Shown here: one piece after another, positions 1-64,000 of the stretch
How the letters are laid out: every line of letters begins with the position of its first letter
How positions within the stretch are numbered: position 1 is the stretch's first letter
NCBI RefSeq assembly: GCF_025558585.1
Contig: NZ_CP094723.1
Coordinates: 992,001-1,056,000, forward strand
From: Staphylococcus sp. IVB6214
GTDB lineage: Bacteria; Bacillota; Bacilli; Staphylococcales; Staphylococcaceae
Length of the DNA: 64,000 nt
Direction of reading: 5' to 3'
Translations under genes and position numbers: made by a program
Notes under the pieces: model-generated
What the model saw: only the letters and a program-made list of their open reading frames with translations
Told to the model about the DNA's origin: nothing
The model's database searches: none

Positions 1-1433
1 TAGAAAAAAGTTTAGTTAATGAACCGCCGTTATCAGTAAAAGAAGGTGGACTATTCAAAACAGGATTTAACGAAGAATTGGATAGTTATTTAGATGCTTC
101 ACGAAATGGCAAGCAATGGCTGGCAGAATTGCAAGCACGTGAACGTGAGCGCACGGGTATCAAATCTTTGAAGATTAGCTTCAATAAAGTATTTGGCTAC
201 TATATCGAAATCACACGTGCAAATCTAAGTCAATTCGATCCACAAGCATTCGGTTATGAACGAAAGCAAACATTATCAAATGCTGAGCGATTTATTACAG
301 ATGAGTTGAAAGAAAAGGAAAGTATGATTCTTGGTGCACAAGATAAAGCGATTGAGTTAGAGTATCGCTTGTTTACGGAACTGCGTCAATATGTGAAACA
401 ATTTACTGAAAGATTGCAGCAACAAGCGAAAATTATTTCGGAGTTAGATTGTTTACAAAGTTTTGCGGAAATCGCACAACAATATAACTATGTACGTCCA
501 ACTTTCAGTGATGATCGCACACTTTCATTAGTTGATTCTCGACATCCGGTTGTCGAACGTGTAATGGACTATAATGACTATGTCCCGAATGACTGTCATT
601 TAGATGATGAGACGTATATTTATTTGATCACAGGACCAAATATGTCCGGGAAGTCCACGTATATGAGACAAGTGGCGATTATTAGCATTATGGCACAGAT
701 GGGGGCATTTGTTCCTTGTCAGTCTGCGCAATTACCCATTTTTGATCAGATCTTTACACGTATTGGTGCGGCAGATGATTTGGTGTCTGGTAAGAGTACC
801 TTTATGGTTGAGATGTTGGAAGCACAAAAAGCTTTGCGTTATGCGACGAAAGATAGCTTGATTATCTTTGATGAGATTGGACGAGGAACTTCAACTTATG
901 ATGGTTTGTCACTCGCGCAAGCCATGATTGAATATGTTGCACAAACATCACAAGCAAAAACACTATTCTCGACACACTATCATGAATTGACTGCACTAGA
1001 AACGTCATTACCGTGTTTACAAAATGTACACGTTGCAGCGAACGAATACAAAGGCGAACTGATCTTTTTGCATAAGGTGAAAGAAGGTGCCGTTGCAAAC
1101 AGTTACGGAATTCAAGTCGCACAGTTGGCGGACTTACCTGAACCAGTGATTGCGCGTGCCAAAGTGATTCTCGAAGCATTTGAATCAAACGATAAACCAA
1201 CCGCGATTGCTACTTCTGATATAAATGAAAATGAAGCGTTGAAAGAAACGGTGTCAGAACCAACGTCATCTCAAACGTCATCAGAAACAAAATTTGAACA
1301 ACCTACATTTGATTTGTTTCATCCAGCTGAACAAAGTGAAGTTGAGCAAGAGATTAAACAATTAAACTTGTCGCGAATGACCCCATTAGATGCATTTGAT
1401 AAACTACGTGAGTTACAAAATCGATTAATTTAG
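1..1433 (+). CDS. mutS: DNA mismatch repair protein MutS (3' part, cut by window edge)
   Basis: Recognises base mismatches and small loops and, with MutL, starts methyl-independent mismatch repair. The reading frame is open from base 3 to the stop at 1431-1433, so about 476 C-terminal residues of a protein usually near 870 are present; the mismatch-binding N-terminus lies left of the window. Visible parts are the clamp/lever region, the Walker A motif [10 protein letters not shown] (about nt 630-660), Walker B/signature FDEIGRGTS (about nt 870) and the STHYHEL switch region (about nt 970). A low-complexity Ser/Thr/Glu linker precedes the C-terminal dimerisation helix. mutL starts 11 nt downstream, so the two are co-transcribed. 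Confidence 0.97.
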
Positions 1434-1444
1434 AAGGTGACAAT

Positions 1445-3418
1445 ATGGGAAAAATTAAAGCGCTACAAACGTCACTTGCCAATAAAATTGCAGCAGGTGA
1501 GGTGGTCGAACGTCCGAGTTCTGTTGTGAAGGAATTGCTTGAAAATAGTATTGATGCAGGATCTACCGAAATCAATGTTGAAGTACAAGAAGCCGGTGTG
1601 AATGCCATCCGTGTCGTAGATAATGGATCAGGGATAGGCGAAGATGATTTGCCACTTGTGTTTCATCGACATGCAACGAGTAAACTATACGAAGATGATG
1701 ACTTGTTCCATATTCGTACACTCGGTTTTCGTGGAGAAGCATTGGCAAGTATTTCGTCAGTGGCCAAGGTTACATTAAAAACTTCAACAGATGGTATTGA
1801 TGGTTATGAAGTGTATGCGGAAGAAGGAGCTATTCTATCCCAAAAACCAGCCAAAGCACGTCAAGGGACAGATATTTTAGTCAGCAACTTATTTTACAAC
1901 ACGCCGGCAAGGCTCAAATATATTAAAAGTCTGTACACAGAACTTGGCAAGATTACAGATATTATGAATCGCATGGCAATGAGTCATCCGGATATTCGTA
2001 TGTCATTAACGAGTGATGGCAAAAAAATACTTCAGACGAATGGTTCAGGGCGTACGAATGAAGTAATGGCTGAGATTTATGGTATGAAAGTCGCACGTGA
2101 CTTACTACACATTACGGGTGAAACAAGTGATTATCAAATCGAAGGGTTTATCGCAAAACCAGAACATTCTCGTAGCAATCGTCATTATATTTCTCTGTTT
2201 ATTAACGGCCGGTATATTAAAAACTTTGTCTTAAATAAAGCAGTGGTAGAAGGCTATCATACGCTACTAACGATTGGGCGTTATCCGATTGTATACCTAA
2301 ATATTAAAATGGACCCCATATTAGTCGATGTCAATGTCCACCCAACAAAACTGGAAGTCCGATTATCGAAAGAAGACCAGTTATATGCCTTAATCGTGGA
2401 GAAAATACAAGCAGCTTTTCAAGATAAAGTTTTGATTCCTAAAAATGATTTTGATAAGAACAAACCCAAAAAAGTACTTGAAAAGTTTGAACAGCAAAAA
2501 ATAGCTTTTGAACAACGTCAGCAAATGAATCAAGATGAACCAGTTACTGAGAAAGCATACAATAAAGAGGATGTCCGAACTGATTCTAACATTGATACAA
2601 CAGGTATACGTCAAGAACACTCTGTACCAGATACAGCAGATGATACTTCTCAAACAACGCCTGTTGAAGAAACTGCGGGTATATACAATGCAACAGCATC
2701 GTCTGATGTACAACCACAAGATAACGAAGACATATTCGATGTTGAACTACCTGATACATCAGTGGAGACACATCATATAGTGGATGAGCACAAGGATAAT
2801 GCTGTATACGAGCAAACTGCACAAGAATCAGCCCCACGTGTGCCTTATATGGAAGTTGTTGGACAAGTACATGGAACGTATATTGTTGCACAAAATGACA
2901 CGAGAATGTTTTTGATTGACCAACATGCGGCGCAAGAACGTATAAAGTATGAATACTTCCGAGAAAAAATTGGTGAAGTAACGAATGAAAACCAAAGTTT
3001 ACTCATCCCGATGACGTTTAACTTTTCAAAAGATGAGCAATTGACGATTGAACAATTTCGTGACGAGCTAGAAAAGGTCGGTATTTTCTTAGAGCCATTT
3101 GGTGGGCATGATTATATCGTCAATAGTTATCCGGTTTGGTTCCCGCCACAAGAAGTGGAAGAGATTATCAAAGATCTTATCGAATATGTTTTGTCACATA
3201 AAACGATGAATATTGCTAAGTTCCGTGAAGAAGCCGCAATCATGATGAGTTGTAAAAAATCTATCAAAGCAAATCATTATTTGACGAAAGAAGATATGAC
3301 TTCGTTGATCAACCAATTAAGAGAAATGGAAGATCCATTTACGTGCCCACATGGACGTCCGATCATTATTAACTTTACAAACTATGAATTAGAGCGTTTA
3401 TTTAAGCGCATTCAATAA
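1445..3418 (+). CDS. mutL: DNA mismatch repair protein MutL
   Basis: Couples MutS to strand removal. 657 aa. The N-terminal GHKL ATPase shows [12 protein letters not shown] (about residues 12-23), DNGSGI (about 59) and [11 protein letters not shown] (about 95). A long acidic, poorly conserved linker spans roughly residues 340-460. The C-terminal domain carries [12 protein letters not shown] (about 492-503), the DQHA(X)2E(X)4E nicking-endonuclease motif found in MutL of organisms without MutH, and CPHGRP near residue 634, which helps bind metal. This is therefore inferred to be an endonuclease-active MutL. ATG at 1445 has the SD AGAAGGTGA and sits 11 nt after mutS. Confidence 0.97.
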
Positions 3419-3443
3419 ATTGATTCGAAAGGAATTTGACCGA

Positions 3444-3977
3444 GTGAAACCACACATCTTACCAGCAATTCGATCGATGAAAGACCTTGAAAAATTAGTA
3501 AAAACAGATTATCAAACGTGTGTCTTATTGGATACACATATCGGTCATCTACAAGGTGTGATGCAATTTATGCACCAGCACCAATTACAACCGTATATTC
3601 ATATTGATCTGATTAAAGGGATGAGCCATGACGAATTTGCATGTGAATATATCATTCAAACATATCGTCCTAAAGGCATCGTCTCAACGAAAATGAAAGT
3701 AATCAAAAAAGCGAAGGCATTGGGCGTTGTAACGATCTTCCGTGTATTTATTATCGATAGTCATGCATTAGAGCGTAGTATCGAATTGATTCAGCGCTTG
3801 GAACCTGATTATGTTGAAGTATTGCCGGGAATAGCGGATAAAGTGATACAACAGATTCAACAAGAGACGGGTGCGCAAGTGATTGCGGGTGGCTTGATTA
3901 ACACAGAAGATGAAGTGATGCGTGCAGTAAAACATGGCGCAACACATGTGACAACAAGGGACCGAAATTTATGGTAA
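3444..3977 (+). CDS. glpP: Glycerol uptake operon antiterminator GlpP
   Basis: RNA-binding antiterminator that, with glycerol-3-phosphate, lets RNA polymerase read through leader terminators ahead of glpF and glpD. 177 aa from the GTG at 3444, preceded by AAAGGAA at 3428-3434; an in-frame TTG at 3420 lacks an SD. The family motifs CVLLDTHIGHL, HIDLIKGMSHDEFACEY, TIFRVFIID and DYVEVLPGIADKV are all present. It lies 25 nt after mutL and upstream of its predicted targets: the leaders at 4103-4166 and 6601-6657. Confidence 0.93.
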   Translation: MKPHILPAIRSMKDLEKLVKTDYQTCVLLDTHIGHLQGVMQFMHQHQLQPYIHIDLIKGMSHDEFACEYIIQTYRPKGIVSTKMKVIKKAKALGVVTIFRVFIIDSHALERSIELIQRLEPDYVEVLPGIADKVIQQIQQETGAQVIAGGLINTEDEVMRAVKHGATHVTTRDRNLW

Positions 3978-4043
3978 TCCACTTTGTTATTTAATGTATC
4001 AAAGCAATGATTGAAAATGATTACAAAATATCAAAAATTTAAT

Positions 4044-4072
4044 TTGACAGCGTTTTCATATGCATGTATTAT
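4044..4072 (+). promoter_or_regulatory. glpF promoter with overlapping CcpA cre site
   Basis: -35 TTGACA (4044-4049), 17-nt spacer, -10 TATTAT (4067-4072). TGACAGCGTTTTCA at 4045-4058 is, on the other strand, TGAAAACGCTGTCA, a good fit to the CcpA cre consensus. Its position over the -35 and spacer predicts glucose repression of glycerol uptake. The motif is seen in the sequence; the regulation is inferred from Bacillus and Staphylococcus CcpA knowledge. Confidence 0.75.
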
Positions 4073-4102
4073 AAATAACAAGTTAATATTAGAATAGAGA
4101 CT

Positions 4103-4166
4103 AAGAGATTTCTGCGTTCGTATTATATCTATTGGGTGTAGTGCGTCTTGTGGCGATCTCTTTTTT
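4103..4166 (+). terminator. glpF leader terminator (GlpP antitermination target)
   Basis: AAGAGAT at 4103-4109 pairs with ATCTCTT at 4156-4162, followed by a T-run, all upstream of the glpF SD and start at 4188. A terminator inside the 5' leader of a GlpP-linked gene matches the known antitermination control of glpFK in Bacillus. Confidence 0.7.
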
Positions 4167-4187
4167 GCTAAAGGAGGAAAAAGAGAA

Positions 4188-5003
4188 ATGAATATTTACT
4201 TAGCAGAATTTTTTGGGACAGCGCTCTTACTGTTAATGGGTGGTGGCGTTGTTGCTAACGTTGTATTAAGAAAGTCAAAAGGTGAGGCGGCAGACTGGAT
4301 TGTTATCGCTGTCGGCTGGGGTCTGGCAGTAACACTCGGTGTCTATGCAGTTGGACAATTTTCTGGAGCGCATCTGAATCCAGCAGTTACAGTTGCATTT
4401 GCAATGACGGGTGACTTCCCTTGGTCTCAAGTACCGGGTTATATCATTGCACAGTTATTGGGTGGTATTGTTGGGGCTGTCCTTACTTGGTTGACATATT
4501 TACCACATTGGCGTGCAACAGATGATCAAGGTTCAAAACTAGGTGTGTTCTCAACAGCACCTGGGATTCGTAACTATATGGCGAACTTTTTAGCCGAGAT
4601 TATTGGAACAGCTGTTCTAATTGCTGGTTTGTTATTCATTGGGGCGAATAAATTTACTGATGGCTTGAATCCACTAATTGTTGGGGCATTGATTGTTGCA
4701 ATTGGTGTCAGCTTAGGTGGGCCAACTGGTTATGCCATTAACCCAGCTCGTGACTTAGGTCCACGTATTGCGCATGCCATTTTACCAATTCATAACAAAG
4801 GTAACAGTGACTGGTCATATGCCATCGTACCAATTCTCGGACCAATCGCAGGTGGTATGCTTGGAGCAGCGATTTACTTACTTGTATTTGAAAATGTATT
4901 CAATGCATGGTCAGTCATCTCTATCGTATTAGTGGCATGTACATTGATTCTCGGTCAAGTAATGAATAAAAAGTCGTCACGCGATGACATCGGTAAAATT
5001 TAA
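4188..5003 (+). CDS. glpF: Glycerol uptake facilitator (aquaglyceroporin) GlpF
   Basis: Inner-membrane channel for passive glycerol entry. 271 aa with six membrane helices and two NPA half-helix motifs: GAHLNPAVTV (about residues 60-69) and GYAINPARDLGPR (about 183-195). Asp directly after NPAR is typical of glycerol-conducting members rather than strict water channels. Strong SD AAAGGAGG precedes the ATG. It is followed by glpK and shares the GlpP-controlled leader and the cre site upstream. Confidence 0.96.
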   Translation: MNIYLAEFFGTALLLLMGGGVVANVVLRKSKGEAADWIVIAVGWGLAVTLGVYAVGQFSGAHLNPAVTVAFAMTGDFPWSQVPGYIIAQLLGGIVGAVLTWLTYLPHWRATDDQGSKLGVFSTAPGIRNYMANFLAEIIGTAVLIAGLLFIGANKFTDGLNPLIVGALIVAIGVSLGGPTGYAINPARDLGPRIAHAILPIHNKGNSDWSYAIVPILGPIAGGMLGAAIYLLVFENVFNAWSVISIVLVACTLILGQVMNKKSSRDDIGKI

Positions 5004-5021
5004 CATTACAATAATAGATAA

Positions 5022-6557
<1,536 letters not shown>

Positions 6558-6600
6558 TTCTGTTATACTAAAGCTAAGTTAATAGAAGCACTCGAGATTT

Positions 6601-6657
6601 GGAGAGATTTTTCGTACAACTTTAAAATAAGTCGTAGGAGGAGTCTCTCTTTTTTTA
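6601..6657 (+). terminator. glpD leader terminator (second GlpP target)
   Basis: A leader hairpin whose base is GAGAGA (from 6602) against TCTCTC (from 6644), with an inner ACAACTT/AAGTCGT arm and a seven-T run, lies between glpK and the glpD SD. As at glpF, a terminator in the leader fits GlpP antitermination of glpD. Confidence 0.7.
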
Positions 6658-6680
6658 GTAAAAATAGGAGGTAGTTATAG

Positions 6681-8351
6681 ATGAGTTTATCAACAGTAAA
6701 ACGTCATTCAGTGAAAGAAAATATGAAACAAGGTGTGTATGATGTTGTCGTAGTCGGTGGAGGTATTACAGGGGCAGGTATCGCGCTTGACGCATCAGCA
6801 CGTGGCATGAAAGTTGCACTTGTTGAAATGCAAGACTTCGCACAAGGAACAAGTTCTCGTTCAACAAAACTTGTACACGGTGGTTTGCGTTACTTGAAAC
6901 AACTACAAGTGGGCGTTGTGGCAGAAACAGGGAAAGAACGTGCGATCGTATATGAAAACGGTCCACATGTAACAACACCAGAATGGATGTTGTTACCAAT
7001 GCATAAAGGTGGTACTTTCGGTAAATTCTCAACATCTATCGGATTAGGAATGTATGATCGCCTTGCAGGTGTTAAAAAATCAGAACGTAAAAAAATGTTA
7101 AGCAAACAAGAAACAATGGATAAAGAACCATTAGTGAAACAAGAAGGCTTAAAAGGTGGCGGTTACTACGTTGAATACCGTACTGATGATGCCCGCTTAA
7201 CAATTGAAGTTATGAAAAAAGCAGCTGAACAAGGTGCAGATATTATTAACTATGCGAAAGTAACCAACTTCTTATATAACGATAAATCAAAAGTATCAGG
7301 CGTTGCAGTCACTGATTTATTAGAAAATGAAACATTTGAAATCCATGCGAAAAAAGTTGTTAATGCGACAGGTCCATGGGTAGACGAAGTGCGTCGTGCA
7401 GATTACTCTAAAAACAACAAACAATTACGCCTTACAAAAGGGGTTCACGTTGTTATTGATCAATCAAAATTCCCATTACAACAAGCGGTTTATTTCGACA
7501 CAGAAAATGACGGTCGTATGATCTTCGCAATTCCACGTGATGGCAAAGCATACGTTGGTACAACAGATACGTTCTATGACAATGACAAAGCAAATCCACA
7601 AGTGAATCAAGAAGACCGTGACTATCTCATCGATGCGATTAACTACATGTTCCCAACAGTGAATGTGTCAGATAATGACATCGAATCAACTTGGGCAGGT
7701 ATTCGTCCGCTTATTCTTGAAGAAGGCAAGGATCCATCTGAAATTTCACGTAAAGATGAAGTTTGGGAAGGGAAGTCAGGTCTTTTAACAATCGCAGGTG
7801 GTAAGTTGACGGGTTATCGTCATATGGCTGCAGACATTATGGATCTAGTTGAAAAAAGATTGAAACAAGAATATGGTGATCAATTCAAAGATGTGAATAC
7901 GAAACACATTACTATTTCTGGTGGTGACGTAGGCGGCAGTGCAAACTTCGAAAACTTCGTTCAAGAAAAAGTTGAAGCAGCACGCAAGTTCAACATAGAC
8001 GCAGAAGACGCTGAATTCTTTGCACGTCGTTACGGTTCTAACGTAGATACACTCTTTGAAATTGCACATATGGCACAACATCAAAATACAGGCTTACCAT
8101 TAGCACTCTATGTTGAACTTGTTTATGGTGTTCAACATGAATTAGTCGTGAAACCAACAGACTTCTTCGTTCGTCGTACGGGAGATATTTACTTCAACAT
8201 CGATGCTGTAATTCGCTATAAAGATATCGTTGTAGATGGTCTTGCTGACTTAGTCGGTTATGATGAAGCAACGAAAGCAAGCTACAAAGCAGAACTTGAA
8301 AAAGCAATCGATGAAGCACGTTTCGGACAACATCAACCTGCCGAAGCATAG
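6681..8351 (+). CDS. glpD: Aerobic glycerol-3-phosphate dehydrogenase GlpD
   Basis: Membrane-associated FAD enzyme that oxidises glycerol-3-phosphate to dihydroxyacetone phosphate and feeds electrons to menaquinone. 556 aa. The FAD Rossmann motif [11 protein letters not shown] lies near residues 24-34, followed by [17 protein letters not shown], a family signature. C-terminal DAO_C domain present. SD AGGAGG at 6668 region. It completes the glpF-K-D pathway of this locus and has its own leader terminator. Confidence 0.96.
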
Positions 8352-8362
8352 AACTTATATTG

Positions 8363-8400
8363 AAACCATCCGTTTGGTAATTTCCAGACGGATGGTTTTT
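8363..8400 (+). terminator. glpD terminator
   Basis: AAACCATCCGT (8363-8373) pairs with ACGGATGGTTT (8388-8398), followed by T5, 11 nt after the glpD stop. Confidence 0.9.
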
Positions 8401-8482
8401 GTTTGGAAGTCCATCAGACTCCCGTCAAACCCTACAATATGGTAAAGTAGAAGTAACAACATAAGCGAAAGGAGTACGGAAA

Positions 8483-9418
8483 ATGGTGAAACATGAATCA
8501 ATGAAGATGACGATGTCAGATGGTGTGATGTTGGAAACAAAACTTGATCGTACCAGCCGAGATGCAGTTGGCATTGTTCATATTTTTCATGGTATGGCAG
8601 AACATATGGATCGATATACAGCACTTGTTGAGAAGTTTAATGATCGTGGTTATCATGTGATCCGACATAATCATCGAGGTCATGGCAAAGATATCGAAGG
8701 CATTCGAGGACATTATGACTCAATGGAACAAGTCGTGAAAGATGCTTATGAAGTACAAACAACGTTACGTGGAGACTTCGATGCACATCTTCCATGCATT
8801 GTTTTAGGCCATTCAATGGGTTCCATCATTGCACGTCAATATGCACAAACCTATCCCGATTCTTTTCAAGGACTTATTTTGAGTGGAACAGGTTATTATA
8901 CGAAATGGCAAGGTTATCCTGCGGTCGGCTTGTTAAAGCTTGTGACGCTTGTATTTGGTGGCAAAAGACGAATGGATTGGGTCAACCATCTTGTTACTGG
9001 ACGTTTTAATAATCAGTTCAAACCGCCACGAACACCAAGTGATTGGTTGAGTACAGATACACATGAAGTCGACAAGTTCATCGCAGATACGTATGCCGGA
9101 TTTAATGTGTCGAATCAACTCGTATACAGTGTTACTAAAGCGATGATGAAGACTGGAGAACTAAAACACATTCAAGAGATGGATCCATATATGCCAGTCT
9201 TGTTAGTTTCAGGAAAAGATGATCCGTTTGGTGAGAATGGCAAAGGGATTCGTCGACTTGCCAAACAATTTGAAAAGGGTGGTATTCAGCATATTACGGT
9301 TCAGTTGTATCCACATAAACGACATGAAGTCTTATTCGATCAAGATTATGAAACGGTATGGAAACATATGCTTGAGTGGATGAGTCGTCAAATTATACAA
9401 AAAACGAGAAGTGAGTGA
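8483..9418 (+). CDS. Alpha/beta hydrolase, monoacylglycerol lipase/lysophospholipase-like
   Basis: Serine hydrolase of the Hydrolase_4 group, 311 aa. HGMAEHMDRY is the oxyanion-hole loop, GHSMGS (about residues 110-115) the nucleophile elbow, SGKDDPFGENG holds the acid loop and PHKRHEVL the catalytic His. No signal peptide is visible, so it should act in the cytoplasm. SD AAAGGAG. miaA starts 5 nt after its stop, suggesting co-transcription with miaA and hfq. The true substrate cannot be read from the sequence. Confidence 0.85.
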   Translation: MVKHESMKMTMSDGVMLETKLDRTSRDAVGIVHIFHGMAEHMDRYTALVEKFNDRGYHVIRHNHRGHGKDIEGIRGHYDSMEQVVKDAYEVQTTLRGDFDAHLPCIVLGHSMGSIIARQYAQTYPDSFQGLILSGTGYYTKWQGYPAVGLLKLVTLVFGGKRRMDWVNHLVTGRFNNQFKPPRTPSDWLSTDTHEVDKFIADTYAGFNVSNQLVYSVTKAMMKTGELKHIQEMDPYMPVLLVSGKDDPFGENGKGIRRLAKQFEKGGIQHITVQLYPHKRHEVLFDQDYETVWKHMLEWMSRQIIQKTRSE

Positions 9419-9423
9419 ATTGA

Positions 9424-10371
9424 ATGAGTGAAGAAAAACCTTTCGTCGTTGTCATTGTCGGACCAACGGCAAGTGGTAAAACTGCATTAAGTATCGAATT
9501 GGCGAAAGCAATCGATGGCGAAGTGATCAGTGGCGATTCGATGCAAGTATATAAAGGCATGGATATTGGAACAGCAAAAATTACTGAAGAAGAAATGTCA
9601 GATATCCCACATCATTTGATTGATATTTTAGAACCGAATGAGACCTTCTCTGCCTTTGACTTTCAAAAACGTGTGAAGCCATTAATTGAAGAGATTACAG
9701 CTCGTGGCAAAGTGCCGATTATTGCAGGCGGAACAGGTTTATATATACAATCTGTTTTATACGACTATCAATTTGATGATGAAGCAGTTACGCCTGAACA
9801 AGCGCAAATTGTTGCGGATAAAATGGCAGCATTATCATCGTATTCAAATGAAGCATTGCATGACTATTTAGGAACTTTTGATCCAGAATCTCAACAAGCC
9901 ATTCACCCAAACAATCGTCAAAGAGTCGAACGAGCCATTGCATATTACTATAAAACAAAAAAACTTATGAGTAATCGCAAGAAAAGTACCCAGTTAACAG
10001 AAAATTATGATACATTAATAGCAGGGATAGAAATGTCGCGCGAAACATTATATCAAAGAATAAATAAACGCGTCGATATCATGTTGTCTCAAGGTTTATT
10101 GGATGAAGTGCAAGAACTGATTGATCAAGGGTATATATCGTGTCAAAGTATGCAAGCGATAGGATATAAAGAAATGATTCCTGTAATAACAGAAGATATG
10201 GATGTTCAAACTGCAACTGAACAGCTGAAGCAACATTCACGCAACTATGCAAAAAGGCAGATGACCTGGTTCAAAAACAAATTAGATGTTCATTGGTTAG
10301 ATAGAGAGAAGATGTCACTTACTTCAATGTTATCTGAGCTCACAACCCAAATAAACAAAAGGAGATTTTAA
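9424..10371 (+). CDS. miaA: tRNA dimethylallyltransferase MiaA
   Basis: Transfers a dimethylallyl group to A37 of tRNAs reading UNN codons. 315 aa. P-loop GPTASGKT (about residues 13-20), DSMQVYKGMDIGTAK (substrate region), GGTGLYIQ (about 100) and IGYKEM near residue 240 are family hallmarks. hfq begins 1 nt after its stop, the widespread miaA-hfq arrangement. Confidence 0.97.
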   Translation: MSEEKPFVVVIVGPTASGKTALSIELAKAIDGEVISGDSMQVYKGMDIGTAKITEEEMSDIPHHLIDILEPNETFSAFDFQKRVKPLIEEITARGKVPIIAGGTGLYIQSVLYDYQFDDEAVTPEQAQIVADKMAALSSYSNEALHDYLGTFDPESQQAIHPNNRQRVERAIAYYYKTKKLMSNRKKSTQLTENYDTLIAGIEMSRETLYQRINKRVDIMLSQGLLDEVQELIDQGYISCQSMQAIGYKEMIPVITEDMDVQTATEQLKQHSRNYAKRQMTWFKNKLDVHWLDREKMSLTSMLSELTTQINKRRF

Positions 10372-10372
10372 A

Positions 10373-10576
10373 ATGGTTGAGAAAAGAAACATTCAAGATG
10401 AGTACCTTGAAACTTTCAAGAATGAGGAGAAGGAGCTGACAGTCTTTTTGACGAATGGTTTCCAATTACGTGGCACATTATATGACTACGATAAGTATGT
10501 CATTGACTTTTACTCACAAGATCGACACCATATCATTTATAAACATGCGATCAGTACGTTTGTAGAAGGGGCGTAG
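10373..10576 (+). CDS. hfq: RNA-binding protein Hfq
   Basis: Small Sm-like protein, 67 aa. The Sm1 strand region FLTNGFQLRGTLYDYDKY and the Sm2-type end (IYKHAISTF) are present, but the Gram-negative YKHA end reads H-I-I-Y-K-H-A here without a long C-terminal tail. SD AAAGGAG directly after miaA. Hfq has a limited role in staphylococcal sRNA regulation compared with enterobacteria, so function is assigned by family only. Confidence 0.93.
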   Translation: MVEKRNIQDEYLETFKNEEKELTVFLTNGFQLRGTLYDYDKYVIDFYSQDRHHIIYKHAISTFVEGA

Positions 10577-10702
10577 ACACCTGGTGAGCAGGAATCACAG
10601 CATAAAATCGTGACATGTGTAAAATACAATGACCATGTCGCTGATAACACATCACACATCTTCAAATCATGATTTGAAGTGAGTATGAAAAATGTCATAT
10701 TG

Positions 10703-10734
10703 AAGAGCATCACGCCATTGCGTGATGCTCTTTT
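10703..10734 (+). terminator. Terminator after miaA-hfq
   Basis: Perfect stem AAGAGCATCACGC / GCGTGATGCTCTT with a 4-nt loop and T-run. The 125 nt between hfq and this hairpin show no ORF with an SD. Confidence 0.9.
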
Positions 10735-10745
10735 CAGTCAGCAAC

Positions 10746-10796
10746 AAAAAAACAAGCACTCCTAACAGAATACATTGACTGTTGGATCACTTGCTT
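10746..10796 (-). terminator. Terminator of glutathione peroxidase gene
   Basis: On the minus strand an imperfect stem (CAAGTGATCCAACAG against CTGTTAGGAGTGCTTG) is followed by seven T, just past the stop at 10807. Confidence 0.75.
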
Positions 10797-10806
10797 ATCG
10801 TGTCCA

Positions 10807-11280
10807 TTATAATATCTTTTCAATATCACTTTTTAATTTTTCAGGTGTTTTTTGTGGAGAATAGCGATGGACAACTTCACCATTACGGTCGATTAAGAAC
10901 TTTGTGAAATTCCATTTAATATTTTCTCCAAGAATACCTGATTGTTGTTTTTTCAAGTGTTCGAATAATGGATGTGCATTTTCACCATTTACATCAATCT
11001 TTTCATGCATAGTGAACGTGACACCATAATTCAACTTGCAGTTTGTTTCTGCTTCTTGACCTATGCCTGGTTCCTGTTTGCCAAATTGATTACATGGAAA
11101 GCCTAAAACGGTAAAGCCTTGATCTTTGTACGTTTGGTATAGTTCTTCTAAGCCACCAAATTGAGATGTGAATCCACATTCACTCGCAGTATTCACAATA
11201 AGTAAAACATCACCCTTATATTGTGAAAGAGGATAAGTGGTACCATCTGTTTTTGTTACTTCGATATCATATAAACTCAT
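10807..11280 (-). CDS. bsaA: Glutathione peroxidase family thiol peroxidase (BsaA/GpxA)
   Basis: 157 aa. The active-site segment [12 protein letters not shown] has Cys where selenoenzymes have selenocysteine; [12 protein letters not shown] contains the tetrad Gln and the second conserved Cys, and WNFTKFLID holds the Trp/Asn. Such Cys-type enzymes usually take electrons from thioredoxin rather than glutathione (family knowledge). Start is the ATG at 11280 with SD AAAGGAG; the frame is open further upstream without an SD. Divergent from hflX. Confidence 0.92.
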
Positions 11281-11388
11281 ATCTACCACTCCTTTACTAT
11301 AAATATAGCACATTCCAGTAGGATAGTCTTAATACGCACACTGTGATACAATGATGTGTACTATGTCTAATAATTAATGGTGATACGC

Positions 11389-12627
11389 ATGCAAAAACAA
11401 AAATCGATTTCAACCGAAAAAATACAAGAAAAAGCAGTATTAATCGGGGTAGATCTCTACCAGTCAGAATACAACTTTGAAAGCACGATGCAAGAGTTAG
11501 ATGCATTGGCAAATACATGTGAGCTTGACGTGAAAGGTCATTTTTCACAGCGTAAAAATTTCGTTGATCAACGCTATTACGTTGGTAAAGGGAAACTGCA
11601 AGAAATTGAAGATTATATTGATTTTCATGATATTGATGTGTTGATCACAAATGATGAACTTACAACGGCACAGTCTAAAAACTTGAATGATAGACTGAAC
11701 ATTAAAATTATTGACCGAACACAGCTGATTTTGGAGATTTTTGCGTTAAGAGCGAAGAGTCGAGAAGGTCAGCTACAAGTGGAATATGCGCAATTGGACT
11801 ACTTGTTGCCACGTCTGATGGGGCACGGTAAAAGCTTGTCTCGACTCGGTGGTGGAATCGGAACGAGAGGTCCGGGTGAGACGAAGTTGGAAACGGATCG
11901 TCGACATATTCGTACACGCATGACAGAAATTCGTCGTAAATTGTCAGAAGTATCCGCACATCGTGAACGTTACCGACAAAAGCGTGATCAACACGATGTC
12001 TTTCAAATTGCCTTAGTCGGTTATACAAATGCAGGCAAATCATCTTGGTTTAACACACTTACAGAAGCAGGCACTTACGAAAAAGATCAATTATTTGCGA
12101 CGCTCGATCCAAAAACAAGACAATTGAAGTTGAATGACGGGTTTGAAGTTGTGATTTCAGATACAGTTGGATTTATTCAAAAACTGCCAACGACATTGAT
12201 AGAAGCATTCAAATCAACGTTAGAAGAAGCCAAACGTGCTGATATGTTACTTCATGTAGTCGATGCAAGTCATCCTGACTATAAAGCACAGTACGATACG
12301 GTGAATGACTTGATTAAAACGTTGAACATGGACAATATCCCACAAATTGTGCTGTTTAACAAACGAGACCTACATACAGGGACACGTCCAATAACGAATA
12401 AACCAATGGTATTTGTCTCTTCTAAAAATGATGATGATATTGAAAAAGTTAAGTCGATTTTAATCGCACAAATGAAAGAACAGATGACATACTATCGATT
12501 AGAAGTACCAAGTCATGATGCAAAACGATTGTATGACTTGAAGCAACAGACGTTGGTCACATATCTTGCATTTGATGAACAAGCAAATGTATATAAAATT
12601 GAAGGATATAAAAAATATAGAAAGTAG
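11389..12627 (+). CDS. hflX: Ribosome-associated GTPase HflX
   Basis: Obg-HflX GTPase that splits stalled or hibernating 70S ribosomes. About 412 aa. N-terminal nucleotide-binding HflX domain, then GIGTRGPGETKLE (linker signature), G1 GYTNAGKSSWFN (about residue 210), G3 DTVGFIQ, G4 NKRD. No strong SD: the start could be ATG 11389 (GGTGA 6 nt before) or the in-frame ATG 11377. The next gene begins 7 nt after its stop. Confidence 0.94.
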   Translation: MQKQKSISTEKIQEKAVLIGVDLYQSEYNFESTMQELDALANTCELDVKGHFSQRKNFVDQRYYVGKGKLQEIEDYIDFHDIDVLITNDELTTAQSKNLNDRLNIKIIDRTQLILEIFALRAKSREGQLQVEYAQLDYLLPRLMGHGKSLSRLGGGIGTRGPGETKLETDRRHIRTRMTEIRRKLSEVSAHRERYRQKRDQHDVFQIALVGYTNAGKSSWFNTLTEAGTYEKDQLFATLDPKTRQLKLNDGFEVVISDTVGFIQKLPTTLIEAFKSTLEEAKRADMLLHVVDASHPDYKAQYDTVNDLIKTLNMDNIPQIVLFNKRDLHTGTRPITNKPMVFVSSKNDDDIEKVKSILIAQMKEQMTYYRLEVPSHDAKRLYDLKQQTLVTYLAFDEQANVYKIEGYKKYRK

Positions 12628-12634
12628 CGAAAAA

Positions 12635-13879
12635 ATGAAAGAGTTATCACATATTATTGAAGAAGTAGAACAAACTTTGGTACCATACTTTAAAGAAATT
12701 GAGCAACTTGCTTACCACAATCAAACAAAAGTACTTGATGCATTTCACCATGTCAAAATTACTGAAACTGATTTGTTAGGATCAACAGGATATGGTTATG
12801 ATGACTTTGGACGTGATCACCTTGAAGCGGTTTATGCAGAGACCTTCAAAGCAGAAGATGCATTAGTCCGTCCACAAATCATTTCTGGAACACATGCTAT
12901 TACGGTGGCGCTTCAAAGCTTGTTGAAACCGGGGGATGCATTGATGTATATCACAGGCAGTCCCTATGATACGTTGCTTGAAGTAATTGGTGTAAATGGA
13001 TCAGGTGTTGAAAGCCTAAAAGAATATGGCATTGACTATCAAGAAGTACCGCTAAATCAAGGAACAATTGATGTGAAAGCGGTTGTTGAAGCGATAACTC
13101 CTAAAACAAAAGTGATTGCAATCCAACGATCAAAAGGCTATGATCAACGTCCGTCGATTACAGTTGGAGAAATTGAAACAGCTATTGCCGAAATCAAATC
13201 AGCTTATCCAGAGATGATTGTATTTGTAGATAACTGTTACGGTGAGTTCGTTGAAACACGTGAACCAATCGAAGTAGGGGCGGATATCATTGCAGGTTCA
13301 CTGATCAAAAATCCAGGTGGCGGTCTAGCAAAAATAGGGGGATATATTGCTGGACGTAAAGATTTGGTTGAACGTTGTGGCTATCGTTTAACTGCACCAG
13401 GTATTGGTAAAGAAGCAGGTGCATCACTCAACGCTTTACATGAAATGTATCAAGGCTTCTTTATGAGCCCACATGTTGTAAGTCAAAGTTTGAAGGGCGC
13501 CTTATTTACAAGTTTGTTATTAGAACGTTGCAATATGAAAACAACTCCGAGTTATGATGCACAACGAACAGACTTAATTCAAACAGTCTCTTTTGATAAT
13601 GCTGATCAGATGATTCAGTTTTGTCAGAGTATCCAAGCAGCGTCGCCTGTCAATGCCCATTTTAACCCAGAACCTAGCTACATGCCGGGATATGAAGATG
13701 ATGTGATCATGGCAGCAGGTACATTTATTCAAGGTGCTTCTATCGAGCTTACTGCAGATGGCCCAATACGTGCGCCATATGAAGTCTATGTACAAGGTGG
13801 ATTAACGTATGAACACGTGAAAATTGCAGTGACACGTGCCGTAGAAAAAATGTTGAATGCAGGGCTAATCACGATATAA
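12635..13879 (+). CDS. PLP-dependent 'aluminium resistance'/methionine gamma-lyase family protein (YnbB-like)
   Basis: Fold-type I PLP enzyme of the Met_gamma_lyase family, 414 aa from ATG 12635. SGTHAITVAL (about residue 88) is the cofactor phosphate loop; FVDNCYGEFVE has the PLP-ring Asp; AGSLIKNPGGGLAK contains the presumed Schiff-base Lys. Firmicutes keep this gene between hflX and glnR, but the substrate is unknown. SD weak, so expression may depend on coupling with hflX. 'Aluminium resistance' is a historical label with little functional support. Confidence 0.85.
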   Translation: MKELSHIIEEVEQTLVPYFKEIEQLAYHNQTKVLDAFHHVKITETDLLGSTGYGYDDFGRDHLEAVYAETFKAEDALVRPQIISGTHAITVALQSLLKPGDALMYITGSPYDTLLEVIGVNGSGVESLKEYGIDYQEVPLNQGTIDVKAVVEAITPKTKVIAIQRSKGYDQRPSITVGEIETAIAEIKSAYPEMIVFVDNCYGEFVETREPIEVGADIIAGSLIKNPGGGLAKIGGYIAGRKDLVERCGYRLTAPGIGKEAGASLNALHEMYQGFFMSPHVVSQSLKGALFTSLLLERCNMKTTPSYDAQRTDLIQTVSFDNADQMIQFCQSIQAASPVNAHFNPEPSYMPGYEDDVIMAAGTFIQGASIELTADGPIRAPYEVYVQGGLTYEHVKIAVTRAVEKMLNAGLITI

Positions 13880-13886
13880 ATGAAAG

Positions 13887-13917
13887 AACGCCATCTTTGT
13901 GAAAAGGTGGCGTTTTT
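13887..13917 (+). terminator. Terminator after hflX-ynbB
   Basis: AACGCCATCTTT / AAAGGTGGCGTT (one G-U pair) with a 4-nt loop and T5. Confidence 0.9.
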
Positions 13918-14032
13918 GTGATTATTAGTGACAAAATTGATTGAAAAATGTACCGATGTTGAATAATATATCAAAGATTTAGATGTTTTTAACACATCAC
14001 TGAGATCAATAGTGCAGATTCAACAATAAATT

Positions 14033-14066
14033 AAAACCCTCAAGACATAGAGTCTCAAGGGTTTAA
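14033..14066 (-). terminator. glnA terminator
   Basis: AAACCCT...AGGGTTT stem with partly paired AGAC/GTCT inside; a T-rich stretch follows on the minus strand. It lies just past the glnA stop. Confidence 0.8.
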
Positions 14067-14070
14067 AGTA

Positions 14071-15411
14071 TTAATACTGCTTCATATATTGCTCGATTTC
14101 CCATTTAGAAACTTGCGTACGGTAATAATCCCACTCAATTGATTTTGAGTTGATGAATTGGTTATAGATATGTTCACCTAACGCATCTTTTACTACTTCA
14201 TTTTCACGCATTGCTTTTAATGCTGTGTAAAGTGTTGATGGTAAATCTTCAATACCAACCGCTTCACGTTCTTCACGGTTCATTTCATAGATGTTTTGGT
14301 TTACTGGTTTTGGCACTTCTAATTTATTTTTAATACCGTCTAAACCAGCTTGTAAAATAACAGCAAGTGCCATGTATGGGTTGGCTGCTGGATCGACTGA
14401 ACGAATCTCAACACGTGTTGACAAGCCACGTGAAGTTGGAACACGAACTAATGGTGAACGGTTTTTACCACTCCAAGCAATATAACTAGGTGCTTCGTAT
14501 CCTGGGACTAAACGTTTGTATGAGTTCACAAGTGGGTTACATACTGCTGTGTAGCCACGTGCATTTTTCATACAACCTGCAATAAAGTGATATGCATCTT
14601 TCGTTAATTGCATTTCACCATTTTCGTCGTAGAAAGCATTTTCTTTCCCTTTGAATAATGACACGTTAAAGTGCATACCGCTACCGTTTACACCGAATAA
14701 TGGTTTTGGCATAAATGTTGCATGTAAGTTGTGCTTACGAGCAATTGTTTTTACGACAAGTTTGAATGTTTGGATGTTGTCACAAGCTGTGATAGCATCT
14801 GCATATTTGAAGTCAATCTCATGTTGTCCTGGCGCAACTTCGTGGTGAGATGCTTCAACATCAAAGCCCATATCTTCAAGTTCAAGTACGATATCACGAC
14901 GGCAGTTTTCACCTAAATCTGTTGGTGCTAGGTCAAAGTATCCACCATGATCGTTCAATTCCATTGTTGGTTCGCCTTTTTCATCAAGTTTGAACAAGAA
15001 GAATTCTGGCTCAGGCCCTAAGTTAAAGTCTGTAAAGCCAAGTTCTTCCATTTCTTTCAAGACGCGCTTCAAGTTACTACGTGGGTCACCAGAGAATGGT
15101 TTATGTTCTGTTGTGTATACATCACAGATTAAACGAGCAACTTTGCCTTTACCTTCTGTCCATGGGAAGATTACCCAAGTGTCTAAGTCTGGATATAGGT
15201 ACATGTCTGATTCTTCAATGCGGACAAATCCTTCAATAGAAGAACCATCAAACATCATCTCATTGTCTAATACTTTCTCCAATTGTCTCACAGGCACTTC
15301 AACATTTTTGATTGTTCCAAGGATGTCTGTAAATTGTAATCGTAAATAACGTACATCTTCTTCTTTTGCGAACTTTCTAATGTCATCCTTCGTAAACTTT
15401 TGCTTTGTCAT
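14071..15411 (-). CDS. glnA: Glutamine synthetase, type I-alpha
   Basis: Makes glutamine from glutamate, ammonia and ATP; in Firmicutes the feedback-inhibited form also signals nitrogen status to GlnR. 446 aa from ATG 15411 (SD GGGGGA). FDGSSIEGF (about residue 56), [26 protein letters not shown] and [14 protein letters not shown] are the usual active-site segments; no adenylylation Tyr region, as in type I-alpha. Second gene of glnR-glnA, 22 nt after glnR. In S. aureus this pair reads in the same direction as hflX-ynbB; here it is inverted. Confidence 0.96.
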
Positions 15412-15433
15412 TGCGTTCTGTCCCCCAGTAAAA

Positions 15434-15802
15434 TTATTTAAAAAAGCGCGATAAGTCACCACGATTGAGTGGAATGGATTCATGTTGCGGTTTTTGCGTC
15501 GTATCCACAATCATTTGTTTTCTTAGACGCTCTTCTTCATCATTTAATACTTCGCTTTCTTCTGCTAACATAATTTGCTTAATCCCTTTCATATTAAACC
15601 CTTTTTCCAATAAATGTTTAATAGATAGTAATATCTCTACATCATTTAACGAAAAGAGCCGTTTACTGCCTTCTGTACGAAAGGGGTGAATTAGTTCATG
15701 TGTTTCATAGTAACGAATCTGTCTTGGTGACAGTTCCGTCAACTGACTGACAACACGCATCGGAAAGACTGGCATATTACGCCGAATTGTATCATTGCTC
15801 AT
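15434..15802 (-). CDS. glnR: Nitrogen regulator GlnR (MerR family)
   Basis: Represses glnRA when glutamine is plentiful by binding TGTNA-N7-TNACA sites. 122 aa: N-terminal MerR helix-turn-helix ([23 protein letters not shown]) and a short C-terminal tail that senses feedback-inhibited glutamine synthetase in Bacillus. SD AAGGAG. A matching operator lies upstream at 15871-15887. Confidence 0.94.
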
Positions 15803-15836
15803 CTACGCCATCTCCTTGAACTTTTGAACTGTTTTA

Positions 15837-15887
15837 ACATTAGCACAAAATTTTCTGCATTTCAAAAATATGTTAGAAAACCTGACA
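15837..15887 (-). promoter_or_regulatory. glnRA promoter and GlnR operator
   Basis: On the minus strand, -35 TTGAAA (15860-15865), 17-nt spacer and -10 TAATGT (15837-15842). TGTTAGAAAACCTGACA at 15871-15887 matches the GlnR/TnrA consensus TGTNA-N7-TNACA exactly and sits just upstream of the -35, so autoregulation is expected. Confidence 0.8.
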
Positions 15888-16279
15888 TGAAATCTAAAAT
15901 TCAAATGCTATACGCTTTCATTCAGGTGTGAAATATTATTTGTATACACAAAAACGCCACCGTCTCAGTAAGATGATGTTCCATTATTATCAAAAGCAAT
16001 GTTACAACCAGCTAAGCTATACTTTAAAAAGAGAAGGAGAGAGAAGCCTTAATAATAAACACGAAATAGTATAGGTGCTACATGTCTCGATTTTTATTTG
16101 TTATTATAAAATCCACCTTCTAACCATTTTTAAATTGATTATAAGATTTTATCCGTAACGGTATTGATTGTTTTAATCTATTAATACTACATATTTATAG
16201 TAATGTAGATAAATTTCTATGAATTTACTATAAATTAAAGCTGAATTAATAAAAAAGGTGCGTTATAATGATGCTAGAG
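15888..16279. other. Gene-free stretch between glnR and the CRISPR array, with toxin-remnant-like end and array leader
   Basis: No ORF with an SD. GCCACCGTCTCAG at 15956-15968 resembles the antisense end of staphylococcal type I toxin loci (compare 20334-20360); minus-strand sequence above it is toxin-like only in fragments. The last 60-80 nt before the first repeat are AT-rich, fit a CRISPR leader and hold a promoter-like pair (CTGAAT 16241-16246, TATAAT 16264-16269). Confidence 0.4.
16241..16269 (+). promoter_or_regulatory. Putative pre-crRNA promoter in the leader
   Basis: -35-like CTGAAT (16241-16246), 17-nt spacer, perfect -10 TATAAT (16264-16269). Start of transcription would be about 16276, only a few bases before the first repeat. 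Confidence 0.5.
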
Positions 16280-16447
16280 GTTTTAGTACTCTGTAATTTT
16301 AGGTATAAGTGAAACAGACTACTTCGCAGAGTCATTAAAAATGGCGTTTTAGTACTCTGTAATTTTAGGTATAAGTGAAACATGAAATCTACGAAATAGT
16401 TCATAAACCCAGTTTTAGTACTCTGTAATTTTAGGTATGAGTGTAAT
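16280..16447 (+). CRISPR. Type II CRISPR array, 3 repeats and 2 spacers
   Basis: Repeats of 36 bp at 16280-16315, 16346-16381 (identical) and 16412-16447 (last 8 bases diverged: typical terminal repeat), separated by 30-bp spacers at 16316-16345 and 16382-16411. The repeat begins GTTTTAGTACTCTGTAATTT, as in the S. aureus type II-A (SaCas9) repeat. Degeneracy at the right end places the leader on the left and transcription on the plus strand. It lies upstream of, and co-oriented with, tracrRNA and cas9. Confidence 0.97.
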
Positions 16448-16576
16448 GATTTTTATTCATGTGTATTGAAGCTAAGTTGTTTAATGCTTAATTTTATGTA
16501 TGGAACTATTTACCATCATTAAAAATATATTCAGAATTATTAAAGAAAACATTGACGATTTGTTAATGAGTTGGTA

Positions 16577-16612
16577 AGGTATAAGTATAGGCGACGGCCT
16601 ATACTTATACCT
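16577..16612 (+). repeat. Perfect 16-bp inverted repeat ahead of and into the tracrRNA anti-repeat
   Basis: AGGTATAAGTATAGGC (16577-16592) and GCCTATACTTATACCT (16597-16612) with a 4-nt loop. The right arm is the 5' end of the anti-repeat; the left arm contains AGGTATAAGT, the same 10 bases as the 3' half of the CRISPR repeat. Confidence 0.95.
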
Positions 16613-16688
16613 AAAAATTACAGAACCTACTAAAACAAGACTATATGTCGTGTTTATCCCATCTATTTTTTAGATGGGATTTTTTTCT
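16597..16688 (+). ncRNA. tracrRNA of the SaCas9-type system
   Basis: The anti-repeat (about 16600-16636) is complementary to the array repeat: TTACAGAACCTACTAAAAC against GTTTTAGTACTCTGTAA, with the usual internal bulge. It is followed by a short hairpin region (CAAGACTATATGTCGTG) and a terminator hairpin ATCCCATCTA/TAGATGGGAT with a T7 run (ends about 16687). Order and sequence match the S. aureus tracrRNA closely. A longer form starting upstream and including the inverted repeat is possible. Confidence 0.9.
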
Positions 16689-16738
16689 TTCTAGAATATA
16701 GAGTTAACAATCTATTTCAGGGCAGGAAAATATTATAT

Positions 16739-16766
16739 TTGAAAACGCATTCAACTCATTTATAAT
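16739..16766 (+). promoter_or_regulatory. cas9 promoter with CcpA cre-consensus match
   Basis: -35 TTGAAA (16739-16744), 16-nt spacer, -10 TATAAT (16761-16766). TTGAAAACGCATTCAA at 16739-16754 fits the cre consensus WTGNNARCGNWWWCAW at every position and covers the -35 and spacer. Confidence 0.6.
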
Positions 16767-16797
16767 AAAGTTGTATATTGAATTAGGAGGTTATATG

Positions 16798-19700
16798 ATG
16801 TCACAACCATACATATTAGGTCTTGATATTGGGATTGGCTCAGTAGGCTATGGATTAATCGATTTTGAGACTCAAAAAATTATAGACGCAGGTGTACGTT
16901 TATTTCCTGAAGCAAATGCAGATAACAACTTAGGGCGTCGAGCAAAACGTGGTGCTAGGCGTTTGAAGAGAAGACGTATACATCGTTTAGAGCGTATTAA
17001 AGATTTATTGTCAGAATATAAAATCATTTCAGAAGAACAACCAGTTAATAATAAGCCATATGATATAAGAGTCAAAGGTTTAACTGAAGCATTATCTAAA
17101 GATGAACTTGCAGTAGCTTTATTACATATTGCTAAACGTCGTGGAATTCATAATATTAATATTGCAATGAGTGATGATGATTCGTCTTCAGATAGTTTAT
17201 CAACTAAAGATCAGCTTAATAAAAATGCCAAAGTACTTGAAAATCGATATGTATGTGAGCTTCAAAAAGAGCGTTTAGATACTGAAGGAAAAGTTCGTGG
17301 TGTGGAAAATAGATTTCATACTAAGGATATTATTCGCGAAGTCAAAAAACTTTTAGATACGCAAAAACAATTTCATTCAGAGATTGATGATGATTTTATA
17401 AATAAATATATAACACTAGTAGAAACGCGTCGTGAATATTTCGAAGGGCCAGGAAAAGGAAGTCCATATGGTTGGGATGCTGATGTAAAAAAAATGGTAT
17501 CAACTTATGATGGGACGTTGTACCTATTTTCCAGAAGAATTGCGAAGTGTTAAATATGCATATACAGCTGACTTATATAATGCGCTTAATGACCTGAATA
17601 ATTTAATGATTTCAAGAGATGAAAATAACAAACTAGAGTATTTTGAAAAGTATCATATTATTGAAAATGTATTTAAACAAAAGAAAAATCCATCATTAAA
17701 ACAAATTGCCAAAGAAATTGGTGTAGATGAAATTGATATTTCTGGATATCGTATTACTAAGTCAGGAAAACCGCAGTTTACAAGCTTTAAATTATTTCAT
17801 GACTTAAAAAATGTTGTAAAGGATCAGTCAATTTTAGAAGATATTTCTTTAATGGATCAAATAGCTGAGATTCTAACGATCTATCAAGATAAAGATTCTA
17901 TTATTGAAGAACTCGGACAACTGGATCACTTACTAAGTGAAAGTGATAAGCATGCAATTGCTGAGTTTACTGGTTATACAGGTACGCATCGTTTATCACT
18001 TAAATGTATGAATATGATTATTGAGGAATTATGGCATTCTCCAATGAACCAAATGGAAATTTTTACATACTTAAATATACGTCCTAAAAAGTTTGAACTA
18101 GAAGGTTTGAAACGCATTCCAACTGATATGATTGAAGATGCGATATTATCACCAGTTGTTAAAAGATCTTTTAAACAAGCAATTGGTGTCGTTAACGCGG
18201 TTATTAAAAAGTATGGTTTACCAAAAGATATTGTTATCGAATTAGCAAGAGAGTCTAACTCAGCTGAACAACGCAAATATTTAAACGACATTCAAAAGAA
18301 GAATGAAAAAACAAGAAAACGAATTGAAGCAATTATTAAAGAATATGGGAATGAAAATGCAAAAAGGCTTGTTCAAAAAATTAGGTTACATGACGCACAA
18401 GAAGGAAAGTGTTTATATTCATTAAAAGCCATTCCTCTTGAGGATTTATTACGTAATCCTAAAAATTATGAAGTAGACCATATCATTCCAAGATCAGTGT
18501 CATTTGATGACTCAATGCATAATAAAGTGTTGGTGCGCAGTGATCAAAACGCAAAAAAGAATAATCGTACACCATATCAATATTTAACATCATCCGATGC
18601 AGATATCAGATATGCAGAATTTAAGCAACATGTGTTAAACCTTGCAAAGAATAAAGATAGGATGAGTAAGAAAAAACGAGAATATCTACTGGAAGAAAGA
18701 AATATCAATAAATACGATATTTAAAAAGAGTTTGTCAATAGAAATCTTGTAGATACACGTTACACGACAAGAGAACTGACAACGTTGTTAAAAGCTTATT
18801 TCAGTATTAATAATCTTGATGTGAAGGTGAAGACCATCAATGGTAGCTTTACTGACTTTTTACGTAAAAGATGGCGCTTTAAGAAAAATCGAAATGAAGG
18901 ATATAAACATCATGCAGAAGATGCCCTTATCATCGCAAAAGCAGATTTCCTTTTTAAAGAACATAAATTATTAAAAGAACTTAAAGATGTATCGGAATTG
19001 GCTGTTGCAGAAAACACTTCAGAGGTGAAAAGTGAAGATCAGTATGAAGAAGTATTTGGTGGATACAATCAAATAGAAGATATAAAAAGTTATAATATCA
19101 CTAAATTTTCACATCGTGTAGATAAAAAACCAAATCGTCAATTAATAAATGACACTATATATTCAACAAGAACAAAGAATGATGAAACATATGTGATTAA
19201 TACATTGAAAAATCTATATGATAAGTCTAATGACAAAGTGAAAAAACTTTATAATAAGAATCCAGAAAACTTTTTAATGTATCATCACGATCTACAAACT
19301 TTTAAAAAACTAGCTACTATTATGGATCAATATAGTAATGAGAAAAATCCACTCGCAAAATATTATGAAGAAACAGGGCACTATTTAACAAAATATGCTA
19401 AAAAAGACAATGGTCCAGCTGTTCACAAGTTGAAATATTACGGCGATAGATTGGGTGAGCATTTAGATATAACTAAAAATTATAATTCAACTAAAAATAA
19501 AGTGGTTCAGCTTTCAAAAAGTTCTTTTAGATTTGATATCTATAAGGGCGAAAAGGGCTTTAAAATGATTAGTATTCCATATATTGATTTGGAAAATAAA
19601 AAAAATTATTATGTAATTGACCAAACATATTATAATCATCTGAAAAAAGAAAAGAAAATTTTTGAAAATGATATTTTTATTGGGAGTTTCTATACAAATG

Positions 19701-19957
19701 ATATTATTGCAATTAATGGAGATAGATATAGAGTTATTGGTGTGAATAATAATAAAACTAACCGGATTGAAGTTGATAAAATTCATATTAGACAAACAGA
19801 TTATGTTAAGAGTAACAATGTAAAAGAATCTGGACGTTTATTACTAACTATTGGTAAAAAAGTAACTAGCATTGAAAAATACCACACTGATATTTTAGGA
19901 AATATGTACAAGCAACAAAGACCAAAAACACCACAGCTTGTATTTAAAAAAGGATAA
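16798..19957 (+). pseudogene. cas9: cas9 (SaCas9-like, type II-A), broken by one frameshift and one nonsense codon
   Basis: RNA-guided endonuclease gene equivalent to about 1,052 codons, the same as SaCas9 (1,053 aa). Start ATG 16798 (or 16795) follows SD AGGAGG at 16785-16790. Seen in order: RuvC-I ILGLDIG with its Asp, the Arg-rich bridge helix GRRAKRGARRLKRRR, REC lobe, RuvC-II IVIELARE, HNH EVDHIIPRSVSFDD with its His, RuvC-III HHAEDALIIA, and the PAM-interacting C-terminus ending HTDILGN...KKG. Lesion 1: the A8 run at 17487-17494 has one A too many, shifting the frame after GWDADVKK. Lesion 2: TAA at 18722-18724 stands where SaCas9 has Gln (CAA to TAA), between HNH and RuvC-III. Apart from these the protein is collinear and conserved, so decay is recent. 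Confidence 0.95.
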
Positions 19958-19962
19958 GTGCT

Positions 19963-20088
19963 ATGGGATGGCGTGTTGTATATATTTCAGACGTTGATAA
20001 ACTCTCATTGCATCTAGACAGTTTGAAAATTAAAAAAGGGGACGACGAATATAAAGTTCTCTTGAATGATACCTATAAAATTAAATGA
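19963..20088 (+). pseudogene. cas1: cas1 5' remnant (41 codons)
   Basis: ATG at 19963, 5 nt after the cas9 stop, with SD AAAGGAT overlapping the cas9 end. The peptide starts MGWRVVYISDVDKLSLHLDS and continues to KKGDDEYKVLLND, the N-terminal beta-sandwich start of type II Cas1 (usual length near 290-300 aa), then leaves the family sequence and stops at TGA 20086. All catalytic residues lie in the missing part. cas2 and csn2 are absent. Too short for the usual gene finders; the identification rests on the N-terminal pattern and the position after cas9. Confidence 0.8.
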
Positions 20089-20200
20089 TATTAATATAAT
20101 AAAATATATATTGAATGAGCAAGTTGGATAGATGGTGGCTAATCTCTTGAAAAAGGGGTGATGCCTATGGTTATAGATGTTACTCCTAGGAAGGAATAGC

Positions 20201-20281
20201 ATGACAGATTATGAAATGCTTATGGTTGTACTAACAATTATTAGCTTAGTAATGATGAATCAAAACAACCATAAAAAATAA
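20201..20281 (+). CDS. 26-aa hydrophobic peptide, type I holin-like toxin candidate
   Basis: ATG 20201 with SD AGGAAGG 7 nt upstream. The peptide has a polar start (MTDYE), one hydrophobic segment of about 14 residues, and a basic tail NNHKK. This size and layout resemble the short 'putative holin-like toxin' peptides of Firmicutes, which act on the membrane and are silenced by an antisense RNA. A hairpin follows directly (20281-20319). The antitoxin RNA was not identified with certainty; function is inferred from form alone. Confidence 0.4.
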   Translation: MTDYEMLMVVLTIISLVMMNQNNHKK

Positions 20282-20319
20282 CCATCTAATCATAAACTTT
20301 GGTAAGTAATTAGATGGTT
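20280..20319. terminator. Hairpin after the toxin-like ORF
   Basis: AACCATCTAAT (about 20280-20290) pairs with ATTAGATGGTT (about 20309-20319); likely transcript end or antitoxin terminator. Confidence 0.55.
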
Positions 20320-20333
20320 TGAAAATAATGAAA

Positions 20334-20385
20334 GCCACCGTCTTTTTAACGGGCTCAGTGGGGCATGTAGACGCATGCCCTTTTT
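20334..20385. terminator. Two stacked terminator-like elements right of the CRISPR remnant
   Basis: GCCACCGTCTTTTTAACGG (from 20334) reads on the minus strand as ACGGTGGC followed by TTTC, a type I toxin/antitoxin terminator-like end. Immediately right, GGGCATG (20361-20367) / CATGCCC (20374-20380) with T5 forms a plus-strand terminator. No gene between 20386 and the IS. Confidence 0.5.
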
Positions 20386-20474
20386 ATAATGTTAAATTAA
20401 CATATGAGGTTGATATAATCAACTTTAACATCCAAAAAAAGGGGCTGAGACATAGGCGCTCAATTTCCCTTCAA

Positions 20475-20519
20475 AAAAAAGCCGTTAAAATTCTTTTTTA
20501 AGATTTTAACGGCTTTTTT
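20475..20519 (-). terminator. Transposase terminator inside the IS
   Basis: AAAAAAGCCGTTAAAAT pairs with ATTTTAACGGCTTTTTT; lies past the transposase stop at 20546. Confidence 0.85.
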
Positions 20520-20545
20520 CTTATTATTTACTAAAAAACTAGCAC

Positions 20546-22114
20546 TTATCTGGCTAGTTTTCTGATATTTACTGCCATAAGTGCGATTCCTAATTCGCAT
20601 TCAACCTTTGATTGAGTGCGAACTGATAACCTTTGGAAACCCAAATTAGCCTTCAGATTTCCAAATGCTGATTCGACATCTATTTTTCGTTTTTTGTAGA
20701 TGCCTTTCGTTTTTGGATCTGAAAGCTGCTTATTTGTGAATGCTTTAAAATAATCCCAAGTTGGATTTTTATATAAGCTTTTTGTTGTAGTTGGATTGGT
20801 TCTGTACTTCATACATTCATTTCGTAAAGGACACCCAACACAATCTTCACATTTATATAATTTGAAATCTCTCTGATAACCATATCCGTCTCTTCTTTTT
20901 CTATAACTTTTGAAATGCAATTCTTTGTTATTCGGACATACATAATAGTCATCTATTTCATTATATTTCCAATTAGCTGTTATGAACGGATTATTTTTAT
21001 ATTTTCTTTTCTTCTCTTTTAAATACATACTATATGTGATGAGTGGTGTTTTCTCGAATTCATCAAGAATCATCGTATAGTTTTGTTCGCTACCATATCC
21101 CGCATCAGCTACAATGTACTCTGGAATGTCACCGTATAATTCTTTGATTGATTTTAAAAAAGAAGGAAGTGTTCGCGTATCACCCGGATTACTATACACA
21201 CCAAATGCCAAAATGAACTGATTGTTCGTCGCAATCTGCAGATTATAGCCAGGCTTTAATTGTCCATTCTTCATATGATCATCTTTCATTCTCATAAAAG
21301 TCGCATCATGATCTGTTTTAGAATAGCTTTTTCTGTCACCATAAATTTCCATCTGCTCATCATATTTTATTTTACGATCTTTAAAATCTTTGATTGCTTT
21401 TTTATATTTTCTAACTTTACTTCTTTGTTTTCTTAATGTCTTTCTCGTTTCTACACTTTGGGATGCTTCAATTTTAGAAGTGAGCGTTTCATTTTTATCA
21501 TCTAAATGCATCTCAATACGATTTAATTCTTCTTTTGTTAGTTCATCAGAAGATTCTCTCTTAATTTCAGGAATGATCTTCTCTGAAATTAATTGTTTAT
21601 ACACCGCATTGGATTTTTCAATAACCCCTTTACTAAAATGCTTAGTGCTACCTAGCCATTGAAAAGTATATTTATTGGCATTAGCCTCTATCTTCGTTCC
21701 GTCTATATAAAGGACGTCTTCTGTAATCACTTTATCTTCTAATAATTGTGCTCTAAGACCCACAAATAGAACTTGTATAAAATCCATCATGTGTGGATTA
21801 ACTCTAAAGCGATTGATTGTACGATATGAAGGGACTTGTCCTTGAGCTAACCACATCATACGACAACTATCTTTAAGTAGAAATTCCATTTTTCTACCAG
21901 AAAAGACAGACTGTGTATAGCTGTATAAAACGATTTTTAACATCATTTTAGGATGATAAGATGAAGGACCTCTATGGTTGTAATATTGATTAAAAGTTTC
22001 TTGGGGAATAGATTCTACAAGTTTATTAATAATGAGGGCAATATCACTCTCGGGAAAAGAAATTTCAGTTTCAATTGGCAGACTAAGCTGAGAAATGTTA
22101 TACTCTTTATACAT
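20546..22114 (-). CDS. IS1182 family transposase
   Basis: DDE transposase, 522 aa from ATG 22114 (SD AAAGGAA; an in-frame GTG at 22123 is too close to the SD). N-terminal DUF772-type domain (RGPSSYHPKMMLKI, GRKMEFLLKDSCRMMWL, PSYRTINRFR), Lys/Glu-rich helical insert about residues 165-250, then catalytic core with LYIDGTKIEANANKYTF and YIVADAGYGSE, and a C-terminal Cys cluster (CEDCVGCPLRNEC). No frameshift or stop, so it may be active. Confidence 0.93.
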   Translation of the reverse strand: MYKEYNISQLSLPIETEISFPESDIALIINKLVESIPQETFNQYYNHRGPSSYHPKMMLKIVLYSYTQSVFSGRKMEFLLKDSCRMMWLAQGQVPSYRTINRFRVNPHMMDFIQVLFVGLRAQLLEDKVITEDVLYIDGTKIEANANKYTFQWLGSTKHFSKGVIEKSNAVYKQLISEKIIPEIKRESSDELTKEELNRIEMHLDDKNETLTSKIEASQSVETRKTLRKQRSKVRKYKKAIKDFKDRKIKYDEQMEIYGDRKSYSKTDHDATFMRMKDDHMKNGQLKPGYNLQIATNNQFILAFGVYSNPGDTRTLPSFLKSIKELYGDIPEYIVADAGYGSEQNYTMILDEFEKTPLITYSMYLKEKKRKYKNNPFITANWKYNEIDDYYVCPNNKELHFKSYRKRRDGYGYQRDFKLYKCEDCVGCPLRNECMKYRTNPTTTKSLYKNPTWDYFKAFTNKQLSDPKTKGIYKKRKIDVESAFGNLKANLGFQRLSVRTQSKVECELGIALMAVNIRKLAR

Positions 22115-22193
22115 ATAAGGCACTTCCTTTCATTGTTTTTGTGGTTATTAACAATTATACGGGAAGTGTTTTATTTTTTTAAATGATATCTAT

Positions 22194-22241
22194 AAAAAAG
22201 GTCTAATTTAGTGTCGAAAAACACTAAATCAGACCTTTTTT
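22194..22241. terminator. Strong hairpin upstream of the transposase, near the IS right end
   Basis: A stem of about 20 bp (arms AAAAAAGGTCTAATTTAGTG and CACTAAATCAGACCTTTTTT) with a 6-8 nt loop. At this position it would block transcription entering the IS from outside. Confidence 0.85.
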
Positions 22242-22430
22242 GTAAAAGAGCTGGGAATTATGTCCCAGCCCCTCTTTTTTGGGGATTGCGCATCTTCTAG
22301 GATGAAGGTGCTAAGATAAGTTTCAGAAGTGATTGGCTATCTATTTTCCTAGTAGATATATGTTTCCAGTTTGATTTTTAAGTGAAAAAGTATAAACTAT
22401 AATTACTTTCCTAAAGGTTTGGTGAATACT

Positions 22431-23675
22431 ATGTCAGAAAAGATATCTCCTAAATCTGGAGAAAAAAAGCGTGTAGAAATTCATGAAAGCCGCTTTATGA
22501 AGTTTTTTGGTGGTCAGGATTTATTATATGCGCTCACAATATTTATTTTAATTGGTGTTGTTATTTTTATTTTTGATCGTGTTTCTTATGTTTTTCAACC
22601 ATTTACTATCATTTTAAATACGATTGCTGCACCGATTATTATTGCACTGATTCTTTATTATTTATTTAATCCTATCATTAATATTTTAGAACGATATCAT
22701 ATTAAGCGAGTGTGGGGAATTACGCTGCTTTTCTTAGCAATTGTCGGTCTTATCACGCTAGCAGTCAACTTACTCATCCCAGTCGTTTCGTATCAATTCG
22801 ATCGCTTAATGCATAATTTTCCAACATATATTAATAAATTAACAGGGTTTATTAATAATATGATGCACATCCCATTCGTGTCGGATTATTATAGTGATAT
22901 TGTGAACTGGCTAAAAGAATTACAACAGAAGATTCCAACTTTTGCCAATGGTTTTAGTGACAAAATTAAAATCTTTGCCGAAGCTGTTGTCAACGTAACA
23001 GTTGTTATCGTTACAGTGCCATTCGTGTTGTTCTTCATGCTGAAAGATGGACACCGCTTCAAAGATTTTTCAAATCAAATCGTCCCACCAAAGTATCGAA
23101 AAGACGTACATGATTTGTTGGATAAGATGAGCGAACAAGTCGGTTCATACATTCAAGGACAAATCATCGTATCTTTCTGCATCGGAGTATTGCTTTTTAT
23201 CGGTTATTCAATTATCGGTCTCGATTATGCCTTAATTCTTGCAAGTATTGCAGCAGTGACAAGTGTTGTTCCATACTTAGGACCAACAATTGCGATTTCA
23301 CCAGCAATTATTATTTCAATCATTACATCACCATTCATGCTTGTAAAATTGGTTCTCGTTTGGACAGCAGTTCAGTTTATTGAAGGGCATTTCATTTCAC
23401 CTAACATTATGGGTAAAACGATGCGTATTCACCCGTTAACGATCATTTTTGTCTTGCTATGTGCGGGTAACTTATTAGGTATTGTCGGTGTCATTTTAGG
23501 GATTCCAGCTTATGCCATTATTAAAGTATGGGTATCACATCTCTTTATGTTATTCAAAAGACGCTACAATAAATATTATGCAGATGATGCGGGACCGTAT
23601 GAAATCATTGAAGACCAGCGCACACATCATCGTGAAGTGATTAAGGATACAAGTGCTCAAGATGAACATCAATAA
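22431..23675 (+). CDS. AI-2E family transporter (TerC/YhhQ-type permease fold)
   Basis: Polytopic membrane protein, 414 aa from ATG 22431, with about 8 helices and a hydrophilic start and tail. Family marks: IALILYYLFNPIINIL, FVLFFMLKDGHRF (about residue 200), the long cytoplasmic-loop region, and IEGHFISPNIMGKTMRIHPL with LGIPAYAI near the end. Some members export autoinducer-2 and others act as Na+/H+ antiporters, so the substrate is open. SD GGTG, weak. It lies right of the IS, before mprF. Confidence 0.85.
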   Translation: MSEKISPKSGEKKRVEIHESRFMKFFGGQDLLYALTIFILIGVVIFIFDRVSYVFQPFTIILNTIAAPIIIALILYYLFNPIINILERYHIKRVWGITLLFLAIVGLITLAVNLLIPVVSYQFDRLMHNFPTYINKLTGFINNMMHIPFVSDYYSDIVNWLKELQQKIPTFANGFSDKIKIFAEAVVNVTVVIVTVPFVLFFMLKDGHRFKDFSNQIVPPKYRKDVHDLLDKMSEQVGSYIQGQIIVSFCIGVLLFIGYSIIGLDYALILASIAAVTSVVPYLGPTIAISPAIIISIITSPFMLVKLVLVWTAVQFIEGHFISPNIMGKTMRIHPLTIIFVLLCAGNLLGIVGVILGIPAYAIIKVWVSHLFMLFKRRYNKYYADDAGPYEIIEDQRTHHREVIKDTSAQDEHQ

Positions 23676-23745
23676 GATGTCATGTGTGAATGTCTAATGA
23701 TTCTCGTATCGCTAGTGTAATTGAGGGATAGAAAGGAGCCGACCA

Positions 23746-26274
23746 TTGAGTGTCACGAAACAGCAGTTATTAAAAGGCTTAAAAGTAATTTTTGTGATTG
23801 CATTACTAAGCGTTGTTATCTTCGTATTAGTTAAAGAATTATCACATATTGATTTTAAAAGAACATTTTTATTATTTAATCAGATTAATAGTTTAGAGCT
23901 GATGTTGCTCTTCTTGTTAGGAGCGAGTTCTATTGTCTTATTGTCACTGTACGATGTGATTTTGACGATGCGCTTTAAACTAGCACTTTCAAAGTTTAAA
24001 GCATTACGTGTCGGTTATATTATCAATACTTTCAATAATATTATTGGTTTCGGTGGATTTATTGGTGCGAGTGTTCGACTGTGGTTTTATCAACAGTACA
24101 CGGATAAAAAGAAGAAGCTTGTACAGTTTGTCACTTATATGTTGACATCTATGCTAACTGGTTTGAGTTTCCTATCTTTACTCGTTGTAACACACGTCTT
24201 AGATGTCAGCTTTTTGAATCAGACAACCATATGGGTAACAGTATTTCTCTATGTGATTGCGGGGTTATTACCTGTATTCATCATCGTTTCATGGGTATGG
24301 CCTATTGACAAAACAGCACGATGGCTCGGTGCAAGCTTCACGCTTATTTCAAGTGTCGAATGGTTAATGGCAACGATCGTCTTTTATTATGCACTTCATT
24401 TAGTAGGGGCATCTGTGCCGTTTTCTATCGTTTTAGGCGTATTTATCGTAGCTGCCATTTCTGGTCTGCTTTCATTCATACCTGGTGGATTTGGTGCATT
24501 CGATTTGTTGATATTACTAGGGTTTAAATACTTTGGTTTACCGGAAGAGAAGGTTGTACTAGCATTATTGTTATACCGTATTGCATACTACTTCTTTCCA
24601 CTCTTCGTTGCACTCATCTTAACGGTTTTTGAATTTGGCACAGCAGCCAAAAAATTTATTAATGAGTCGAAATATATACAACCAGCGAAGGAAGTTACAG
24701 CATTTTTAATGTCTTTTCAAAAGGATGCCGCGAGCTATATTCCTTCCTTCGCTTTAAGTTTCTTAGTGCTTATTATGAGTTTTGTCACATTGATCAATAA
24801 TTTCGGTATTGTATTTGATGCAACGACATCTAAACACCATCTGCTATATATTACACTGTATATTTTGAATGTCAGTGCGACGGTGATGTTATTTTTGAAT
24901 ATAAGTGGCATCATTATGAGAAGTAAACGTGCTATACTGTTTGCAATTGTTGCTGCACTGATTATTATCACTTCAAATGCGTATGTATATGGTTTGTCTA
25001 TTACGTTAGTACTTGCAATTTTATTAGTTGCTGCACTTGTTTTTGCTTATCGCAAGTCACGTATATTGAAGCGTCCTGTGACATTGAAGTCATTACTACG
25101 TCTTGGGCTGATGACTTTTATCGTATTGTATTTCAATCAGTTTTTAGTCAGTAGCTTTATTAGTGCATTAGGTGTTGAAATTCCAAAGATAGACCTGTTT
25201 TTATTAAGATCTTCTTTCTGGTTATCATTTCTTGGAATGGTTGTGCTGATTGCTGGAATAATTAAATATTTCGAATGGCATCATCTCCGTCCGAATGCGT
25301 TTAATGACTTAACAGTCGCACAAGAAATTTTGAAAACACATGGTGGGCATTTGCTCAGTCACTTAGTTTATAGCGGTGACAAAAATGTCTTTGTAAATCA
25401 AGAAAAGAATGCGTTTCTTATGTATCGTCATACAAGAGAATCATTCATTGTGCTCGGTGACCCGGTGGGTGATCCAGATGGGTTCCATTCGCTGCTGACA
25501 ACTTTTTACAATCATGCAACTTATCTAGGTGCAGATGTGATGTTCTATCAAGTATCTGAAGAACATTTACCGCTGTATCATGACTTTGGAAACCAGTTCT
25601 TCAAACTCGGAGAAGAAGCATTAATTGATGTTCAAAACTTTAGTGTGGCTGGAAAGAAAAGGCGTGGCTTTAGAGCAACGCTTAATAAGTTCGAAACGCA
25701 AGGCTATACTTTTGAAATATTAGATGCGCCACTTGATGAAGAGACATATCAGCGCTTAAGAAAAATAAGTGATAAATGGCTCGGTCAACAGTCAGAATTC
25801 TACTTTTCGGTTGGACATTTTAACAGAGCGTATGTGAATTCAGCACCTGTTGCTGTTTTACGAAATGGCAATGGACAAATCGATGCATTTGCAACATTGA
25901 TGCCTGTGGATCAAAAAACAACTGTCTCTGTCGATTTGATACGTTGGGATAGAGAGATTGATTTACCATTTATGGATGGCCTATACTTACATATGATTCT
26001 GTGGGCACAGACAGAGGGCTATGCACGTTTCAATATGGGGATGGCAACGTTATCTAATGTCGGTCAAGTACCGTATGGCCATGCGAAGGAAAAGGTTGTC
26101 GGCCGTTTTTATGAACATTTTAACGGCTTGTACAGTTTTCAAGGGTTACGCCAATACAAGAGTAAGTATGGCCCTGAGTGGGAATCACGCTATCTGATCT
26201 ATCATCGCTCACAAACAGTTTGGCTCTCTTTATTAAGAGTGACACGCATTATTCGAAAAAGATATAAAGTATAA
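23746..26274 (+). CDS. mprF: Phosphatidylglycerol lysyltransferase/flippase MprF
   Basis: Transfers Lys from Lys-tRNA to phosphatidylglycerol and flips the product outward, lowering negative surface charge and giving resistance to cationic peptides and daptomycin. 842 aa. N-terminal flippase part with many membrane helices (about residues 1-320), further helices to about 505, then the cytosolic GNAT-like DUF2156 synthase domain (from about 515; FIVLGDPVGDPDG, GFRATLNKFE, FNMGMATLSNVG). TTG start at 23746 is 7 nt from SD AAAGGAG. Point changes here are a known cause of daptomycin non-susceptibility; none can be judged without a reference. Confidence 0.96.
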   Translation: MSVTKQQLLKGLKVIFVIALLSVVIFVLVKELSHIDFKRTFLLFNQINSLELMLLFLLGASSIVLLSLYDVILTMRFKLALSKFKALRVGYIINTFNNIIGFGGFIGASVRLWFYQQYTDKKKKLVQFVTYMLTSMLTGLSFLSLLVVTHVLDVSFLNQTTIWVTVFLYVIAGLLPVFIIVSWVWPIDKTARWLGASFTLISSVEWLMATIVFYYALHLVGASVPFSIVLGVFIVAAISGLLSFIPGGFGAFDLLILLGFKYFGLPEEKVVLALLLYRIAYYFFPLFVALILTVFEFGTAAKKFINESKYIQPAKEVTAFLMSFQKDAASYIPSFALSFLVLIMSFVTLINNFGIVFDATTSKHHLLYITLYILNVSATVMLFLNISGIIMRSKRAILFAIVAALIIITSNAYVYGLSITLVLAILLVAALVFAYRKSRILKRPVTLKSLLRLGLMTFIVLYFNQFLVSSFISALGVEIPKIDLFLLRSSFWLSFLGMVVLIAGIIKYFEWHHLRPNAFNDLTVAQEILKTHGGHLLSHLVYSGDKNVFVNQEKNAFLMYRHTRESFIVLGDPVGDPDGFHSLLTTFYNHATYLGADVMFYQVSEEHLPLYHDFGNQFFKLGEEALIDVQNFSVAGKKRRGFRATLNKFETQGYTFEILDAPLDEETYQRLRKISDKWLGQQSEFYFSVGHFNRAYVNSAPVAVLRNGNGQIDAFATLMPVDQKTTVSVDLIRWDREIDLPFMDGLYLHMILWAQTEGYARFNMGMATLSNVGQVPYGHAKEKVVGRFYEHFNGLYSFQGLRQYKSKYGPEWESRYLIYHRSQTVWLSLLRVTRIIRKRYKV

Positions 26275-26277
26275 AAA

Positions 26278-26318
26278 TGGACAGCCACTTTGATGTTATG
26301 CGTCAAAGTGGCTGTCCA
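26278..26318. terminator. Bidirectional terminator between mprF and msrA
   Basis: Perfect 16-bp stem TGGACAGCCACTTTGA / TCAAAGTGGCTGTCCA with a 9-nt loop. Confidence 0.9.
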
Positions 26319-26325
26319 ATTTATA

Positions 26326-26838
26326 TTATTGGCGTGCTTGTTTGATTGCAGCACGTTGTTGCTGTTCTTGTGCGTAACGTTCTGGTTGCTTCTTGTAAAA
26401 ATCTTGATGATACGCTTCTGCTTCATAAAATTCAGAGACAGGAAGGATTTTAGTCGCAATGGCTTTGTCACGATCGTAAGTATTTTTTAATTGATCAATA
26501 TGTGCTTCTGCTACTTCTTTTTGGTCATCATTTGTATAGAAAATAGCTGTCCGATATTGTGAACCACGGTCTTGAAATTGACCATCTGCATCGGTAGGAT
26601 CAATGACCGAAAAGAAAATTTCTAATAATTTTTGATAAGAAAATAATGCCACATCATACTCTATTTTGACCACTTCGTAATGACCTGTTTCACCGGTTTT
26701 CACTGCTTCGTATGTTGGGTTTTTAACATGTCCACCCATATAGCCAGAAGTGACTTTTTCAATGCCTTCAAATTGATCGAATGGCTTCACCATACACCAA
26801 AAACATCCGCCAGCGAAGTAAGCTGTATTTATATTCAT
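26326..26838 (-). CDS. msrA: Peptide methionine-S-sulfoxide reductase MsrA
   Basis: Repairs oxidised methionine (S-epimer) using a catalytic Cys and thioredoxin. 170 aa. GGCFWC at residues 10-15 holds the nucleophilic Cys; [13 protein letters not shown] and [17 protein letters not shown] are family blocks. No fused MsrB domain. Convergent with mprF; SD AGGAAGG. Confidence 0.95.
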
Positions 26839-26978
26839 TCAAACACCCTTCCTAGTGCATTATTTTTTATTATTTTACATGTTTTCACTTGCTTTTTAAA
26901 TTGAATTTCTATACCGTTAATATGTGTTTATTATAGTACATAGCTATCTAATTTTGAAGATATAAGGTTGATCAGATA

Positions 26979-27950
26979 ATGGAAAATAATTTTAAACGTA
27001 AAAACTCAAGCAGATCCGAGCAACATTTAAAGCGTGGAAAAAAGAGACGTATACGTAAATTACCATTTGTTATTTTAGCAGTGATTCTATTTATTGTTGT
27101 AGCGGTTATTTATTGTGTGAGCAGCTACCATAAAGGATTAGAAGTTGCAAAACAGCATAACGAAAGCCCAAAACTACATAAGTTTAATGGTGTTTCTAAA
27201 AATGACGGTAAAGCAACAGTGCTTATTTTAGGAGCAGACTTAGAGGATGGCGGTGTTTCTCGCACAGACTCTATTATGATTGCACAGTACGATTATATAA
27301 AGAAAGATATGAAGATTATTTCAATTATGCGTGATATTTATGCAGATATTCCAGGCTATAATAGTTATAAAATTAACACAGCCTATTCACTTGGTGGCGC
27401 AGAATTGATGCGCAAAACTTTGAAAGAAAACTTAGGCATTGAGCCAGAGTATTACGCAACATTGGACTTTAAGGGATTTGAAGCAATGATTGACGAATTG
27501 AGCCCGGATGGTGTGCCAATTGACGTTGAAAAAGATATGTCAGAAAAGATTGGCGTATCGTTAAAAAAAGGAAAGCATAACTTAAACGGTAAAGAGTTGT
27601 TAGGATATGCAAGATTCCGAAATGATGAAGAAGGAGACTTCGGTCGTGTTCGTCGACAGCAACAAGTGATGGCAGCATTGAAACAGCAGTTAACAGAACC
27701 GTCTTCCATCATAAAAGCACCAAAAATTGCGGGTATTATGCGTGGGTATGTAAGTACGAATATGCCTGATTCAGCCATTTATCAGACAGGGGTGAGCTTT
27801 ATCATTCGTGGAGATAAAAATATCAAAACATTGAGCGTTCCTGTTGAAGGAAGCTATGAAAATATTACAACTAATGATGGTGGTGCGGCATTAGGCATTG
27901 ATAAAAAAGAAAATAAAAAACGTATTCAGAAGTTTTTAAACGAAGAATAA
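26979..27950 (+). CDS. msrR: LytR-CpsA-Psr (LCP) family cell-wall glycopolymer ligase, MsrR-like
   Basis: Membrane-anchored enzyme that attaches wall teichoic acid or related polymers to peptidoglycan. 323 aa: basic cytoplasmic start, one transmembrane helix (about residues 28-50), extracellular LCP domain with [12 protein letters not shown] (about 90), [11 protein letters not shown], and [13 protein letters not shown] (about 205), which carry the conserved Asp/Arg residues for pyrophosphate binding. S. aureus has msrR at the same place after msrA. SD is weak (AAGGTTG). Confidence 0.88.
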
Positions 27951-27963
27951 GCGAACGGATACG

Positions 27964-28015
27964 AAAAAAGTAGTGAAGCAAATCTACATTTGTAGACAGC
28001 TTCACTACTTTTTTT
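27964..28015. terminator. Bidirectional terminator after msrR
   Basis: AAAAAAGTAGTGAAGC pairs with GCTTCACTACTTTTTTT; the loop also holds a short ACA.TTTGT arm. Confidence 0.9.
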
Positions 28016-28076
28016 ATGAATTTGAGACATCATCACTTGGTATTTCATGAAATTGATAAGCGATGTCCGAGAGTCT

Positions 28077-28262
28077 CTATTGATCTGCTTTACGTGTACC
28101 GCCTAAACCATAATGTGTAGGTTTCATTTCTTCAATAACGACTGAGATAGCATCACGTTTGGCATTTGTTGTTTTTTCGACAGCATCTGTTACTTCAGTA
28201 ACTAAGTTTTTAAGTTGTTCATCTGTACGACCTTCTAATAATTTGACTGTTACAATTGGCAT
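28077..28262 (-). CDS. 4-oxalocrotonate tautomerase family protein
   Basis: 61 aa. N-terminal PIVTVKLLEGRTDEQ gives Pro1 as the catalytic base after Met removal, and an Arg near residue 39 (KRDAISVVIEE) fits the second active-site residue. Such proteins form hexamers; the physiological substrate in staphylococci is unknown. SD AGGAG. S. aureus carries the same gene after msrR. Confidence 0.9.
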   Translation of the reverse strand: MPIVTVKLLEGRTDEQLKNLVTEVTDAVEKTTNAKRDAISVVIEEMKPTHYGLGGTRKADQ

Positions 28263-28386
28263 ATGAGTAGCTCCTCTCTGTATAAAATCACTTATATTAT
28301 AGCATTTTTAGTTAATGGTTGCGGAGAATTATGAAAAACTCGTATGATAGTAGGGAGATCATAGAAAAAATATGGAGGGTTTTACA

Positions 28387-28794
28387 ATGGGCTTCGATAA
28401 CATCTTGACATCACTAGGTATAGAAGGCATGAAAGTATTGATTCATCTGGATCAACAGTCGTATTCAGTTGATGAGAAAATCACAGGATACATTAAACTA
28501 AAAGCAGGTATGAGTGATCAAAATGTGACACATATCGAATTAAAATTGCTAGAAAAGTATGAGAATGATGATGAAACAAGTGAATTCACTTACTTAACAA
28601 ATGAACTTGATCGCTTTGTCATTGATGAATCATTCACAATTGATGTTAAAGAGCAGAAAAAAATACCATTTACGCTGACACCAGAGTCATTAAACTTTAG
28701 ATCAAATACAAGTAAAGTATTTTTAAATACACATGTTTATATTGATTTAGGTATTGATGAAGAGGTAGAAGCGGAAGTACCGTATCAGCGATAA
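28387..28794 (+). CDS. Spo0M-like (arrestin-fold) protein, short
   Basis: 135 aa from ATG 28387 (SD GGAGG at 28373-28377). LGIEGMKVLIHLDQQSYSVD, KITGYIKLKAG and HIELKLLEKYE match the N-terminal arrestin-like half of Bacillus Spo0M. Bacillus Spo0M is about twice as long, so this is either a short member or one half of a longer ancestor; no frame continues past the stop. Staphylococci do not sporulate, and the role is unknown. Confidence 0.7.
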   Translation: MGFDNILTSLGIEGMKVLIHLDQQSYSVDEKITGYIKLKAGMSDQNVTHIELKLLEKYENDDETSEFTYLTNELDRFVIDESFTIDVKEQKKIPFTLTPESLNFRSNTSKVFLNTHVYIDLGIDEEVEAEVPYQR

Positions 28795-28880
28795 AATTAC
28801 TTTGAATACAGATGACTGAATGGATGTACGATATATTTTCAGTCATCTGTTTCTTTTTGTGAACGAGCGAGAAATTCTAC

Positions 28881-28909
28881 TTGATAACAGAACGTATGTT
28901 CGGTATATT
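28881..28909 (+). promoter_or_regulatory. LexA-box promoter of the Y-family polymerase
   Basis: -35 TTGATA (28881-28886), 17-nt spacer, -10 TATATT (28904-28909). GAACGTATGTTCG at 28890-28902 fits the Gram-positive SOS box CGAACN4GTTCG except for its first base and lies between the two elements, so LexA repression is expected. Confidence 0.8.
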
Positions 28910-28940
28910 GGAAGTAGAATAATTGAAATAGGTGATACAA

Positions 28941-30203
28941 ATGTATGATTATCATTTGTTAGAGGATCGAGATATATTGTGCATTGATCAAAAGAGTTTT
29001 TTTGCTAGTGTATCGTGCATAGATAAAGGGCTGAATCCAATGACGACGAAATTAGCAGTTGTTGCAGATACGAAGCGACAGGGATCTGTCGTTCTTGCAG
29101 CAACACCCCCTTTGAAAGCTTTAGGAATCAAAACAGGGTCACGTCTATTTGAAATTCCACAGAGACGTGATATTTATATTATTAATCCGAGTATGCGTCG
29201 TTATTTAGACATATCATTGAAAATTTCTAAAATTGCATTGAAATATGTCCCGGCAGAGGATTTGCATCAATATAGTATTGACGAGTTTTTTATGGATGTA
29301 ACAAAAAGCTATCATCTTTTTGCGCCGGATCTTCAAGCATTTTGTCAGCGTTTAATTGCCGAAATTTATCAAGAGACAGGTGTGCATTGTGCAGTTGGTA
29401 TCGGGTCGAATATGTTGTTGAGCAAGGTTGCTTTAGACAATGAAGCGAAGTCGAACCCAACTTTTATCGCAGAGTGGCGCTATGAAGATGTGCCTAAAAA
29501 ACTATGGCCGATTGCACCTTTGCAAAATTTTTGGGGGATTAGCAATCGTACAGCCAAAAAATTAAATCGCCGCGGCATTTTTAATATTGGTCAGTTAGCG
29601 ATGTATCCACATGCAAACTTAAAACGTGAATTTGGTATTATCGGTACGGAACTCCACCTGCATGCTCATGGAATTGATGAGAGTAGAGTCAGTGAACGAT
29701 ATATCACACGAATGCCTTCAATATGTAAAAGTCAAATTTTAATGCGTGATTATCAATATTCTGAAGCAATGGTGGTGATGCAAGAATTAGTAGAAGATGT
29801 GATGAGTCGTTTAAGAGTCAAAGGTTTACTAGCCAAAACGATTCACTTTTCTCTTGGTTATAGCGCAGGAGATGGTATATCTAAACAATATACCATGAAG
29901 GAAGGGACGAATCTCGAACGTGTTGTGATGAAAGACATTAAATATTTAGCTGATAAGTTCTGTGACAAATCTGAATGGTATCGCACTTTGAGTGTGTCGG
30001 CGTCACATTTCATTCCTGAACAAGTGCAACAATTGAATCTTTTTGTCGATCCACTACAACAAGAGCGTGAAATACGCTTAGCCAAGACGATTGACGCCCT
30101 TCATCAAAAATATGGGAAAGGCATCGTCTCTAAAGCTATCTCCTATACGTCTGCTGCAACAAAACATGGCAGATTGGGATTGATGGCCGGTCATAAAATG
30201 TAG
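28941..30203 (+). CDS. Y-family DNA polymerase (UmuC/ImpB-like), SOS-controlled
   Basis: Translesion polymerase, 420 aa from ATG 28941 (SD AGGTGA). DQKSFFASV (about residue 17) gives the first catalytic Asp; YSIDEFFMDV (about 113) gives the second Asp/Glu pair. NRTAKKLNRRGIFNIGQLA is a helix-hairpin-helix; the C-terminal little-finger region follows, and the end QQLNLF could be a beta-clamp-binding motif. S. aureus has a LexA-regulated umuC homologue in this place. The upstream SOS box agrees. Confidence 0.92.
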   Translation: MYDYHLLEDRDILCIDQKSFFASVSCIDKGLNPMTTKLAVVADTKRQGSVVLAATPPLKALGIKTGSRLFEIPQRRDIYIINPSMRRYLDISLKISKIALKYVPAEDLHQYSIDEFFMDVTKSYHLFAPDLQAFCQRLIAEIYQETGVHCAVGIGSNMLLSKVALDNEAKSNPTFIAEWRYEDVPKKLWPIAPLQNFWGISNRTAKKLNRRGIFNIGQLAMYPHANLKREFGIIGTELHLHAHGIDESRVSERYITRMPSICKSQILMRDYQYSEAMVVMQELVEDVMSRLRVKGLLAKTIHFSLGYSAGDGISKQYTMKEGTNLERVVMKDIKYLADKFCDKSEWYRTLSVSASHFIPEQVQQLNLFVDPLQQEREIRLAKTIDALHQKYGKGIVSKAISYTSAATKHGRLGLMAGHKM

Positions 30204-30309
30204 CAGTGAAGATGAGAGAATAAATGTGACTCTAGAAAACTGATAAAGGATGTTGCAAGTCCTAAATACTGTTGTCACACGCACATGCTCATTCTATTTA
30301 ATACGTATA

Positions 30310-31401
30310 TTATTCGATATATGTTTCATAGTCATTAAGGACCATACGCCCTTGCTCACGATCATCGGAGCTTTTAAAGCTAATGCGTAAAGCACCATAT
30401 ATATCTTCACGTAATTCCAAAATTCTCAAGTTGCTAATAGAAATATTATGTGAACTTAATAAGTGTGTGATTTTTGAAATTGTTCCTGCTTCATCCGGAA
30501 TGTCGACATAAAGGTCATAAGTACTTCTCAGTGCGCCTTTGCTTTGAATAGGCAATGCATCTCGATAAGTCTTACTCTCAGCAAAAAACTGATACAGCTT
30601 TGATGCGTCTTCCTCTTCTAAAATATGAATGACATCATTTATTTGAGATTGAAACTGCTTCATAATGGTCAAAATATGTGATTTGTTTTCCAAAGATATA
30701 TCTCTCCACATCTCGGGACTACTGCTTGCGATACGTGTAATATCTCGGAAACCACCCGCAGCCAATTCTTGAACAAGTGGGGAGTGAGGAGCGTAATGTG
30801 CATTTAAAGAAACAAGACTAGAAGCGATCAGATGTGGCGTATGGCTCACAACACCCGTGACATAATCGTGTTCTTCGGCAGTCATCTCGATTAACTTTGC
30901 ATGCGTCGGTTCTAATAATTGTGTCATACGTTGATGTGCTGCGTCGTTTTCTTGTAAATCATGGACGAGTACATAATAAGCATTTTCAAACAGATGTTTT
31001 TTGGCATTTAAGACACCTGTTTTATGGCTGCCCGCCATAGGGTGACCGCCAATCAAATGAATATCATGCTGTAATAATCGCTGTTCATGCGCTTGAATTG
31101 TTGACTTTGTACTGCCTGTGTCTGTCACAATAAGACCGGGTTTTGTTTGAATTGTCGGTAGTAACTCTAAAAATTTCACTGTTGTTTGAACAGGTGTTGC
31201 AAAAACCATAATATCTGCTTGCTTTGCACCTTCTTCAAAAGAAGCAATGGGTCTATCGATAATTCCGATAGATAAAGCGCGTTCTAGTTGTTTTGGATCA
31301 GCATCGTATGCAGACACGACCATTTCAGGATGTGCAGCTTTAATATTACTTGCTAAGCTACCGCCAATCAGGCCGAGACCTATAAAAAAGACATCTGTCA
31401 T
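30310..31401 (-). CDS. tyrA: Prephenate dehydrogenase TyrA with ACT domain
   Basis: Oxidises prephenate to 4-hydroxyphenylpyruvate in tyrosine synthesis. 363 aa from ATG 31401 (SD GAGGTGA). NAD-binding GLGLIGGSLA at residues 7-16; GGHPMAGSH in the substrate region; HDYVTGVVSHTPH. A C-terminal ACT domain (from about residue 290; DIPDEAGTISKITHLLSSH) suggests amino-acid feedback control. Confidence 0.94.
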   Translation of the reverse strand: MTDVFFIGLGLIGGSLASNIKAAHPEMVVSAYDADPKQLERALSIGIIDRPIASFEEGAKQADIMVFATPVQTTVKFLELLPTIQTKPGLIVTDTGSTKSTIQAHEQRLLQHDIHLIGGHPMAGSHKTGVLNAKKHLFENAYYVLVHDLQENDAAHQRMTQLLEPTHAKLIEMTAEEHDYVTGVVSHTPHLIASSLVSLNAHYAPHSPLVQELAAGGFRDITRIASSSPEMWRDISLENKSHILTIMKQFQSQINDVIHILEEEDASKLYQFFAESKTYRDALPIQSKGALRSTYDLYVDIPDEAGTISKITHLLSSHNISISNLRILELREDIYGALRISFKSSDDREQGRMVLNDYETYIE

Positions 31402-31826
31402 GAAGTCACCTCGTGTAATAAAGTTAATTTTCAGACATTTTAACATTTTAAAGTGCTATCATGCAATGACTCTTGATGGAAAATGAGAAAAAAAGAATGT
31501 AAGGGCTATCAAAAATTAAAAATAATTTTTGACCATGAGAATGGCTAAATTATCTGTGATACGTTAAAATATACCATGGTTTCGTCTTAGAAAATAAACA
31601 ACTTATTTAAAGAAAAATGGTATGATAAAGATGAAAGATATTGTTTTTCTATTTTGAAGAGAAAAAGGACTTCAATGATGTATATTGTCAAACTTTGTCT
31701 TTCCATGACACGTAAATGAATGCGATTCGAATGATTAGGGAAAAGTTCGATGCATATTAAAAACAGCAAAATAAAATAAGCGGTAGTTATTTAACGGAAT
31801 AATATAGAGAAATTAGGAGTTTTTAT
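31402..31826. other. Intergenic region between divergent tyrA and femA
   Basis: 425 nt, AT-rich. The tyrA promoter must lie at the left and the femA promoter at the right, but neither has a clear two-part match. No ORF with an SD and no stable terminator hairpin was seen. Confidence 0.4.
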
Positions 31827-33089
31827 ATGAAGTTTACAAATTTAACAACAGCAGAATTTGAACAATTTGCGAATGAAATGCCTTATAGTCACTTTACACA
31901 GATGGCGGGTAACTATGAATTAAAAGTTGCAGAAGGCGTTGAAACACACCTTGTCGGCGTAAAAGATAAGAATAACCAAGTGTTAGCAGCTTGTTTATTA
32001 ACTGCAGTACCTGTAATGAAATTTTTCAAGTATTTTTATACAAATAGAGGACCTGTGATTGACTTTGAAAATCAAGAATTAGTCCATTTCTTTTTTAATG
32101 AATTGTCAAAGTATGTTAAAACACAAAAAGCATTATATTTACGTATTGACCCTTACTTACCAATGTATAAAAGAGATCATGATGGTAACATACTTGAAGA
32201 TTATCAAAGAGAGTGGCTCTTTGATAAGTTTGCCGCACTCGGTTATGAACATGAAGGGTTCACGACAGGTTTCAGTACAACACGTCAAATCCGTTTCCAT
32301 TCTATTTTGGATTTAAAAGATAAAACGGCGAAAGATGTACTGAATAACATGGACAGTTTGCGGAAGAGAAATACAAAAAAAGTTCAAAAAAATGGTGTGA
32401 AAGTTAGATTTTTGAATGAAGATGAACTACCAATTTTTAGATCATTCATGGAACAAACATCTGAAACAAAAGATTTTGTAGATCGTGAAGATGCGTTTTA
32501 CTATCATCGTATGAAGCACTACAAAGATCGCGTGTTAGTCCCACTCGCTTATATTAATTTTGAAGAATACATTGCTGAACTAGAAGTTGAAGAGAAGCAA
32601 CTGCAAAAAGAGATTAATAAAGCGGAAAAAGATATTGCGAAACGACCAGAAAATCAAAAAGCAGTGAATAAAAAACAAAATTTAGAAAAACAATTGGAAG
32701 CAAACCAAGCTAAAATTACGGAAGCACGCGATTTACAACAAAAACATGGCAATGAATTGCCGATTTCTGCTGGCTTCTTTATTATCAATCCGTTTGAAGT
32801 GGTTTACTATGCAGGTGGCACAGCGAATGAATTCCGTCACTTTGCCGGTAGTTATGCAATTCAATGGGAAATGATTAATTATGCACTCGATCATCAAATT
32901 GACCGATATAATTTTTATGGTATTAGTGGTGATTTTACAGAAAATGCAGAAGATGCAGGTGTAATAAAGTTTAAAAAAGGATTTAATGCGGATGTCATAG
33001 AGTATGTTGGTGACTTTATAAAACCAATCAATAAACCAGCTTATGCTTTATATACAACGTTGAAAAAAGTCCAAAAGAAGTTATCGTAG
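31827..33089 (+). CDS. femA: FemA, peptidoglycan pentaglycine bridge glycyltransferase (Gly2-3)
   Basis: Adds the second and third glycine to the lipid II side chain from glycyl-tRNA. 420 aa, the family length. Two GNAT-like subdomains are split by a helical arm (about residues 240-305; KQLQKEINKAEKDIAK, KNLEKQLEANQAKI) seen in Fem proteins as an antiparallel coiled coil. FYGISGDFTENAEDAGVIKFKKGF near residue 366 is a family signature. SD AGGAG. Required for the cell wall and a staphylococcal marker gene. Confidence 0.96.
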   Translation: MKFTNLTTAEFEQFANEMPYSHFTQMAGNYELKVAEGVETHLVGVKDKNNQVLAACLLTAVPVMKFFKYFYTNRGPVIDFENQELVHFFFNELSKYVKTQKALYLRIDPYLPMYKRDHDGNILEDYQREWLFDKFAALGYEHEGFTTGFSTTRQIRFHSILDLKDKTAKDVLNNMDSLRKRNTKKVQKNGVKVRFLNEDELPIFRSFMEQTSETKDFVDREDAFYYHRMKHYKDRVLVPLAYINFEEYIAELEVEEKQLQKEINKAEKDIAKRPENQKAVNKKQNLEKQLEANQAKITEARDLQQKHGNELPISAGFFIINPFEVVYYAGGTANEFRHFAGSYAIQWEMINYALDHQIDRYNFYGISGDFTENAEDAGVIKFKKGFNADVIEYVGDFIKPINKPAYALYTTLKKVQKKLS

Positions 33090-33107
33090 AGAGAAGGGAA
33101 CTATCGT

Positions 33108-34367
33108 ATGAAATTCACAGAACTAACGGTTGAGGAATTTGATCAATTTGTTCAAGACCCGACTTTAGAAAGTCATTATTTTCAGGTGAAGGAAAATATT
33201 GATGTGCGTGAGGCGGATGACTTTAAAGTTGTTTTATTAGGTGTTAAAGATGAAAATAATCAAGTGATTGCAGCAAGTTTATTTTCAAAAATACTAACAA
33301 TGGGAAGTTATGTATATTATTCAAATAGAGGACCAGTCATGGATTATAGTGACTTGGGTCTTGTAGATTTTTACTTAAAATCATTAGATGAATATTTAGC
33401 GAAAAATAAATGTTTATACGTGAAATTAGATCCATACTGGATGTATCAAATTTACGACAAAGACATTAATAAATTAGGGTCTTCAGAAGCAGGAGAGCGA
33501 TTGATACAATTGCTTAAATCACATGGCTATAAGCATCATGGATTTACAACAAAATATGATACATCAAGTCAAGTTAGATGGATGGGCGTTTTAGACTTGA
33601 AAGAACAGACACCAGCAACTATCAAAAAGAACTTTGATAGTCAACGTAAACGTAATGTAAACAAAGCAATCAACTTTGGCGTGAAAATACGCTACTTGAC
33701 AGCGGATGACTATGATCAATTTTTAGAATTATATCGAGAAACAGAAGCACGTGCTGGGTTTGTTTCCAAGACGGATGAATATATGAAAAACTTTTTCCAT
33801 AACTATGGTGACAAAGCTATTGTACCGATGGCATATATTGACTTAGACGAATATATTACATCTTTACAAGAAGGACTCAATGATAAAGAAACAAAACGTG
33901 ACCAGATGATGGCTAGAGAGCAAAAAAGTGATAAGCAATTGAAAAAAATTGCAGAACTTGATAAACAAATTGCGCACGATCAACAAGAAATGTTAAAAGC
34001 GAGCGAATTGAGAAAAACCGATGGCACAGTACTAAACCTTGCATCAGGACTCTTTTTCGCAAATGCTTATGAAATTAACTATTTCTCTGGTGGATCAAGT
34101 GAGAAATATAACCAGTTTATGGGACCATATGCGATGCATTGGCATATGATTAACTACTGCTTAGAGCATGGCTATGAACGTTATAATTTTTATGGACTAT
34201 CAGGTGACTTCACAGAGAATGGTGAAGATTACGGTGTTTATCGTTTTAAACGTGGTTTCAATGTACAAATTGAAGAGTTAATAGGTGACTTCTACAAGCC
34301 AATTAATAAACCTAAATATATGCTATTCGAATTGATGAACAAGCTGAGAGCGAAAATTAAAAAATAA
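33108..34367 (+). CDS. femB: FemB, pentaglycine bridge glycyltransferase (Gly4-5)
   Basis: Completes the bridge by adding glycines 4 and 5 on FemA's product. 419 aa, paralogous to FemA over its whole length, with the same helical arm (about residues 250-300) and [25 protein letters not shown]. It starts 18 nt after femA (SD AAGGGA), so the pair is one operon. Confidence 0.96.
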
Positions 34368-34380
34368 TACAAAAAATGAA

Positions 34381-34433
34381 CCGATTATTATAATCACGGC
34401 TGGAAACCTTTAGATTATAATAATCGGCTTTTT
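34381..34433 (+). terminator. femAB terminator
   Basis: Perfect 15-bp stem CCGATTATTATAATC / GATTATAATAATCGG with a 17-nt loop and T5. Confidence 0.9.
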
Positions 34434-35505
<1,072 letters not shown>

Positions 35506-35545
35506 AAAATGCCACTCAATATTCGCGTTATTGAGTGGCATTTTT
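35506..35545. terminator. Bidirectional terminator after the 108-aa membrane protein
   Basis: AAAATGCCACTCAATA / TATTGAGTGGCATTTTT; just past the stop at 35558 on the minus strand. Confidence 0.9.
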
Positions 35546-35557
35546 GTTATTTATAAG

Positions 35558-35884
35558 TTACTTAGGTTCATGTTGTTTTTCAAATCGTGCAAGTTCTTTT
35601 TCGTATTTCTTTTGTTGACGACGTTTGCGCATATCACGTGTTAAATACCATACAATTAAACTGATCATTAAGCTTAAGATTCCGACGAATGCTGCGTAAC
35701 CTAATAATGGTTCATACGTGATTGGGTAAAAATTCGGCAAAATAAATGATAAGACACCTAATACAACAAACATAATAATGGCGCTTACAAACCATTTATT
35801 TAATACAAGTGTACAAAATAGTGTGATGACAAGCATTGCAACAAGTGTCATCCACAAATAATTGGGCATTTCTAAAATACTCAT
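35558..35884 (-). CDS. Small membrane protein of unknown function
   Basis: 108 aa with three likely membrane helices (about residues 8-27, 33-52 and 60-82) followed by a highly basic, charged tail (RDMRKRRQQKKYEKELARFE) that should be cytoplasmic. I do not recognise the family. SD AGGAG. It stands alone between the gap after femB and pepF, divergent from pepF. Confidence 0.8.
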   Translation of the reverse strand: MSILEMPNYLWMTLVAMLVITLFCTLVLNKWFVSAIIMFVVLGVLSFILPNFYPITYEPLLGYAAFVGILSLMISLIVWYLTRDMRKRRQQKKYEKELARFEKQHEPK

Positions 35885-36013
35885 TTCTTATAACGCTCCT
35901 TAATCCATTAGTTATATCAATTCATTATACTAGAAATTAACCAAACAGACATTAAATAATTACAATACTATATATGATATGATATAAATAGTGAAATTTA
36001 AGGGGGTTTTTAG

Positions 36014-37819
36014 ATGGAGGATTTTTTAGTCGGAAGATCAGCTGTACCACAGGAAGAAACTTGGGATTTAACAGATTTATTTACAGATAATCAGGTGTAT
36101 GAGTCTTTTGTAAAAGCTCTGCCTGATCGTGCACAAGCATTTAAAAAACAGTATTCAGGTAAGTTAAAGGATACTGAATCAATTCAAAAAGCTTTAGATG
36201 ACTATTGTACTTTAGCAATTGATATTGATCGCGCCGATAACTTTTCTGAAATACAAGCAAGCGTAGATGTTACGGATGCTGAGCGCCAACGACTTGCAGC
36301 TTTATTCCAAACTTTATACGGTAAAATAAATGGTTATTTAACTTTCTTAACATCTGAACTATTATCATTGGATGATACTCAGTTAGATCAGGCAATTGAA
36401 AAAACGACATACAGTCATTTTCTAACAAAGTTAAAACGACTAAAACCATATCAACTACATCCACAAGCTGAAGAAACACTTGCACGTTTGTCCCCTGTCT
36501 TAGAAGCACCGAGTGATATCTATGGTGTGACAAAAATGTTGGATATTGATTTTGGACAATTTGAAGTGAATGGCAAAAAATATGCTATGGATTATACGAC
36601 TTTTGAAGGTATTTACGAAGATCATGCTGATACAGACATTCGTCGTACAAGCTTTCGTCATTTTAGTGATACATTACGCAAATATGAAAATACAACAGCA
36701 GCAGCCTATAATGCCCATGTTCAAGGCGAAAAGTTAGAAGCTGATATGCGTGGCTATGACTCAGTGATAGATTTCCTATTAGCAGAACAAGATGTGACAC
36801 GTGAGATGTATGACCGTCAAATAGACGTTATTATGTCAGACTTAGCTCCTATTATGCGTCGTTATGCCAAAGTCATTCAACGTGCAAATCAATTAGAGGA
36901 AATGCGCTTTGAAGACTTGAAGATATCTATTGATCATAATTATGAACCAGATATTACAATTGAAGAATCTAAAAAATATATTTTTGGGGCATTGGGTATA
37001 TTAGGTTCAGATTATCAAAATATGCTTGAACAAGCATATGATAATCGCTGGATTGACTTTGTTCAAAATAAAGGAAAAGAAACAGGTGCTTATTGTGCAT
37101 CGCCATACGCTTCACACAGCTATATCTTTATTTCTTGGACAGGTAAAATGACTGAAGTGTTTGTGTTGGCGCATGAATTAGGTCATGCTGGTCATTTTAA
37201 CTTAGCGAATCGTCATCAAAATTACTTACAAGCAGATGCTTCGATGTATTTTGTCGAAGCGCCATCGACTATGAATGAAATGTTAATGCTGAACTATCTA
37301 CTTGAAAGCAGTGAAGAAAAAGCATTTCAACGCTGGGCGATTGGTTCGATTATTGCACGTACATATTATCATAATATGGTGACGCATTTACTTGAAGCTG
37401 CGTATCAACGTGAAGTTTATCTTAAAGTGGATCAAGGTGAATCACTCACTGCCTCACTTTTAAATGATATTAAGCGTCAAGTTATTAAAGACTTCTGGGG
37501 TGACGATATCGTGTTGACAGAAGGTGCTGAATTGACATGGATGCGACAACCTCACTATTATATGGGACTTTATCCATACACATATTCAGCAGGCTTAACA
37601 ATTGGTACGATGATGGCACAGCGTATTCAAAAAGAAGGTCAATCAGCAGTAAAAGATTGGCTTAAAGCATTAAGTGCTGGCGATAGTGTCTCACCTATTG
37701 AATTGGCACATATCGCAGGCATTGATATTACAACTGAGCAACCGTTAAAAGAAACAATCTCATATATCGGTTCACTTGTAGATCAACTTGAAACATTAAC
37801 AGATGAATTGAATGGATAA
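36014..37819 (+). CDS. pepF: Oligoendopeptidase F (M3 metallopeptidase)
   Basis: Cytoplasmic zinc peptidase cutting short peptides. 601 aa, family length. LAHELGHAGHF (about residue 391) contains the HEXXH zinc site, with the third ligand Glu in FVEAPSTMNEML about 30 residues later. SD AGGGGG. Monocistronic, with a bidirectional terminator shared with cvfB. Confidence 0.95.
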   Translation: MEDFLVGRSAVPQEETWDLTDLFTDNQVYESFVKALPDRAQAFKKQYSGKLKDTESIQKALDDYCTLAIDIDRADNFSEIQASVDVTDAERQRLAALFQTLYGKINGYLTFLTSELLSLDDTQLDQAIEKTTYSHFLTKLKRLKPYQLHPQAEETLARLSPVLEAPSDIYGVTKMLDIDFGQFEVNGKKYAMDYTTFEGIYEDHADTDIRRTSFRHFSDTLRKYENTTAAAYNAHVQGEKLEADMRGYDSVIDFLLAEQDVTREMYDRQIDVIMSDLAPIMRRYAKVIQRANQLEEMRFEDLKISIDHNYEPDITIEESKKYIFGALGILGSDYQNMLEQAYDNRWIDFVQNKGKETGAYCASPYASHSYIFISWTGKMTEVFVLAHELGHAGHFNLANRHQNYLQADASMYFVEAPSTMNEMLMLNYLLESSEEKAFQRWAIGSIIARTYYHNMVTHLLEAAYQREVYLKVDQGESLTASLLNDIKRQVIKDFWGDDIVLTEGAELTWMRQPHYYMGLYPYTYSAGLTIGTMMAQRIQKEGQSAVKDWLKALSAGDSVSPIELAHIAGIDITTEQPLKETISYIGSLVDQLETLTDELNG

Positions 37820-37823
37820 GAGG

Positions 37824-37860
37824 ATAAAGGACGAATGGCCACATGCCATTCGTCCTTTAT
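37824..37860. terminator. Bidirectional terminator between pepF and cvfB
   Basis: AAAGGACGAATGGC / GCCATTCGTCCTTT with a 5-nt loop and A/T flanks. Confidence 0.9.
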
Positions 37861-37869
37861 TTGCAGTTA

Positions 37870-38775
37870 TTATTGTTGATCTTGAGCACGTGCCCACCCT
37901 TTTTTTGTAAGTGAGATTTGTCCTGTTTCAATATTGATAATACGTTGTTTATATAAATGTCCAATCGCGCGCTTAAATGCACCTTTACTCATATTAAATA
38001 CTTCTTTAATTGCTTCTGGGCTTGATTTGTCCCAAAAAGGCAATGTACCATCATACTCCACAAGTAGTTGGAAAATTGTTTCGCCATCATCATCTAAACG
38101 CTCGTGTGCAAGTGGTAAAAATGATCCATTCAATTCACCTTTGTCATTGTGACCGATAATTCGAACAGACATTTCTTGGCCAAGACGTGGTTCTTGCTGA
38201 CGTTCGGATTCGTGTACGAATATTTTATGACCGTCTCCAGTCAGTAAAAATGTACCTACACGTAACAAGCGATATGGGCGTGCTGTTAACACTTCGTTTT
38301 GAAATTGATCATCATGGACGGGTGTAAACATTTGTTGAACCGTTGTTTCTGAAGCAAGTCGTGCAAACATTTGTCGCTCACGGTCAATACGAAGCGTACT
38401 TAATACGCAGTCGCCCTTTTCTGGCCATAAAGACTTCAACTTAGGAAGGTCTTCCCATGGAATTAAGACTTCACGTGGTAATCCAACATCTACGCGTGCA
38501 CCGTCACGGTCTGTGCTTAATACACGTACGAAGTCATAGCGCCCTACTGTTATATCAGGCATATTTTGAGTGGCGAATAAATCCCCAGAGCGGTTAGGAT
38601 ATATAAAAAAGCTATAAGATTCCCCTATTTCTAATTCGTCAGATTCTTGTACTTCAGATTGATTCAGCTTGATGACCTCTTTGTTCGGGCCTTCAAGGAT
38701 ATATGTTGAACCTTCTAGTGCTTTTACTTCTAAAAACTCTATTGTGCCAACGATTTCATTTTCTTTAAAAGACAT
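37870..38775 (-). CDS. cvfB: RNA-binding virulence regulator CvfB (S1 domains)
   Basis: 301 aa from ATG 38775 (SD AGAGGAGA), the size of S. aureus CvfB. Three S1-like OB folds (about residues 1-70, 70-140, 145-215; the second contains RVDVGLPREVLIPW) precede a winged-helix domain at the C-terminus (FNMSKGAFKRAIGHLYKQR, ending SLTKKGWARA). In S. aureus CvfB binds RNA and affects toxin expression via agr. Confidence 0.9.
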   Translation of the reverse strand: MSFKENEIVGTIEFLEVKALEGSTYILEGPNKEVIKLNQSEVQESDELEIGESYSFFIYPNRSGDLFATQNMPDITVGRYDFVRVLSTDRDGARVDVGLPREVLIPWEDLPKLKSLWPEKGDCVLSTLRIDRERQMFARLASETTVQQMFTPVHDDQFQNEVLTARPYRLLRVGTFLLTGDGHKIFVHESERQQEPRLGQEMSVRIIGHNDKGELNGSFLPLAHERLDDDGETIFQLLVEYDGTLPFWDKSSPEAIKEVFNMSKGAFKRAIGHLYKQRIINIETGQISLTKKGWARAQDQQ

Positions 38776-38938
38776 AACGTTCTCCTCTTGTTTGTTAGTT
38801 ATCTCTATTATAGCATGCGTTAGTTTGATAAGCATCAAAGGATTGAATGTAAGATCGGTTTCAACCGCAACATATCGAAACAGTGTGTGTTATATGGTAT
38901 AATGCATGCGTTAAGAATATATATAAAGGAGAAAGTGC

Positions 38939-40546
38939 ATGTTACAAGTTACGGATGTTAGTTTACGATTTGGTGATCGTAAATTGTTTGAAGACGTTAA
39001 TATTAAATTTACACCAGGCAACTGTTATGGCCTAATCGGAGCAAATGGTGCAGGTAAGTCGACTTTTTTAAAGATTTTATCAGGAGAATTAGATTCTCAA
39101 ACAGGACATGTATCATTAGGAAAAGATGAGCGTCTTGCGGTGTTAAAACAGGACCACTTCGCATATGAAGATGTGCGAGTTCTCGATGTTGTGATCAAAG
39201 GGCATGAGCGTTTATACGAAGTGATGCAAGAAAAAGATGCCATCTATATGAAACCCGACTTCAGCGATGAGGACGGTATTCGTGCTGCTGAACTTGAGGG
39301 AGAGTTTGCAGAGATGGATGGTTGGAATGCTGAATCGGATGCAGCGACTTTATTATCTGGTTTAGGCATTGATACAAGCTTACATGACAAACAAATGTCT
39401 GAACTAGAAAACAATCAAAAAGTGAAGGTTTTATTAGCACAAAGTTTATTCGGTGCTCCAGACGTTCTTTTACTGGATGAGCCTACCAATGGTTTGGATA
39501 TCCAAGCAATTAGCTGGTTAGAAGACTTCTTAATCAACTTTGATAATACAGTGATTGTTGTATCACATGACCGTCACTTCTTAAATAATGTGTGTACACA
39601 TATCGCTGACTTAGACTTCGGTAAAATTAAAATTTATGTTGGAAACTATGACTTCTGGTATCAATCAAGTCAACTTGCACAAAAAATGGCGCAAGAACAA
39701 AATAAGAAAAAAGAAGATAAAATTAAAGAGTTACAAGAATTCATTGCACGCTTCTCTGCCAATGCTTCTAAGTCGAAACAAGCGACAAGTCGTAAAAAAC
39801 AATTAGAAAAAATTGAATTAGACGACATTCAACCATCATCGAGACGTTACCCATTTGTAAAGTTCTCGCCAGAACGTGAAATTGGAAATGACTTATTATT
39901 TGTTGAAGGTATTTCCAAAACAGTTGACGGTGAAAAAGTACTCGACAATATTTCATTTACGATGAATCCAAATGATAAAGCAGTATTGATGGGCAGCAGC
40001 GAGATTGCAAAAACAACATTGTTAAAAATTCTTGCAGGTGAATTAGAGCCTGATGAAGGCACAGTTAAATGGGGTGTGACGACATCTCAAAGTTACTTCC
40101 CTAAAGATAACTCAGCCTTTTTTGAAGGTGTCGATATGAACCTTGTTGATTGGTTGCGTCAATACGCGCCAGAAGATGAACAAACAGAAACATTTTTACG
40201 TGGTTTCTTAGGACGTATGCTTTTTAGTGGTGAAGAAGTGAAGAAAAAAGCGAGCGTGTTATCAGGTGGCGAAAAAGTACGTTGTATGTTGAGTAAGATG
40301 ATGCTATCAAGTGCAAACGTATTACTTTTAGATGAACCAACAAACCACTTAGACCTAGAAAGTATTACATCAGTCAATGAAGGCTTGAAATCATTTAAAG
40401 GTTCAATTATCTTTACATCATATGACTTTGAGTTTATCAATACGATTGCAAATCGTGTCATTGATCTTGATGTGCCGACAGGATTATCAAAAGAAATGAC
40501 TTATGAAAGTTATTTACAAGAAAAAGGGATTTTGAAATCTAAATAG
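38939..40546 (+). CDS. ABC-F family ATPase (YkpA/YbiT-like), second ATP site degenerate
   Basis: Soluble tandem ATPase without membrane domain, 535 aa, likely acting on the ribosome like other ABC-F proteins. NBD1: Walker A GANGAGKST (about residues 36-44), Walker B LLLDEPTNGLD, switch VVSHD. The Arg/Lys-rich interdomain linker spans about 240-295. NBD2: signature LSGGEKVRCML (about 440) and DEPTNHLD. Odd: NBD2 Walker A reads GSSEIAKTT (no GK), NBD2 switch His is Tyr (FTSYDFEF), and the NBD1 signature is SELENNQ. S. aureus has the same gene before lysC-asd. Not an obvious resistance-type ABC-F. Confidence 0.9.
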   Translation: MLQVTDVSLRFGDRKLFEDVNIKFTPGNCYGLIGANGAGKSTFLKILSGELDSQTGHVSLGKDERLAVLKQDHFAYEDVRVLDVVIKGHERLYEVMQEKDAIYMKPDFSDEDGIRAAELEGEFAEMDGWNAESDAATLLSGLGIDTSLHDKQMSELENNQKVKVLLAQSLFGAPDVLLLDEPTNGLDIQAISWLEDFLINFDNTVIVVSHDRHFLNNVCTHIADLDFGKIKIYVGNYDFWYQSSQLAQKMAQEQNKKKEDKIKELQEFIARFSANASKSKQATSRKKQLEKIELDDIQPSSRRYPFVKFSPEREIGNDLLFVEGISKTVDGEKVLDNISFTMNPNDKAVLMGSSEIAKTTLLKILAGELEPDEGTVKWGVTTSQSYFPKDNSAFFEGVDMNLVDWLRQYAPEDEQTETFLRGFLGRMLFSGEEVKKKASVLSGGEKVRCMLSKMMLSSANVLLLDEPTNHLDLESITSVNEGLKSFKGSIIFTSYDFEFINTIANRVIDLDVPTGLSKEMTYESYLQEKGILKSK

Positions 40547-40562
40547 TGATATTAGACAGACG

Positions 40563-40613
40563 GAGTGGGACATAGGTGTGATGCGTTCATCATAAACATG
40601 CCCTACTCTTTTT
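40563..40613 (+). terminator. ABC-F gene terminator
   Basis: GAGTGGG / CCCTACTC (one bulge) with T5, just past the stop. Confidence 0.75.
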
Positions 40614-40718
40614 GTTTTTGAAGAAGGAATTATCTGTGAATTTAAAAAATTAAGCATTTGGTGTTTACAGTTAGTATTTCAGTATGTATAATATGAGACA
40701 TATTAATTTAATAATTAT

Positions 40719-40885
40719 TGATGAGGCGCATCAATCATGAGTAGATATAATGAATTTGTCTGCAAACAACTTATATCCAAAGGGTGCGATGCCGAAATAA
40801 ACAGAGATTGCAGAATCTGTTTATTGGATTCACAGGTTAAGAGCTAAGAATCTGTCATTATTCTAGAGATAATGGAGTGCATCAC
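40719..40885 (+). promoter_or_regulatory. Lysine riboswitch (L box) aptamer
   Basis: The L-box conserved blocks are present in order: GATGAGGCGC (40720), AAGGGTGCGATGCCGAAAT, a paired AATAAACAGA/TCTGTTTATT arm, GGATTCACAGGTTAAGAGC, and the closing GGAGTGCATCA that pairs with TGATG at the start (P1). Lysine binding should favour the terminator at 40899-40929. Confidence 0.9.
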
Positions 40886-40898
40886 TTGTATATAAAGT

Positions 40899-40929
40899 AA
40901 GCAAGTTCGCACACCGAACTTGCTTTTTT
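40899..40929 (+). terminator. Riboswitch expression-platform terminator
   Basis: AAGCAAGTTCG (40899-40909) / CGAACTTGCTT (40915-40925), 5-nt loop, T6. Confidence 0.92.
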
Positions 40930-40970
40930 ATATATCACGTGACTCCCCTTTTGTGAGGAGGTCGATTTAA

Positions 40971-41060
40971 ATGACGATGAATCAATCGTTCGTTGAAAAG
41001 AAGGTATCTGTGAATTCAAGCATGAAAAATCGCATTTATTTTCTGAATTATAAGAAATGA
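40971..41060 (+). CDS. 29-codon ORF between lysine riboswitch and asd
   Basis: ATG 40971 with a full SD GAGGAGG at about 40956-40962 (8 nt spacing). The 29-aa peptide is basic (MTMNQSFVEKKVSV..., ending NYKK) and matches nothing I recognise, including the start of aspartokinase. It may be a leader peptide, a real small protein, or the scar left where lysC used to be; asd begins 42 nt downstream. Confidence 0.4.
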   Translation: MTMNQSFVEKKVSVNSSMKNRIYFLNYKK

Positions 41061-41102
41061 ATCAATTTAAAAATAATTACAAAAGAAGATGGAGTGAATG
41101 AC

Positions 41103-43692
<2,590 letters not shown>

Positions 43693-43707
43693 GGAGTGTA
43701 AGAAAAG

Positions 43708-44427
43708 ATGGTTAAAAATTTTACGGCTGAAGAAATTATTCAATATATTAGTGATGCAAAAAAATCAACCCCTCTCAAAGTCTATGCGAATGGTGACTTT
43801 TCAAATGTTACGTTCCCAGAACAATTCAAAGTTTTTGGTTCAGACGATTCGAAAGTCATTTTCTGCGAAGCAAATGATTGGCAAGCTTTTTGTGATAAAA
43901 ACCAATCTGTTATTACAGAATTAGAGATTGAAATGGATCGTCGCAACTCGGCTATTCCTTTGAAAAACTTAGTAAATACAAATGCACGTATCGAACCGGG
44001 TGCATTTATTCGTGAACACGCTGTGATTGGCGACGGTGCGGTTGTTATGATGGGTGCAACAATTAACATCGGTGCGATTGTTGGTGAAGGTACGATGGTT
44101 GATATGAATGCGACGTTAGGTGGCCGTGCAACGACAGGTAAAAATGTACATGTCGGTGCAGGTGCTGTGCTAGCCGGTGTTATCGAGCCACCAAGTGCTG
44201 CACCTGTTGTGATCGAAGACAACGTTCTGATCGGTGCGAATGCAGTCGTATTAGAAGGCGTGCGCGTCGGTGAAGGTGCAATCGTTGCTGCAGGTGCAAT
44301 TGTGACACAAGATGTCCCTGCAGGTGCAGTTGTTGCAGGAACACCTGCTAAGGTTATTAAACAGGCGAGTGATGTAGCAGATACAAAACGTGAAATTGTA
44401 GCTGCATTACGCAAACTGGATGAATAA
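43708..44427 (+). CDS. dapD: Tetrahydrodipicolinate N-acetyltransferase
   Basis: Acetylates tetrahydrodipicolinate, placing the pathway in the acetylase branch (DapH type, often named dapD in staphylococci). 239 aa: N-terminal helical domain, then left-handed beta-helix of hexapeptide repeats (about residues 90-215), with [24 protein letters not shown] coils. SD AAGGAG. A terminator-like hairpin follows before the next gene. Confidence 0.94.
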
Positions 44428-44495
44428 AGTGAACGGTATGAAAGAGTTTTATAGCTTTTCCTAACAAAGCATGTATTGTGTAGTAGACAACGATC

Positions 44496-44540
44496 GAAGT
44501 GGGTGGACAAAAGTCAAAAGCTTTGTGCCCCACTTCTTTT
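44496..44540 (+). terminator. Internal hairpin with T-run between dapD and the deacetylase gene
   Basis: GAAGTGGG (44496-44503) / CCCACTTC (44529-44536), with inner ACAAA/TTTGT pairing, followed by T4. It may weaken transcription of the distal genes. Confidence 0.7.
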
Positions 44541-44565
44541 GTTTAAATACCAAGGAGTGAATAAA

Positions 44566-45720
44566 ATGAGTGAGTTAGAGTTTGTCACACAACATCGACA
44601 ATGTTTACATATGCATCCTGAATTAAGTTTGCAAGAATATAAAACGACTGAGTATATTGTTGAATTTTTAGAATCTGAAGCAGTCCCCTTCGAAAGACCA
44701 TTAGAAACGGGAGTTGTAGCTTATCTAGAAGGAAATTCTGATAAAACAATCGCATTTAGAGCAGATATTGATGCACTTCCAATTGATGAAGAAAATGAGA
44801 TCCCCTTCCGTAGTCAAATAGATGATGTCATGCATGCTTGTGGTCATGATGGTCATACAACGGCGCTAATGTTACATGTAAAAAGATGTAAAGCACTTTA
44901 TGATGCTGGTAAACTTCCTCATAATGTCGTTTTTATTTTCCAGCCAGCAGAAGAATCCGGTGGTGGTGCAAACTTATTAATAAAAACAGGCGCACTTGAT
45001 CCCTATGCTATCGATGCGATTTATGGCGTGCATATCATGCCATTTGTTGATGAAGGATCAGTGATTGTACGTGACGAAGAAATAACAGCAAGTGCAACGG
45101 AGTATCGTTTCTATTTAGAAGGACAATCAAGTCATGTTGCGAACAAGGAGCAAGGTCACTCAACGGGAGAAGCGATGCAACACTTGTTGATACAATTATC
45201 ACAAATTCAACAATATCATCTAAATGGCTTACAGCGTAATATTGTCCATATCGGTCGTTTTCATGCAGGAGAAGCAATCAATACGGTTCCAAGTAATGGG
45301 TATTTAGAAGGAACAATTCGAACATATGATATGCATGATTTACAACAGGTACAACAGCAGATGAATAAAATTGCGCAAAGTATCGAACTGTTATTTGACG
45401 TGTCGTGTGAAGTAAAATTTGAAGAAGGTTATCCACCAACAATCAACGACCCAGACTTAAAAAAATATGTTGTGGAAAGTTTAACACATCATCGCTTACA
45501 AGTGATTGAACCTAAAACACCGTACTTATTCGGGGAAGATTTCAGTTTTTATCAACAAATCGCCCCATCTTATTTTGTTTTTGTAGGAACGAGAAATGAA
45601 GAACAAGAATTTGTACATGGTTTGCATACGCCGAAATTAAACTTTGATGAACAAATACTTATTCGTGTCGCAGATTATTATGAACGCCTACTATTTAATT
45701 ATGGTGAGGTGATAGAATGA
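44566..45720 (+). CDS. N-acetyldiaminopimelate deacetylase (M20 amidohydrolase)
   Basis: Removes the acetyl group to give LL-diaminopimelate. 384 aa from ATG 44566 (SD AAGGAG). Metal-site segments RADIDALPI (about residue 66), [10 protein letters not shown] (about 90) and PAEESGGGA (about 128) are intact. In S. aureus the gene is called hipO or dapE-like; operon position supports the diaminopimelate role over hippurate hydrolysis. Stop overlaps alr start (ATGA). Confidence 0.9.
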
Positions 45721-46787
45721 CAGCGATATGGCGTGTAGACAGTGAAATCTTTCAGAAAAATATTAAACAGGTAAAAAATGATCAACCGTTGATAGCTGTT
45801 GTGAAAAATAATGCTTACAATTATGGTTTGTCATTTGCAGTTGAACAGTTTTGGAAAGCGGGTATTCGTTGTTTCAGTACAACCTCATTGCATGAAGCGG
45901 TAAAAATTCGACAATTGTCCCCTACTGCGACAATATTTTTAATGAATCCCACACGTGAATTTGAGACATTAAGAAAATATGATATCCATATGACACTTCC
46001 TTCTTTAAACTTTTATTATGAACATAAGCGTGCGCTGGCGGATGTTAAGGTTCATTTAGAATATGAGAATTTACTTCATCGATCTGGGTTTAAAACACTT
46101 GATGAGTTGTTAGAAGTACTTGAAGATCATCAAGCCAATACAAAACCTAAAATGATTATCACAGGACTATGGACACATTTTGGTTATGCAGATGAATTTG
46201 ACGTTTCAGATTATGAAGAAGAGCGAGATGCATGGATTCAAATTGTAGAGACATTACTGAAAAAAGATTATCAATTTGAGATGATTCATGCACAAAACAG
46301 TGCGAGTTTTATACGTGAAGGACAAATATTCCAGCATCACACACATGCGAGAGTTGGTATTGCATTGTACGGGTCTCGACCTTATGCATCACTTTCTAGA
46401 ACGTCGATATCACAGTCACTTACTGTACAAGCAAATGTCATACAAGTACGTACAGTTCAAGCAGGTCAACATTGTGGATATAGCTTTGCATATACAGCGG
46501 AGAAGGACAATACCAAACTTGCTGTTGTTGATATTGGGTATGGAGATGGTATCTTGCGTACACGTGCACAACATGATGTGTTAATTCATCAAAAACGCTA
46601 TCCGATTCGTGCACTCATGATGAGTCATATGTTTGTAGAGGTAGACGATGATGTGCGGCCACAAGACGTTGTGACGCTTTATAATGAAGATTTAAGAATA
46701 GATGATTATACATTCAAAGGTGTCGGTGCAAATTCTGAACAATTGAGTGCACTCAACCTTGATTCTTTAATAAAGGAGTACAAATAA
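45717..46787 (+). CDS. alr2: Alanine racemase family protein (Alr2)
   Basis: PLP fold-type III racemase, 356 aa. [13 protein letters not shown] (about residues 26-38) has the Schiff-base Lys; VKNNAYNYG differs from the usual [25 protein letters not shown] with YGSRPY and [12 protein letters not shown] follow. Its place in the lysine operon, coupled with the deacetylase and lysA, suggests a role in this pathway or in D-Ala supply; the S. aureus gene stands in the same position. Confidence 0.88.
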
Positions 46788-48053
46788 ATGACAGTCACTT
46801 ATAACAAATCAGGAGAACTTACAATTGATGGGACAAGTTTAAAAACAATTGCCCAAAGTTACGGTACACCAACAATTGTGTACGATGAAAATCAAATTCG
46901 TGAACAAATGAGACGTTATCATAAAGCGTTTCAACATAATGATATCGGCTATGTTTTATCATATGCGTCAAAAGCATTTACATGTATTCAGATGATTAAA
47001 CTTGTACAAGAAGAAGATTTTGATCTAGATGTCGTGTCTGAAGGTGAACTTTATACAGCAATTGAAGCGGGATATGATCCAAAGCGTATTCATTTTCATG
47101 GAAACAACAAAACAAAACAAGAAATACAATATGCCCTTTCTCAAGGTATCGGTTACTTTGTAGTCGATTCTTTAGATGAAATTGATGTTTTAGACGACTA
47201 TGCGACAGATACGGTAGATGTGTTAATCCGTGTGAATCCAGGTGTAGAAGCGCATACACATGAATTTATTCAAACGGGTCAAGAAAAAAGTAAATTTGGT
47301 TTGTCATTAAAACATGGGCTAGCCGAACAAGCTGTTGAACGTATTCAACAAAGTCATCACTTACATTTAAAAGGTATTCATTTTCATATTGGATCTCAAA
47401 TTGAAGAAACAACAGGTATGATTGAAACAGCTAAAATGGTATTAGAATGGCTTGATCATCATGCGCTTGAAACTGAATTACTGAATCTTGGTGGTGGCTT
47501 TAGCGTAGAATATGTTGAAGGTGATCAGTCGTTTGATATTGAGCAAGGAATTACGGAAATTGTTCAAGCAGTGAAACAAAAATGTCGTGAGCTTGATTAT
47601 CCAATTCCGACATTAAGTATTGAACCAGGACGTTCCATTGTGGCTGAAGCGGGTGTGACTTTATACGAAGTTGGTACAATAAAAGATATCCCTACTGTAA
47701 ACAAATATATCTCTATTGACGGTGGGATGAGTGATCACATCCGTACAGCACTGTATGATGCGAAATATAAAGTACTGCTTGTGAATCGTAATGAATCGGC
47801 AGATCAAGTCGTGACATTAGCTGGAAAGTTATGTGAATCAGGTGATATTTTAATACATGAGGCAGCACTTCCTTCAAGTGTAGCACGTGGTGATTATTTA
47901 GCAGTGTTGTCAACGGGAGCTTATCATTATAGTATGGCATCGAACTACAACCAAATTCAAAAACCAGCCGTGTTCTTTGTGGCAAATGGTAAGGCACGTG
48001 AAGTGATTAAACGCCAGTCGTTAAGACAACTGATTATCAATGATGTGAGATAA
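46788..48053 (+). CDS. lysA: Diaminopimelate decarboxylase
   Basis: Last step: meso-diaminopimelate to L-lysine. 421 aa. SYASKAFTC (about residue 62) contains the PLP Lys; HFHIGSQI, LNLGGGFSV, IEPGRSIVAEAG and GKLCESGDIL are the family blocks. ATG starts directly after the alr2 stop; SD AAAGGAG lies inside alr2. Confidence 0.95.
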   Translation: MTVTYNKSGELTIDGTSLKTIAQSYGTPTIVYDENQIREQMRRYHKAFQHNDIGYVLSYASKAFTCIQMIKLVQEEDFDLDVVSEGELYTAIEAGYDPKRIHFHGNNKTKQEIQYALSQGIGYFVVDSLDEIDVLDDYATDTVDVLIRVNPGVEAHTHEFIQTGQEKSKFGLSLKHGLAEQAVERIQQSHHLHLKGIHFHIGSQIEETTGMIETAKMVLEWLDHHALETELLNLGGGFSVEYVEGDQSFDIEQGITEIVQAVKQKCRELDYPIPTLSIEPGRSIVAEAGVTLYEVGTIKDIPTVNKYISIDGGMSDHIRTALYDAKYKVLLVNRNESADQVVTLAGKLCESGDILIHEAALPSSVARGDYLAVLSTGAYHYSMASNYNQIQKPAVFFVANGKAREVIKRQSLRQLIINDVR

Positions 48054-48064
48054 AAATATTTTAT

Positions 48065-48095
48065 GGTGGGATGGGAAAACCTGTCTCACCTTTTT
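48065..48095 (+). terminator. lysA operon terminator
   Basis: GGTGGGA / TCTCACC (one G-U) with T5. Confidence 0.8.
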
Positions 48096-48161
48096 AATTG
48101 GTTGCTGTGTAATTTTAGCGGAGAATGAACATGTAGGACTGCTTATGGGTATAAAGACAGC

Positions 48162-48197
48162 AAAAAGACGCGTACATGGAATGTACCCGTCTTTTTG
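48162..48197. terminator. cspA terminator (bidirectional)
   Basis: AAAAAGACGCGTACAT / ATGTACCCGTCTTTTT with one mismatch; just past the cspA stop. Confidence 0.88.
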
Positions 48198-48221
48198 TTA
48201 AGTCAACATTGCATCTATTTA

Positions 48222-48422
48222 TTATAGTTTAACAACGTTTGCAGCTTGTGGGCCGCGGTCGCCTTCAACTACTTCAAATTCAACTGCTTGACCTTCTTCT
48301 AATGATTTGTAACCTTCTTGGTTGATAGCTGAGAAGTGTACGAATACGTCGTTTTCTCCTTCAACTTCGATAAAACCAAAACCTTTTTCAGCGTTAAACC
48401 ATTTAACTGTACCTTGTTTCAT
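48222..48422 (-). CDS. cspA: Cold shock protein CspA
   Basis: 66-aa OB-fold RNA chaperone. [19 protein letters not shown] carries RNP1 and VFVHFSAI carries RNP2. SD GGAGG. The upstream 5' region (48423 to about 48550) is AT-rich; a long cold-responsive leader is usual for this gene, but no specific element could be drawn. Confidence 0.96.
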
Positions 48423-48589
48423 AATATGTGAAACCTCCAAGACTAAAATTCAATATGCGCTATTCGCATATTACAAAAAATACTCCATTTCACATCAATA
48501 TTCTTTGCAATATGGAATAATGCAATTGCTTACATACTATTATAATGTAAGGTTGACGTATTTGCAATACAGAAATTAAAAAATTTTAA

Positions 48590-48898
48590 TCAGTTTATTA
48601 ATGGAAGATTTAAATAAATTTCTTTATCTTTTAATACAATAAAACTATAAAATATTTGGAGATCTTCTCCACAATCTTCACAATAGTTCATATCACAATT
48701 ATTGTAGAATGCATATATATTATGTTTGCCAACAATATGATTACAATAATTTTGTTTTGCTTCTTTAATTGTTGATTCATATGCTTCTATAAAAGCTTCG
48801 TAAGTTGTAAAACTTTGTCGATCAACGATATGTTCTGGCCAGTCATCAAAAAGCCACCAGCCTTCATAGTCTGCACGAATTTTTGTGAGTTCCCACAT
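48590..48898 (-). CDS. DUF1033 family protein
   Basis: 102 aa, starting MWELTKIRADYEGWWLFDDW, a very conserved opening in staphylococcal DUF1033 proteins, with YCEDCGEDLQIFYSF near residue 76. Cys-X2-Cys may bind metal. No membrane helix. Function unknown. It is followed directly by cspA on the same strand and sits at the same place in S. aureus. Confidence 0.85.
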   Translation of the reverse strand: MWELTKIRADYEGWWLFDDWPEHIVDRQSFTTYEAFIEAYESTIKEAKQNYCNHIVGKHNIYAFYNNCDMNYCEDCGEDLQIFYSFIVLKDKEIYLNLPLIN

Positions 48899-49209
48899 AA
48901 AGATGTCCCTCCCATTTGTACTGACACATTCGATTTATGAATGATTAAGAGATGAATTATGTTATTTTAATCAGAAACTGTAATTATCCCTACCCCAACA
49001 ACTTAAGACTTTTAAACATAAAAATCAAGTTATTCAACTTTAGAGATAGATTTTACCATGCATCAAGCAACTGCTTTATCATGTTTGTTTCTCTTTATCA
49101 AACAAATCATTGCTCAACGACATAGCGCTTACTTAAAATGAAATGCGCTTCTTAATTGTTAGTCTTTTTCTTCAAAAGTACGTATAATTAAAGAGAGAGG
49201 TGATACAAA
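48899..49209. other. Intergenic region between DUF1033 gene and acyP
   Basis: About 310 nt between divergent genes. A TATAAT at 49183-49188 is a likely -10 for acyP, without a well-placed -35. No ORF with SD and no RNA structure recognised. Confidence 0.4.
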
Positions 49210-49482
49210 ATGAAACGTTATTTAATCAGTGTTCATGGCCGCGTTCAAGGTGTCGGGTTTCGTTATTTTACAGAACGACTTGCATTAAAATATCACGTGA
49301 CAGGAACTGTACAAAACGTAAATGACTACGTTGAAGTCATTGCACAAGGTGAAAGTGAAAATCTTAAAGCTTTTGTACAGGCAGTGGTTAATGGCGCATC
49401 CCCTGCTTCATCGGTGACACATCATCATATTGAAGCACTGAATATTGTACCACAGGAAGAGAAATTTAAAGTACTGGGATAA
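49210..49482 (+). CDS. acyP: Acylphosphatase
   Basis: Hydrolyses carboxyl-phosphate bonds of acylphosphates. 90 aa. VHGRVQGVGFRYF (residues 8-20) holds the phosphate-binding Arg, and GTVQNVNDYVEV holds the catalytic Asn (about 38). SD AGAGGTG. xpaC follows 14 nt later. Confidence 0.95.
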   Translation: MKRYLISVHGRVQGVGFRYFTERLALKYHVTGTVQNVNDYVEVIAQGESENLKAFVQAVVNGASPASSVTHHHIEALNIVPQEEKFKVLG

Positions 49483-49496
49483 AGGAAGTTGTCATA

Positions 49497-50144
49497 ATGA
49501 GATATAATTTATCGCGTATATTAGGTGTTGTTGTAGGCGTTCCAGTTGCAACAGTATCATTCATTGCAAGTACAATTGGATTAGATATTCAATGGATTTT
49601 CGATCTATTGATTGGTGGTGTTGGTTTCGTATTAGGTTACGTCCCTACGCAACGGTTGTCTTCTAAAAATTATTTAAATGAACTTGGATTATCACGTAAA
49701 GATTATCGTTATATACATCACCAGATGAATGTTGCACAAGGCAAAGTAAAACGTATCTTCAAATCATTTATCAATGTGCGATCTATTCAAGATTTTAAGT
49801 TAGTCAATGATATTTATCGATTGGCAAGAACGATTAATCAAATTGTGCGTCAAAAGCCGAATCAATTTTATCAAATAGAAAGTTTTTATTATTCACATAT
49901 TGATCATGCGCTTAATCTAATAGAAAACTACACGCATCTATCAAAAATGCCGATGAAATCAGCAGCAGATCAACAGGCATTGTATCAAACACGCATTACA
50001 CTAGAAGAGATTAAACGTACATTAATTGCTGATCTCAAGCGTGTCAATGAACCACGTTACAACCAATTAGATACGGAAATGCGCTTATCTAAATTATACT
50101 TAAGTGAAAAAGAAAAGGAGCATGCTAATGACACAAAACAATAA
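49497..50144 (+). CDS. xpaC: XpaC-like 5-bromo-4-chloroindolyl phosphate hydrolysis protein
   Basis: 215 aa. Two short membrane helices near the N-terminus (about residues 8-28 and 33-52, separated by a short loop) precede a charged helical cytoplasmic domain. In Bacillus and staphylococci it is paired with telA, as here (17-nt overlap with the next gene). The phosphatase name comes from an old plate phenotype; direct enzyme activity is doubtful. Confidence 0.85.
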   Translation: MRYNLSRILGVVVGVPVATVSFIASTIGLDIQWIFDLLIGGVGFVLGYVPTQRLSSKNYLNELGLSRKDYRYIHHQMNVAQGKVKRIFKSFINVRSIQDFKLVNDIYRLARTINQIVRQKPNQFYQIESFYYSHIDHALNLIENYTHLSKMPMKSAADQQALYQTRITLEEIKRTLIADLKRVNEPRYNQLDTEMRLSKLYLSEKEKEHANDTKQ

Positions 50145-51309
50145 AACACAAACAACAATGAGTCATCCGTTAGATCAATACTTCACCTCGTTTGAACGAG
50201 ATAACCATTTGCAGGAAGTGCCACTTCCAACAGAAGGACCAGATGAAGTAGTAGGACCTCAATTTTCAGAACAAGACCAACAGAAAATCCAACAGTTGGC
50301 AAAAGAAATTGAGCCTCTGAATAACGATAGCTTAATGAAATTTGGCTCTAATGCACAGTCACATTTATCAAGTTTTTCACATCAGATGTTAGACAACATT
50401 CAGTCAAAAGATATTGGGCCGATTGGTGAGACGCTGGAAAACTTAATGAAAAAATTGAGAGAAATTGATCCTGAAGATTTATCACAAAAAGAAGAGAATT
50501 TTTTGAAGAAAGTTTTCAAAAGATCAAAAGCATCAATGCAACAAGTATTTTCACGTATGCAATCTGTGAGTGCACAAGTTGATCGAATCTCTGTTGAGTT
50601 AGATAAGAATAAATCAGAATTAGTAAAAGATGTTCGCTTATTAGATGGCCTATATCAACAAAATAAAGATTATTATGATGTATTAAACTTATATATTGCA
50701 GCAGCAGAGCGTAAAAAAGAAGATTTAACACAAAATGTATTGCCTCAATTGCGTGAGAAAGCACGGACTTCAGACAATCAGATGGCCGTACAGGAAGTTG
50801 CAGATATGGAACAATTCATTGATCGATTAGAGAAGCGTATTTATGACCTTCAATTATCACGTCAAATCACATTACAATCTGCACCACAGATTCGTATGAT
50901 TCAAAACATTAACCAAGCATTAGCAGAAAAAATTCAAAGTTCAATTTTGACAAGTATTCCATTATGGAAAAATCAAATGGCAATAGCACTAACCTTAAAC
51001 CGTCAAAATAAAGCTGTGACAGCACAAAAACAAGTGACGGATACAACGAATGAAATGCTAATTCGTAACTCTGAAATGTTACGTCAGAATGCACGCGTCA
51101 CTGCAGAAGAGAACGAACGTGGAATTGTAGATATTGACACGTTGAAAACGACACAAGATAATATTATTCAAACGATTGAAGAAACATTACAGATTCAAGC
51201 TGATGGGCGTCAGAAACGTCAACAAGCTGAACAAGATTTAAAACAGCTGGAACAAGATTTACGATCACGTTTACTGACAGCAAAAGATCAAAGAAATGAC
51301 TTTCAATAA
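50128..51309 (+). CDS. telA: Toxic anion resistance protein TelA
   Basis: 393 aa from ATG 50128 (SD AAAAGGAG, 7 nt). Almost entirely helical and coiled-coil, rich in Gln/Glu/Lys, without membrane helices; family PF05816, named for tellurite resistance. Homologues affect resistance to cell-wall antibiotics in Listeria. Overlaps xpaC, so the two are translationally coupled. Confidence 0.9.
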   Translation: MTQNNKTQTTMSHPLDQYFTSFERDNHLQEVPLPTEGPDEVVGPQFSEQDQQKIQQLAKEIEPLNNDSLMKFGSNAQSHLSSFSHQMLDNIQSKDIGPIGETLENLMKKLREIDPEDLSQKEENFLKKVFKRSKASMQQVFSRMQSVSAQVDRISVELDKNKSELVKDVRLLDGLYQQNKDYYDVLNLYIAAAERKKEDLTQNVLPQLREKARTSDNQMAVQEVADMEQFIDRLEKRIYDLQLSRQITLQSAPQIRMIQNINQALAEKIQSSILTSIPLWKNQMAIALTLNRQNKAVTAQKQVTDTTNEMLIRNSEMLRQNARVTAEENERGIVDIDTLKTTQDNIIQTIEETLQIQADGRQKRQQAEQDLKQLEQDLRSRLLTAKDQRNDFQ

Positions 51310-51316
51310 TACGTAT

Positions 51317-51360
51317 TAGTTAAAGGCACACAACTACTTATTGTTGAGTGCCTTTAACTA
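51317..51360 (+). terminator. Terminator after telA
   Basis: 13-bp stem TAGTTAAAGGCAC / GTGCCTTTAACTA; T-run weak. Confidence 0.7.
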
Positions 51361-51371
51361 TTCTTGCCGAT

Positions 51372-51404
51372 AAAAAGGTCTCGCCAATAGTGGCGAGACC
51401 TTTT
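51372..51404. terminator. brnQ terminator (bidirectional)
   Basis: Perfect stem AAAAGGTCTCGCCA / TGGCGAGACCTTTT with a 4-nt loop, past the brnQ stop. Confidence 0.92.
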
Positions 51405-51407
51405 AAG

Positions 51408-52754
51408 TTATTCTTTTTCGTATACAATGACATTAGATGACTTCACGAAAGCACCAATAACATAACCAATTAATAATGTAATAACTGCAATTGGGAACCA
51501 TTCTAATGAGTAGTCATGTAGTGGTAAGTTATCGATAAATGAGAGTTTTAACCAACCGTTTGAGTTGAATACACTTAAAATCGATACTAATGAAACTACT
51601 GCCACTGTGATTTGTTGCGTAATGCGACGTGTTGGAACAAAACGTGCGATTAATATTAAGAATACAGTAGTGATTGCAACTGGGTAAATAATCAATAGTA
51701 CTGGGATTGAAAGTTGAATCACTGAGTTCAATCCTAAGTTAGATAATACAAAACTGATTAACGTAAAGATTACAACGTATGTTTTGTATGATAACTTCGG
51801 TAAAATACTGTGGAAGTACTCACTTACAGATACTACTAATCCACAAGCTGTTGTTAAACATGCAAGTGCTACGATAATACCAAGTAAGTATTTACCAAAA
51901 GCACCGTAACCAGTTGCTGCAATTGTAATTAACTGATAAGCACCAATGTTTTGATTGTTCTCAGTCAAATGTTTCATTGTTTCTTCACTAATAACCATAT
52001 GGTTACCGATAAAGCCTAATGAAATGTAGATAAAAGCAAGAGCGGCTGTTGCAATAAGACCTGCCATTGCAGTTTGTTTGAAGATTTGGTCAGCTGTTTT
52101 AACGCCAGTTGATTTTACAGCATTGACAACAATCATTGAGAAAGCGATCGCTGCAATCGCATCCATAGTTAAGTAACCTTCAGTAAATCCTTTTGAGAAA
52201 CCAGAGATGTTTGATTTATATACTTCTGGATCAGCCATTGCATTAGGATTCCCACCAAAGTCAAAGAAACCTTTTACAATCATCGCAAGGATTGTGATAA
52301 GTAATAATGGTGTTAAAATCGCACCGATACGGTCTACAATCTTACCAGGGTTGAAACATAAGTATAGTACAACTAAAAAGTAAACTACTGAGAAAACAAA
52401 TAACCAAACAGCGCTACTTGAATTAATGATTGGTGTTACCGTCATCTCAAAAGATGTTGAAGCTGTACGTGGGATAGCGAATAATGGTCCGATTGTTAAG
52501 TAAATAACAACTAAGAACACTACTGAGAATGCAGGGTGAATTTTATTAATTGCACCGATGTACCCTTCTTTGTCGAGTGCACCGACAACAACACCTAGTA
52601 AAGGTAAACCAATACCAGTAACGACAAAGGCAATAATTGATGGCCAAAAATATTGACCACTTGCTAAACCTAAGCTAGGTGGGAAAATCAGGTTACCTGC
52701 CCCAAAAAATATTGCAAATAACATAAAACCAATAACTAATGTATTTTTGTTCAT
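51408..52754 (-). CDS. brnQ: Branched-chain amino acid:Na+ symporter BrnQ
   Basis: Takes up Leu, Ile and Val. 448 aa from ATG 52754 (SD TAGGAG); 12 membrane helices, LivCS family. [14 protein letters not shown] (about residues 17-30) is a family signature. A CodY-like box upstream (52826-52840) fits regulation by branched-chain amino acids. Confidence 0.94.
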
Positions 52755-52825
52755 TTTACTTACTCCTAAACCTTCCTTTTTAAATTTATGACTCATTTTA
52801 TCACAATAAATTTCATTCGTCTATA

Positions 52826-52840
52826 AGATTTCTGAAAATT
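52826..52840. promoter_or_regulatory. CodY-like box upstream of brnQ
   Basis: AGATTTCTGAAAATT matches the CodY consensus AATTTTCWGAAAATT at 13 of 15 positions, about 70 nt upstream of the brnQ start. Confidence 0.6.
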
Positions 52841-53030
52841 TTAAAAGCATTTTTAAACACTCTAAAGTTTTAAAGGGATAAAAACTAAATTATGATAAAA
52901 ATATCACATAATCATGGTTTTTATCCCTTTTTATGTCTTAAAATGACAGGCTTTTATAATGAAATTGTTAATTAATACAAGATATTAAAATTTATGATGC
53001 TGTTAATTGTATATTGATATCTAATTTTCA

Positions 53031-54920
53031 TTAAAAAGATTTAAGTAACAATTTTTTAAGAAGTGGCGATAGTTGACTTGGTAAATGCTGTACGCCTTCA
53101 ACAAATATTGCAAATGGTCCATAAATATTGTGCACTGTTTGTTCGATAGCTTCAGTGATTGGCTCTTGACTTAAGAAGACGTTGAAAATTTCAATACCTA
53201 GTTTGCGTGACATTTCTACTGCTTCGTATGTGTCTAAGATACCATCTTGTGCATAATTAAATGCAGACGGTTCACCGTCAGAAAATACGATGAGAAATTT
53301 TTGCTTTTCTGAACGGGTAAGAAGTCTCTCACTGGCAACACGAATGGCAACACCATCTCTATTATCATCTTGTGGTGTTAATGACATAATTCTTGGTGCA
53401 TCTGCTTGATAGATAGACTGATGATAGTTGATGATTTCATCGATGATATTTGGTTGATCATCTTCGTCTGAATCAAAGGCATCTTCTGTAAATGCAAGAA
53501 TTTCATGGCGAACATTTAGTGCTTTCAATGTCTCGTGAAATAGAACAACGCCTTTAATCGTCTCATCCATTTTATCGTGCATACTTGCTGATGCATCAAT
53601 TAATAAAGTGAAAGTCGCATCAAATGTTTGACTTTGATCAGCTTTTTTATAAAACAGTTTATATTGATCGTCGACAAACCAATTTACAAGGTTTCGTTGT
53701 AAACGACCTTTTGTAAGATTTGTACGTACATCTTGAAATTCACGATCAATTGTTTTTTTAATAATTTGTATTAAGTCTTTTGTCTCATATTGTACGTCTG
53801 TTTGTACTTGACGATATGATTCCGTATACTCTGGTAGAATTGTTGGAACGTTCCATTCAATTCGAACATTGGCATTGATACCCGTTAATCCTAATAAGCT
53901 ATTTGAAGGGCCTTGTGTTCCCCCTTCTTCATTTTCAATGGTATCTTGAGAGCCTTTCCCTTTTTTCGATAACATGTCTGTCATATCGTCTGAGCTGTCA
54001 CCTTCACGTGCAGTATCGTTATCACTCAAAGCTTCACTGCTTTCTCCTTCATGCAATTCCGTCTCTAAGTATGCGCCACCAGCAGTATCAGAATCAGCAG
54101 ACTTAGCGTCAATTTCTTCTGTTTCGACGTCATCTTTTTCATCTGAATGACCGTCAGTCTGAGCGGCATCCATTCTCTTAATATCATCTAGTGTTAATCC
54201 TTCAAGTGCTTTATACACGTGACGTGGAATATGATAGTATTCATTCAACATGTCATCTTTCAACCAGTCATCTACTTGGAACATGATACGCTGTGTTAAG
54301 TACATAGCTTCTTCACTCGTAAGGATATTAAAGAAATCAGGTAAGTACTGATACATGCTTTCCAAAATTGGATTAATCTCAGAGTGAATTTGCGGTACTT
54401 CAAAAAAGTTCTCACTCAAAAATGATCGTTCCAAATTCAAAAAGAACAACTCTGTGTACATTGTTTTTGTTTGATAGAAGTTGATTTGTGTTTCACAGTA
54501 TTGTAAACGCATTTGACGACGTACATTGATCAATTTTGCGGTACGAGGACGTTCGCTAACAATGAGATTGAGAATACGCATCTCTTCTATCAATTTGTAC
54601 AGCTGACGATAAAGTTTTGGATGATTAAAACCTTCTTCATTCAAAATGACTTCATTGACAATTTTGGGTGTCATATTAAAGTAACTATATGTTGCTAGTA
54701 AAATATCTGTTTTTAACCCTGTATGTTCGATATGTTCCGGACGATGTGACCAAAACGAACTGCAAATGACTTCATTATTAATAGCATCATAATACGGGAA
54801 TTTGTGAATTTTAACTTGTGTGTCTTTGTCTTTTAATAGTAATCGTGAAAGGTCTTGTAACATCATGACCTTCATCGCATCAAGTTGTTCATCGTTAAAT
54901 AGAATAAAGCGATCGCTCAT
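53031..54920 (-). CDS. VWA-domain protein, CobT/NorD-like, partner of MoxR ATPase
   Basis: 629 aa from ATG 54920 (SD GAGGGTG). Long N-terminal helical region, an acidic low-complexity segment (about residues 250-320, Asp/Glu/Ser-rich), and a C-terminal von Willebrand A domain with MIDAS motif DASASMHDK (about 445) and a TxD-type FSDGEPSAF. The MoxR gene starts 12 nt upstream; such pairs work as chaperone-like metal-insertion or protein-assembly systems. Specific target unknown. Confidence 0.85.
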   Translation of the reverse strand: MSDRFILFNDEQLDAMKVMMLQDLSRLLLKDKDTQVKIHKFPYYDAINNEVICSSFWSHRPEHIEHTGLKTDILLATYSYFNMTPKIVNEVILNEEGFNHPKLYRQLYKLIEEMRILNLIVSERPRTAKLINVRRQMRLQYCETQINFYQTKTMYTELFFLNLERSFLSENFFEVPQIHSEINPILESMYQYLPDFFNILTSEEAMYLTQRIMFQVDDWLKDDMLNEYYHIPRHVYKALEGLTLDDIKRMDAAQTDGHSDEKDDVETEEIDAKSADSDTAGGAYLETELHEGESSEALSDNDTAREGDSSDDMTDMLSKKGKGSQDTIENEEGGTQGPSNSLLGLTGINANVRIEWNVPTILPEYTESYRQVQTDVQYETKDLIQIIKKTIDREFQDVRTNLTKGRLQRNLVNWFVDDQYKLFYKKADQSQTFDATFTLLIDASASMHDKMDETIKGVVLFHETLKALNVRHEILAFTEDAFDSDEDDQPNIIDEIINYHQSIYQADAPRIMSLTPQDDNRDGVAIRVASERLLTRSEKQKFLIVFSDGEPSAFNYAQDGILDTYEAVEMSRKLGIEIFNVFLSQEPITEAIEQTVHNIYGPFAIFVEGVQHLPSQLSPLLKKLLLKSF

Positions 54921-54932
54921 TTGTATCACCCT

Positions 54933-55730
54933 CTAAAAGTTCAGTTCTACAGCATTCTGCACAGCTTGTTGTTCACGCTCATCTTCTAACTTATCAATTA
55001 TTGTACGTTGAATTGCACGTTCAATTGGCATGACAGTTGCAAGGTCACTCATATCGATTAGCGCACGAATACTCGCAGCTTCTTCAGAAAGTTGACCTTG
55101 TTGGGTCATCGTACGCAAATCTTCATTAAACTTAATAATTTGATCGATTAATGCATCGTCTTGTAATAAGCTTTGTGCTTTGATAACTTGATGCAAAGTA
55201 TCACCATCTATATATTCAACATTGATCACAACAAAACGGTTTTTTAATGCTTCGTTCATTGGCAATGTTCCGACGTAACCTTCATTGATTGCTGCAATGA
55301 CCTTAAAGCCTGGCGCAGCTTTGATGACTTCCCCTGTAAATGGATTTGTCAATTGACGGCGATAGTCAAGCACACCATTTAAAATAGGTAAAGTTTCAGG
55401 TTTGGCCATGTTAATTTCATCAATATATAAAATGTGTCCCTCGCGCATTGCTTTAATTACAGGACCATCAATAAAAACAATTTCTTGATGACCATTTTCT
55501 GAAGTTTTAATCGTTTTAAAGCCGAGTAAGCTTTCTGCATCTAAATCGACAGAACAGTTGATTTGGTGCATTGGAATATTTGTTGTTTCACTTAATGTTT
55601 CAGCTAAACGTGTTTTCCCTGAACCAGTAGGTCCTTTAAGTAAGATGTTTTTATTCAAGCTGAATAGTTTTTCAGCATCACCAAAAACAGTCTTATCTGC
55701 GTTAATATAACCAGTATTTACTTGAGTCAT
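54933..55730 (-). CDS. MoxR-type AAA+ ATPase
   Basis: 265 aa from ATG 55730 (SD AAAGGTGA). Walker [15 protein letters not shown] (about residues 32-45), Walker [10 protein letters not shown] (about 100), sensor I and Arg-finger region [15 protein letters not shown]. First gene of the MoxR-VWA operon. It resembles CbbQ/NorQ-type ATPases. Confidence 0.9.
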
Positions 55731-55795
55731 GATTCTCACCTTTCAAAAATTAAAAATAGAATGTTGTTGATATGATTAAAACCTAAAAAACATAA

Positions 55796-55832
55796 GAAAA
55801 AAGCCGATAGTACATATGTCCATCGCTTTTTC
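55796..55832 (-). terminator. Terminator of the 67-aa protein gene
   Basis: AAAAAAGCCGAT / ATCGCTTTTT with one bulge, past the stop at 55850. Confidence 0.7.
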
Positions 55833-55849
55833 ATTTTATAATATACAGT

Positions 55850-56053
55850 TTATACTTCTTCAAAATATGTTTTATAATAGCCACCAACATGACCAGAGTT
55901 ATCAATGATTTGATAATATTCTTCTGTTTCATTAACAACATCGTAAGTTTTACCGATTGTCAACATATCACTTACTGTGAACTTTTTCGCATCGGTATGT
56001 ACGACTTTTACTTGCTTAATTGGCGTTGTTTCTTTCCAAGTTTCATGTAACAT
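55850..56053 (-). CDS. Small conserved protein, probable DUF6501 family
   Basis: 67 aa, MLHETWKETTPIKQVKVVHT then LTIGKTYDVVNETEEYYQII and GGYYKTYFEEV. The pattern resembles the DUF6501 proteins of Bacillales and looks like a small beta-barrel (SH3-like). SD AAGGTGAG. No membrane segment. Function unknown. Confidence 0.75.
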   Translation of the reverse strand: MLHETWKETTPIKQVKVVHTDAKKFTVSDMLTIGKTYDVVNETEEYYQIIDNSGHVGGYYKTYFEEV

Positions 56054-56213
56054 TTTCTCACCTTCTTATATTCAATCCTAATATATTATGAAATAAATCA
56101 TTTACTTTGTCTATAACCTATATGAATTTATAGTTTGTTAATACATTCATGTAATTGACTATACATTATATTATAGCCAACTTTTACAGTATTGTTGTTG
56201 AAATTGCTTATAA

Positions 56214-56456
56214 TTATTGGAAAAAGATACCGAATAAAATAAATACAATTCCCGCGTAAAAATAAAGAGATCGTTGTTTACGATTTTGTAAAATATCAAA
56301 TCCATATAAAATAACAAGCCCTAAGCCAATTGTTTGAAACACTGGCCAATAGTTTGTTAAACCAAATAAGCTCGTTAGGATGAAAATAAAATTAATGATG
56401 ATAATTAAGACACCGACAGATAGAATAGGAATCAGTAGTTTTTTGTTGATTTGCAT
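56214..56456 (-). CDS. Small membrane protein of unknown function
   Basis: 80 aa with three hydrophobic segments (about residues 7-29, 35-52 and 62-78) and a basic loop QNRKQRSLYF. I do not recognise the family. SD GGAGA. It stands between the 67-aa gene and odhB on the same strand. Confidence 0.7.
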   Translation of the reverse strand: MQINKKLLIPILSVGVLIIIINFIFILTSLFGLTNYWPVFQTIGLGLVILYGFDILQNRKQRSLYFYAGIVFILFGIFFQ

Positions 56457-56528
56457 AGTTTTGATGTCTCCTATGGTTAATTAATAATAGCGTAACACAT
56501 ATGGCTTGTTAGCAAAAGATGAAGCATC

Positions 56529-56570
56529 AAAAAAGCCATAAGTGCCACTTTATAGCAGTGACACTTATGG
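56529..56570 (-). terminator. odhAB terminator
   Basis: On the minus strand CCATAAGTG / CACTTATGG closes a hairpin followed by CTTTTTT. Confidence 0.85.
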
Positions 56571-56585
56571 TATCTTTTGTATTTA

Positions 56586-57821
56586 TTATGATTCAAGCAA
56601 TAAATCTTCTGGATTTTCGATTAATTCTTTAATCGTTTTTAAGAATCCAACAGCTTCTTTACCATCGATGATACGGTGGTCATAGCTTAATGCTAAGTAC
56701 ATCATTGGTCTGTTTTCAATTGTATCTTTATCAATTGCAATTGGTCGAGTAATGATAGAGTGCATACCTAAAATTGCAGCTTGATTACCATTAATAATTG
56801 GTGTTGACATCATTGATCCGAAAATACCACCATTTGTAATCGTAAATGAGCCATTAATCATATCATCAAGTGATAGTTTATTATCACGTGCTTTGGCAGC
56901 TAAGTTTGCAATTTCTTCTTCAATTTCAGCGAAGTTTTTCTTATCACAGTCGCGAACGTTTGGTACTAATAAACCACCTGGTGTTGATACGGCAACACCA
57001 ATATCATAGAACTGTTTTGTTACCATGTATTCGCCATCAATTTCAGCATTTACTTCTGGATATTTCTTCAATGCTGCAACTGCTGCTTTTGTGAAGAAAG
57101 ACATAAAGCCAAGTTTTGTACCATTGTGATCTTCCATGAACTTTTCTTTTTTACGTTTTCTAAGTTCCATCACGTTTGTCATGTCAACTTCATTGAATGT
57201 TGTTAACATTGCTGTGTTGTTACTTACTTCTAGTAATTTACGAGCAGCTGTTTGTTTTCTGCGATTCATCTTTTCACGAATCACTGGTTTTGAAGGGTTT
57301 TGTGGTGCTGCTGGTTTTTCAGCTTTTTTCTCAGCTTTTTGTTCAGCAGGTTTTACACCACGTTCAACATCTTCTTTGCGTAAAATATCACCTGATTTTG
57401 CATTTAATTCTGCTAAATCAATACCTTTTTCACGAGCAGCACGACGTGCAGACGGCGTAGCATTCACGCGATCGTTTGATGATGAAGATGTTTCTTCTTC
57501 TTTCTCTTTTGATGGCTCTGGTTCAGATGCTTTTTCTTCTTTAGCAGCTGGTTTCTCTTCAGCTTTCTTCTCAGCAGGTTTTGCACCGCCTTCACCAACG
57601 ATTGCAATTGCTTGCCCCACCTCAACTGTATCGCCTGCTTCAGCAAGTAGTTCTTGGATTGTACCTTCTTCTTCAGAAACAACTTCAACGTTTACTTTAT
57701 CTGTTTCAAGTTCTAAGATTGCTTCCCCTTTTTCGACAGTATCGCCGACTTCTTTCAACCATTCTGCAATGGTACCTTCTGTAATTGATTCTGCTAATTC
57801 TGGAACTTTTACCTCTGCCAT
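56586..57821 (-). CDS. odhB: Dihydrolipoyllysine succinyltransferase (E2 of 2-oxoglutarate dehydrogenase)
   Basis: Core of the 2-oxoglutarate dehydrogenase complex. 411 aa: lipoyl domain with [11 protein letters not shown] (lipoylated Lys near residue 42), an Ala/Pro/Glu/Lys-rich linker (about 80-115), peripheral subunit-binding domain ([17 protein letters not shown]), second linker, and catalytic domain ending with [13 protein letters not shown] (His/Asp, about 381). 13 nt downstream of odhA. Confidence 0.96.
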
Positions 57822-57834
57822 TTTGATATGCCCC

Positions 57835-60624
57835 CTAGATATTTAAGCTATTTTCAATAATTTTACTTTGTACAATTTTATGAATTTCTCCATCGCCTTC
57901 TGATGGCGCCGCACGGTGTGGACGACCTTGGTATTCAAGTTCGTATTTGTCACCGACAATGCGATTAAGTTGTGGATATACGAAATGCCATGCCCCTTGG
58001 TTTTGTGGCTCTTCTTGTACCCAAGCAATAACTTTAAGGTTTGGTAACGTCTCTAAGAACGCCACAATTTCCTCTTCTGGGAATGGATACAATCTTTCCA
58101 CAGCAACAAGTGCGATTGCTTCATTCGGTTCTTTGCTCATTGATTCTTTTAGGTCTACAAGCATTTTACCTGATGCAAGAATGACTTTTGTTACTTTTTC
58201 TGGATCATGTGTACCTACTAAGATTGGCTCAAAGCCCCCTGATGTAAATTCAGAAATAGGTTGAGCGACTGTTTTATTACGCAATAAGCCTTTTGGTGAC
58301 ATCAATACGAGTGGTCGCATTGCATCAGTACCTAAGCTTGCCGCTTGTGCACGTAATAAATGGAAGTAGTTACTTGCGCTTGACAAATTACAGATTGTCA
58401 TATTATTTTCGGCTGCAAGTTGTAAGAAACGTTCTAATCGAGCAGATGAATGCTCAGGTCCTTGCCCTTCAAATGAATGAGGCAACATAAATGTTAAACC
58501 TGTACGTTCACCCCACTTCGCATTACTAGAAAAGATAAAGTTATCAAAGTACATTTGTGCCATATTAGCAAAGTCACCAAATTGTGCTTCCCAAATGTTA
58601 AATGAATCTGGATTTTCTACGTTATAACCATACTCAAAGCCAACGACTGCTGATTCAGATAATGGTGAGTTATGAATGTAGAATGTTCCTTTTTGATCTG
58701 GTACATGTTGTAACGGAATGTGTACTGAATCACTTTCTTGATCATGTAAAACTGCATGGCGATGACTAAACGTACCACGTTCACAGTCTTGACCAGTCAT
58801 ACGAACAGGTGTGCCTTCTTGCATCACAGTTGCAAATGCAAGTTGTTCTGCATGTGCCCAATCAACAAGACCTTCATCGCTCTCAAAAGGTTTACGACGC
58901 TGATCTAAGATGCGTTGTAACTTATTGAAAATCTTAAAATCTTCAGGATAAGTCAACATGGCATCATTGATTTCTTTTAAGCGATCATAAGAAAGCTCGG
59001 ATTCGTTACTAGCCAATGGTTTTGAAATATTTTCCGGTATTTCCATTTCTGCATTGTCAATTTTGTTTGTCTTATCAATTTGGTCATGTGCTTGACGCAT
59101 TTCTTTTTGCACATCATCCATTACTGTTTGAACGTCATCTTCTTTTAAAACGCCGTCTTCTACGAGTTTGTTACCGTAAATGACTTCGACTGTTTTGTGT
59201 TTTTTGATGTTTTTATAAGGAAGTGGATTCGTCAACATCGGTTCGTCCATTTCGTTATGTCCAAAACGACGATATCCAACGATATCAATCACGACATCTT
59301 TGTTGAATTCCTTTCTAAATTCCATAGCAATATCAATCGCTTCAATCGTTGCTTCAACGTCATCCGCATTGACATGCATAATTGGTACGTCATAACCTTT
59401 TGCAACATCCGTAGCATAAGTCGTAGAACGACCATCCGTAGGTTCTGTTGTAAACCCAATACGGTTATTTGTGATCAAGTGAATTGTACCACCTGTACTA
59501 TAACCGTCTAAATTGCCTAGGTTCATCGTTTCAAAGTTAACCCCTTGACCTGGATAAGCAGCATCACCATGAACGATAATTGGCACAGCACCATTGAAAT
59601 CAGTTTCAACTTGACCAGATTGTGCTACGAAGTCTTGTGCTGCTCGTGTACGTCCAATCACTACTGGTGCAACAATCTCAAGGTGACTTGGATTGTTCGC
59701 TAAAGTGATGCGTTGCTCAATACCATGAGTTTGGATTGTTTTAACCCCACCTAAGTGATACTTAACATCGCTTGTCCATCCAGATGTAAGTGTTAAGCTA
59801 CCATCTTCAGGTAAGAATGTCATCGGATCAGTATGCATGAATTCTGAAAGCATCATTTCATATGGTTTTTTCAAAATATGAGTTAATACATTTAAACGAC
59901 CACGATGTGCCATACCAATTTGGATATTTTTTATTTCATTCTCAGCTGCACGTTTAATAATTTGTGCAATCATAGGTACAAGTGCGTCAACACCCTCAAT
60001 TGAGAAACGCTTTGCACCTACAAAGTTTTTGTGAAGATACTTTTCAAATCCTTCTACATGTGCAAGCAATTTAAAAAGTTCAATTTTTTCATCTTCGTTC
60101 AAGGTTGCTTTGTATGGTGTTTCAATTCTGCGCTTCAACCATACACGCTCCTTGTTGTTATTAATATGTGTATATTCAAACGCGATAGACCCCTTATATC
60201 GCTTCTCCATACGTTTGATTGCCTCAAATGCGTTCGGATATATATCCTTAAAGTGATCTGAGATAATCTCTGCTGGTATCTTCTCAAGCGTTGCTTGATC
60301 TAAATTGAAGTCTTCAATGTTTAGTTTAGGAATATTCGTACGTTGTGGTCTATTTACTGGATAGATATCAGCGAGTAAATGCCCGTATTGTCGAATATTG
60401 TCAATCAAGCGCATCACACGTTTAATCGTGTTGTCTCCCGAGCTTGATTGCATTGATGTGTTTGAATAAGATGTGTTGTCATTTTTAATTGTGCTGAAAA
60501 GCACTTGCAAATCTTCAGATACAGAATTAGGATCATCTAAAAATTGGTCATAAAGTTCTAACATTAACCCTAAATTAGCCCCAAAATTTACAGGCGCTTC
60601 ACTCACCTGTTTATCGTTTTTCAT
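57835..60624 (-). CDS. odhA: 2-oxoglutarate dehydrogenase E1 component
   Basis: Decarboxylates 2-oxoglutarate with thiamine diphosphate. 929 aa from ATG 60624 (SD GGAGGGTGG). Visible: [11 protein letters not shown] (about residue 230), the thiamine-binding [10 protein letters not shown]...[13 protein letters not shown] with [19 protein letters not shown], and the C-terminal [18 protein letters not shown]. Operon odhA-odhB; E3 is elsewhere. Confidence 0.96.
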
Positions 60625-60711
60625 AATCCACCCTCCACAGAAAGAATAAAAACGCTTACAAGTAAATAATAGCATTAAATTGTGAACATTTAAAGGCAAA
60701 ATCATGATATT

Positions 60712-62085
60712 TTAGTGATGTTTCATAGAATTAAAACTAATCGTAAATATTGTGTATTTCCCTTCTTCACTGTTTACAGTAATATGCCCGTCATAGAGTT
60801 TTACCATTTTCATTGCGATTGATAATCCTAATCCATTGCCCCCTTGTTGACGTGATCGTGATTTGTCTACACGATAAAAACGATTAAAGATATGTTCCTG
60901 ATCTTCTTTCGGAATACCCAACCCATGATCTTTGATTTCGATGAGTACACGATTATTAATCAATTTTGTTTTAATATGAATATCACGGTTTTCTTGATCA
61001 TATTTAATCGCATTATCAAGAAAGATGAGAAGAATCTGTTCCAAGTGAAAAGCATTCATATATAAGTAAATAAAATCTTGATTACTTTCAAACTCGAAAT
61101 CATAATCTGGATGAATTTGTTTTAATGAGTGAATTCGATTTTTTATTTCTAAGTTGACATCGACTTGTTCGATTTGATTTTCGATTGTTTTCGGGTCATC
61201 TTTCGTTAATAGCAGTAGTTCTTCGACTAACTTGGTAATACGGTTCATCTCTTCAAGAGAAATAGTCAATGACTCTTCAAGCACAGCAGGATCCTTTTTA
61301 CCCCAACGCTGAATAAGATTAAGATGGCCTTGAATAATTTGTAAAGGTGTTCTCAATTCATGTGATGCATCTTCAACAAATTGTCGCTGTTGATTAAAAG
61401 CCTCTTCTAGTTTCACCATCATATTGTTGAAGTTGTCGATGAGCGCGTCGGTTTCTTCATAATTTGTAGGTACTTCTAATTTTTCTTGGAATCCATTTCT
61501 TCTAATTTGTGTCATTTTGTCAGTGATGATATTAATAGGTTTTGTAATTTGCGCTGAGAAAGCATAGCTGATAGAAGCTGTAACAAATAAAGCAATTAAC
61601 CCAAAAATTAGTGCAAGATAAGTTATAAAGTTTAATAGATCATCAAAAACATCGAGCGGATGAACGACAGTTGCGTATCCTTCAAAATAATTTGTGTCAA
61701 CTGGATTGGAGATCACAATAAAAGAACCGTGACTGTTTTTTAAGATACGAATATATCGGTCCGAAGTTTTTTCAAATTCTGGCGCAAAGGTTACATCCGT
61801 TGCATTTGTATTCTCCATTAATTGTGTACCGTCACGATCATACAAAATCACTTTTTGATGATTACTTGTGACAGAACTAAATTCTAGCGGTGTGATTTTT
61901 TCAAAATCCTTCGTCGTAAGGAGTTGATAAAGTTCATCTGCACTGCGTTCTGCCTCTTCTAGTTCATGTTGTTTTAATAAACTGCTAACTGCATAAATAA
62001 TTAATAAGCAAAATATAAAGATAATTAGAAACGTAATGATGGTTGTGACAAGTGTCCACTTGGTTTTCAGTGTAGGTTGCTTCAT
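60712..62085 (-). CDS. arlS: Sensor histidine kinase ArlS
   Basis: 457 aa: membrane helix (about residues 11-35), extracellular sensor, second helix (about 155-178), HAMP, then HisKA with [16 protein letters not shown] (His about 243) and a HATPase with N, G1 and G2 boxes ([22 protein letters not shown]). With ArlR it controls autolysis, adhesion and virulence genes in S. aureus. Start overlaps the arlR stop by 4 nt. Confidence 0.95.
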
Positions 62086-62759
62086 TGACGAATCACATAC
62101 CCAACTCCACGTACGGTCTCAATAATTTTTTCTTTTTGTATGACTTTTAATTTATTGCGTAAATATCGAATATAAACATCGACAACATTCGTCTCGACTT
62201 CAGAATCATATCCCCAAACATGGTTCAAAATTTGTTCACGATGTAGAACGTGATTTTTATTTTCAGCGAGAACGAGTAATAAGTCGAATTCTGTCTTCGT
62301 TAATTCGATGGTTTGTTCACCATATGACACGTGAAACGCATTTTTATCGATAACAATGCCACTTACTTCTACAGTGTCTTTATTCGTTTGTTGGTCATCA
62401 GATGCACGTCTTACTAATGCACGTATCCTAGCTAACAATTCTTCAATTTCGAAAGGTTTTACGATATAATCATCTGCACCATGATCAAGCCCTTGTACTT
62501 TGTCATAGATTTCCCCTTTTGCCGTAATCATAATAATCGGTGTATCCTTCTGTTTGCGGAGACGTTTACAAACTTCTAAGCCATCAATACCTGGCAGCAT
62601 CAGATCGAGTAGTATAATATCAAAATTTTGTTGTAGTGCTATGTTTAAGCCAGATATGCCATCGTTTTTAATCGATACGTCATAATTTTCGTGTTTTAGT
62701 TCAAGTTCGATAAAGCGTGCTAAGTTTTGCTCATCTTCAATAATTAATACATTTTTCAT
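62082..62759 (-). CDS. arlR: Response regulator ArlR (OmpR family)
   Basis: 225 aa: receiver domain with acidic pocket and LLDLMLPG (phosphorylated Asp about residue 52), TAKGE and [12 protein letters not shown], then winged-helix DNA-binding domain ([30 protein letters not shown]). First gene of the arlRS operon; SD GGTGA. Confidence 0.96.
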
Positions 62760-62828
62760 GTTGTCACCTCATCTATAATCATAGGACATATTAGGAGTTT
62801 GAGAAAGATAAAAAAATTTGAACTTTCT

Positions 62829-62880
62829 AATTGACAATTATTCTCAATGAGTTATAATGTAATTGAAAATGATTATCAAT
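62829..62880 (+). promoter_or_regulatory. isrR promoter flanked by two Fur boxes
   Basis: -35 TTGACA (62831-62836), 16-nt spacer, -10 TATAAT (62853-62858). AATTGACAATTATTCTCAAT (62829-62848) overlaps the -35, and TTGAAAATGATTATCAAT (62863-62880) covers the start; both are good Fur-box matches. Confidence 0.85.
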
Positions 62881-63028
62881 CACAACGATTCCCCCCCACA
62901 CTATTCGTTTTAATGGGTTGAGTCATTTTCAAATAATATCCCCTTTTATATGCCCGTATAAAAATTTCGTTGATATTAAATTAAACTATAAATAAAAGCC
63001 GTTGCATTTGCGTGCAACGGCTTTTATT
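62865..63028 (+). ncRNA. isrR: Iron-responsive sRNA IsrR
   Basis: About 160-nt transcript predicted from the promoter above to a strong terminator (AAAAGCCGTTGCA 62994-63006 / TGCAACGGCTTTT 63013-63025). Three C-rich stretches lie in it: C7 at 62891-62897, CCCC at 62940-62943, CCC at 62953-62955; these would pair with Shine-Dalgarno regions. Location between arlR and the PAP2 gene, two Fur boxes and C-rich motifs match S. aureus IsrR, which down-regulates iron-rich enzymes such as TCA-cycle and nitrate-respiration proteins under iron starvation. No ORF with SD is present. The terminator also serves the minus-strand PAP2 gene. Confidence 0.85.
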
Positions 63029-63031
63029 TGT

Positions 63032-63649
63032 TTAAGAAAGATTGAGTGGTTTTCTTAATATAATTTGTGTCAATGTGAGGAAGAATAAACCTCCTAATAT
63101 ACCAGCTAGTATATCTGTTGGATAATGAACGCCTAGATAAATACGTGATGCACAAATCAATAAAATCATCATGATAGATAAGGCAATGACAAAAGATTTA
63201 GATTTCCCTTTTAAGATACGTAAAGCGATAAAACAAATACTGCCAAAGAAGGCCGTCGATCCCATCGCATGGCCGCTCGGAAAACTTAAACCTGAGATAT
63301 CAATCAATCGCATCGTATTAGGGCGCTCTCTATTAAAAATATGTTTTAAAATTGGATTGCTCAGCCGAGCTAAAATCATTGTAAGGGCTAAATAGAGTGC
63401 CTCAGCACGATATTGATACTTTGTGAGTAATACAACGAGAACGATTGTTAATACAACCATCCCTATGACTTCTCCGATATATGTTACGGTAAGAAAAATC
63501 ACTGTCATCACACTACTATGAGATGTAAAGATAAATTCATAGACGTGGGCGTCAATCCACTTACCAATTGAAGCATTGTGTAAGCGTGCAATCAACAAAA
63601 ACAAACCACTATAAATAAACATATAAAGCATTTTTTTCAAATGTGTCAT
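63032..63649 (-). CDS. pgpB: PAP2 superfamily phosphatase (PgpB-like)
   Basis: 205 aa, about six membrane helices. The three PAP2 motifs are KHIFNRERP (about residue 104), SFPSGHA (about 121) and SRIYLGVHYPTD (about 170), giving the Arg, His and Asp catalytic set. Likely dephosphorylates undecaprenyl pyrophosphate, phosphatidylglycerophosphate or a similar lipid; the substrate cannot be told from sequence. S. aureus places it beside arlR and isrR. Confidence 0.88.
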   Translation of the reverse strand: MTHLKKMLYMFIYSGLFLLIARLHNASIGKWIDAHVYEFIFTSHSSVMTVIFLTVTYIGEVIGMVVLTIVLVVLLTKYQYRAEALYLALTMILARLSNPILKHIFNRERPNTMRLIDISGLSFPSGHAMGSTAFFGSICFIALRILKGKSKSFVIALSIMMILLICASRIYLGVHYPTDILAGILGGLFFLTLTQIILRKPLNLS

Positions 63650-63659
63650 ACGTCACTCC

Positions 63660-64000
63660 TTAGCCAATACCATCATGAATAATTTTATCAAGCAAAGCTT
63701 CCTTCGTATAACTTTCTGTAAAGCTTTGCATGTTTTTTATATAGTCATCTCGTGATTGTTCGAGTGTCTTTAATGATGAACTGATTGTACCGTTTGTAAG
63801 TGTTGCTTCGTCAATGGTCATCGCATATCCTTGTTGTGCAAAATAGTTGGCATTATCAATTTGATCACCGCGAGATTGATCTAAACCTAACGGAATAAGC
63901 AACATTGGAAGACGTAATGTCAAAAATTCATAAATGGCGTTAGATCCTGCACGTGAAATAACAGTATCAGTGATTGCTAAAAGGTCTGTTAACTCATCAG
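63660..64000 (-). CDS. murG: MurG, lipid II GlcNAc transferase (3' part, cut by window edge)
   Basis: Adds GlcNAc to lipid I to make lipid II at the inner membrane face. The minus-strand frame is open to the window end, so about 112 C-terminal residues of a protein near 355 are present. DLLAITDTVISRAGSNAIYE and LPMLLIPLGLD..DQIDNANYF form the UDP-sugar-binding part of the C-terminal Rossmann domain (the family usually has P-x-S-R-A-G-A-x-T/S-x-x-E). Confidence 0.93.
   Translation of the reverse strand, partial: DELTDLLAITDTVISRAGSNAIYEFLTLRLPMLLIPLGLDQSRGDQIDNANYFAQQGYAMTIDEATLTNGTISSSLKTLEQSRDDYIKNMQSFTESYTKEALLDKIIHDGIG

Follow-up and report, generated by a model that had tools for sequence, protein, structure and literature searches.

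A covarying hairpin next to the tracrRNA anti-repeat in staphylococcal SaCas9-type loci as a probable 5' end of the tracrRNA

We asked what may be the role of a perfect inverted repeat that runs into the tracrRNA anti-repeat of a staphylococcal CRISPR-Cas9 locus. The locus lies in the window, i.e. the whole stretch of 64,000 nucleotides that was analysed, in a genome of 2.19 Mb (G000). The two arms, AGGTATAAGTATAGGC (16577-16592) and GCCTATACTTATACCT (16597-16612), are complementary at 16 of 16 positions around a 4-nt loop (16593-16596), as described in the original prediction, which was also right that the 5' arm copies part of the CRISPR repeat and can pair with the tracrRNA anti-repeat. Stems anchored there reached 15 bp at best, the script ending one base before the 16th pair, against a mean of about 4 bp in shuffled sequences (p 0.0005, Watson-Crick pairs); with this value and its conservation in relatives, the stem is beyond chance. 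Perfect inverted repeats of at least 14 bp with loops of 3-11 nt occur at 7 places in the window. The original prediction saw here a natural single guide, in which a longer transcript would use AATGAG(TTG) to bring Cas9 to the cas9 promoter (Pcas) and repress cas9. The comparisons presented here point, with a probability of roughly two in three, to the inverted repeat being the 5'-terminal hairpin of a SaCas9-type tracrRNA.

All features of the locus are on the + strand. The tracrRNA of the window is matched by the covariance model R1 (G000:C1:1008606-1008684, E 2.2e-12) and has the parts of a SaCas9-type tracrRNA: an anti-repeat (16603-16636) complementary to the CRISPR repeat of the locus, followed by a nexus hairpin and an intrinsic terminator (16637-16688, terminator stem 16656-16680). 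The CRISPR array (16280-16447) consists of three 36-nt repeats, the last one degenerate, and two 30-nt spacers, neither of which matches the phage collection. No copy of the tracrRNA was found in viral contigs (exact pattern) or plasmids. As the scan lists no terminator-like site between array and tracrRNA (16448-16551), read-through from one into the other is possible; an array upstream of the tracrRNA and on its strand is present in 12 of 25 tracrRNA loci. Seven weak Rfam matches over the region, among them PyrR, VqmR, tsr26 and three miRNA families, all fell below the gathering scores and were taken as chance matches of a strong stem with a terminator. By reading, two more small arrays of the same repeat family are present elsewhere in G000, with two spacers (L002, about 1510-1675) and one spacer (L003, about 1450-1540), and the leader of the L002 array resembles that of the array in the window.

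Downstream, a predicted cas9 promoter (16739-16766; TTGAAA, 16 nt, TATAAT) agrees with the consensus at 11 of 12 positions, in a region where scan matches do not exceed those in shuffles. The cas9 remnant (16771-19957) is interrupted, leaving three open frames (16771-17553, 17507-18724 and 18785-19957). The type II-A system of G000 is incomplete, and since cas9 is in three frames and the genome has no Cas1 match, the CRISPR system of the window looks like a remnant in this genome. The missing Cas1 alone says little, because the Cas1 search in six genomes gave a match in three, and G002 and G071, which have full-length cas9 frames, are without a match just as G000 is. A 525-aa frame that reads as transposase-like (20546-22123) follows the cas9 remnant, where more cas genes would be expected. 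With cas9 broken in the window, any function must be read from relatives.

Using the first 251 residues of the cas9 frame as query, a match was obtained in 25 of 84 same-genus genomes, G000 included, and the tracrRNA was found by covariance model in the same 25. This model spans the anti-repeat to the terminator without the 5' part and was built from 15 of the 25 tracrRNAs, whose own matches are therefore built in. The wider order (157 genomes, the same-genus ones included) contained 28 tracrRNAs, of which three lie outside the genus (G513, G254 and G452); the families of G452 (1 genome) and G254 (33 genomes) gave no further members. The cas9 of the window and its relatives is, we assume, SaCas9-like. 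Among relatives whose cas9 frame is complete, G074 (frame of 1061 aa) stands nearest, at 93% over 240 residues, and a Cas9 scan of named genomes returned one relative, S. americanisciuri. The Cas1 match of G074 (L068) has one in-frame TAG. Identical G075 and G076 were counted once in the statistics, leaving 24 distinct loci of the 25.

A hairpin of at least 5 contiguous pairs abutting the anti-repeat is present, in one common register, in 24 of the 25 same-genus loci, with G041 as the exception. The original prediction had left the conservation of the stem to be checked in relatives; it is kept at the same place, and most of these relatives have full-length cas9 frames. The letters of the arms differ between loci. 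In the window the arms of this core are TATAGGC (16586-16592) and GCCTATA (16597-16603), and they are the same in G074; they read TACAGGT and ACCTGTA in G055 and G044, TGCAAT and ATTGCA in G075 and G076, TATAGCACA and TGTGCTGTA in G064 (with one G-T pair), AACAAGTT and AACTTGTA in G073, G051 and G080 (with a mismatch at p1), and TACAATAC and GTATTGTA in G031 and G065. The pair p6 occurs as T-A, G-C, C-G and A-T. On the Cas9 tree, which has weak support on its deep branches and leaves out G069 (short cas9 match, frame of 135 aa), changes between Watson-Crick states number at least 1, 1, 2, 4, 2 and 2 at p2, p3, p5, p6, p7 and p8, i.e. at least 12 over p2-p8, some of which may be loop-length differences.

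Summed over the 24 distinct loci, which are related and so are not independent cases, the stem contains 196 Watson-Crick pairs against 96.8 expected (sd 5.2, maximum 118 in 2000 dinucleotide shuffles). Taken singly and with G-T pairs counted, 11 of the 24 were below p 0.05 and 13 were no better than shuffles. Of the 66 cells at p5-p7, 65 are paired when each locus keeps its own arms; with swapped arms the average is 60% (maximum 81%), and 0 of 5000 swaps reach the observed value; the register (arms limited to 5-9) was chosen on own arms, which favours them. When halves were recombined and the register re-optimised, own arms scored 6.11 against 4.17 (sd 0.31, maximum 5.21 of 1000). In the same way, 10 S. 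pyogenes-type tracrRNAs were treated as a negative control and gave 33 pairs against 34.0 expected, none of the 10 having such a 5' hairpin; an eleventh locus without a recognisable core was not counted. Folded alone, the core is weak in G058, G007 and G024 (-1.8 kcal/mol) and stays open in G069 and G041.

Outside the genus, a perfect stem of 15 bp (p 0.0005) is present in the locus of G452 (L073), which belongs to another family. That stem, at about 1470-1508 on the reverse complement, has the GACG loop of the window and compensatory changes in its outer arm. The locus of G513 (L072) has 14 pairs with G-T included but misses significance when only Watson-Crick pairs count (p 0.08), and the tracrRNA of G254 (L056) has no hairpin. 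Overall, the hairpin is found in 26 of the 28 tracrRNAs, G041 and L056 being those that fail. Judged by comparative sequence analysis, the core (16586-16603) is a hairpin conserved with compensatory changes and abutting the anti-repeat.

The position of this core with respect to the promoter was then considered. The promoter parse ignores the hairpin and penalises odd spacers, and because it always returns a best pair, the fact that all loci have one carries no weight of its own. All 25 loci received spacers of 16-18 nt, and 22 of them TTGAC; in the window the predicted elements are a -35 TTGACG (16552-16557) and a weak -10 TAAGGT (16575-16580). In 17 of 25 loci (16 of the 24 distinct ones), exactly 5 nt lie between the chosen -10 and the hairpin core, which is the distance usual for a start. 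This gap is 7 nt in G058 and 10-12 nt in G073, G051, G023, G043 and G080, and the -10 picked in G031 and G041 is at odds with where the hairpin begins. Between the -35 and the hairpin, the six nearest loci (G000, G074, G055, G044, G002 and G071) are invariant at a T of the spacer, at the extended -10 TG (16572-16573 in the window) with the TA, and at a T and TAA behind. Considering that the core sits 5 nt behind the chosen -10 in 17 of 25 loci, transcription of the tracrRNA in the window is predicted to start at about 16587 (16586-16588). A strict promoter scan does not list this promoter, which has 8 of 12 consensus matches, and returned 3 matches compared to 4.3 in shuffles. The window has CAGAATT at 16532-16538, 13 nt upstream of the tracr -35, and its GAATT is common to G000, G074, G055, G044 and G002 in the clade alignment.

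A palindrome over the -10 and the start site could also be a DNA operator, bound by a repressor of the tracr promoter, and it does cover the predicted start. The arm letters, however, vary between species while the pairing stays, which is unlike the operator of one conserved protein and makes this reading very unlikely.

The predicted start bears as well on the guide proposed originally. AATGAGTTG (16565-16573) and its partner CAACTCATT (16752-16760, at the end of the spacer of the cas9 promoter) were located where the prediction had placed them, and on the minus strand of that promoter AATGAG is followed by TTGAAT as described. A 9-nt match thus exists, and the upper part of the repeat is mimicked by the stem, both of which would suit a natural single guide. 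However, with a start at about 16587, AATGAGTTG would lie inside the tracr promoter, in its -35/-10 spacer, and therefore outside the RNA. The match itself is at chance level: the longest Pcas match was at least 9 nt in 60 of 100 dinucleotide shuffles of G000, it is reduced to 6 nt once the proposed PAM is honoured, and the 9-mer had two or more copies within the window in 37 of 100 shuffles. Nor is it kept in the closest intact relative: at the guide position G074 reads AATAAGTTG, for which its Pcas offers no partner, and another Pcas match of this genome, 10 nt long, is likewise no better than chance (47 of 100 shuffles). Apart from the TG, AATGAGTTG shows no conservation beyond this sister. 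In the longest-match test on 18 loci, only G080 was below 0.05 (12 nt, 4 of 100 shuffles), around the TATAAT of both promoters. Allowing one mismatch, no lower-stem mimic GTTTTAGTA was found within 180 nt upstream in G000, and the cas9 of the window is broken.

The natural single-guide RNA known from Streptococcus pyogenes is tracr-L, as described in PMC8616872 and PMC11417352. We searched for its signature, in which a stretch shared with the 200 nt upstream of cas9 immediately precedes a segment resembling GTTTTAGT with up to two mismatches. Positive controls were the seven loci that include the cas9 start among 11 found in 398 genomes of the class. Three of the seven (L061, L062 and L067) were positive, with 11, 11 and 13 nt followed by AGG, CGG and AGG, L067 having a second 11-nt row besides its 13-nt one. 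None of the 25 same-genus loci was positive; the adjacent match was at most 8 nt in 24 of 25, and the longest in G000 was 6 nt. A 13-nt hit in G080 was set aside, as it pairs the inside of the CRISPR repeat with the anti-repeat and is not a promoter match. Since the same test recovers three of seven controls, it can detect tracr-L and does not do so here. The S. pyogenes tracr-L was reportedly described by Workman et al. in 2021. Like tracr-L, the element of the window has, upstream of the anti-repeat, a segment that can pair with it inside one RNA, placed where the short-form promoter would be. Unlike it, the window element mimics the upper stem only, with neither lower stem nor guide found, whereas the three controls carry a GTTTTA lower-stem mimic directly after a Pcas stretch of 11-13 nt that adjoins an NGG. 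As no guide against the cas9 promoter was found, the idea of self-repression is not supported, and a natural single guide repressing cas9 appears extremely improbable. By sequence signature, the data suggest that the streptococcal long-form autoregulation is not shared by these 25 loci.

Folding was used to compare the possible starts. From 16587 the anti-repeat is open, the crRNA repeat binds with a gain of -25.6 kcal/mol, and the 5' hairpin stays beside the helix. When the start is moved to 16577 or 16540, the upper anti-repeat is taken up by the long stem, and the gain falls to -11.8 and -7.9 kcal/mol, respectively. Because helix and hairpin are both kept from 16587, the core is taken as a putative 5' cap that would not compete with the crRNA. 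The primary tracrRNA would then begin with a hairpin of 6-7 bp that may cap its 5' end and leave the anti-repeat single-stranded; once the crRNA is bound, the hairpin would sit beside the repeat:anti-repeat helix, and RNase III processing would then remove it.

This reading accounts for the core and leaves the outer part of the stem to be explained. Beyond the core, the stem of the window continues upstream by another 9 pairs that overlap the -10; their 5' arm AGGTATAAG (16577-16585) is a copy of repeat letters and lies upstream of the predicted start. These outer 9 bp would be absent from a transcript starting at about 16587, so that such a start does not explain them, which counts against the 5'-terminal hairpin. 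They may have been selected for transcripts from further upstream, or be the by-product of a palindrome-perfecting mutation.

If selected, the outer pairs could make the tracrRNA block itself depending on its start: transcripts from upstream of 16577 would fold the 16-bp stem and hide the upper anti-repeat, and only short ones would be active. An extension of at least 7 pairs is indeed present in 6 of the 24 distinct loci (G000, G074, G055, G044, G024 and G031) against 0.07 for shuffled 8-mers (maximum 2 in 5000), and one of at least 4 pairs in 11 of 24 against 1.3 (maximum 6 in 5000). The outer arm also follows the anti-repeat, with GTATAAG facing CTTATAC in G000 and G074, and GTATAAA facing TTTATAC in G055 and G044; in L073, AGTATAAG faces CTTATACT, which is compensatory with respect to the genus loci. 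Additionally, 10 nt more at the 5' end lower the predicted crRNA-binding gain by 12.8, 12.8, 12.7 and 10.0 kcal/mol in G000, G074, G055 and G044. Among the 11 loci tested, those with a repeat in the retrieved stretch (the other 14 have none there), the remaining 7 nevertheless change by only -3.3 to 4.3 kcal/mol, and in 13 of the 24 distinct loci the extension stays below 4 pairs. When extensions were swapped between loci, the observed count was reached in 684 of 5000 swaps at 7 pairs or more and in 70 of 5000 at 4 or more; because swaps keep most of the pairing, the extension is mostly one shared motif facing a near-constant anti-repeat. The strict scan of 16200-16830 lists no promoter upstream of 16577, and the same scan misses the predicted tracr promoter. 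Finally, no link with a same-strand array directly upstream was visible by eye in the 12 of 25 loci that have one, where the extension ranges from 0 to 8 pairs (for G055 only 172 bases upstream were covered). On balance, start-dependent self-blocking is unlikely.

Template switching in an inverted repeat with a short loop, known as quasi-palindrome correction, makes a palindrome perfect, and the outer stem could be such a mutational by-product with no function of its own. Its patchy presence, the state of having at least 4 extension pairs changing at least five times on the tree, is consistent with this origin, as is its location outside the predicted transcript. On the other hand, six distinct loci with at least 7 pairs and a 15-bp stem in another family would need repeated events, and we regard this origin, too, as unlikely. 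The outer arm is compatible both with selection acting on a longer RNA and with mutation that perfects a palindrome.

The 5'-terminal hairpin was finally compared with known RNAs. Like a SaCas9-type staphylococcal tracrRNA, the RNA of the window has anti-repeat, nexus hairpin and terminator, and it lies just upstream of cas9. Unlike the SaCas9-type tracrRNA as used, it has the 5' hairpin as an added element, the form in use starting within the 3' arm, without the 5' arm. In Firmicutes, 5'-terminal stem-loops protect RNAs from 5' decay; like these, the hairpin stands, as predicted, at the very 5' end, with variable letters and kept pairing. It differs from them in being fused to the anti-repeat, so that it could stack on the crRNA duplex, and protection is putative here. 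Among the literature matches listed, no description of a covarying 5' hairpin on a staphylococcal tracrRNA was found, which is no proof that none is in print.

A start-site switch of the tracrRNA, with RNAs started at the base of the hairpin open to the crRNA and upstream-start or read-through RNAs locked by the repeat mimic over the anti-repeat, is quite doubtful; if true, the choice of promoter, or the clearing of transcripts that read in from the adjoining CRISPR array, would decide how active the tracrRNA is. As for the 5'-terminal hairpin, its being kept across the genus and in two of the three genomes outside it points to a step of tracrRNA stability or of crRNA maturation. SaCas9 is a widely used editing enzyme, and the step that the hairpin would indicate is one that engineered guides discard and that becomes testable.
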